A stretch of 33,871 bases of DNA from a virus. This document shows positions 1 to 33,871 of this stretch, piece after piece. Below the pieces are notes generated by a model. That model saw nothing but the letters and a program-made list of their open reading frames with translations, searched no databases and had not been told where the DNA came from. Position numbers and translations under genes: made by a program. The stretch lies in the IMG/VR virus record IMGVR_UViG_3300045999_006432, positions 1-33,871 of that record; one strand, written 5' to 3'. How positions within the stretch are numbered: position 1 is the stretch's first letter; each line of letters begins with the position of its first letter.

Positions 1-92
1 GCCCCGCTCTGCATACTTGGTAAAGTGGATGACAGGCCGCGCCGGATGGATGCTTCGGAGCCGTAAAGTACTATGAATAAAACTGCATTCAT
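1..92 (-). CDS. N-terminal fragment of GT-A glycosyltransferase (duplicate caused by circular overlap)
   Basis: This is the second copy of the first 30 or so codons of the gene annotated at 33120-33842. Its ATG is at 92-90 and the reading frame runs off the window edge. In the circle, the ATG overlaps the TGA of the preceding gene (stop 91-89) as ATGA. It is not a separate gene. Confidence 0.9.
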   Translation of the reverse strand, partial: MNAVLFIVLYGSEASIRRGLSSTLPSMQSG

Positions 93-121
93 TTCGGTTG
101 ATTATCGTACCAGGTATAACA
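1..121. repeat. Terminal direct repeat, left copy
   Basis: This stretch is identical base for base to 33751-33871. An exact overlap of 121 bases at both ends is what an assembler leaves when a circular or circularly permuted molecule is cut open at its k-mer length. The window is therefore one full genome of 33,750 unique bases. The repeat lies within coding sequence (start of the GT-A glycosyltransferase and end of the 102-codon gene), which argues against it being a packaging-related terminal repeat, though that is not excluded. Confidence 0.95.
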
Positions 122-397
122 GCGCGTAATGAATTCCTGAACGCACTCCCGGCAGTTGTTATTGTAGTGATAGAACGGATCCACCAATGCCCGGTAAGCT
201 ACCAGCAACTCGGCTTGTATGTGGTGATGGAAGTTAACCAGCTCCCTGCTCACCTGGTATAGATTCCAAATGTGGCGATGCCTCGCAAATACTTCCAAAA
301 AGCTCGCGTCTGTTGGTTCTGTTGATCTTGATGAGGTCGTACTTGTCGCGGGCCCAGTTGTAGAGCCGGTTGCCGTAATCTTGTCGCGCTTTTTCAT
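89..397 (-). CDS. Small conserved phage-type protein between two glycosyltransferase genes
   Basis: The frame gives 102 residues. The C-terminal two thirds is rich in aromatics, His and Cys (HRHIWNLYQ, YHYNNNCRECVQEF, RCYTWYDNQ) and looks like a genuine compact domain. The first 32 residues are low-complexity Thr/Ser and overlap the 3' end of the upstream glycosyltransferase by 164 bases, so the real start is probably later: candidates are a TTG at 298 or a GTG at 253, the latter overlapping by only 20 bases. The stop overlaps the next start as ATGA. The CRECV...RCY cysteines could bind metal, but that is inference. Function unknown; position suggests a role with the two glycosyltransferases. 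Confidence 0.6.
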   Translation of the reverse strand: MKKRDKITATGSTTGPATSTTSSRSTEPTDASFLEVFARHRHIWNLYQVSRELVNFHHHIQAELLVAYRALVDPFYHYNNNCRECVQEFITRCYTWYDNQPK

Positions 398-1301
398 TAT
401 TGATGAGATAGTTTAAATGTGTGAACCAATCGGATTGCCGTTCCACCCACAACACCGGGGCATCGGCATCGAGGCTGTACGGCTGCACCTTGCTCACCAC
501 GCACGGTATCCGTTTCGCCGCAGCCTCCAATATCTTGAGGTTGGACTTGCACGCGTGCCATTCTGTTTCCTCCAAAGGTATCAGCATGATATCGGCATAC
601 TGGTACAAGTCCATGTAGGTCTTAACAGGCTGACTAGGCAACACCTGGTAGTCGAGCATCCCCCCTCCGGTAAAGTTGTGCAGTATCCGCTTCCATAGGT
701 ACTCCGAGTAAGGGTCGGAATTATTGTACCCTCCCAGCATCATGGTGATTTTGTTTTTCTGGAAGGATAGCCTGCGCAGTGGATTCTTGAGGATGGCCAC
801 ATCATGCTCATGGGTAATCGAACCACACCAGAACAATCGTACCCGGCCATCGGCAGACGGCTCCTTATCCTCGATGAACTGGTTATAACCGAATGGCAGC
901 GCGTTGGGCACAATGGACACCATATCCGTTAGCTGTCTTATCTTATCGTATAGCGCAGGGCTGCTGCAGGTCACCCAGTCTGCCGTGCTTATGTTCCTTT
1001 CAATCCTTACCGCGAACGCGTCGTACATCTCCGCTTGGATGTGGTTCGGCGGTAGCACCCACCAATCATCCAGATCAAGTACCACCTTGCAAGTCAGATG
1101 ATCGCGGACGAACTGCCAATCGTCATCGAAAGGACTGATGCGGTTGTATAGCAGGATATCCCAATGATGCACGCGCTCGGGGGTCAGGGCATTGGTCACG
1201 TGGCCGGTAACGCCGTCCATGTATGCCAGCGGCATCAGCACGCGGTGGTATCCGCATCCGCTATCCTTTCCGGTAAATCCAATCGCTGTAATATCTTTCA
1301 T
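234..1301 (-). CDS. GT-B-type glycosyltransferase (GT4-like)
   Basis: The 355-residue protein starts MKDITAIGFT. Signs of a GT-B glycosyltransferase are an early Gly-rich segment with GCGYHR (about 15-20), an acidic patch VLDLDDWW (74-81) typical of phage-borne members, an SPALYDKI segment, an NALPFGYN loop near 133 and a C-terminal nucleotide-sugar-binding region with CKSNLKILEAA (251-261). The open frame extends upstream to 1409, but the ATG at 1301 forms an ATGA overlap with the stop of the preceding membrane-protein gene, which favours 1301. Likely substrates are an NDP-sugar plus host surface glycan, virion protein or phage DNA; the sequence does not say which. A second glycosyltransferase lies one gene downstream. 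Confidence 0.78.
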   Translation of the reverse strand: MKDITAIGFTGKDSGCGYHRVLMPLAYMDGVTGHVTNALTPERVHHWDILLYNRISPFDDDWQFVRDHLTCKVVLDLDDWWVLPPNHIQAEMYDAFAVRIERNISTADWVTCSSPALYDKIRQLTDMVSIVPNALPFGYNQFIEDKEPSADGRVRLFWCGSITHEHDVAILKNPLRRLSFQKNKITMMLGGYNNSDPYSEYLWKRILHNFTGGGMLDYQVLPSQPVKTYMDLYQYADIMLIPLEETEWHACKSNLKILEAAAKRIPCVVSKVQPYSLDADAPVLWVERQSDWFTHLNYLINNEKARQDYGNRLYNWARDKYDLIKINRTNRRELFGSICEASPHLESIPGEQGAG

Positions 1302-1534
1302 TTTTGCAACAAGGTTGCGAAATAACCTGCGCCCAATATGGTTGCAAGGCATTGGCTTATCTCGATGGGTGAAAAGTAAAGGGCCAGCGTCATCCAGACG
1401 GTCAGGCATTGCTGGCAGTCAAACGGCTTGAGCCTGCCCGGTCGGTTCAGCAGCCGCTTCATAACCATGTGCAACCCGGCCACGTTTATGAAGAAATGGG
1501 CGGTCAGGATTCCGGCTATTGCAGTAATAAGCAT
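1298..1534 (-). CDS. Small membrane protein with CxxC motif
   Basis: This 78-residue protein has a hydrophobic N-terminal helix (about 1-25), a short basic loop, the motif KPFDCQQCLTVW (about 36-47) and a second hydrophobic stretch to the C-terminus. It looks like a two- or three-pass inner-membrane protein with a cytoplasmic or interfacial CxxC pair. Its 5' end overlaps the upstream sigma-like gene by 19 bases and its stop overlaps the glycosyltransferase start as ATGA, so the three are probably translated from one message. Similar small proteins with a Cys-x-x-Cys-Leu-x-x-Trp signature occur in Bacteroidota phages, from memory; no function is known to me. Confidence 0.7.
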   Translation of the reverse strand: MLITAIAGILTAHFFINVAGLHMVMKRLLNRPGRLKPFDCQQCLTVWMTLALYFSPIEISQCLATILGAGYFATLLQK

Positions 1535-2139
1535 TTGAGTTCTTTTTTTACTTTATTTATGACGTTGGCCGTATGGTTCAGCGGGATGCCGTAGTACTTC
1601 GCCACGGCCCTGGCGCTGCCGAGTTCCACATACCTGTTAAATATCCGGGCTTCATGGTCCTCAAAGATATTCCTGTTTTTTTTATTGATAAAATTTTTAG
1701 CATTAATTGCCAAAGAAATGGGCACTTCGGGGTAGTTCATCTGGGTGTAGAGGTACTCCATGGCATTAACGAGCTCGCGGTGGCGGTAGCGGCTTGATAG
1801 CATGTACCGGTCGGAGACTGCCAACACCCAACAAATTTTCATAACATAGCGTATAAGCTCATTACGTTCGTTTAAAGCGATTATTTTTTCGGACGGCAGG
1901 GTGAGTAAGGTTAGGGCTATTTCCTGCCTTAAATCGTCTCTAATTGCTTCAGGGCGTATTTTAACTAACAGGTCGGAAAGTTCCTGCGATTGGTAGATGG
2001 CCGTGATGATGGCGTGCGTTTGCACCGTGGGTAAAGGTATGTGGATTTGATGGGTTTCCAAATACACTGTATTCACACCGATTTTCCACCGCTGAAATGC
2101 AGTCTGGGCGTGGATATCCACCATTTCCACCATTCCCAT
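1516..2139 (-). CDS. Sigma-factor-like HTH protein, putative late-gene regulator
   Basis: The 207-residue protein contains DDLRQEIALTLL (about 68-79), followed by a helical segment and a SSRYRHREL stretch resembling the region-2-like core of phage sigma-type proteins. Its C-terminus has a helix-turn-helix (about 168-200, RYVELGSARAVAKYYGIPLNHTANVINKVKK). Related proteins in Bacteroidota phages are often annotated as sigma-70-like; I infer the same. Start is uncertain: Met codons at residues 1, 3 and 6 and a GTG at residue 7 lie inside the iteron region described separately. A strong terminator separates it from the upstream helicase gene, so it should have its own promoter in 2140-2288. It heads the transcription unit leading to the packaging and virion genes. 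Confidence 0.6.
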   Translation of the reverse strand: MGMVEMVDIHAQTAFQRWKIGVNTVYLETHQIHIPLPTVQTHAIITAIYQSQELSDLLVKIRPEAIRDDLRQEIALTLLTLPSEKIIALNERNELIRYVMKICWVLAVSDRYMLSSRYRHRELVNAMEYLYTQMNYPEVPISLAINAKNFINKKNRNIFEDHEARIFNRYVELGSARAVAKYYGIPLNHTANVINKVKKELKCLLLQ

Positions 2140-2276
2140 GGGTTCCCCTCTTATACTCTATTTAAATATAATAAGAGTATTATTATTATTATCCTATACA
2201 AATACAGTGGATATGGTGGATATGCAGTGTGGGCGTGGGTTTCAGGTGGTGTATTTATATGGATTTAGTGGATTTG
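2041..2276. other. Iteron-rich origin-like or operator region
   Basis: The octamer GTGGATWT occurs at 2041, 2110, 2207, 2216 and 2268 on this strand and once inverted at 2114-2121, making GTGGATATCCAC (2110-2121) a perfect palindrome. A 17-base unit ATGCAGTSTGGGCGTGG is directly repeated at 2097-2113 and 2222-2238 with one mismatch. A 17-base inverted repeat (2114-2130 and 2207-2223, one mismatch) encloses an inner 7-base inverted repeat (2153-2159, 2174-2180) and an A+T-rich core (2151-2206). It lies between the primase-helicase gene and the sigma-like gene. Iterons plus an easily melted core suggest a replication origin; a repressor or activator binding region is the alternative. Confidence 0.5.
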
Positions 2277-2288
2277 CGGAGGTGCACG

Positions 2289-2312
2289 AAAAAACCCGCA
2301 GGCTGTGCGGGT
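2289..2312 (-). terminator. Rho-independent terminator after primase-helicase gene
   Basis: Read on the minus strand, ACCCGCA and TGCGGGT form a 7-bp stem around a 5-base loop, followed directly by a run of six T. It begins about 30 bases after the stop codon of the helicase gene, the expected place for intrinsic termination. Confidence 0.85.
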
Positions 2313-2340
2313 GTGCTAATGTGAAAATAAAATAAAATTA

Positions 2341-4599
2341 TCACGTTTTTTGATAAGTGCCATGCTCCACCTTTCGGAACAGCCGTGAGAAATCCTTCCG
2401 GCGAATAGCGGTCTCGAAGCGGCGGTCTTTGAGGTTTAATTTGATACAAGCGGCCTTCGCTTCCTCAGCGGTGAACTTCTCGGGGAGTTCTTTATACAGA
2501 TTGTCCAGCTCCAGCGGCAGGCCGGTCTCTACCTCGTCCAATAGCTTGCTGAGAATATCAACGGTGGTATGTGCGAAGTACTTGAAGCAATCGTATGCCA
2601 TCTGTACAATGGTCTCGTCTATCACCGGCTGGCGGTTATTGTGCATTATGGCTATAATCTGGCAGAGGCGCGGGAAGTAGTTCGACATCTTGGCCTGCGT
2701 GCCGATAATGATGGTATCTTTTTTGGCTATTATATTTTGATTGGCTTCCTTGAGATTAGTTTGGTATAGATTGCGGTATAAGGCTTTGGCTTCGTCTGTC
2801 ATGCGAATTTGAATCTTGCCGCCGTTGCCTGAGTTGAAATCCTCAGCCGTTTCGTATAGTTCAGATAGGATGCGTTGCCAGTCCTCGCACATCTCTTTAG
2901 TCTTGCCAAAGGGATCTACATCGGTATTCAGCTCGATGTAGTCGGAAACTACTATAAGGAACCTGGAAGAGAATCCGGACTGGATGCGGTCGAGTGTAAA
3001 TATATTACGTAGCCGTTCGGTCTGCGTACCCATGAGCAGGGACATGTTAACCGATGGGACTATCCGCTCTTTGTCCCGGTCGGCCCGGACTTGGGTAAGC
3101 CTGCCGCCTGAAAAAGCGGTTGTAAAAAACGATATGGCATCGTTATTCTGCTTAAACGCTCCGGCGTTGATGATGGTCTCTGCTTCATCATGGTATACTC
3201 CCAGACCATTTGGCTGATCCTGAAGCAGGGAGACATAGCCCTCAGTTGTTCCGTCTGAGGCGAACGGAATGTAACGGCGAGGCTTTTTCTTGCTGAATGG
3301 CTGCTTGTTGGATGCGGCCTCTATCTTCTCTATTTCCCAGTCGCGCACGGCTTTCTCGAAACGCTTGTCGGAGCTTTCCAGCATTTCATTGAGCGGGTAC
3401 TCGCAGACTACCTTATACGCCGGAGTCTTACCAACCGACATAGGCGCAGCCATCAGGCAGAACAGGATGTTCTTTGCGTCTCCGTTGAAATCCGAAACGT
3501 AATGCGTACCGGCGAGACTGGCTATGGTCCAGAGCGCGGAGAGGGAAACGAACTCAGGGACCAGGCTCCGGGCAGCGGATACCTCGAGGATGGAATGCCT
3601 GATCGTATCGGGGAAGATATGCATCGGGAACCTGCCTGCGTATGGCTTGACTGATGATAAGTCGAATCCTTCGGCCTCGGCAATAAGCTGCATCATTTCC
3701 AATGCCTTCTCCCATGAGCGGCCATGCTGGTAAAATAGCACAAACGAAGGCGGCATGGACCATACCGGGTAATCGTGCTTATTATGCCAGTTCGGGTACT
3801 CGGCCATAGAGGCTGAGAAAATCATGAGACGCTTTTTGCGGAAGTAAACCTTCGCACTTATGGCATCGGAATCGGAACCGTTACGCTTGTATGCCTTGAA
3901 CTTGTCATCCTTACCGTATCGGTAATTGATTATAGGCGAGAGGCCGATAGTTGTTAGCAGCGTATGCCATCCGTCGTCGGAAAGATTATTGTCGAACTCA
4001 ATACAGTAAGATTCAAATCCCTTTGGATAGCTGATTGCCTTGTTGTTCGGGTCATAGCTGGGTTTGTATTCGTTGAATGCGGCGCATGAGCTGCACAGGT
4101 ATTCGAACTCATCGGCGGTCAGCTCCTGGCAATCCTCCATGCTTCCGGCCTCCAATGTATAACCCGGGGTCGGATAGGTGTAAACCAGAGGCCCACCGGC
4201 GTAAAGGGCTATCACCTCTGCTCCCTTGTCGGAGTCGGCCAGAGAAAGCTTCTTGAGCGGTTGCTGGTATCTGAACCATACATGATAACCGGCGTTGCGG
4301 GTCTTCTCGATGTAAAGCTTCGGCAGTAGATCGGGCATCTGGGCATCTAGCATCATGAACCAATCGAGGAAAATGGACTTGTTTTCGGTATTCTTTATAT
4401 CGAAGTCGAAGCAATGGTAAGGCTCCGCCGTCTTGATCATGATGGCGTTATGGTTTTCGAATACGGGAAGCGGTTCGCCATCGGACCAGAACCGATGAGA
4501 CTTCGGGGCTTTCTTTTCTATATCCCATTCGACAGGGATGACGGTTAGGCCGATGGAGGTATAATCGTCAAGGTATTGACGAACTTCAGATATAGTCAT
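2341..4599 (-). CDS. Bifunctional primase-polymerase / DUF3987-type helicase
   Basis: This 752-residue protein joins an N-terminal archaeo-eukaryotic-type primase-polymerase domain to a C-terminal DUF3987-like ATPase. Primase signs are the acidic pair CFDFDIKN (D65, D67) and the later YHVWFRY (H106). ATPase signs are a Walker-A-like APMSVGKT (about 385-392), a Walker-B-like VYHDEAE (about 469-474) and RIQSGFSSRF, which may carry an arginine finger. Such proteins prime and unwind phage DNA; replication from the adjacent iteron region is inferred. The gene lies 10 bases after the nuclease stop and ends in a strong terminator, so nuclease and helicase form an early replication operon with the 53-residue gene upstream. 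Confidence 0.85.
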   Translation of the reverse strand: MTISEVRQYLDDYTSIGLTVIPVEWDIEKKAPKSHRFWSDGEPLPVFENHNAIMIKTAEPYHCFDFDIKNTENKSIFLDWFMMLDAQMPDLLPKLYIEKTRNAGYHVWFRYQQPLKKLSLADSDKGAEVIALYAGGPLVYTYPTPGYTLEAGSMEDCQELTADEFEYLCSSCAAFNEYKPSYDPNNKAISYPKGFESYCIEFDNNLSDDGWHTLLTTIGLSPIINYRYGKDDKFKAYKRNGSDSDAISAKVYFRKKRLMIFSASMAEYPNWHNKHDYPVWSMPPSFVLFYQHGRSWEKALEMMQLIAEAEGFDLSSVKPYAGRFPMHIFPDTIRHSILEVSAARSLVPEFVSLSALWTIASLAGTHYVSDFNGDAKNILFCLMAAPMSVGKTPAYKVVCEYPLNEMLESSDKRFEKAVRDWEIEKIEAASNKQPFSKKKPRRYIPFASDGTTEGYVSLLQDQPNGLGVYHDEAETIINAGAFKQNNDAISFFTTAFSGGRLTQVRADRDKERIVPSVNMSLLMGTQTERLRNIFTLDRIQSGFSSRFLIVVSDYIELNTDVDPFGKTKEMCEDWQRILSELYETAEDFNSGNGGKIQIRMTDEAKALYRNLYQTNLKEANQNIIAKKDTIIIGTQAKMSNYFPRLCQIIAIMHNNRQPVIDETIVQMAYDCFKYFAHTTVDILSKLLDEVETGLPLELDNLYKELPEKFTAEEAKAACIKLNLKDRRFETAIRRKDFSRLFRKVEHGTYQKT

Positions 4600-4609
4600 G
4601 GGGATGTTG

Positions 4610-5095
4610 TCAGTTGTTTATGATATACTCCAGCGCGGTGCAGAAAGAATCCGGGTCGGCCACGATAAGATAGTTCCCTCCGGCATTGCGCACGCGTTCG
4701 CGCTCGGCTTCCTGCCAATTGCTCATACGGTCGCGGCCCACCTTGATTTCGATGGAAAAGTGCATTCCCTTGATGATAGCGTGGATGTCGGCCGTTCCTT
4801 TTCTGGTTGCCCCAGGTATGTACTTGCCGTTAACCACCCGCCCGGATGAGCTTATGCGGTTGGCATAGCCGCCGGACCAGTTGATCATATCGATGACGAA
4901 CTTGGTCAGGCCGTTGGCCTTGTTAATATCTGGGAAGCTCGGCTTGGGAATCAGGCCAGCCGCCGCGACCGATGGGTAGGTCCTGGCGTAGTGGCGATCA
5001 CGCAGCCGTGCGTATTCATCTCGCCAGCGGCTCGGTTCCTTTGGCGTTGTACTTCCTTTCGATACGCTTGATTTCGAGGTAGGCTTCCGGGGCAT
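4610..5095 (-). CDS. PD-(D/E)XK nuclease (VRR-NUC / resolvase-like)
   Basis: The 161-residue protein has the catalytic pattern of a PD-(D/E)XK nuclease: D103 in GTADIHAII, E116 and K118 in FSIEIKVG, and a following NWQEAE with Q128. Size and motif spacing fit small VRR-NUC or Holliday-junction-resolvase-like phage nucleases that process branched replication intermediates. The only usable start near the 5' end is the ATG at 5095, which makes its first 26 codons overlap the 53-residue upstream gene by 80 bases in another frame. The N-terminal 25 residues are Ser/Thr/Lys/Pro-rich and probably disordered. Next downstream is the primase-helicase. Confidence 0.75.
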   Translation of the reverse strand: MPRKPTSKSSVSKGSTTPKEPSRWRDEYARLRDRHYARTYPSVAAAGLIPKPSFPDINKANGLTKFVIDMINWSGGYANRISSSGRVVNGKYIPGATRKGTADIHAIIKGMHFSIEIKVGRDRMSNWQEAERERVRNAGGNYLIVADPDSFCTALEYIINN

Positions 5096-5177
5096 ATTTG
5101 CTTTTTACGAATATTGAAATGATTTTTCTTTTTTCCTGTTCAGGTAGCGGCTTTCGGCCAGCTCGTTTCTTTTCCAT
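5016..5177 (-). CDS. Small basic protein, first gene of leftward early operon
   Basis: A 53-residue frame starts with ATG at 5177 and ends with TGA at 5018-5016. The product begins MEKKRAGRKPLPEQEKRK and continues with an amphipathic, strongly basic stretch (IFVKSKY, IKRIERKY). This resembles the small basic 'E-K-R-K-x-I' proteins that Bacteroidota phages often place before nuclease or replication genes; I know no function. It is supported by a promoter-like TATCTTCG box about 27 bases upstream and by being first in the operon. It overlaps the nuclease gene by 80 bases out of frame. Confidence 0.6.
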   Translation of the reverse strand: MEKKRAGRKPLPEQEKRKIISIFVKSKYAPEAYLEIKRIERKYNAKGTEPLAR

Positions 5178-5203
5178 GCTAAAGATTTTAGTTTACAATT
5201 TTG

Positions 5204-5211
5204 CGAAGATA
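5204..5211 (-). promoter_or_regulatory. Leftward early promoter, -7-like box
   Basis: The minus strand reads TATCTTCG, one base from the Bacteroidota -7 consensus TAnnTTTG, about 27 bases before the ATG at 5177. No clear -33 TTTG was seen; the upstream DNA is very A+T rich. The divergent layout supports a promoter here. Confidence 0.45.
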
Positions 5212-5258
5212 ATAAAATAGCAGATAAAATAAAATTTTTTATTTCCGGAATATCCGCA

Positions 5259-5266
5259 TAAATTTG
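5259..5266 (+). promoter_or_regulatory. Rightward early promoter, -7-like box
   Basis: TAAATTTG matches TAnnTTTG exactly. It lies 42 bases before the ATG at 5308 in the intergenic region shared with the leftward promoter, leaving a leader of about 35 bases. A -33 TTTG is not evident. Confidence 0.5.
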
Positions 5267-5293
5267 TCTTATCAAACTGAAACGATAACAACC

Positions 5294-5319
5294 TAAAACC
5301 AAAAACCATGACAACAAAA
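5294..5319 (+). repeat. 26-base translation-start repeat, copy 1
   Basis: The 26 bases spanning the leader and first codons of the 94-residue gene are identical to 5590-5615 at the next gene. The unit has an A-rich leader (TAAAACCAAAAACC), the ATG and codons for Met-Thr-Thr-Lys. There is no Shine-Dalgarno sequence. Weaker versions precede 6109, 6221, 6793 and 8418. Confidence 0.85.
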
Positions 5320-5592
5320 GAAATCGTAACCGCTCTTAACAAAAACCCATACGTTTGGACTAACTACCGGGCAGATGCCAAAATTTGGGAAAAAGAGAAC
5401 ATTGTTCGTATTTATCTTGGAAATCAATACGTAAGCATATCAAACGGTAAGGCAACTGCCCAGCAGTCTATTTCAAGAAAGGGGTACTACGAAACATCAG
5501 CAGCACATTTGGATAGGTTAGATGCAGAGGCTAAATTGATTATGCCGATTAATGTAATCACCAGATATGTCAACTATCTTTTAAACAAATAA
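5308..5592 (+). CDS. Hypothetical protein, first gene of rightward early block
   Basis: This 94-residue soluble-looking protein starts MTTKEIVTALNKNP and has mixed helix and strand character with no recognised motif. It is the first gene after the rightward promoter, preceded by the A-rich leader typical of Bacteroidota. First-transcribed small phage genes of this kind often act on the host, but nothing in the sequence identifies a target. Confidence 0.7.
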   Translation: MTTKEIVTALNKNPYVWTNYRADAKIWEKENIVRIYLGNQYVSISNGKATAQQSISRKGYYETSAAHLDRLDAEAKLIMPINVITRYVNYLLNK

Positions 5593-5615
5593 AACCAAAA
5601 ACCATGACAACAAAA
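5590..5615 (+). repeat. 26-base translation-start repeat, copy 2
   Basis: Identical to 5294-5319. It covers the leader and first codons of the 62-residue gene. The stop of the preceding gene lies immediately upstream, so translation of this gene appears to start independently on the A-rich leader. Confidence 0.85.
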
Positions 5616-5792
5616 ATCTTCCGCAACGGTTCCGGTGACTGGACCATTAAAACAATTAACTATCCGGACGGATGGCGTGCCATTGCTTCGCTTGAAAATC
5701 ATCCCGATATCTATGTCGATGGATACGACGAAGAGGAGGATGCTATCGATGCCGCAAAAACAGAATGCAACGAATATTTCTTAAACAGTTAA
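5604..5792 (+). CDS. Hypothetical small acidic protein
   Basis: The 62-residue product starts MTTKIFRNGSGDW and has a strand-rich first half (IKTINYPDGWRAIASL) followed by an acidic helix (GYDEEEDAIDAAKTECNEYF). The fold resembles small phage proteins with a twisted sheet and one helix, but no family is recognised. Expression appears to be set by the repeated leader at 5590-5615. Confidence 0.65.
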   Translation: MTTKIFRNGSGDWTIKTINYPDGWRAIASLENHPDIYVDGYDEEEDAIDAAKTECNEYFLNS

Positions 5793-6025
5793 TTGTGAAC
5801 AACTACATCAAAACATACTGGCACTCCGATAGCACCGCTCCGCGTGTAGATCTCAGCTTCGACACGTTGAGCGATTGCATCCTTTATATCGAAAACTTTC
5901 TTCAGGACGTTCCTAGCGATGGCCTGGTATGGCAGAATGATGATCCTGTTCTAATTTATATTGTTGATAAATTCGGCTTCATAACATGGAAGCCGTGGAC
6001 GGCCGGTTGGCGTAAAGGTGAATAA
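5765..6025 (+). CDS. Hypothetical protein
   Basis: The frame gives 86 residues from an ATG at 5765, overlapping the preceding gene by 28 bases. A GTG at 5795, three bases after the upstream stop, would give 76 residues beginning VNNYIKTYWHSD and is equally likely. The product is Trp- and Asp-rich (VWQNDDPVLIY, FITWKPWTAGW) and unrecognised. Its last 25 bases overlap the 5' arm of the tRNA-like element at 6001-6088. Confidence 0.55.
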   Translation: MQRIFLKQLIVNNYIKTYWHSDSTAPRVDLSFDTLSDCILYIENFLQDVPSDGLVWQNDDPVLIYIVDKFGFITWKPWTAGWRKGE

Positions 6026-6088
6026 ATAACCTCTAGGGTAACGTTTCAGGAATCCTGATAGATATCGGTTCGAATCCGATACCGGCTG
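6001..6088 (+). other. tRNA-like element (canonical T arm and acceptor-like stem, odd middle)
   Basis: ATCGG-TTCGAAT-CCGAT (6064-6080) is a perfect tRNA T arm: 5-bp stem and a 7-base loop starting TTC. The next seven bases, ACCGGCT (6081-6087), pair with GGCCGGT at 6001-6007 (six Watson-Crick pairs and one G-T) as an acceptor stem would. The middle does not fold as a normal D arm and anticodon arm; it is about 16 bases too long and holds the palindrome TCAGGAATCCTGA (6046-6058). It may be a degenerate tRNA, a tRNA mimic, or the captured 3' end of a host tRNA gene. A functional standard tRNA is not supported. Confidence 0.35.
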
Positions 6089-6108
6089 CAAACTAAAACC
6101 AAACAACC

Positions 6109-6204
6109 ATGAAAGAGTACAATCCACGAACCAGCTACATTGTTTTGATTATTCTCCTGCTCGTATGCATGTTCGGAGAGTCAATCATTAACTATTTCTT
6201 TTAA
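6109..6204 (+). CDS. 31-residue single-pass membrane protein
   Basis: A frame of 31 codons runs from ATG at 6109 to TAA at 6202-6204. The product starts MKEYNPRTSY, followed by a hydrophobic helix (IVLIILLLVCMF) and a short tail ending NYFF. It is preceded by the same A-rich leader (AACTAAAACCAAACAACC) used by its neighbours, strong support in a genome without Shine-Dalgarno sites. Function unknown; a small inner-membrane effector is possible. Confidence 0.65.
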   Translation: MKEYNPRTSYIVLIILLLVCMFGESIINYFF

Positions 6205-6220
6205 CCATTAAACCGAAAAC

Positions 6221-6700
6221 ATGGAAGCACTAACAACCACCAACATCCTGAGCCTTTTCCAGACGGACAAGGCCCAGCGATTCAGCTTCGTCCGCGATGT
6301 GATTAACCGCATCCTTGTCGGCGATGCCGATCCGATTAAGGTACACTTGCAGGTAAAGTGTATGGAGGAAATCATTAAGGAAATCACCAGCGATCCCCAG
6401 TACCGTGACGCATTGCTTGACGAGTCTGCAAAGTACGGCAAGAACTTCGAGCGATACAACGGAAAGTTCAGCATAAAGGAAACCGGAACTCGGTACGATT
6501 ACAGCCAGTGCGGAGACCCTGAGCTTTCTGAATTGTATGAAAATAAAGCCGAACTGGACGCCAAGATTAAAGTCCGAGAGGCATTTATCAAGATGCTTCC
6601 TGGGGAAGGTCTGGACATCGTAACCGAACATGGCGAGCTGCGCAAGATTTATCCGCCATCCAAATCATCAACCACTACCGTAACTGTTTCGCTCTCATAG
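6221..6700 (+). CDS. Hypothetical phage protein upstream of RecT-like gene
   Basis: The 159-residue protein is mostly helical, with KCMEEIIKEITSDPQYRDALLDESAKYG in the first half, a KAELDAKIKVREAFIKML helix in the second half and a Pro/Ser/Thr-rich tail (KIYPPSKSSTTTVTVS). Proteins with this tail commonly sit next to recombination genes in Bacteroidota phages, from memory; biochemical function is unknown. The gene starts after an A-rich leader and is followed by an intrinsic terminator at 6727-6757. Confidence 0.7.
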   Translation: MEALTTTNILSLFQTDKAQRFSFVRDVINRILVGDADPIKVHLQVKCMEEIIKEITSDPQYRDALLDESAKYGKNFERYNGKFSIKETGTRYDYSQCGDPELSELYENKAELDAKIKVREAFIKMLPGEGLDIVTEHGELRKIYPPSKSSTTTVTVSLS

Positions 6701-6726
6701 TTAGTTTTTGGTTTTTCAGTAGATTT

Positions 6727-6757
6727 CCCGGAGCGTTTCCACGCACTGGGTCTTTTT
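6727..6757 (+). terminator. Intrinsic terminator after 159-residue gene
   Basis: CCCGGAGCGT and ACGCACTGGG form a stem of nine pairs (one G-T) with a single A-A mismatch around a TTCC loop, followed by TCTTTTT. It lies 27 bases past the stop at 6700 and before the RecT-like gene, so read-through or a weak new promoter must supply that gene. Confidence 0.7.
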
Positions 6758-6792
6758 AAAAATTCATTCATTAACAACTTAAATAAACAACC

Positions 6793-7476
6793 ATGAACAA
6801 TCAAATTCAACGCATCGCACCTAACGATGCCATGCTGCTGGCCGAGCAGTTCTTCCGGTCAGGACTTTTCCAAGACATTAAATCAGCCGCGCAGGCAATG
6901 GTCAAAATCATGGCCGGAAACGAACTGGGCCTGCCACCGCTGGCCTCCATCTCCGGTATCCACATCATCGCCGGAAAGCCGGTAATCGGCGCAGGTCTTA
7001 TCGCTTCAGCGGTCAAGTCATCTGGCAAGTATAATTATAGGGTAGTGGAAAACACCGACAAGCACTGCTCCATTGACTTCTACGAAGGCAGCGAGAAAAT
7101 CGGTAATAGTTCCTTCAGTTACGATGATGCCAAGAAAGCCGGAACCAAGAACCTCGACAAGTTCCCCAAGAACATGCTCTTCGCGCGGGCCATCAGTAAC
7201 GGCGTGAAGTGGTTTACCCCGGATGTATTCGCAGGCTCGGTCTATGTGCCTGAAGAGATGCAGCAGGTGACCGAAGATATCGGACATCTGGAAGTTAAGC
7301 AAGAGCCACCCGGCAAGCCGGAAATGACCGAAGAGGTTTACAACAAGGCACTCAAAGCAATTGAAGCCGGAGAGCAGGATATCATCAAGCGCGTGCTCAG
7401 TCGATATACGGTGGCTCCGCATCTGCTTAGTGAGCTTCAAGATGCCGAAGCGAACTTCCAGGAACTTGCTCGCTGA
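6793..7476 (+). CDS. RecT-family single-strand annealing protein
   Basis: This 227-residue protein has the RecT-type core: LAEQFFRSGLFQDIKSAAQAMVKI, then GNELGLPPLASISGIHIIAGKP, then SYDDAKKAG and PKNMLFARAISNGVKWF. RecT-type proteins anneal complementary single strands in phage replication and recombination. The last 60 residues are an acidic, helical tail that could bind single-strand-binding protein (inference). No partner exonuclease is adjacent; the PD-(D/E)XK nuclease is in the divergent operon. A terminator follows 23 bases after the stop. Confidence 0.75.
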   Translation: MNNQIQRIAPNDAMLLAEQFFRSGLFQDIKSAAQAMVKIMAGNELGLPPLASISGIHIIAGKPVIGAGLIASAVKSSGKYNYRVVENTDKHCSIDFYEGSEKIGNSSFSYDDAKKAGTKNLDKFPKNMLFARAISNGVKWFTPDVFAGSVYVPEEMQQVTEDIGHLEVKQEPPGKPEMTEEVYNKALKAIEAGEQDIIKRVLSRYTVAPHLLSELQDAEANFQELAR

Positions 7477-7498
7477 TAACCCCTCCTTGATAAACCAA

Positions 7499-7526
7499 GC
7501 ACCCGGCTTTGGTCGGGTGCAATTTT
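7499..7526 (+). terminator. Intrinsic terminator after RecT-like gene
   Basis: GCACCCG (7499-7505) pairs perfectly with CGGGTGC (7514-7520) around an 8-base loop and is followed by AATTTT. The following gene starts only six bases downstream, so termination may be partial. Confidence 0.7.
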
Positions 7527-7531
7527 AAGAC

Positions 7532-7957
7532 ATGTACTTTATCCCTCCAGGCATAACCAAAAAACCCAAGACGCCCGAAAATGTAATGGCGGCTTGCGCC
7601 GAGTTCTACGATGTGAACGCGGCGTTTATAACGTACAAGGACCGCACCCGAAAGCGGGTACATATCCGGCAGATGGTTATGAAAATAATGCGCGACCAGA
7701 TGCGGTTTAGTTACAGCCAAATCGCGGGCATCTTCGGCTTCGACCATAGTACCGCGATACACCACATCAAGCAGCTGAACGACTACCTCTGCGTCTACCC
7801 TGAAATCCAGAAAGAATATGAATCGCTAATTATTCACCTAAATCTAAAAATCGATGATTTACATTTTAGCCGTTTGTGTTGTCCTAATTGTGGGCATGAT
7901 TTGCTGGTCGCTGGACAAGGAAGAAAGGGAGCAGGAGCTGAAAAGCCAGTTAACTAA
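7532..7957 (+). CDS. DnaA domain IV-like DNA-binding protein
   Basis: Residues about 42-85 carry the DnaA C-terminal helix-turn-helix: VHIRQMVMKIMRDQ, then SYSQIAGIFGFDHSTAIHHIKQL, matching the DnaA signature region (R-D-H-T/S-T-V/A). No AAA+ domain is present. A stand-alone domain of this kind could bind DnaA-box-like sites at the phage or host origin, or act as a transcription regulator. The last 34 codons overlap a membrane-protein gene at 7854 in another frame, and the CCPNCGH sequence there is probably a by-product of that overlap. Confidence 0.75.
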   Translation: MYFIPPGITKKPKTPENVMAACAEFYDVNAAFITYKDRTRKRVHIRQMVMKIMRDQMRFSYSQIAGIFGFDHSTAIHHIKQLNDYLCVYPEIQKEYESLIIHLNLKIDDLHFSRLCCPNCGHDLLVAGQGRKGAGAEKPVN

Positions 7958-8018
7958 AAAGCAGCTCCGGGACCTGTTTCGATATTATTACGAACAAGAT
8001 AAAAAACGCAAGCCATGA
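7854..8018 (+). CDS. 54-residue single-pass membrane protein overlapping the DnaA-like gene
   Basis: The frame starts at ATG 7854 and ends at TGA 8016-8018. The product has an N-terminal transmembrane helix (MIYILAVCVVLIVGMICW) and a highly charged helical tail (DKEEREQELKSQ, FRYYYEQDKKRKP). It overlaps the DnaA-like frame by 104 bases and its stop overlaps the next ATG (8015) as ATGA, so translational coupling to the winged-helix gene supports it. Type I-like topology with a long cytoplasmic or periplasmic coil; function unknown. Confidence 0.68.
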   Translation: MIYILAVCVVLIVGMICWSLDKEEREQELKSQLTKKQLRDLFRYYYEQDKKRKP

Positions 8019-8395
8019 CAGCCATTATCCAAAAAATCAAGAACAGCGATAAGCCGTATTACACGAAAGGCGAAATCATCCATCTGCTGGAGTCTGCCCT
8101 GCCGAAGAAACCGCCAAAGATTGAATGTAGCGGGATAACGGTAGACCTGGATAGGTACGTAATAAGCACCCAAGGCAGGGAACTAAAACTCCCTAAAAAG
8201 ATAACTGAACTGGTGTATTACTTGGCCAGCAACCAGGGCCGTGTGCTGCATCGAAATGAAATACTCAACCAGGTTTGGGGCAGCGAGGTTATTGTCGGGG
8301 ACCGCACCATTGATGTGCATATCCGCAAAATCAGGCGGGCCCTCCCGGTGGACTGCATCACCACGGTTAAAGGCGTGGGCTACCAATGGAATTAA
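8015..8395 (+). CDS. Stand-alone OmpR/PhoB-type winged-helix regulator
   Basis: The 126-residue protein contains a full OmpR/PhoB effector domain (about 36-126): VDLDRYVIS...REL-KLPKKITELVYYL, then NQGRVLHRNEILNQVWG, the recognition region RTIDVHIRKIRRAL (97-110) and the wing TVKGVGYQW. There is no receiver domain; residues 1-35 are a short helical lead. Without a phosphoacceptor it should bind DNA constitutively or be tuned by another factor. It starts within the stop of the membrane-protein gene and sits in a run of DNA-binding regulators, so control of early-to-late switching or of host two-component promoters is plausible (inference). Confidence 0.85.
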   Translation: MTAIIQKIKNSDKPYYTKGEIIHLLESALPKKPPKIECSGITVDLDRYVISTQGRELKLPKKITELVYYLASNQGRVLHRNEILNQVWGSEVIVGDRTIDVHIRKIRRALPVDCITTVKGVGYQWN

Positions 8396-8417
8396 TTAAC
8401 AACATAAACAAAAAATC

Positions 8418-8756
8418 ATGAACACACTCACACCTGGCAACCCGAGCTGCGAAGCATCGAACTTCGGCGCCGAGCTTATGGCGCAGATACCAGACCTGTA
8501 CGTGAAGACCTTCCGAATAAAGTCCTCCGATGTCGTACCGGATGGCATCATCATTCTGGGCGCCTCGGATGATGTAGTGAAATCGACCGTAATCTCCCTG
8601 CGGGCCTCCAGCAAGACGATACTCACCTTCGATTACGACGATGAGAATCCAATCTGGATTAAAGGAATGCAAATCTGCGAAGTCGGGAAGTATAGCATTT
8701 ACATGGATATCCGCAGCAGCGGTTCCGTTCCAATCTTAAGCTGTGTGATATGGTAG
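8418..8756 (+). CDS. Hypothetical protein
   Basis: This 112-residue protein is rich in beta-strand patterns (LYVKTFRIKSSDVVPDGIIILG, STVISLRASSKTILTFDYDD, YSIYMDIRSSGSVPI) and resembles a compact beta-sandwich. It has no recognised family motif. It starts after an A-rich leader and its stop overlaps the following HTH gene by seven bases, suggesting co-translation with that regulator. Confidence 0.65.
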   Translation: MNTLTPGNPSCEASNFGAELMAQIPDLYVKTFRIKSSDVVPDGIIILGASDDVVKSTVISLRASSKTILTFDYDDENPIWIKGMQICEVGKYSIYMDIRSSGSVPILSCVIW

Positions 8757-8965
8757 GAACTCGAATCCCAGAAAGCGAAATCCGCCGTATGATTTATTAC
8801 CTGTCGCAAGGCTACACCACCAAGGAAGTGGCCGACAAGATGGGCCTGTCGATGAAGTGCGCCCAGTACCGCATCATCCGGCTTCGTCATCGGCAAAAGG
8901 CCCGCAATACGGTTCATCTGGTTTGTATGTACTTGTTTGATGGAGATACTGCTGTATCATATTAA
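8750..8965 (+). CDS. Small LuxR/GerE-type HTH protein
   Basis: The 71-residue protein holds a four-helix LuxR-type DNA-binding unit in its first 48 residues: ESEIRRMIYYLSQGYTTKEVADKMGLSMKCAQYRIIRL. TTKEVADKMGLS is the turn and MKCAQYRIIRLRHR the recognition helix. The last 20 residues (NTVHLVCMYLF...) are hydrophobic and unrecognised. It overlaps the preceding gene by seven bases and ends just before a terminator. It is the third DNA-binding protein in a row, so a regulatory role is likely. Confidence 0.65.
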   Translation: MVGTRIPESEIRRMIYYLSQGYTTKEVADKMGLSMKCAQYRIIRLRHRQKARNTVHLVCMYLFDGDTAVSY

Positions 8966-8987
8966 TCATACCCGGATGGATATAACA

Positions 8988-9011
8988 AACCCCGCCTAAA
9001 CAAGCGGGGTT
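8988..9011 (+). terminator. Strong hairpin after HTH gene
   Basis: AACCCCGC and GCGGGGTT form a perfect 8-bp stem around an 8-base loop. The bases after it are AATCG rather than a T run, so it is a strong stem with a weak U-tract. Its position right after the last regulator gene supports termination. Confidence 0.65.
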
Positions 9012-9060
9012 AATCGTTCCATAACAATCGAAAACAAACGCCGCCCGATGGGGCAACAAC

Positions 9061-9092
9061 TTTGGGGATATTTTGTCCCGATTTATATTTTG
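9061..9092 (+). promoter_or_regulatory. Promoter with internal operator-like palindrome
   Basis: TTTG (9061-9064), a 19-base spacer and TATATTTTG (9084-9092) fit the Bacteroidota -33/-7 pattern, with one extra base inside the -7 box. The spacer holds GGGA-N7-TCCC (9065-9079), a possible operator. The element would drive the 70-residue gene at 9202 after a long leader containing a small hairpin GTTGT-AGAA-ACAAC near 9119-9132. Confidence 0.45.
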
Positions 9093-9201
9093 AGTTAACG
9101 TAATTTTATGTGTGCCAGTTGTAGAAACAACCGGCCGTTTTTTGGTTTTTCACGGGCATAACTTTTCGGCAGGTTGTCCGATGTAAAAATATACCAAAAA
9201 A

Positions 9202-9414
9202 ATGAAAGACAAGACAGGCACATATCAACAGGCGAAAAACCTCCATGATACTTTGGAATTAAACCAAAGCCTCATAGTTGATGTATTGCCTGAGAATATC
9301 CGGATTTTCCGCAAACACCTGTCGGATATAACAAAGCGCAATCAGGTTAACATGGGTCGCAAATTCGTAACCCGCTTGATTAACGGCAAAATATTCATTC
9401 AGCGAATCGCATAG
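9202..9414 (+). CDS. Hypothetical small basic protein
   Basis: This 70-residue protein starts MKDKTGTYQQAKNL and ends with a basic strand-like segment (GRKFVTRLINGKIFIQRI). It resembles the compact DNA-mimic or DNA-binding proteins seen near regulatory loci, but no family is recognised. It has its own promoter-like element and a 190-base gene-free region upstream, and it is the last rightward gene before convergence with the lysis cassette. Confidence 0.55.
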   Translation: MKDKTGTYQQAKNLHDTLELNQSLIVDVLPENIRIFRKHLSDITKRNQVNMGRKFVTRLINGKIFIQRIA

Positions 9415-9422
9415 AAAAAGAA

Positions 9423-9444
9423 CCCCAGCATGGAAATGCCGGGG
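9423..9444 (+). terminator. Terminator hairpin between convergent blocks
   Basis: CCCC-A-GCAT pairs with ATGC-C-GGGG around a GGAA loop, with one A-C mismatch. It lies just after the last rightward gene (stop 9414). A second, weaker hairpin at about 9454-9481 (TTGG/CCAA and TGCCT/AGGCA) may serve the leftward endolysin gene. Confidence 0.55.
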
Positions 9445-9518
9445 GATCATGGATATTGGCAACCTGCCTATGCAAGGCACCAATACCGCCTAAAACCATT
9501 AAAAAACAAAGCACATAT

Positions 9519-9962
9519 TTAGTACCGAAGATATCCGGTTATTTTCTTTTTTGGCCTTTGCTTATAACACACCATCACCCCCTCCCTGCTCCCCGAATCA
9601 TTGGTGTTGCCTTCAATTGTGTAAATAAAATTTGTGTCGGTTTTTACCACAATTCCGGTGTGGCCCAGGCCGCGGCCGTAATTCATTATAAAAATATCGC
9701 CCGGTTTCGGGTCGGTCACCCGGTGTTTGCGGTCGGCCTTGTTCCATGCGGCCAGAACTCCCCCGGTCCGGATTAGTGGACAATTTTTGTCCACTTGCGA
9801 AAAGCACCAATAAACGAACGCCATGCACCACGCGGCTGGGAAATTAATCCCGACCGATTTCAAATAGGATTTGACTGGCTCGCCCCAATTGCTGCCCAAT
9901 GGCTTTTCGGCCTTGCCGATTTGGGTTTGTGCGACTGCCAATGCTTTTGTGCCTAAACTCAT
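9519..9962 (-). CDS. Endolysin, CHAP-like amidase/peptidase
   Basis: The 147-residue protein shows the CHAP (NlpC/P60-like) catalytic set: C46 in AAWCMAFVYW, H101 in GLGHTGIV and E117/N119 in TIEGNTND. It begins with helices (TKALAVAQTQIGKAEKP) typical of phage CHAP lysins and has no signal peptide, so it needs the holin for release. It would cleave peptidoglycan cross-links or the amide bond at lysis. It is the last gene of the leftward transcript and its ATG overlaps the spanin stop by four bases. Confidence 0.85.
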   Translation of the reverse strand: MSLGTKALAVAQTQIGKAEKPLGSNWGEPVKSYLKSVGINFPAAWCMAFVYWCFSQVDKNCPLIRTGGVLAAWNKADRKHRVTDPKPGDIFIMNYGRGLGHTGIVVKTDTNFIYTIEGNTNDSGSREGVMVCYKQRPKKKITGYLRY

Positions 9963-10516
9963 AATTCATTCATTTTGTGCCTTATTAAATACGTCAAAAC
10001 CAACATGGAAAACAGGAACAATATCAGCCACAAATTGCGCTGATTCTGGGCCTTTATTTGCCCTCTTTGAGCTTCGACCAGTGTATCCTTCGCCTGTTTT
10101 AAATTCTGCTCCAAAATGGCAGCGAATTGTTTGTCACGCACAACCACGCGAATGGTGTCATGGACCGGAACCGGAACCCGAATCGTTTTAACCCGGCCGA
10201 TGGCGGTTTGATACCCTTTCCGGTATGCGGCGGCAACACGCGGCTGACATGCCCGGTCGATGTGGTTGGCGGCCTGGCGGACGGAATCTAACAGGTCAAT
10301 GACCGACAAATGATCGTCCCCGCTGATGCTCGACGGAATTTCAATGTAAACGGAATCTCGTTTGCCGGGAATGTAGATCGCGATGGAATCGTTGACGCAT
10401 GGGTTTTTCTCCAGCCACTTTTGCCCGACCTTTTCAAACTGCGCTTGGTTGCGCAAAACCCGATTTGCCGGGTTGCATGACGCAAAAATCAGGCAAATGA
10501 TAAAAAACCGCTTCAT
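9959..10516 (-). CDS. Unimolecular-spanin-like lipoprotein
   Basis: This 185-residue protein has an N-terminal lipoprotein signal (MKRFFIICLIFASC, lipid-attachment Cys14) and a C-terminal transmembrane helix (LWLILFLFSMLVLTYLI, about 161-177), with a helical coil (RDKQFAAILEQNLKQAKDTLVEAQ) before it. A lipoprotein anchored in the outer membrane at one end and in the inner membrane at the other is the layout of u-spanins such as phage T1 gp11, which fuse the two membranes after the wall is cut. It sits between holin and endolysin with four-base overlaps on both sides, which supports the assignment. Confidence 0.75.
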   Translation of the reverse strand: MKRFFIICLIFASCNPANRVLRNQAQFEKVGQKWLEKNPCVNDSIAIYIPGKRDSVYIEIPSSISGDDHLSVIDLLDSVRQAANHIDRACQPRVAAAYRKGYQTAIGRVKTIRVPVPVHDTIRVVVRDKQFAAILEQNLKQAKDTLVEAQRGQIKAQNQRNLWLILFLFSMLVLTYLIRHKMNEL

Positions 10517-10755
10517 TGTCCAGGGGTTTCGGATGGCTCCCTTTTCAGGAATTCATCGTTGGAATTGGTGACCAGATTTTTCAAGATGTAACCCATTGCC
10601 GACATTGCGGCCACGGTTGCGATGGCTTTCCAATCGAATTTAAACGAACCGGATTCGATGGTTTGGTACATGATCGTAAGAACGGATGAAAGGACCGATA
10701 CTATCAATCCTTTAGCGAAATCATGTTGTGTCAGTTTGAGATATCCGGATTTCAT
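10513..10755 (-). CDS. Holin-like membrane protein
   Basis: The 80-residue protein has two transmembrane helices, FAKGLIVSVLSSVLTIMYQ (about 13-31) and WKAIATVAAMSAMGYILKNL (about 42-61), separated by a short loop and followed by a charged tail ending EPSETPGQ. Size, charge and topology match class II holins, which open the inner membrane to release endolysin. Its ATG overlaps the stop of the 58-residue membrane-protein gene and its stop overlaps the spanin start. Confidence 0.75.
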   Translation of the reverse strand: MKSGYLKLTQHDFAKGLIVSVLSSVLTIMYQTIESGSFKFDWKAIATVAAMSAMGYILKNLVTNSNDEFLKREPSETPGQ

Positions 10756-10928
10756 GTGTTTTTACTTTTATGTGTTTTTAATTCCTTTCGGATTTTAATC
10801 AGGTTGTATGCAATCGTGGTTAGCGTTGCAAAAATGGTCAGCGTATACGTTATCATGTTCGGGTGGATTAATCCAAGAAAACATATCGCATTCAGTTTTA
10901 TAGACATCCAGTCTATCATGTGTTTCAT
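10752..10928 (-). CDS. 58-residue membrane protein, first gene of lysis cassette
   Basis: A frame from ATG 10928 to TGA 10754-10752 encodes MKHMIDWMSIKLNAICFLGL followed by a transmembrane helix (MITYTLTIFATLTTIAYNLI) and a basic tail (KIRKELKTHKSKNT). Its TGA overlaps the holin ATG as ATGA, which strongly supports it over the competing frame at 10795-10989. Likely roles are antiholin, holin partner or lysis timing factor, inferred from position. A box CATATTTG on the minus strand near 10955-10962 resembles a -7 element. Confidence 0.7.
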   Translation of the reverse strand: MKHMIDWMSIKLNAICFLGLIHPNMITYTLTIFATLTTIAYNLIKIRKELKTHKSKNT

Positions 10929-11044
10929 GGGTATCGGTTTTCCACAGGAATTGCAAATATGATACCACCCGATAAACGTAAAAATGCAAGTGATTGGTTG
11001 CTAGTTGTATTATCTTTTTTTCACGTTATAATGATACCGTGACA

Positions 11045-13921
11045 TCAATTACCATTCGTAAAGCGGATGTTATTAATTCTCAATGTTTGAGGCGCTACGA
11101 TTACCGGATTATTTAGGCTGACTATCACAAAGCTTGTGCAGCCGTTGGCATCGGTTACCGTGAAGGTATGGATACCTGCTCCGCGTGTAAATGTACCTGT
11201 CCCGGTATAGACTCCGGTTCCTCCGGTGGCTGTTACCACCACAGAGGTGGTGCCTCCTACCGTGCTGATGGTTCCGGCGGTTGCGGCAGCAACAAGCTCG
11301 GTCGGTTGAGTGACGGTAATGGTGCAGCTACCAATAGCACCTACGGCATCGGTCACACTAAAGGTATAGGTACCAGCAGAGCGGATAAAGCTTCCGGTAT
11401 TGTTATAAGGCCCGGTACCACCTGATGCGCTGACGGTAATGGTGCTGGTTCCTCCGTTACATAGGATTGGCGTAGATGAGCAGGTAACGACTATTGGGGA
11501 TGGATTTGTAAGCGTGCGGGTAGTGGTAGCGGTACATCCGTTGGCGTCGGTTACCGTGAAGGTGTACGTACCAGCTGTGCGGCTGAAGGTCCCGGTACCG
11601 CTATAGGGGGCAGTCCCCCCGGAAGCGGTTACCACTATGTTGGCCGAGCCGCCTACGGTGGTAATCGTTCCGGCTGTATTGCTTGCCACCAATGCGCTCG
11701 GTTGTGATATAGTTACGTTGCAGCTGCCTGTCTGGCCGTTGGCATCGGTTACGGTAAAGGTGTAGGTCCCGGCAGTTCTGCTGAATGTTCCGGTACCGGT
11801 AAGCGGAGGCGTTCCTCCTGAACCTGATACGGTCACCGTGCTGCTGCCTCCATTACAAGCGATGGCACTTGCGCTGCATGATACGGTCGGCGGATTAGAT
11901 CCAGCCGGGCCGTTATCGAAAAAGATGTTTCCGTAATAGGCCGGAATCGTTGCAGAATTATTGTAAGTGTTTCCTCGGTAGTCTCTTTTCTGCCTTCCGG
12001 TAAAAGTGTACGTGCTAGGCGTTGCGGTTGCGTTGTATTGGAACTCTGGGGTAGATGCTGAAATCCTTATGGAATTTGTGTCTTTAGTGCTAAAAGTCCT
12101 CCAGTTTGATAATTTAGCTGGGAAAGGCAACCCGGCAACACTATAACTTGAAACGTAAAATGGAGATTGAACCGAATCTGAATAAAAGTTATTATTCATT
12201 ATGCCAATATTACGAACATCCGTTTGTTGCTGCGCTACACTTACACCACCCTGTGATTGCCAATAAAAAGCTTTATTTGTTTCTTTCCAATTAGAGCCAT
12301 TCGCCATCGAATTTACATAAAAACAATTTCCTGTAATTGTGTTATTTGATGGCTTTGGTGTTACAGGTATTGAAGGGCTCCAGTCGCTCATTTGAAATGC
12401 TACTGGGAAACCAAAAATAATACTGTTAGTAAAAGATATATTTCTCGGGTTATTAAAAAGAACTGCTGCATCATCGTATGTTCCTATTGCATCCCATTTT
12501 GAATTCTGGCTATTGCTACTTAAAGCAACTACATTGCTATCAATAGTAACATTTGCAGTACCTCCGTCCATGTATAAAGGGTAAAAAGCAGTGGCATATT
12601 CGCCGGGCATTCCGTATAAAACTTTCCCGTTATTTACAATAACATTTCTTTTGACTTGTTTATTAGTGAAATTATCTTGACCATTTCTTTCCCATGTATA
12701 AATGCCGCCTCCGTCGTTCTTATTTATACAAACATTGCTTACTACATTTTCCCTGATGTTAACATTGCTTCCGTTGAATTTTATTCCATTGTAAGAGATA
12801 GAATCTACAATATTGTTTCTGCATGTAACTCCAGCGCTTGTTTGCAATGCAATACCGATACCTTGATCATTTTGATTTCCTCCCATCCCATCGAGATTGC
12901 TTATGGCCTTAACCTGATTACCTTGAATAGTTCCACTATTTGCCATCCATATCCCATTGCTTCCGATATCACGAATTAAATTATTTAAGATAGTTGTTGA
13001 ACTACCGTTAATTTGTATGCCCCAATATCCTATAAATCGTACATAACTATTTTTCAAAACAAAGCTACCTCCAGATGATATTACTCCGAATCTGTTGCTT
13101 CCTTGAATATCAAGGTTCTCGATTGTAACGCTTGAGGCGGTAACATTTACAACCGTGTCAAATATAGAAGCTTTAATAACTGCAGTAGGTGAAACCGTGC
13201 TATAAATTGTAACCGCTTTTGTTGATGAATTAAAATGCCATTCATTTGCAGTTGTTAAAGTTGCGATGTGGCTTTGTACGAAAAATCCAAAGTTCCCAGA
13301 ACCTTCTGCAATTCCGTATAATCCAGCAGGATTACTGCAAGTAAATGTATTCCCTGATTGCCCGGTTATTGGCATTACGTCAAGATTGTAGTTGTTTTTG
13401 CGTAGTACAAGTTCCCCCCCAACAAAAGATGTTGGTATTGCTGAAGTTGACAATACATTTACCGTAGATGAAGCTGCAAGACTGTTTGAATAGGTAAGCC
13501 ATCCACCTGCATTATCTGCGTAATCAGGATATCTACCTTTCCTTACCATTATCCCATTGATAGTAACGACATTAAGGTAGCTTTTCGGCGAAGCCGTTCC
13601 CGCACTCCATAGGTTGGTACCTGCGCTTGCCCATCCGGCCAATGTCTTAAATCCGGTAATTATTGGCAAGTTCCCAGAACCGTAAGCTCCTACGATAACT
13701 CCTGCTTTGCTTATTGTCAATGCACCGAAGAACTCCCCACCACGCTGGAATAGAACAGAATCCCCGGCAACAAGGATACCCATGCTCGAGTTAACCTTTG
13801 CAATGGATGCCCACGGCGCAGCGATAGTTCCAGCCGCGGCATCGCTTCCGGAATTGCTGATATAGTAATTCGTTGCCAATAATTGTATCGGCAAAAACAA
13901 TAAGGCTAATAGGTATTTCAT
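11045..13921 (-). CDS. Secreted-type beta-helix tail protein/depolymerase with SprB-like repeats
   Basis: The 958-residue protein starts with a signal-peptide-like segment (MKYLLALLFLPIQLLA). Residues about 18-45 (YYISNSGSDAAAGTIAAPW) resemble the lead of pectate-lyase-type parallel beta-helix proteins. Residues about 250-620 show short repeated strand turns (TIENLDIQGSN, ILNNLIRDIG, CRNNIVDSISYNG) expected for a right-handed beta-helix. Residues 677-939 are four SprB-like repeats in A-B-A-B order. A receptor-binding or glycan-degrading spike is likely; no catalytic residues were identified. Beta-helix DNA is A+T-richer than repeat DNA, suggesting mosaic origin. The start overlaps the upstream stop as ATGA. 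Confidence 0.75.
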   Translation of the reverse strand: MKYLLALLFLPIQLLATNYYISNSGSDAAAGTIAAPWASIAKVNSSMGILVAGDSVLFQRGGEFFGALTISKAGVIVGAYGSGNLPIITGFKTLAGWASAGTNLWSAGTASPKSYLNVVTINGIMVRKGRYPDYADNAGGWLTYSNSLAASSTVNVLSTSAIPTSFVGGELVLRKNNYNLDVMPITGQSGNTFTCSNPAGLYGIAEGSGNFGFFVQSHIATLTTANEWHFNSSTKAVTIYSTVSPTAVIKASIFDTVVNVTASSVTIENLDIQGSNRFGVISSGGSFVLKNSYVRFIGYWGIQINGSSTTILNNLIRDIGSNGIWMANSGTIQGNQVKAISNLDGMGGNQNDQGIGIALQTSAGVTCRNNIVDSISYNGIKFNGSNVNIRENVVSNVCINKNDGGGIYTWERNGQDNFTNKQVKRNVIVNNGKVLYGMPGEYATAFYPLYMDGGTANVTIDSNVVALSSNSQNSKWDAIGTYDDAAVLFNNPRNISFTNSIIFGFPVAFQMSDWSPSIPVTPKPSNNTITGNCFYVNSMANGSNWKETNKAFYWQSQGGVSVAQQQTDVRNIGIMNNNFYSDSVQSPFYVSSYSVAGLPFPAKLSNWRTFSTKDTNSIRISASTPEFQYNATATPSTYTFTGRQKRDYRGNTYNNSATIPAYYGNIFFDNGPAGSNPPTVSCSASAIACNGGSSTVTVSGSGGTPPLTGTGTFSRTAGTYTFTVTDANGQTGSCNVTISQPSALVASNTAGTITTVGGSANIVVTASGGTAPYSGTGTFSRTAGTYTFTVTDANGCTATTTRTLTNPSPIVVTCSSTPILCNGGTSTITVSASGGTGPYNNTGSFIRSAGTYTFSVTDAVGAIGSCTITVTQPTELVAAATAGTISTVGGTTSVVVTATGGTGVYTGTGTFTRGAGIHTFTVTDANGCTSFVIVSLNNPVIVAPQTLRINNIRFTNGN
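11105..11893 (-). repeat. Four SprB-like coding repeats, order A-B-A-B
   Basis: The units are A1 11699-11893, B1 11501-11698, A2 11303-11500 and B2 11105-11302. A units carry two Cys (CNGG and GSC) and end in Q-P; B units begin with L-V-A and end with DANGCT and N-P. All share a core GGT-x(8)-F-x-R-x-AG-x(2)-TF-x-VTDA. The pattern suggests a two-repeat unit was duplicated. Similar repeats occur in the gliding adhesin SprB of flavobacteria. Confidence 0.8.
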
Positions 13922-14328
13922 TTGTCCCAGTTTTGCAGTCCCAAGCCAAATTCCTTAATAATATCATGAACCTTTACAGGTTGATTCTCACCCATATTAT
14001 TGAAGAAATCGTATTGGCCAATGTAATCGGTAGTATCATCAATGCTTGCCGGGTCTATCGGATGGCCTGTTATGGGATTTACCGGGACATCGTTGGTGGC
14101 TATTTGCTCTTTAGAATAAGATGGGATTATGTCTGATAAGTTAGCCCCATAAGTGCCATTCCCATTTGAAGCATAATGCGTAACGGTCCACGATATGCTG
14201 ACCTGTTTTGTGTTCATGTTATAGATGAGCGCGAATAGCACGGCTTTGCGCTTTATTGTCGTTCCTTCGATTTTTACATCTGGAATCTCGAGAACGATAT
14301 CGACCGGGTTTGTTGGGAGTTGTGGCAT
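13918..14328 (-). CDS. Hypothetical structural protein between two fibre genes
   Basis: The 136-residue protein begins MPQLPTNPVDIVLEIPDVKIEG, has a beta-rich first half (KRKAVLFALIYNMNTKQVSISWTVTHY) and a polar tail. It lies five bases after the fibre gene upstream and overlaps the beta-helix gene by four bases. A fibre connector or chaperone is plausible by position; no motif identifies it. Confidence 0.65.
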   Translation of the reverse strand: MPQLPTNPVDIVLEIPDVKIEGTTIKRKAVLFALIYNMNTKQVSISWTVTHYASNGNGTYGANLSDIIPSYSKEQIATNDVPVNPITGHPIDPASIDDTTDYIGQYDFFNNMGENQPVKVHDIIKEFGLGLQNWDK

Positions 14329-14333
14329 AGTAT

Positions 14334-17042
14334 TTATCTTGGCGTGGTAAATTTTTGTCTTATTCGTATGTAATCAATCAATGCAGTTCTGGCCGTAGTT
14401 CCGTTGGATTTCAATATAGTGGCAGCAGGAGTTAAATTGCCAGTTGGTATGTTATTGGTTTCCGTTTTGACCAAAGCTCCATTAATATAAAAGTTCACAC
14501 TTGTCCCTGCGGCATTAACCTCAAAGCGTAGGCGATACCATCTACCAGCGGTTACAGTTGAATCCGTAGTGGTATAGGTTCTTGTACTTGCATTTGAGCA
14601 TACAACTTGCCATCTGCCTATCGCTGCGCTACCAGTAGTTGCCCCGGCTGAATCGTACAAAAAATAAATTGCGTTATTCGCAGTAGTAACTCCGCTTCCA
14701 CTAAAACCTGTGGAAAATGCAAATGTCTGTGCGCTGGATGATAAAGTAGGTATCTGAACATCAGATTCAAATATTATTTTTCCACCTCCTACAATAAGTG
14801 TACTGACCGCATTACCATCTGATAATATAGCTGCTCTTCCAGTAGCACTTGTTGACGTACTTAACTGCAAAATGCCGGGTCGGTTGCTGATAGGAGTAGC
14901 AGCGGAAATCGCACCACCTGTCAGGTTATTTTGAAAAATAAATCCATTCCCAGTACTTGCAATTGGATAAGTTAAAAAATCCTCCATTGCCATCATACCA
15001 TTTGAAGTAAGCCAATTTTGGTCAGTACTCCACCATCCGAAATCTTGCGTGAAAGTACAATTGGCATCATAAGTCGTATTGTAAATTTGTGTTCCTAATG
15101 CCGGGTTAGACATAGCATCCATTGCAGCTTGAGTCATTGCTGTGATGCCTACATTTTGCCACCTATTTCCGTTATATTGATTGACTATTGAATCGGTTGT
15201 ATTCCATACCATTAACCCGGTAGCCGGACTGCTTATGGCGTTGCGTTGTGTAGTTGTCATGCGGGGGATTAGCAACCCTCTATTTGTGGATGTCAAATCA
15301 AGCAAAGCAGTTGAAATCGGAGTTGATGTTCCTGCGGTATTTGAAATTCTAACTGCGTTTCCGGTCATGTCGACAGTATATCCAGAGTCTATATTTGTAA
15401 CACCTATCTGCCCCATCTTTATATTTCCGTTTGCAAAGATGGTAAATGGATTCCGCTCGCCGGGATTAGAATAATCGTTTTTAACATTGAATAAATTTCC
15501 AGATGATTGCGCATTGTAATTACCGAAAATAAATCCTGCTGATGTAGAATTATTAGTAAAGCGAGGGCCTCCGTTTGTAGTGTATAATTGTGGATTGTTT
15601 GCCGTCATATAAACATCTCCATTACTTGGTCTTAAATCTATGTTACCATTTGAATTAGCAAATTTTAATGACCCTTGTGTCGATGTACCAAATCCTTCAT
15701 AATAAATACTACCGCTTTGGGCATTTCCGGTACTTCCGGTAGCAGAAAAATTTATAAAGTTTGAGCTTTGATCATTCCCTGCGGTTTTCTGATTTATAGT
15801 CAAGTTCCCGGTTGAATCAAGCACCATCCGCTCTACGTTGTTCGTCCTAAACCTTACCGAAGCATTGTTCGTACTTCCGAGAAATTTACCTGCATTTACA
15901 TCAGAGTTACCATTTGTTTTCCATGCCGGTATAGTTAATGTTGTAAGCACTTCAGATAGATTAGAATTTTCAGTATGCAAAGTAATATTTCTACCCCCGG
16001 GGATTACATAAACCCGAACGGCGATTCTATCCGTTGCTAAAAGTGTGGCAGTTGGTACTGGAATTGATGTAAAATATTGATCAACGGTTGTTGCATTTGT
16101 GATTGTTTCCGGGTTCGTACTTCCCGATGCTAACAAAGTAAAAGTTGAACCATCATATTTATAAACCTCGGCGTAAAATTGAGGACTGCCTCCTGAACTA
16201 TTTGCAGCAAAATAAAATTCCAAATTCCAATTTCCGCCCGGAATACCTAATACATTTGGATCGTTTGCATCGGTTATGAACGATGCGATATATCCATTTC
16301 CTTGTGCATTAGTTCTTGTGAAGTTTGTTCCTGCTCCGAATATGGGATTCTGGCTTAATTGGTAATAAGTTGTTCCACCGAATGTTCCTTGACTGATAGA
16401 GCCATTCAAATAAAAATTAATAGTGCCTGCTCCACCGCCGCCGCCGCCTCCAGTACCTACCGAATCCACAAAAGACTGCGCGAGATATATCGTATCGTTA
16501 TCAACCCTTACAGGATATTTGACGTAAAAAGTATCCGGCTGCGGGATAGCGGCGTAGATATTGGCACGCATGGTATCGCTCCGGTACTTCGTAAAATAGG
16601 TCAAAGAATCCGCGTTCTTAATGTACGAATATAAATTCGCACGCATCGTATCACTCCTATACTTCGTAAAATAGACAGAACTATCCGTTGACACAATGCT
16701 TGCGTAGATATTCGCACGCATCGTATCCGCCCGGTAGACTGTGAAGAAAATCGTACTATCGGCAGTACCTCCTCCGCCGCCACCTCCGGTCCCCAGCTTT
16801 ACCCAGCTCGAACCAGTATAAACATAGACCGAACTATCGGATTTCTGATAGCGTATCTGCGCCGTGTCACGCCCTCCGGTTATATTGCGCAGCGCAGAAA
16901 TCCCGATGGGAATGGTCAGCACCGAGTCTATCAGCATCCGCTTCACCGGACCATAGCCTGCCTGTGGCATAGCCTGGTAAACCTGCGCATCGGTCCTGAT
17001 TGCGCAGAAAAAGAAAGCGAGTATGATTAAGGCGTAGCGCAT
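14334..17042 (-). CDS. Secreted-type modular tail fibre
   Basis: This 902-residue protein begins with a signal-peptide-like segment (MRYALIILAFFFCAIRTDA). Residues about 62-83 have the YTGSSWVKLG motif; about 94-170 hold three repeats of roughly 27 residues with core YRSDTMRANIY. Two seven-glycine linkers (GTGGGGGGG, near 85-92 and 197-205) separate modules. Residues about 580-640 carry RGLLIPRMTTTQRNAIS, a motif of Bacteroidota tail fibres, and the C-terminus (about 835-880) has a concanavalin-like GRWYRLRFEVN...VNFYINGALV pattern. A host-recognition fibre is likely. DNA beyond the second linker (below about 16430) is A+T-richer than before it, suggesting module exchange. Confidence 0.72.
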   Translation of the reverse strand: MRYALIILAFFFCAIRTDAQVYQAMPQAGYGPVKRMLIDSVLTIPIGISALRNITGGRDTAQIRYQKSDSSVYVYTGSSWVKLGTGGGGGGGTADSTIFFTVYRADTMRANIYASIVSTDSSVYFTKYRSDTMRANLYSYIKNADSLTYFTKYRSDTMRANIYAAIPQPDTFYVKYPVRVDNDTIYLAQSFVDSVGTGGGGGGGAGTINFYLNGSISQGTFGGTTYYQLSQNPIFGAGTNFTRTNAQGNGYIASFITDANDPNVLGIPGGNWNLEFYFAANSSGGSPQFYAEVYKYDGSTFTLLASGSTNPETITNATTVDQYFTSIPVPTATLLATDRIAVRVYVIPGGRNITLHTENSNLSEVLTTLTIPAWKTNGNSDVNAGKFLGSTNNASVRFRTNNVERMVLDSTGNLTINQKTAGNDQSSNFINFSATGSTGNAQSGSIYYEGFGTSTQGSLKFANSNGNIDLRPSNGDVYMTANNPQLYTTNGGPRFTNNSTSAGFIFGNYNAQSSGNLFNVKNDYSNPGERNPFTIFANGNIKMGQIGVTNIDSGYTVDMTGNAVRISNTAGTSTPISTALLDLTSTNRGLLIPRMTTTQRNAISSPATGLMVWNTTDSIVNQYNGNRWQNVGITAMTQAAMDAMSNPALGTQIYNTTYDANCTFTQDFGWWSTDQNWLTSNGMMAMEDFLTYPIASTGNGFIFQNNLTGGAISAATPISNRPGILQLSTSTSATGRAAILSDGNAVSTLIVGGGKIIFESDVQIPTLSSSAQTFAFSTGFSGSGVTTANNAIYFLYDSAGATTGSAAIGRWQVVCSNASTRTYTTTDSTVTAGRWYRLRFEVNAAGTSVNFYINGALVKTETNNIPTGNLTPAATILKSNGTTARTALIDYIRIRQKFTTPR
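16532..16763 (-). repeat. Three tandem YRSDTMRAN repeats in tail fibre
   Basis: Three copies of a unit of about 26-28 codons with core F-T-x-Y-R-x-D-T-M-R-A-N-x-Y lie between the two glycine linkers. The DNA copies differ mostly at third positions, so the repeat is under protein-level constraint. Such repeats may form a trimeric shaft. Confidence 0.75.
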
Positions 17043-17455
17043 GCGTCAAATTCTCTTTGTGTATTAAAATTAATGTTCATAGAAACCCCCGCCAGGTAGT
17101 CCTCGTACTTATCGGATATCTTGTTAATCGTTATCAGGTCATCGATATAATAATCTCTCCGGGTGGCCTTTAACATTTGGATGATATCCTCGGCAATCTG
17201 CCACTGATCGCTGATTACATCGGTTTCGAACTCGGCCTCCTGCCCGGCCTTGTCAAGAAAAAAAAACTGCACCGTGTAAACTTGCTGCCGTCCATTGGCT
17301 AGGCTACCGCTGACCAAATCAAAGCAGCAGACCGGTAGCGGTGGGTCGCTATCTCTTTTCAGCCACTCGGCTACTGACGTGTGTTTTGCCGTCTTTATCA
17401 TTCCGTGACTTGCCAAGATTGCATCGATTTCCTTTATTAGTTGGTTGTAGGTCAT
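17027..17455 (-). CDS. Putative head-tail or tail-completion protein
   Basis: This 142-residue protein starts MTYNQLIKEIDAILASHGMI and combines an N-terminal helix, a central strand region (PVCCFDLVSGSLANGRQQVYTVQFFFLDK) and a helix with IAEDIIQMLKATRRDYYI. Size, fold pattern and position directly after the connector gene fit tail-terminator or neck proteins; this is inference from context. It overlaps the start of the fibre gene by 16 bases. Confidence 0.55.
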   Translation of the reverse strand: MTYNQLIKEIDAILASHGMIKTAKHTSVAEWLKRDSDPPLPVCCFDLVSGSLANGRQQVYTVQFFFLDKAGQEAEFETDVISDQWQIAEDIIQMLKATRRDYYIDDLITINKISDKYEDYLAGVSMNINFNTQREFDACATP

Positions 17456-17493
17456 GGAATTTTACCTTTTCAATCAGTTTCCTTTTATACATA

Positions 17494-18285
17494 TTAACGA
17501 TATGTGAACGTAAATAGCTCGCCTGCGGTGGTAACGTCTCCGGTCGGCAGCGTTACCTGACTTCCCACGATTTGCAGGTAGGCCGTGTTGCTGGTTGCAA
17601 AGGTCGTAATTCCCTTAACCAATCCGCTTCGACTTGCGTTTATTACCATCTTACCAGATAGCTGCGCAACCGTGAACGTGCTCACTCCGGTATCCGGTAT
17701 CACCTCGATGGTCTGCGGAGCCGCTCCGGTTCCGCTCATGTTGAGGTTGCGCATTGTCGGCAGCTCATACTCCATGCCTAAAAATATCGGGCAGGTATAA
17801 GCTCGCAGCTCCGGGAAGATAACATCCAGGCCGTTACCGGTGTTGATATACTCGGAATATTGATGGTAATTTTCGCGCAGGTATTGAATCATCCGCTGGC
17901 AGTAATACTCGCCATGAGCCTTGTAGTGGCTGCCCAAAAGCTCGAGATCTGCCCGGCTTGGTGACTGCGACTCCTCTGCGGTCTTTTGCAGCACTCCTTT
18001 GCTGAAGAACTGGTAACCAAGTGCCACCGGAAGCATGCTCATGGTGTACCATACAAGCGCATCAGTGAGGTATTCATCTATAAGAGTAGTCTCGTTGCCA
18101 GAAAGGTTGCCTGCCTCTTTACCGGTCTGTAATCGCTTATAAAGCGTACTGCCGAGCGCAGGCTGAATGAACATGTCCTGCGCTACCTTGATATGCGGAT
18201 TAATCTGCTTATCATCGATGGCATCGGAGATCCCGGTGCGGCTCTTGATTAGCTCGCTTCCTATGAAAAGTATGTTTGCGCTCAT
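17494..18285 (-). CDS. Head-tail connector-like protein with C-terminal beta domain
   Basis: The first 165 or so residues are helical and contain ISDAIDDKQINPHIKVAQDMFIQPALGSTLY, which resembles Bacteroidota-phage connector proteins of the DUF6712/gp6 kind. Residues about 180-263 form a Thr/Val/Gly-rich beta domain (TIEVIPDTGVSTFTVAQL...), possibly a virion-surface decoration. It overlaps the portal stop by four bases. A neck protein binding the portal ring is the likely role. Confidence 0.68.
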   Translation of the reverse strand: MSANILFIGSELIKSRTGISDAIDDKQINPHIKVAQDMFIQPALGSTLYKRLQTGKEAGNLSGNETTLIDEYLTDALVWYTMSMLPVALGYQFFSKGVLQKTAEESQSPSRADLELLGSHYKAHGEYYCQRMIQYLRENYHQYSEYINTGNGLDVIFPELRAYTCPIFLGMEYELPTMRNLNMSGTGAAPQTIEVIPDTGVSTFTVAQLSGKMVINASRSGLVKGITTFATSNTAYLQIVGSQVTLPTGDVTTAGELFTFTYR

Positions 18286-20303
18286 TGCTTTTTCCTTCTA
18301 ATGATTAGCGATTTCCACTCATGACGGCATTGCGTATCGGTAAAGGTTCCGCGATTCCAGAATCCACCTACCCTATCCCACACGCTATATCCCAGCACCG
18401 AACTCATCTGCTCAATGTTCGACCTGCTCCAGACTCTTGTTTTTGCCAACTTTATCATTTCTTTACAAAACATCCGGGAAGGATGGTCGGTAGTATCACG
18501 CTCTGAAACCGGAACAATATCGCGCCATGCGTATGTGTATCGGATGACAAGCTCCGTAGCCTCTGGCTTATATTCTGCCACATTTCTCTCCTGCACATCA
18601 TAGACCGGAATCTTATCCGTTCCGATTTTCTGCGTGTTAATCTTCAGCACTTCAGCCTTGACGAGTCCATTGATTGCGGTCTCGATTACTTTGGTACTTT
18701 TATCCAAAGCCCTCGCGATGGCCTCTGTGTCGACCTTACCCTTGTCCTTTTTAATCAGGAAAATGATATTGCTTTCAAGTTCGTTCAGGTCTTTCTGCTC
18801 GGCGAAGTAGTTTACTTCCGATGCAGATTTAGTCTCCAAAACTTCGTAATCTGTGGAATCTTCGCTGAACTTTTCAAAGGCTGCGAGAAGCTCCATGTCG
18901 ATTTCAACCTGCGAAGCGAACTGGGCAGGCTCAGGGTCAAGCAGCAAGGCTATATCGCCATCGCTCAAGCCGAAGCCATTGCGCAGCATCATAGCTGCCT
19001 GCTCTCGTGTGAGGCTGCCTTTCTCGTACTTCCGCTTGATTCGCTCGAGCTGCTGGAACTGCCTTCCGGTCATCCCGGCGAGGTTGCTATTTATCTCTGC
19101 CGCCGTTGGTTGCGGTTGTGATGTCGTAGGAGCGTCATTAACGGCTTGTTTCCCATCGGAGGTAACTTGACCCGATTCAAGCGGCTGCTTGCCCATAATC
19201 TCACGGATTTCGTTCTGTGTGAGGTTGGCAGCTATGATTGTCTCGCTGAACTCAAACTTCAGCGGCTCGACCGGCTCGATGGTGTACTCTCCAGGAATCC
19301 CTATGATGGCAAAAAGCTCACCGAAATTCTCGTTGTGTGTCTCCTGCCTTTCCTGCACGTATGTGTTATTGAAAATCTCATAGGCATCGCGAAGCTCCGT
19401 CCTGCCTCCAAGCTGGCCCTCGGTCTTGATGCCCATTAGCGCAGGAGATACAATCTGATGCCCTGCGAAGATTTCCTGCTGGATCAGGTTATTGATGTTC
19501 GTGAAATCCTCCTTCGTAAGCATAGTCGTGGAAAGCGGCACTATATCAGCCGCATTGTCCTTCGACTTATTGAACATGATGACCACGCGATCCCCTTCAC
19601 TTCCGGTAAACTTTTTCTTAATCCCTTTCTCGATTGCAGCCTTATGCTCCTCTTGAGGCTCTCCGCCATTGAGGTTTATAAGAGTGCTTGCCGTAAAACC
19701 TTCCTTCGCATTACCCAGAACATGCCTTGAAACCTGCACATCACTGTCAATCATGTTTAGGGCAGCATAATATGACGGTAACGGATAAACATCGGAGAGT
19801 GGATTGTATTGTTTAACTGCGAGTATCTGCGAAGCCACTGCTTCAGCCGGATTGAAACTCGGATACATCCGCGCCTTTTCTTTGAAGCTTTGCCAATCAT
19901 TCTTAACATAGTATTCGGTCTGGTCTTTATTGCTTCTTACCTTATGGTATTCAATATGGAAAACGTCTTTAATCTGCCCGAGCAGATTGTAGATGACTTG
20001 AAGATAATAACCTCCATAAAGCTCATCATCCATGATGCATTTTTTCAAGATCTGGTTCCAACTTTCCCCGGCAGTATTAGCCTTAACCGGAACATCCTGG
20101 AAGCCATGGCCGAAAATGTACCCGACCTTGCTCTTGACGATGGCGCCATGTTTGGGTGACTCGTTGAAAAGGCCGAGGAGATAATTCGGGTAGTCGTTAT
20201 TAATGCCGAACTCGACTATATTCTTGGACTTGTTTTCCTTGAATATAGGCTGCTCCGCACGCGCGAATTTTATGCTGATAAGATTATTGTAGTTATTGTG
20301 CAT
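18282..20303 (-). CDS. Portal protein with extra C-terminal domain
   Basis: The first 400 or so residues look like a phage portal (FGINNDYPNYLLGLFNESPKHGAIVKSKVGYIFG; GGYYLQVIYN; VSRHVLGNAKEGF; LIQQEIFAGHQIVSPALMG). After a disordered Pro/Gln linker comes a helical region, a winged-helix-like segment (about 520-570) and a final domain with DHPSRMFCKEM, LGYSVWDRVGGFW and TDTQCRHEW, whose His/Cys spacing suggests a metal site. At 673 residues it is longer than a typical portal. The C-terminal part may be a fused minor-head or morphogenesis domain. It forms the dodecameric DNA gate (family knowledge). Confidence 0.72.
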   Translation of the reverse strand: MHNNYNNLISIKFARAEQPIFKENKSKNIVEFGINNDYPNYLLGLFNESPKHGAIVKSKVGYIFGHGFQDVPVKANTAGESWNQILKKCIMDDELYGGYYLQVIYNLLGQIKDVFHIEYHKVRSNKDQTEYYVKNDWQSFKEKARMYPSFNPAEAVASQILAVKQYNPLSDVYPLPSYYAALNMIDSDVQVSRHVLGNAKEGFTASTLINLNGGEPQEEHKAAIEKGIKKKFTGSEGDRVVIMFNKSKDNAADIVPLSTTMLTKEDFTNINNLIQQEIFAGHQIVSPALMGIKTEGQLGGRTELRDAYEIFNNTYVQERQETHNENFGELFAIIGIPGEYTIEPVEPLKFEFSETIIAANLTQNEIREIMGKQPLESGQVTSDGKQAVNDAPTTSQPQPTAAEINSNLAGMTGRQFQQLERIKRKYEKGSLTREQAAMMLRNGFGLSDGDIALLLDPEPAQFASQVEIDMELLAAFEKFSEDSTDYEVLETKSASEVNYFAEQKDLNELESNIIFLIKKDKGKVDTEAIARALDKSTKVIETAINGLVKAEVLKINTQKIGTDKIPVYDVQERNVAEYKPEATELVIRYTYAWRDIVPVSERDTTDHPSRMFCKEMIKLAKTRVWSRSNIEQMSSVLGYSVWDRVGGFWNRGTFTDTQCRHEWKSLIIRRKKQ

Positions 20304-20664
20304 TGTAAATCTCGAATTGGTTGTCCTGTGCGTTGTATATCGTAAAGGCGAACTCGCTCGCCGGATGCAGGTACATGTAGCCTGTCTCGCAAATGGTCCC
20401 GCTTTCCGTTACATCGTTGCCATCTTCTTTCTCCCTGATCGTGTAATCCCAGAGGCCCTCCACCTCGTTTGCGAAATGGTCATTTACCACTATTTCCGAC
20501 ATGTCAAACCGGGCTGCTGTGCTATCGTTTTGGAGGTTAATGCTGACTTTCTTTTTCGTTGCCCGGTGAACAAATGTAAACAAAAAGCGCGGGAGCGTAA
20601 GCGTTGCCAGCTCCGTCGCGGTGTATTTAATTGTTACGGTAGTGCCTTTGGTTAGGTGCAGCAT
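20293..20664 (-). CDS. Conserved structural-region protein
   Basis: The 123-residue protein starts MLHLTKGTTVTIKY at ATG 20664; a TTG at 20670 is in frame but lies inside the terminator's T run and is less likely. It has a beta-sandwich pattern (LPRFLFTFVHRATKKKVSINL, GLWDYTIRE, GYMYLHP) seen in small Bacteroidota phage proteins beginning M-L-x-L-T-K-G. It overlaps the portal gene by 11 bases. A decoration or head-completion role is possible. Confidence 0.65.
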   Translation of the reverse strand: MLHLTKGTTVTIKYTATELATLTLPRFLFTFVHRATKKKVSINLQNDSTAARFDMSEIVVNDHFANEVEGLWDYTIREKEDGNDVTESGTICETGYMYLHPASEFAFTIYNAQDNQFEIYNAQ

Positions 20665-20668
20665 CTTC

Positions 20669-20702
20669 AAAAAAAAAATCCCCGGCGTTTCACCGGCCGG
20701 GG
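20669..20702 (-). terminator. Rho-independent terminator after capsid and tube-like genes
   Basis: On the minus strand CCCCGGC and GCCGGGG form a 7-bp stem around a 9-base loop, then AT(9). It starts 23 bases past the stop of the 174-residue gene and ends just before the ATG at 20664. Partial termination here would give more capsid and tube-like message than portal message. Confidence 0.85.
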
Positions 20703-20724
20703 ACTCGTTTAATAGTGTTAGTTG

Positions 20725-21249
20725 TTATGAGCCAGGTGTCTCCAGAGCAGCAGCCACCGCGTCGCTGACCACGAAGAAATCCTCCTTCTCCTGACCTATA
20801 AACGGTAGTACATATCCGTTGGCGTCACCAGCGGCACTGCCAGTCTGCCCGGTACCACCTTCAAGGAAACCGCCGTACCCTTTGAAGTACATCCGGAAGG
20901 TTCCGTCTTTGTCCTTCGTCACCGCGATAACCTTATTTTTGGCCAAAGCAGTAACCACGTTACGAGTGGTAGCGTCGCGCTTGTTTACCGGGAAGGTTAC
21001 AGTCTGATCGAAGAAAAGTGTACCATTCTCGGTCGAACCGACCGGATTGCTCGAAGCATTGGCGGTAGAACGGCTGGGCACTTCGAACTTATAAAAACGC
21101 TTTCCGCTCGCTTTAGTCATGGCCGTAATCGTACCGCTTGATTCTCCGAAGGCGGTGATATTCGCATGTTCGATGAAGAAAACCGCATCAATACCACCGA
21201 CTGCGTCACGGCAATCGATGGTATATCCGGCTATTAGTGCGCAAGGCAT
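20725..21249 (-). CDS. Major tail (tube)-like structural protein
   Basis: This 174-residue protein begins MPCALIAGYTIDCRDAVGG and continues as alternating strands (VFFIEHANITAFGE, TLFFDQTVTFPVNKRD, NKVIAVTKDKDGTFRMYFKG), ending with GGTGQTGSAAGDANGYVLPF. This arrangement is common in a Bacteroidota phage structural family that I associate with tail tube proteins; the name is inference. It is 24 bases after the capsid gene and followed by a strong terminator, both fitting a highly expressed virion subunit. Confidence 0.6.
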   Translation of the reverse strand: MPCALIAGYTIDCRDAVGGIDAVFFIEHANITAFGESSGTITAMTKASGKRFYKFEVPSRSTANASSNPVGSTENGTLFFDQTVTFPVNKRDATTRNVVTALAKNKVIAVTKDKDGTFRMYFKGYGGFLEGGTGQTGSAAGDANGYVLPFIGQEKEDFFVVSDAVAAALETPGS

Positions 21250-21273
21250 ATTAAAATTTTTAAATATATGTTA

Positions 21274-22233
21274 TTAGATAGCAGCTAGGAAAGAAACCAC
21301 CTCATTTGTAAAGGCAACCTGGGTTCCCAGTTTGAACGCTACACGACTGCGGATTTCATTCTGGTCTTCTGACCACCAAAGCTTATAGCTCTGGTCTTCC
21401 TCTACTAAATCCAAACCAAGTACCATATTGCTCAAGCTCATAGCGTAAGCATCTCCGGTAGTGTTCAGACCGTTTACCCCAACAACCTCAACCGAAGTGG
21501 CAGGCAGAACGAAGCGGCGGTCAGCAGTCTCGTTTGCTTGATACAAGAACAGCTTCTCAGCACGGTAAGCCATAACCAGCAGGCGGAACCAGTCATCTCC
21601 TACAAAGATTTTCGCATCTCCTTTAGCAAGTATGGCGGCTGGAATCGCTTTGTAGATACCCTCGGTCGCAGCGATTACGTTCGACTGCGTTACGGTTGTG
21701 ATTGTAGCTACACCAGTATAAGCACTCACATTTGCATCAACCGGAGAACCTCCAGCAATCAAAGCTTGCAGACCTTGAAACTTGTTTAGGTTAGCATTGG
21801 TGCTGGCGGTAGAACCCTGCCAGATGGCGGTTTCAAGCTGCGAAGCGATACGAGCGTTCTTCTTTGCGAGGTAGGCAGCAGCGAAATCAGCTGATTGAAA
21901 TTCCTCATATGTACTGCCTGCCCTGAGCGCCTCGAGGGTGAAATATTGTTCTAAATCCTTCACACATATAGTTTCTTCTAATTTGATTTTACCCGGTGTG
22001 AGGACGCGCCCGCTGAAGGTAGTGGTACCGCTGGGAGAATATCCGCAAGCATCTGTTTGAAAAAACGCATCGGTGTCCATCAAAGGTATCTGCGTAGGGC
22101 CTTTAACTCCGGTCAATACTACGCCGTTATCCAGAATCATCTTCTGGGTAGTAGCGCCGAATACCGCGCTGGTCAGCAGCGGCTTTACGTTTTGTTTGGT
22201 GTATGTGGATAATCCACTGAACGAAAGTGCCAT
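21274..22233 (-). CDS. Major capsid protein
   Basis: The 319-residue protein has the composition and layout of an HK97-fold major capsid protein: an N-terminal arm (LSTYTKQNVKPLLTSAVFGATTQKM), an extended E-loop-like region (PLMDTDAFFQ...GRVLTPGKIKLEETICVKDLEQYF), a spine helix (EFQSADFAAAYLAKKNARIASQLETAIWQG), a central A-domain (DAKIFVGDDWFRLLVMAYRAE) and a final strand (RVAFKLGTQVAFTNEVVSFL). The neighbours upstream, a scaffold-like protein and an XkdF-type protease, support it. It needs no signal and assembles in the cytoplasm. Confidence 0.8.
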   Translation of the reverse strand: MALSFSGLSTYTKQNVKPLLTSAVFGATTQKMILDNGVVLTGVKGPTQIPLMDTDAFFQTDACGYSPSGTTTFSGRVLTPGKIKLEETICVKDLEQYFTLEALRAGSTYEEFQSADFAAAYLAKKNARIASQLETAIWQGSTASTNANLNKFQGLQALIAGGSPVDANVSAYTGVATITTVTQSNVIAATEGIYKAIPAAILAKGDAKIFVGDDWFRLLVMAYRAEKLFLYQANETADRRFVLPATSVEVVGVNGLNTTGDAYAMSLSNMVLGLDLVEEDQSYKLWWSEDQNEIRSRVAFKLGTQVAFTNEVVSFLAAI

Positions 22234-22252
22234 TATTTGTCTGTTTTAAATT

Positions 22253-22816
22253 TTAAGAAAATAGGATATCGAAATTTCTCTCTGGTTTATCTGCTTTGAA
22301 AGCATTGGAAGTCTTAACCGATGCATCCGGAGCTACGATAGGTTTTTCAACCATAATCTTTCCGAACTGGAGCAGTTGCTCAATCATCTGCTTTGACTGA
22401 TTCAACTTCTCTTCGTAAGATGCAAAGCGGGTTTCGTAAGCGGCGAACTTTGCTTCGTAGCTTGCAAACTTCTCGTTAGTCAAGCTCTCGAAAGCATCGA
22501 ACTTGCCCATGTCCATTTCCGGAGCAACAGGAGCACCAGGTGCTTCAGGCATCTCTTGCGCAGGCTTAACTTCGGTAATTACTCCGTTGTCACCGATTAC
22601 CAGAACAGTGCCATCGGCAAGCTCCAGTTCTCCGGGGATAGCAGGGTTGCCATCAATCATAACCACTCCGCCGACTTCCATCTTATCGATAGAAACCATG
22701 CCACCGATTTTCAACTCGTAGTCGGACATGGTAACCGGAGCAGCAGGTGCAGGTGTTGGAGCATTGAACTCGGCGAACACCTGGCGTATTTTGGTAAGTA
22801 ATTCTTTTGCTTCCAT
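22253..22816 (-). CDS. Scaffold-like head assembly protein
   Basis: The 187-residue protein has an N-terminal helix, a Pro/Ala linker, a strand-rich unit (MVSIDKMEVGGVVMIDGNPAIPGELELADGTVLVIGDNGV, about 40-80) and an acidic coiled coil with near-repeats EKFASYEAKFAAYETRFASYEEK (about 113-137). Long coiled coils directly between protease and capsid genes are typical of scaffolds or protease delta domains that guide procapsid assembly. The ending (FDILFS) resembles a capsid-binding tail. Assignment rests on context and composition. Confidence 0.65.
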   Translation of the reverse strand: MEAKELLTKIRQVFAEFNAPTPAPAAPVTMSDYELKIGGMVSIDKMEVGGVVMIDGNPAIPGELELADGTVLVIGDNGVITEVKPAQEMPEAPGAPVAPEMDMGKFDAFESLTNEKFASYEAKFAAYETRFASYEEKLNQSKQMIEQLLQFGKIMVEKPIVAPDASVKTSNAFKADKPERNFDILFS

Positions 22817-22838
22817 ACATTACAATAAGACAGAAAAA

Positions 22839-23873
22839 TCAAAAGTGTTTAAAAATCTCTGCTAATTCCTTGACAATCAAACGGCTGTATTTTTCCTCTT
22901 GGCTTTCCGGCATTTCGTAATCGAACATCCCCTCGACTGAAAAGCCTTTCACGTTGCCATCCTTCACAAGCTTCCAGACCTCCGGATTCTCGACATAGAA
23001 CGAGCCGAACCATGTGCCATCTGGCAAGTCGCTAAACTGCTCCATCGGCTTGACTCCACGGCTTGAATCGCTGATGAAAGACTCAAACATGGTAACATCT
23101 TTGGGCTGCATCTCGCTATCATGCATGAGGTTTACGTTTTTCTGGTAACCTTTTTTTGCAAACTTGATAGCGATCTGCCTGATGGTCTCTGCCGAGAACT
23201 TCACATAGTGTTCACCAAATCGCTCATTGTTCCGGTAGATGAGCTGCTGCGGAATCATAAGAGGCCCGGTGATTATCCGCTCGTCCTCGTTCTGGATGGC
23301 GAAGGCATGCAGATTTTCCTTATCAATCTGCTTCAGCTTCCGCTGGGCCCACTCTACCCCTGCATCGCCTCCCCATGCTAACCACATCAACCTGCCGCAC
23401 CCATCGCCGAGCGGCTTGTCGGAGTTATCGCGATGGCGGTCGAACGCTGCCATCCGGGCTATGGTTTCACGTGTGATAGCCTCGCCTTTAGCAAGCTGGT
23501 TGGCTCTTACTTTGCCTACCGGAGTGCCGCAACTTCCCCAGCCGTTCTCCTCGGCATAACGCAGTGCGGTCCTTGCCGCCTCCTTCGCAGCTTCCGGGTA
23601 ATCATCGTAACTATCCTGGAACTTCTGAAAGCGGTTATCCCACTTCGAGTAACAGATAGCAGCCGCCTGCTCTTGATCCTTTCCTTCGTTAACAACATAC
23701 CGGATGCACCGGGAAATAAACTCATCTTCCGTTTCTTTCTCTCCGGGTTCTACAAAGTTCTCATTGAATGCGATAAAGTCTTTTTTAATCGCAGGGGCAT
23801 CCACCAGAGCGATGTAGGATACTTCAGCATCGTTGCTCTCTTCTGGGTTGATTACCAATTCATAGATTTTCAT
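22839..23873 (-). CDS. XkdF-type prohead protease with inserted domain
   Basis: This 344-residue protein begins with ISYIALVDAPAIKKDF-type sequence and ends (about 200-325) with the XkdF-like core: RIITGPLMIPQQLIYR, VNLMHDSEMQ, SFISDSSRG, DLPDGTWFGSFYVENPEVW and VKGFSVEGMF. Between them, residues about 50-180 form an insertion containing AAAICYSKW and a segment (VGKVRANQLAKGEAITRETIARMAAFDRHRD...GRLMWLAWGGDAGVEWA) that also occurs in other phage head proteins. It should process the prohead. Catalytic residues are not assigned. It lies 16 bases after the tape measure gene, an unusual neighbour. Confidence 0.7.
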   Translation of the reverse strand: MKIYELVINPEESNDAEVSYIALVDAPAIKKDFIAFNENFVEPGEKETEDEFISRCIRYVVNEGKDQEQAAAICYSKWDNRFQKFQDSYDDYPEAAKEAARTALRYAEENGWGSCGTPVGKVRANQLAKGEAITRETIARMAAFDRHRDNSDKPLGDGCGRLMWLAWGGDAGVEWAQRKLKQIDKENLHAFAIQNEDERIITGPLMIPQQLIYRNNERFGEHYVKFSAETIRQIAIKFAKKGYQKNVNLMHDSEMQPKDVTMFESFISDSSRGVKPMEQFSDLPDGTWFGSFYVENPEVWKLVKDGNVKGFSVEGMFDYEMPESQEEKYSRLIVKELAEIFKHF

Positions 23874-23890
23874 GGTCTTAATTTTATGTG

Positions 23891-25768
23891 TTATCCAATA
23901 CGAGCCGCACGCTCGATGCGGATACGGCGTTCCTGATTATTTGCTACATCCGTCTCAAGCACATAGGACCGCACCGCTGCATTGCCTATCTGGTTGATTT
24001 GGCCCTGGTCTATTCGGGTGGTTTGTGGCACTGCCTGAATCTGCGGAGGAGGAGGAGCTACCCCTGCACCAGTTGGAACGCTGCCACTTGTTGAGCCTCC
24101 ACCTTTGCCGCCGGGTATCGGAGTCTTTATGATATCTCTTACTGCCTTGAATCCTACAAGTCCGGTAACTATTGCTTGCGCTATGGCATAACCGGGAACC
24201 GGTACTCCGGAGAAAGCTTTAAGTTGCCCGGCTATTGCTGCATAAGTATTAATCAACGAAGATGCGACGGCAAGAGCTTTTCCTGCTGCGGTTTCCTTAC
24301 CTACTATATCGCTCAATGCAGTAAGTCCACTTCCTACTGCATCAAGCAATTTCATCCTATTATCGAAATCCTTTTGCCTGATATCGGCAATAGTTTTTAT
24401 AATATCTTCCTCAATTTTCTTTTGCTCTTCGGCTATCTTTTTTGCTTCTTCAAGTTCTTTCTCATCTTGCTGCCTTCTTGCTTCAGCTTGCTTTTCGTTT
24501 AGTTCAATATCAGCAGCTATCTGCTTTTCAACTTGTTCAAATTGCAGCTGGCTTAAATCTTGATTATATTTTTCGCGCAGCAGCTTTATAGTCTCGTTCT
24601 TCTCTTTTTCCGTTGCTTTTGTCTGCTCTATTTCCTTTACACTGTTCTCAAGCTGGATGCGTAGTTTTTCCTGCGCTCTTGCATTTTCATCTTGTATGCT
24701 TTGAAGATAAATTTCTTGCTGCAAATCAAGCTGCCTTTTGTCCTGCTCTTTATTTGCATCCGCTATCTCCTTTGCTCTTTCTTTTTCCTTCTGCAACCGT
24801 TCCTTGTGCGCCGCGTCCTGCTTCTCCTTTATCTTCTTGTTCTTCTCGTCTTCGGCGTCTTGAGCTTTTTTATTCCTTGCTTTATCGGCTTCATCAAGTT
24901 CAAAATTCCTTTTTAAAGCATAGTTTGTTAAGGCTTTGTTCTTTTCCTCTTCGGACATGGTCGTGTCCTTGTCTATCTCTAACTTCTTGGTCTTATAGTC
25001 TATATCCGCCTGAATCTTTCTCTTTGTGAACTCATCATATTTATACCCCTCCTGATCTAGGAAATCCTTGGCAGCCTTCAACTGCTTTTCGCTCGCTGCA
25101 ATGAATCGCTCCTGCGCTCTCTCCGCTTCGCTTGTTACTCCGATGAAGTCGGTAACCTTGTTGATTAGATTGCCCACGAACTCACCTACCTTCGCAAGTC
25201 CGGGTATGAAGTTCAGCACAACCTGCTTGACCTTATCAAAGTTCGCTATGAGCAAACCGATACCGACCGCAAGCGCACCGAGTCCAGTGGCAATAATGGC
25301 TCCTCGCAATGTGCTGAATGCTTTCGTAACTCCGCCGACTATTTCATTCTTCAGAAGTTTAAAAGAGTCCAAAGCTCCGGCGATACCGCTTATTCCCTGC
25401 TGCAAGGCCATAGCTGACTGAACCTTCAACAGTGCTTTCTCCACATCCTTCGACTCACCGCCGAAGAGGCCCATTGCCCCTTGAAGCGCGGAGAACCCTG
25501 CAGTAGCTCCTTGCAATGCTCCGCCAAGTGCCACGAACTTTTTATCTGGGTTGAACGTATCAGCAAGAGCCTTCGCATCTCCGATGGCATCCTTCAAGCC
25601 TGCTACCTTTTTCGCTGCTGCCTGCGCCTCCGCAGAAGCCTCACCGAACTGCATCGACATGTTGACAAGTTCAGCCGTTGCCTCCCGCAGTTGCTGCTTG
25701 AAGCTGCCGACAGACTGATTCGCCTGGTCTGCATTTACTTTTATCGATAACGCTACTTCTTCTGCCAT
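23891..25768 (-). CDS. Tape measure protein
   Basis: The 625-residue protein has an N-terminal helical region with Gln/Ala repeats, a hydrophobic segment (about 157-178, IIATGLGALAVGIGLLIANF), a long Lys/Glu/Gln-rich coiled coil (about 215-475) and a Gly/Pro-rich tail (GGKGGGSTSGSV). This layout is typical of siphovirus tape measures, which set tail length and form the DNA channel. At roughly 1.5 angstrom per residue it predicts a tail near 95 nm, a rule-of-thumb estimate. It lies between tail-tip-like genes and the prohead protease. Confidence 0.78.
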   Translation of the reverse strand: MAEEVALSIKVNADQANQSVGSFKQQLREATAELVNMSMQFGEASAEAQAAAKKVAGLKDAIGDAKALADTFNPDKKFVALGGALQGATAGFSALQGAMGLFGGESKDVEKALLKVQSAMALQQGISGIAGALDSFKLLKNEIVGGVTKAFSTLRGAIIATGLGALAVGIGLLIANFDKVKQVVLNFIPGLAKVGEFVGNLINKVTDFIGVTSEAERAQERFIAASEKQLKAAKDFLDQEGYKYDEFTKRKIQADIDYKTKKLEIDKDTTMSEEEKNKALTNYALKRNFELDEADKARNKKAQDAEDEKNKKIKEKQDAAHKERLQKEKERAKEIADANKEQDKRQLDLQQEIYLQSIQDENARAQEKLRIQLENSVKEIEQTKATEKEKNETIKLLREKYNQDLSQLQFEQVEKQIAADIELNEKQAEARRQQDEKELEEAKKIAEEQKKIEEDIIKTIADIRQKDFDNRMKLLDAVGSGLTALSDIVGKETAAGKALAVASSLINTYAAIAGQLKAFSGVPVPGYAIAQAIVTGLVGFKAVRDIIKTPIPGGKGGGSTSGSVPTGAGVAPPPPQIQAVPQTTRIDQGQINQIGNAAVRSYVLETDVANNQERRIRIERAARIG

Positions 25769-25769
25769 C

Positions 25770-27788
25770 TTAATAAGTTTTATTTATCACTCGTAAAAGT
25801 TCCACCTTGCAGGAATCCGTAGTTCCCGGCGTGTAGTCGATAACTCGCATTAACCGATATAAGCCTCCGTCAATCCAGATGTACCTGCTGAAGTCAAGGT
25901 TGGCTATCTGCAATCCATTGAACTTGATGTTGCAAGTAAGCAGCCTGCTATCCTTGTCGGTAATCTCCGCCATGTATGGCGAGTAGTACACATTGAACTG
26001 GTTCGTTCCGGTAGATTCCCCGGCGAAGAAAAGCTCTTTAGTTGCCCCGAAATTCAAATCGGCTGCCGGGTCTTCCGGATCGTCGAAGTGTCCGGCATAG
26101 GCGTATAAATTGAAATTTCCCAACACAGTTAACTCATCGGCAGAGTAAATCTTATAGTTATCGCAGTCAATTATTTTAACCTGAAGTATCCTGATTATGC
26201 TATCGATTTGTTCTTCGGTTATAGTCGGCTCGTTTCCGGTGCGTTTTAATATGGTACTGTAAATTTTATCTTCACCGGAATACCCGACCAAAGGCGTCGG
26301 CGCGAATATCAACTCGCTCGTCTGCGTTTCGCTAGCGAACTCGTACTGACTGTCGAAAATCCTATCTCCGTATCCTTCGTTGTAACGCTTCCGATATAGT
26401 TCATTCCAATAGTCGGTATCGCTCTTGTACTTGAACTGGTAGTACCGGGAGTTCAACTCGCTCATCGGCTTTATGACCATCGGCTTGCTGCGGTCGACCC
26501 GGTCGCTGTAATCATCCGTCTGGTCTATGTAGAAATCAACATAAGGCTTGATGACAAGCTTTTTCTCAACCATGTTATCCTCGTACACGTACAGATTGAA
26601 AAGCTTAATTATGGATATGAAGAAATCCTTCTGCAAGATGTTCTGCGGGATGGTATCGTTCATTATCACATCATCGCCAATCAGCACCGGCGTCGGGATG
26701 GCCGTATCTGTATCGATATCCACCTTTGCCAAATATGTAAGAGTCTCACCGTTTATGATGCTTAAAAAATCGAATTCAATTGTATCGTTTGTGCTGAACT
26801 GAACTTCAAGACTGTGGTTTATAGTTCCGTTCGTGGTAAGGTTTTGAGTGTATATCGTTGTCCCATTCTTACGGATGCGGAAAACAAGCACATCCGGGAA
26901 TCCGGTGTAAGTATAGGTGATAATGACCTGAACCGTAGTTGATACGGTGGTCGCTCCGTCGTATTCGTATAATCCATCTGATACTTCTGTGAAGGCGCCC
27001 AGCGATCCTGTGCCACCCGAGAATATTACGTCCGTAGTGGTGCCGTCGTTAAATATTTGATTCTCGCCGTGCTGCTTTAATATCTTTGTATTATTGGCCG
27101 TTAATATCTTGCGGTTGTAGGGAATTATTAGCCGCTTGAAGCGGTCGGTTTCCTTCAGCGGGAAATCAAGCGTGTATCCTGCATTCGCCACTATTTTCTC
27201 GATGTATTCCTTGACAAATAAAGCAGGCCGGAAAGTAGGTATCTTCCATCCGTGTTTGTCGTCCATGCTATAATTACCGTAGTCAATTAATGGGTAAAAA
27301 TAACCAGAGCCATAAACAGGCGTTTCCCAATTTGCTCCAATTGTGCCTATGCTATATTCATGGTCATAGTCGCTGAAGTCCAAATCCTGAAGCTTCAAGG
27401 CTCCGAGCTTAGTAATGAATCCTCCGAGTTCTCCAAAGATGCTTACCTCGTACTCGATGCGGCCGCCATCGTTCACTATCTGGAGCAGCCGCAGTACTCC
27501 TTTCATGACCAGCATTCCGTCCGATTCAAGCCGGCACTTGGCAGACTTGGCAGCGTTGAAGTTGTACTCCACATTTGGAGCCACATCGTTAACGAAATTG
27601 GCATGATTAAACTCGAATATCTGCCCGAAGAGGTTGTTGTTGTTCGCCGTTCCCGGAAGCACTATCGTTCTGCTAAAGGTAGTTGCCTTGCTGTCCACAT
27701 TCCGGATATCATCGATGGCGTAGGTTATCTGCTGCGATATGGTCGCTGTGAGGTCAAGTTCCTTCTCTTCTATGAATAGCCTTGTCAT
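25770..27788 (-). CDS. Tail-tip or distal-tail structural protein
   Basis: The 672-residue protein is beta-rich throughout, beginning MTRLFIEEKELDLTATISQQITYAIDDIRNV with FSRTIVLPGTANNNNLFGQIF and ending IWIDGGLYRLMRVIDYTPGTTDSCKVELL. The 'S-R-T-I-x-L-P-G-T-x-x-N' start and 'G-x-Y-R-L' ending are common in large Bacteroidota phage tail proteins encoded beside tape measures; adsorption-apparatus function is inferred. It overlaps the preceding gene by four bases and lies one base before the tape measure. Confidence 0.65.
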   Translation of the reverse strand: MTRLFIEEKELDLTATISQQITYAIDDIRNVDSKATTFSRTIVLPGTANNNNLFGQIFEFNHANFVNDVAPNVEYNFNAAKSAKCRLESDGMLVMKGVLRLLQIVNDGGRIEYEVSIFGELGGFITKLGALKLQDLDFSDYDHEYSIGTIGANWETPVYGSGYFYPLIDYGNYSMDDKHGWKIPTFRPALFVKEYIEKIVANAGYTLDFPLKETDRFKRLIIPYNRKILTANNTKILKQHGENQIFNDGTTTDVIFSGGTGSLGAFTEVSDGLYEYDGATTVSTTVQVIITYTYTGFPDVLVFRIRKNGTTIYTQNLTTNGTINHSLEVQFSTNDTIEFDFLSIINGETLTYLAKVDIDTDTAIPTPVLIGDDVIMNDTIPQNILQKDFFISIIKLFNLYVYEDNMVEKKLVIKPYVDFYIDQTDDYSDRVDRSKPMVIKPMSELNSRYYQFKYKSDTDYWNELYRKRYNEGYGDRIFDSQYEFASETQTSELIFAPTPLVGYSGEDKIYSTILKRTGNEPTITEEQIDSIIRILQVKIIDCDNYKIYSADELTVLGNFNLYAYAGHFDDPEDPAADLNFGATKELFFAGESTGTNQFNVYYSPYMAEITDKDSRLLTCNIKFNGLQIANLDFSRYIWIDGGLYRLMRVIDYTPGTTDSCKVELLRVINKTY

Positions 27789-29002
27789 CGTGCGGAAGAT
27801 AATCTAGGTGAGTTAAATTCAATCTCGATTTCAAGCGGACGCAGGCGGTTGTTGACGTACTTGCTTATCTCGTAGTTGGTAGCCTTAATCGTTACCGGGT
27901 AGAAATAGCCATCCTCCTCCATGTATATCTTCGGCGATTCAATCAAGTCCTCAAGCCATTCCCAGTCCTGATCATCGAGCAGGTCGCTGGTAAGCTTCAT
28001 GGTATAGTTATAGGTCGAATTGTAGTTAATCTTATTCTCTCGGTAGACTGTAGTTCCGGGAGCAGAGCTATCCGTATAAAGCACGCTGCTGCCGCTGAAT
28101 CGGTAGTCTCGTTGTTGGTACGACTTGCGTTCCACATCTACCGTTGTCCTACTTACAAGGTCGAAGCGCATGGTATCTACCGAAAGGAACCTGTTGTAAA
28201 AGTGTATCGGTACTGATTGATATTTCGGATTGCAAGCTTTGTTGATTCTAAATGTTAGAAAAGTATCTTGACTTGTAGTTACTGCGTTCCATTTTAAGGT
28301 AACGATATAATAAGCACAGGTAGTTATATTTGGGCTGCTTCCAGTTAAATCATCAAGACCATCAGGGCCAATGTTCAAAATATGTTCAGCACCTAAATAG
28401 CCGGGGTTGATTTCAACATAAGATGAAGAACTAATCGAGCCTCCGCCTTCGTTAAAAGATTCCCACTTTATAAATCCCTCTTCATTAGCATCCAATCGAC
28501 AACCAATAAAAAACCTATCTGTATTTTTGTTTATTGAAGAAACAGTCTTTCTATCTGTCAACCACCTTTCCCAATTATCATCATACCAAGATTTTTTTAA
28601 GTACCTTTTGTTTTTATATTTCGGTCTCGATAAATATCTTGTATTTACATCTAAAGTATTCGCTGCTTGGTTTAATGTTGTAATGCCGGAATAATCAGTT
28701 CCAATTCGGTAACAAACTTCACCAGACAAGTTCGCTAAGTTGTATTTATTTGAAAAATCAAATTCAAAAAATTCTTCAGTGTATTGATTTCTAACTATAG
28801 GCGCAATATTGAAGTACATGTATTTACTTGACGGCTCTGGGTATACTTTGCCTTCATAAAATTTTGTAGCTCCGCTGGAATCATCGCTGAAAATCTCAAC
28901 AATATATTTAAGGTCAGTTTGACCTGATGCACTGCTGATAGCCGATATCCACCAGTCATCCATAAAGGATTGCGTAATATCTTCGAATGCAGTTACACTC
29001 AT
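27785..29002 (-). CDS. Tail structural protein with variable central region
   Basis: This 405-residue protein starts MSVTAFEDITQSFMDDWW and ends with a conserved-looking stretch (YFYPVTIKATNYEISKYVNNRLRPLEIEIEFNSP). The middle (about residues 40-255, DNA 28240-28880) is clearly A+T-richer than the two ends, as if the central part had been exchanged. A tail-tip or receptor-contact role is inferred from its place between the gp10-like and distal-tail genes. No enzymatic motif was seen. Confidence 0.6.
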   Translation of the reverse strand: MSVTAFEDITQSFMDDWWISAISSASGQTDLKYIVEIFSDDSSGATKFYEGKVYPEPSSKYMYFNIAPIVRNQYTEEFFEFDFSNKYNLANLSGEVCYRIGTDYSGITTLNQAANTLDVNTRYLSRPKYKNKRYLKKSWYDDNWERWLTDRKTVSSINKNTDRFFIGCRLDANEEGFIKWESFNEGGGSISSSSYVEINPGYLGAEHILNIGPDGLDDLTGSSPNITTCAYYIVTLKWNAVTTSQDTFLTFRINKACNPKYQSVPIHFYNRFLSVDTMRFDLVSRTTVDVERKSYQQRDYRFSGSSVLYTDSSAPGTTVYRENKINYNSTYNYTMKLTSDLLDDQDWEWLEDLIESPKIYMEEDGYFYPVTIKATNYEISKYVNNRLRPLEIEIEFNSPRLSSAR

Positions 29003-29003
29003 C

Positions 29004-29600
29004 TTATTTCGGTTTAATGCTTAAAGTTATTTCCTTTCCGTATGCCTTGCCAACTATTGAAGCAATCTCCTTTCGGCTCTCTGCCAGTGCCTCATCAAAG
29101 TATGGACGCCGCTTGATACCTCCCGACTTTATTGCAAAAATCAACGTATCTAACTGGATGTCTGCCACGCTCCGCCGCTTCCTTTCAAGGCCCACCTCTC
29201 TGCCCGGTTGAACGACTCGCAGCGTTGCCTTGCCGTTATCTATCAGGCTCTTTATGTTCTTCCGGCCTTCCGCACTCATGCTGTACGAATCCTTAAAGCT
29301 ATAAGGCGAGCTCGCAGGCTGCTTGCTTCGCGCTCCGCGCACACCTTTATTTATGAAATCATAATAGTACGGAAGCTTGACATTTACCTGATTCGTTCCT
29401 ATCTCCTCAATCTTGGCTTTCTTGAGCAGGTCTCCAGTGTTCACCAGCTTATATTGATTTACCTTTTTAGCTAACACATCAAGGAAATAGCCTGCCGATT
29501 TTACCAGAGCATCCTGCACAATCTGCCCATCAGGGGCCTCATTGAGCTGCCTGATGAAATCAATATTTTCCCTTTGACTCGCGCTTATACTGCTCGACAT
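29004..29600 (-). CDS. HK97 gp10-like tail completion/minor tail protein
   Basis: The 198-residue protein begins MSSSISASQRENIDFIRQL and contains VNTGDLLKKAKIEEI, the VNVKLPYYYDFINKGVRGARSK segment typical of gp10-like proteins (mature strands followed by a Y-x-x-F/Y-I-N-x-G turn), and a C-terminal basic helix (KRRPYFDEALAESRKEIASIV). Such proteins join the head-proximal end of the tail. Its start overlaps the frameshifted upstream protein by 41 bases. Confidence 0.62.
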   Translation of the reverse strand: MSSSISASQRENIDFIRQLNEAPDGQIVQDALVKSAGYFLDVLAKKVNQYKLVNTGDLLKKAKIEEIGTNQVNVKLPYYYDFINKGVRGARSKQPASSPYSFKDSYSMSAEGRKNIKSLIDNGKATLRVVQPGREVGLERKRRSVADIQLDTLIFAIKSGGIKRRPYFDEALAESRKEIASIVGKAYGKEITLSIKPK

Positions 29601-29844
29601 CGTACTCGCTTTTCATTTTAATGTACAACAAATCGTTCAAAAAGTGCAGAACACCTAAACCCCAAACCGATTCGAGAGGTACTGCTTCATGTTCAGCGAC
29701 CATCTTGGCATTGGCAACCCATCCAAAAGTCTCGATGAATAGTTCAGCAGCAGTTCCGCCGTTTCCTTCTTTATCCCCTGGCGAGTTATCTGCTTTACCA
29801 AATAAGGCCGGGTAACGCTCATTGACGCTTGAAATAGAAGATAA
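29560..29844 (-). CDS. -1 frameshift extension of chaperone-like protein
   Basis: If the ribosome slips back one base on the T run at 29851-29843, translation continues from 29844 for 94 codons to TGA at 29562-29560. The extension begins LSSISSVNERYPALFG and contains AAELFIETFGWVANAKMVAEH, VLHFLNDLLYIKMKSEYDVEQY: a normal helical protein, unlike the Arg/Leu-rich 0-frame tail. There is no start codon at its head, so it can only be made by frameshifting, transcriptional slippage, or if the run length is miscounted. Full product about 250 residues. This mirrors the gpG/gpGT tail chaperones of lambda. Confidence 0.65.
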   Translation of the reverse strand, partial: LSSISSVNERYPALFGKADNSPGDKEGNGGTAAELFIETFGWVANAKMVAEHEAVPLESVWGLGVLHFLNDLLYIKMKSEYDVEQYKRESKGKY

Positions 29845-30311
29845 AAAAAAACCGCAGCGTGGTACGCTACCTCGAAGTCCAGCTTCTCCATATCCGCAGC
29901 TATCTGGCTATGCTCAAGCTTGTAAGGCTTACCCCTCCAGTTCACAGGCTCCGCCATCGTTGCCATAATGATATGGATATTAGGCACAAGGTCCTTGCTG
30001 AACGACATCGCATCGATATACTTCCCGGCATTATTCGGGAATCTGGTGATATCGTAATGCAGGCGGTAGAACCGCTTTCCTATCCGTACTAGTTTCCTCG
30101 GCTTCGACCTCATCCAGTCACGCTCCAGCAGGCTGAACTGCTTCTGTATCTTGGCGCATATCCGGTTGAACGGCCCGACCTTCATAGCCTCAACCTCTTC
30201 CGGGGTCTTTCCGGTGATTACGCCGACAAGTTTTATCGACTTGTCGATATCGTTTTCCCACCTTTCGGAGATGTAGTACAACTCCTGAAACTGCTTGACG
30301 GTTAGCTTCAT
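29655..30311 (-). CDS. Tail-assembly-chaperone-like protein, 0-frame product
   Basis: The frame gives 218 residues starting MKLTVKQFQELYYISERWEND and continuing IKLVGVITGKTPEEVEAM, NRICAKIQKQFSLLERDW and YDITRFPNNAGKYIDAMSF. Residues 1-156 look like the conserved N-terminal part of a phage tail chaperone. Residues 157-218 lie after the slippery T9 and may be only the default tail. Position after the terminase and before tail genes fits the role: preventing premature tape measure and tube assembly. Confidence 0.62.
   Translation of the reverse strand: MKLTVKQFQELYYISERWENDIDKSIKLVGVITGKTPEEVEAMKVGPFNRICAKIQKQFSLLERDWMRSKPRKLVRIGKRFYRLHYDITRFPNNAGKYIDAMSFSKDLVPNIHIIMATMAEPVNWRGKPYKLEHSQIAADMEKLDFEVAYHAAVFFYLLFQASMSVTRPYLVKQITRQGIKKETAELLLNYSSRLLDGLPMPRWSLNMKQYLSNRFGV
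29843..29851 (-). promoter_or_regulatory. Slippery T9 frameshift site
   Basis: On the minus strand, zero-frame codons read GTT TTT TTT TAT; T-TTT-TTT fits X-XXY-YYZ with perfect re-pairing after a -1 slip, giving TTA next. Such homopolymers also allow polymerase slippage. A sequencing miscount of the run would mimic the same effect. Confidence 0.6.
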
Positions 30312-30341
30312 ACTATAATAAGACGGTTTTTGGTGAAGTGT

Positions 30342-31529
30342 TTAGATGAAATAATACTGCCCGGCACTCCGATTCTCGTTATAGCACTTCCATGCCAAAG
30401 CCAAAGCGCACACGCAGTCATCGTGGAACCCGGTAGGTGCGCCGTACTTTACCCCGGTCGCGGTGTATTGGAACTCGAAGATTTCCAACTCGGTCTTGAT
30501 ATAGTTGTCGGGGAAAAATACCTTCCGCTGGTGGATGGCAGAGGCTAGGCCCTCCATTAGCGGCTGCTTGCTGGTGGAGGTGAACTTGAACCCTGCCATC
30601 GAGTTAAAATGCTTCTGTAAATCCTCCGTGATCGGATCTCCGTTCCCGGTGCTATCTATCATGATGGGGATGTGCCGAGGCAGGCTCCTGATGGTTTCCT
30701 TCGTAAGATTCCAATCCTTCTGGAACCGCTCGTAGTGGCAGACAGTTCCGGTATCATCCAAGCCGACTACAACCGTGTAGTCAACTGACTTGGCAAGGTC
30801 AATGCCGTAGGCTATGGCAGGACGGTTGCTAATAGGCCGAACGCATGCCGCCAGATGGCTACTTCCGAACGGATTGCTTGCGTTCTCCATAGCGTTGGCC
30901 ATGTACTCCTGCTCGAAGACCGCAGTCGGCAGTAAGGCCCTCGCATCGTCTATCTCCGCCGGGTTGATGTGGGGGTTATCGTAAGTGGTAAACTTGAACG
31001 ACTGCCATCCCGGCTCGCCATCCTTCAGGAACAAGGAATAGAAATAGTTCCGCCCCTTCGGAGTCGAAAGGAAGATGGCCCGGCCCTGATAGTCGGTCAA
31101 GGTGGGCCGTATGCTATTAAGCCATCCGGATTCTAAATCGGAGATATAGCTTGCCTCATCGATTATCACCAGATGGAAGCGCAGGCCACGCATTGCATCG
31201 AGCCGCTCACCGGTAAAGAAACGGATGCTGCCGCCGCCATCGAACTTGATTACAAGGTCGGAACGGTTGCACTCGTACAAATCTTTCGGCAGGTTCTTAA
31301 TCATTTCGTCAAAGAACACCTTCGCCAGCTGATAGGTCGGAGTGATATAAGCAATACTATTACCGAAGGTTGCCTGCTCGATTGATATGATTTGAGATAT
31401 AAGAGACTTACCGAAACGCCTTCCGCACATAAGAACGCGGAATCGAGCCGCACTTGTTAAAACTTTATGTTGCGCCTTATGCGGATTGAATTGTATTATT
31501 ATTTTCTGGGTTTCCATATTGGACAACAA
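30342..31529 (-). CDS. terL: Terminase large subunit
   Basis: The 395-residue protein has all TerL landmarks: Walker A CGRRFGKS (35-42), Walker B LVIIDEA (120-126), coupling motif FLSTPKG (153-159), and RNase-H-like nuclease acidic sites in YGIDLAKSVDYTVVV, MIDSTGNGD and GFHDDCVCALALA. It drives ATP-powered DNA packaging and cuts the concatemer. ATG at 31517 (METQKIIIQF) is as likely a start as 31529; either overlaps the terminase small-subunit gene by 41-53 bases. It is compact for a TerL but seems complete. Confidence 0.92.
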   Translation of the reverse strand: MLSNMETQKIIIQFNPHKAQHKVLTSAARFRVLMCGRRFGKSLISQIISIEQATFGNSIAYITPTYQLAKVFFDEMIKNLPKDLYECNRSDLVIKFDGGGSIRFFTGERLDAMRGLRFHLVIIDEASYISDLESGWLNSIRPTLTDYQGRAIFLSTPKGRNYFYSLFLKDGEPGWQSFKFTTYDNPHINPAEIDDARALLPTAVFEQEYMANAMENASNPFGSSHLAACVRPISNRPAIAYGIDLAKSVDYTVVVGLDDTGTVCHYERFQKDWNLTKETIRSLPRHIPIMIDSTGNGDPITEDLQKHFNSMAGFKFTSTSKQPLMEGLASAIHQRKVFFPDNYIKTELEIFEFQYTATGVKYGAPTGFHDDCVCALALAWKCYNENRSAGQYYFI

Positions 31530-31875
31530 TCACCTTTTTAATATCTGCATTAACTTCCACCATCTCCTGCGGTTTTCCGTGGTTGCGATTCAGCAATAAA
31601 TCGACTGCATACAAGCTTCCTTTTTCTAAATTCTTTTTTAATGTGAAAGCAATCGTTTTTTCAAGTACGGTACTATCCGCGCTTTCCGCTACCTTCTTAA
31701 GCTCATCCATCGTCATTGCAAGCATAGCAGCAATAGTAGAATTAACCTCTGACTTTGAATAGCCTAAATCTACAAAACGTGATACTATTTTGCGTGGCTG
31801 ACCTTTAGGATTTCCACTTTGCCCTTTTACAAATGGCTTTGCTCCCGGTGGTGTAACTCCTTTTTTAAATGGCAT
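31477..31875 (-). CDS. terS: Terminase small subunit-like DNA-binding protein
   Basis: The 132-residue protein begins MPFKKGVTPPGAKPFVKGQSGNPKGQP, a DUF5681-like basic motif (FVKGQSGNPKG) often found at the start of phage small terminases, followed by helices (SKSEVNSTIAAMLAMTMDELKKV) and AVDLLLNRNHGKPQE. It would recognise the packaging site and load the large subunit. Directly upstream of and overlapping terL; it overlaps the methyltransferase stop by 11 bases. Confidence 0.75.
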   Translation of the reverse strand: MPFKKGVTPPGAKPFVKGQSGNPKGQPRKIVSRFVDLGYSKSEVNSTIAAMLAMTMDELKKVAESADSTVLEKTIAFTLKKNLEKGSLYAVDLLLNRNHGKPQEMVEVNADIKKVIVVQYGNPENNNTIQSA

Positions 31876-33085
31876 TGCCGTTCTTTTTTATTGTTAATGT
31901 CGGATCAAGTTTGCGCATACGGTCAACAATAACCTGACAATATTTAGGGTCTAATTCCATCCCGTAGCATTTGCGTTTAAGTTGGTGTGAAGCAGCCATT
32001 GTGGTTCCTGTTCCACAAAATAAATCAAGCACTGGTTGATTGGTTGTGAATGTTTTAATCACCCATTCAGGCAAATGCATTGGAAATGTTGCACCGTGAT
32101 GTTTTGCAAATTCATTGTTTCTCTGCGGTGGTGCAGAATATACATTTTGTACCGCCCTAAATTTCCCAGTAGTAATTGCTTTGGTAGGATTTGTTTTTGG
32201 TGATAAAAACAAAATAAATTCAAAAGTACTTGCCATTACATTTTCAGCCACATGAGGTGCAGCGTGTTCTTTATTCCAAATAGCAATATCAATAAGATTT
32301 TGTTTGTAATCATTTAGCAATGACATGAATGCTATCTTATTATTTGCCAACATTTGTATGTTGTATGCGACTACTTCGCAATGCATCATAGCATTATTTA
32401 TGGTAGCTTCGCATAATTGCTTCCAATCATCGGGACTTTGTTCGTCATCGTATGATTGATATAAATTTGCTCTATTCGCACTTGCCATATTTCCCGATAA
32501 CTTTGCACTATCCCCGGCATTATATGGTGGTGATGTAAAACAAAAGGCATCGTTTACACCATCCATCAACCTTGCAACCGCATCGCTGTCCGTACTATCC
32601 CCACACAATAAACGGTGTTCTCCTATCTCAAACAAATCACCAAGTACGATATCTGTTTTAATTTCATCCGGCATCTCGTAGTCATCATCCTGCGCTTGAA
32701 GTTGTTTACTTTCAAAATCCGGCACATCCAATCCCCAGTCGTCCAACTTTTCCAAATCCCAATCGGCTTTCAATTCATCCCAGTTCCACTCTCCGAACCC
32801 GACGTTATCTTTAATCAGGAATTGCGCCTTTTGTTCCTCCGTCCAATCGTCAGCCAATACAACCGGCAATTCCTTCAGCCCAACTTCCTTTGCCGCTTTC
32901 AATCGCATATTACCTCCCAATACAACCAACTTGCCGTCGGTATCGGTAAAACATACCAAAGGCCGTTTGTCCAACATTTGCGGAAAGTCCTGAATTGACT
33001 TCACTAATTTTTTGAACTTATCGTCCCGGATGGTGCGCGGATTCTTTGGGTTCGGCTTTATTTCTGTAATGTTTCTGTAAATCAT
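31865..33085 (-). CDS. ParB-domain DNA methyltransferase
   Basis: The 406-residue protein joins a ParB/Srx-like domain (1 to about 95; VLGGNMRLKAAKEVG at 55-69) to an amino-methyltransferase. Motif IV is TSPPYN (184-189) and motif I, VLDLFCGTGTT (352-362), follows it, the beta-class order of N6-adenine or N4-cytosine enzymes. SAM-dependent phage DNA methylation is expected, perhaps against host restriction. The methyltransferase half is A+T-richer than the ParB half. No cognate endonuclease is present. Position next to TerS suggests modification linked to late DNA or to packaging, which is inference. Confidence 0.85.
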   Translation of the reverse strand: MIYRNITEIKPNPKNPRTIRDDKFKKLVKSIQDFPQMLDKRPLVCFTDTDGKLVVLGGNMRLKAAKEVGLKELPVVLADDWTEEQKAQFLIKDNVGFGEWNWDELKADWDLEKLDDWGLDVPDFESKQLQAQDDDYEMPDEIKTDIVLGDLFEIGEHRLLCGDSTDSDAVARLMDGVNDAFCFTSPPYNAGDSAKLSGNMASANRANLYQSYDDEQSPDDWKQLCEATINNAMMHCEVVAYNIQMLANNKIAFMSLLNDYKQNLIDIAIWNKEHAAPHVAENVMASTFEFILFLSPKTNPTKAITTGKFRAVQNVYSAPPQRNNEFAKHHGATFPMHLPEWVIKTFTTNQPVLDLFCGTGTTMAASHQLKRKCYGMELDPKYCQVIVDRMRKLDPTLTIKKNGNAI

Positions 33086-33119
33086 ACTTTTAAAATTTGC
33101 TTATCGGTTAAGATTATGG

Positions 33120-33842
33120 TTACCCATGTTCTTTTATGTATTGCTCAAACGACCCTTTGTATCTATCACCACCGATTGCGTGCGCATACTTGTACTGAAT
33201 GTAAAGCGCATCATCGAGGTTCGGCAGATTACCCTTGAATACTTCCTCGTAATCATCCAGATAAACCCAGCGCCGGTTGCTGTGCTGGTCTAACTTATCC
33301 CATAGCTTCACCTCGCTGCCGCCGTAGTATTCGTTCTCGTTCACGTTGCCTATGTTCGGCTCCAGCCATTGCGTCGATACCGCGCAGATGCTATTGACAC
33401 ATGGCTGCAGTGGCACCGTTACGTTGTACCCGCCTACCTGCGCATGGTAGTGCCCGCGCTCTTCCATTTCCTCGTATGACCTCCAGTTGCGTAGCGTGGC
33501 CCATACACAGCCGCCGGATGCCACGGCCTCGACTAACGGCACATCCCAAGCTGGGGTATTTGTGACTGAATCGCCTTCTATCCATAATGTAATATCTGCC
33601 GGGTATTTCTCGTGCAGGATGCTCGCTGCTTTGGCGAAGCCTATGTTTTGCCCTGCGCTATCCACACTCGCGAAGCCGTACTGCTGTGAAAGATCATCGA
33701 CAAATCCATCGGGCCAGTATGGGTAGGAATTATTGAACACACGGACCGGGGCCCCGCTCTGCATACTTGGTAAAGTGGATGACAGGCCGCGCCGGATGGA
33801 TGCTTCGGAGCCGTAAAGTACTATGAATAAAACTGCATTCAT
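33120..33842 (-). CDS. GT-A-type glycosyltransferase (GT2-like)
   Basis: The 240-residue protein has GT-A features: VLFIVLYGSEASI at the start, VRVFNNSYPYW near 33-43, SAGQNIGFAKA (about 62-72) as the nucleotide-binding turn and LWIEGDSV (about 86-93) in place of the usual D-x-D. Cysteines (PCVNSICAV) and many Trp/Tyr follow. It likely transfers a sugar from an NDP donor in the cytoplasm. In the circle its ATG overlaps the stop of the 102-codon gene, tying it to the GT-B gene. The acceptor is unknown. Confidence 0.72.
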   Translation of the reverse strand: MNAVLFIVLYGSEASIRRGLSSTLPSMQSGAPVRVFNNSYPYWPDGFVDDLSQQYGFASVDSAGQNIGFAKAASILHEKYPADITLWIEGDSVTNTPAWDVPLVEAVASGGCVWATLRNWRSYEEMEERGHYHAQVGGYNVTVPLQPCVNSICAVSTQWLEPNIGNVNENEYYGGSEVKLWDKLDQHSNRRWVYLDDYEEVFKGNLPNLDDALYIQYKYAHAIGGDRYKGSFEQYIKEHG

Positions 33843-33871
33843 TTCGGTTGATTATCGTACCAGGTATAACA
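33751..33871. repeat. Terminal direct repeat, right copy
   Basis: Identical to 1-121. It contains the 5' part of the GT-A gene (ATG at 33842-33840) and the last codons of the upstream gene. It marks the join of the circular assembly. Confidence 0.95.

Follow-up and report, generated by a model that had tools for sequence, protein, structure and literature searches.

A nine-T slip run and two selected reading frames in a probable tail-assembly-chaperone gene of a large phage group

Introduction

In tail-assembly chaperones of the lambda G/GT type, the N domain binds the tape measure and the extension binds the tail tube, and neither is known to be part of the virion. The lambda slip site is G_GGA_AAG, and that of the E′ product of phage P2 is rich in T. 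Outside phage tail genes, Shigella mxiE undergoes transcriptional slippage at a nine-base run. The lambda gpG/gpGT pair arises from a -1 shift late in a tail gene, which yields a short protein and a C-terminally extended protein with one N domain, and lambda-type tail genes have been described as using ribosomal frameshifting (PMC5009743). Bacterial RNA polymerase slips efficiently on runs of nine A or T (PMC5009743; PMC1088944), and slippage of this kind occurs at a nine-base run in dnaX of Thermus (PMC1088944).

Results

The stretch of DNA that was analysed, here called the window, is the IMG/VR virus record IMGVR_UViG_3300045999_006432 (33,871 nt). On its minus strand, a gene for a 218-aa G-like protein (29655..30311), conserved over its full length in relatives, consists of a shared N-terminal domain (codons 1-156) followed by a 62-codon zero-frame C-terminus. 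A run of nine T (T9, minus strand, 29843..29851; A9 on the plus strand), read as GTT TTT TTT TAT, carries in frame the heptamer T_TTT_TTT, which follows the X_XXY_YYZ pattern of programmed -1 ribosomal frameshifting. A -1 slip after GTT TTT TTT would lead into a T-like helical domain of 94 codons plus TGA (29560..29844, minus strand; TGA at 29560-29562), with the pattern FGW..NAK.V..E......W.L....FLNDLLY.K.K, and the predicted product is 250 aa long (156 shared residues plus 94). The 62 zero-frame codons 3′ of the slip (29655..29843, minus strand) form a dual-coding overlap in which both frames are read. As in genes of the lambda G/GT type, the slippery site lies late in the gene and is followed by an open -1 frame that would give a fused product. 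In line with the statement of an earlier note on this DNA that the extension has no start codon of its own, no ORF of at least 60 aa beginning with ATG, GTG or TTG is present in that stretch.

The gene lies directly after that of the terminase large subunit (TerL; 30342..31529, minus strand; Pfam Terminase_6N/6C above cut-off), and is followed by three tail-region genes and then by a gene for a tape-measure-like protein (23891..25768, minus strand), which has PHROG tape-measure matches (e.g. phrog_9483, E 2.3e-9) and resembles gene 49 of the Nonlabens phage P12024S (E 4e-5). The next gene downstream (29004..29600, minus strand; 198 aa) overlaps the end of the -1 extension by 41 bases. It had no Pfam or PHROG match, and blastp against P12024S gene 42 gave E 2.7; its position is equivalent to that of gene 42, which we read as gp10-like, and it may be gp10-like as well.

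Taken by itself, the window says little about the use of the -1 frame. When the gene was recoded with random synonymous codons and the zero-frame protein held fixed, 3.4% of the trials left the -1 frame free of stops throughout the 62-codon overlap, and the tape-measure gene of the same stretch also contains an open -1 stretch of 87 codons, so that an open frame in one sequence is modest to weak evidence and the relatives are decisive. These were collected by IMG/VR scans that used the zero-frame protein, alignments of it, or the extension by itself as the query. In three sets T9 stands at the same codon in 68/68, 49/49 and 79/79 relatives; in a further set it does so in 21 of 22, the remaining one having T10. 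The distant group around P12024S has T9 in 62 of its 63 members, and in the last a substitution that keeps the frame has produced T10. These sets overlap with one another. The two T10 runs are the sole departures from T9 among the relatives found by protein similarity. A tally of 272 distinct sequences (271 with T9) was used for counts of flanking codons only, since by its design it admitted no sequence lacking T9 or T10. In nearly all relatives both frames are conserved and free of stops. The zero frame runs on past the slip for 50-87 codons in most of them (16-25 in part of the P12024S group), and the -1 extension is about 76-95 codons long. At least 120 IMG/VR viral contigs contain the exact 20-mer GTTTTTTTTTATCATTTAGG, and in all 80 loci that were read (L385-L464) it falls inside this gene, with neither frame interrupted. 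The alignment of homologues over the T run thus bears out the proposal, made from the single sequence, that a -1 frameshift is hidden at T9.

Selection on the two frames was assessed from substitutions in 18 independent pairs, against evolution simulated under selection in one frame only. Across the overlap, the other frame had accumulated far fewer changes than expected in each direction (z = -11.0), and no stop was seen in either frame where 16-17 were expected per frame. Changes at the three zero-frame codon positions numbered 143/121/360 upstream, 90/125/132 in the overlap and 13/68/27 past the zero-frame stop. Upstream and downstream controls behaved as single coding; the upstream controls kept a residual z of -4.0 and -1.9, and therefore only values well below -4 are meaningful. 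When the test was repeated with 45 window-type and 37 P12024S-type pairs, z ranged from -11.4 to -19.5. Both the zero-frame tail and the -1 frame are under purifying selection across the overlap, and selection marks the -1 extension as a genuine protein domain, as in genes of the lambda G/GT type. The gene has a second selected C-terminus in its zero-frame tail. The earlier note was wrong in calling the last 62 zero-frame codons less protein-like, because these codons are conserved in relatives and selected (z about -11).

Among cultured phages, P12024S (JQ823122) and P12024L of Nonlabens have a homologous gene directly after TerL. In P12024S, this is gene 38, which follows TerL (gene 37), has the same T9, and carries an 81-codon -1 extension and a 25-codon zero-frame tail, as compared with 62 codons in the window. 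The zero-frame profiles of the window and P12024S groups match over 193 columns, in an alignment that pairs their slip codons (E 9.6e-15), and their extension profiles match with E 2e-8. The tail672, tape-measure, protease, capsid, 174-aa, portal and 263-aa proteins of the window also match P12024S proteins, and the structural module is syntenic, with equal order once the different start point of the record is allowed for. Whereas our reading of genes 38/39 is of one two-frame gene with T9 at the same codons, the P12024S annotation, the one annotated genome checked, splits the product into two hypothetical proteins and lacks the long overlap; gene 39 (23663-23830 of L162) takes in only a portion of the -1 extension that belongs to gene 38.

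A natural fusion was found in one relative (L355, 847-1587), in which a run of T10 places the N domain and the extension in one continuous ORF, and in-frame stops interrupt what is left of the old zero-frame tail. This T10 is known from a single contig and the run may be miscounted, but either way the zero-frame tail has been lost; a search for a closer relative of L355 found none. The models of the N domain and of the extension both match BFVD entry A0A6J7WJY4 (243 aa).

The window protein had no tblastn match among INPHARED phages, and two scans of GTDB genomes found no relatives and hence gave no host or prophage assignment. The phages that carry the T9 gene are siphovirus-like members of a large, mostly uncultured group whose hosts are probably Bacteroidota.

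Discussion

The two-frame gene is probably a tail-assembly-chaperone gene of the lambda G/GT kind, giving an unshifted G-like product and a shifted product with a helical T-like domain. The earlier proposal of a longer, tail-chaperone-like protein agrees with the deep conservation of T9 and the -1 frame, with the position of the gene, with synteny and with weak matches to Pfam PF10109 (Phage_TAC_7). The continuous ORF of L355 and the BFVD entry that matches both parts also favour this reading. The Phage_TAC_7 matches were obtained in 16 of 27 members (E up to 1), over the N-terminal 50-60 residues, and the best of the 27 scored 22.7 bits, under the gathering cut-off of 25 bits; phrog_166 ('tail protein') was likewise matched weakly by 21 of the 27, and no curated family cut-off was reached. 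As the Pfam cut-off was not reached, the chaperone function is one that we infer. A PDB sequence search returned no match to a solved structure, and the VIA-align fold search gave weak, uninformative matches only (best Z 4.3). AlphaFold (AF2) predicts, in the gene product, an N domain that is largely helical and has a single beta hairpin (pLDDT 74) and, folded separately, a helical extension (pLDDT 67).

The late -1 shift and the design of a short and an extended product with a common N domain are those of lambda gpG/gpGT. Here, however, the slip site is a U-only T9 instead of G_GGA_AAG, the zero frame stays open for a further 62 codons after the slip and is selected there, and the gene directly follows TerL, four genes before the tape measure, whereas in genes of the lambda G/GT type the tape measure is usually, not invariably, immediately downstream. 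The P2 gpE/E′ and Mu gp41 group (Phage_TAC_7) shares the weak N-terminal profile similarity and the T-rich slip site, but our proteins are about twice as long as its 79-position model, have the long dual-coding overlap and score below the cut-off. With Shigella mxiE and Thermus dnaX, the likeness lies in the run length of nine; those are not phage tail genes, and slippage by the polymerase is only putative here. The recoding strategy itself is a known one, that of G/GT, and what is new is the strict T9 and the dual-coding overlap of 50-87 codons in most relatives. A search of open-access literature found no report of a -1 frameshift in these phages, and it is weak evidence of novelty because it covered open-access papers only.

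We propose that most expression would yield the unshifted 218-aa protein, while a fraction would slip -1 at T9 to give the 250-aa protein, which has the same 156-residue N domain but ends in another, helical domain. If the lambda scheme holds here, tape-measure binding would fall to the N domain, and recruitment of the tail-tube protein to the -1 domain. That both proteins would be made, their presumed ratio and the likely slipping machine are matters that we infer from sequence.

On precedent, we lean slightly towards the ribosome as the agent of the slip. The same gene and products would result, however, if RNA polymerase slipped at T9 and added one extra U to some mRNAs, which is quite possible, although short of an even chance. 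The run is nine, rarely ten, in all relatives, as long as a polymerase slip site is expected to be (at least nine), though T_TTT_TTT needs only seven, and its outer T residues are always kept while the encoded flanking residues vary (V/L/I before; Y/W/C after). A downstream stimulatory RNA structure, which is common but not required in ribosomal frameshifting, was not conserved in ten sequences (fold z-scores -1.7 to +2.4). Against the polymerase stands not only the description of ribosomal frameshifting in lambda-type tail genes (PMC5009743) but also the coding content of the run: the first T is set by a hydrophobic residue and the ninth by a Leu in the -1 frame, so that the length of nine can be explained by coding alone. 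It also counts against the polymerase that a hairpin immediately 5′ of T9, present in the window's subclade, is not kept across the family; as a family element this hairpin was rejected (129 representatives; mean energy -4.32, with synonymous nulls at -4.31). The fuller proposal that a large group of siphovirus-like phages, probably of Bacteroidota, sets its chaperone ratio by polymerase slippage at a fixed T9 and encodes two selected C-termini in the stretch after it is possible but less likely than not.

Two other readings concern the gene itself. That it is a real two-frame gene for some other tail or neck assembly protein is unlikely: it adjoins TerL four genes away from the tape measure and its family matches are all sub-threshold, but a -1 shift late in a helical protein within the tail module, the matches to Phage_TAC_7 and to tail proteins, and the synteny with P12024S tail genes point to a chaperone. 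Much less probable still, indeed barely credible, is a base miscount in which the true run is T10 and the gene one continuous ORF. Homopolymers are error-prone and L355 does have T10 with a continuous ORF, but sequencing error was rejected as the cause of the frame break, since T9 recurs in many independent assemblies and in the cultured phage P12024S; moreover, the zero-frame tail is selected in its own right, which a continuous gene would not produce.

A chaperone gene with two C-termini, as we read this locus, would carry G/GT recoding into a large phage group, most of it uncultured, in which frameshift annotation was not found, with an unusually long dual-coding overlap whose two products are both selected. 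The combination of T9, the lack of RNA structure and a cultured phage makes it a clean case for telling ribosomal from transcriptional slippage.

Elsewhere in the window, a second T9 on the coding strand (17258-17266), inside a 142-aa gene (17027-17455), was considered as a slip site and rejected; it looks incidental, as both shifted frames contain stops. A run of A10 lies on the plus strand (20669-20678) at the start of a 125-aa gene (20293-20670). The 174-aa protein (20725-21249) resembles two P12024S proteins, 03 and 09, and these are perhaps duplicated tail-tube-like genes.
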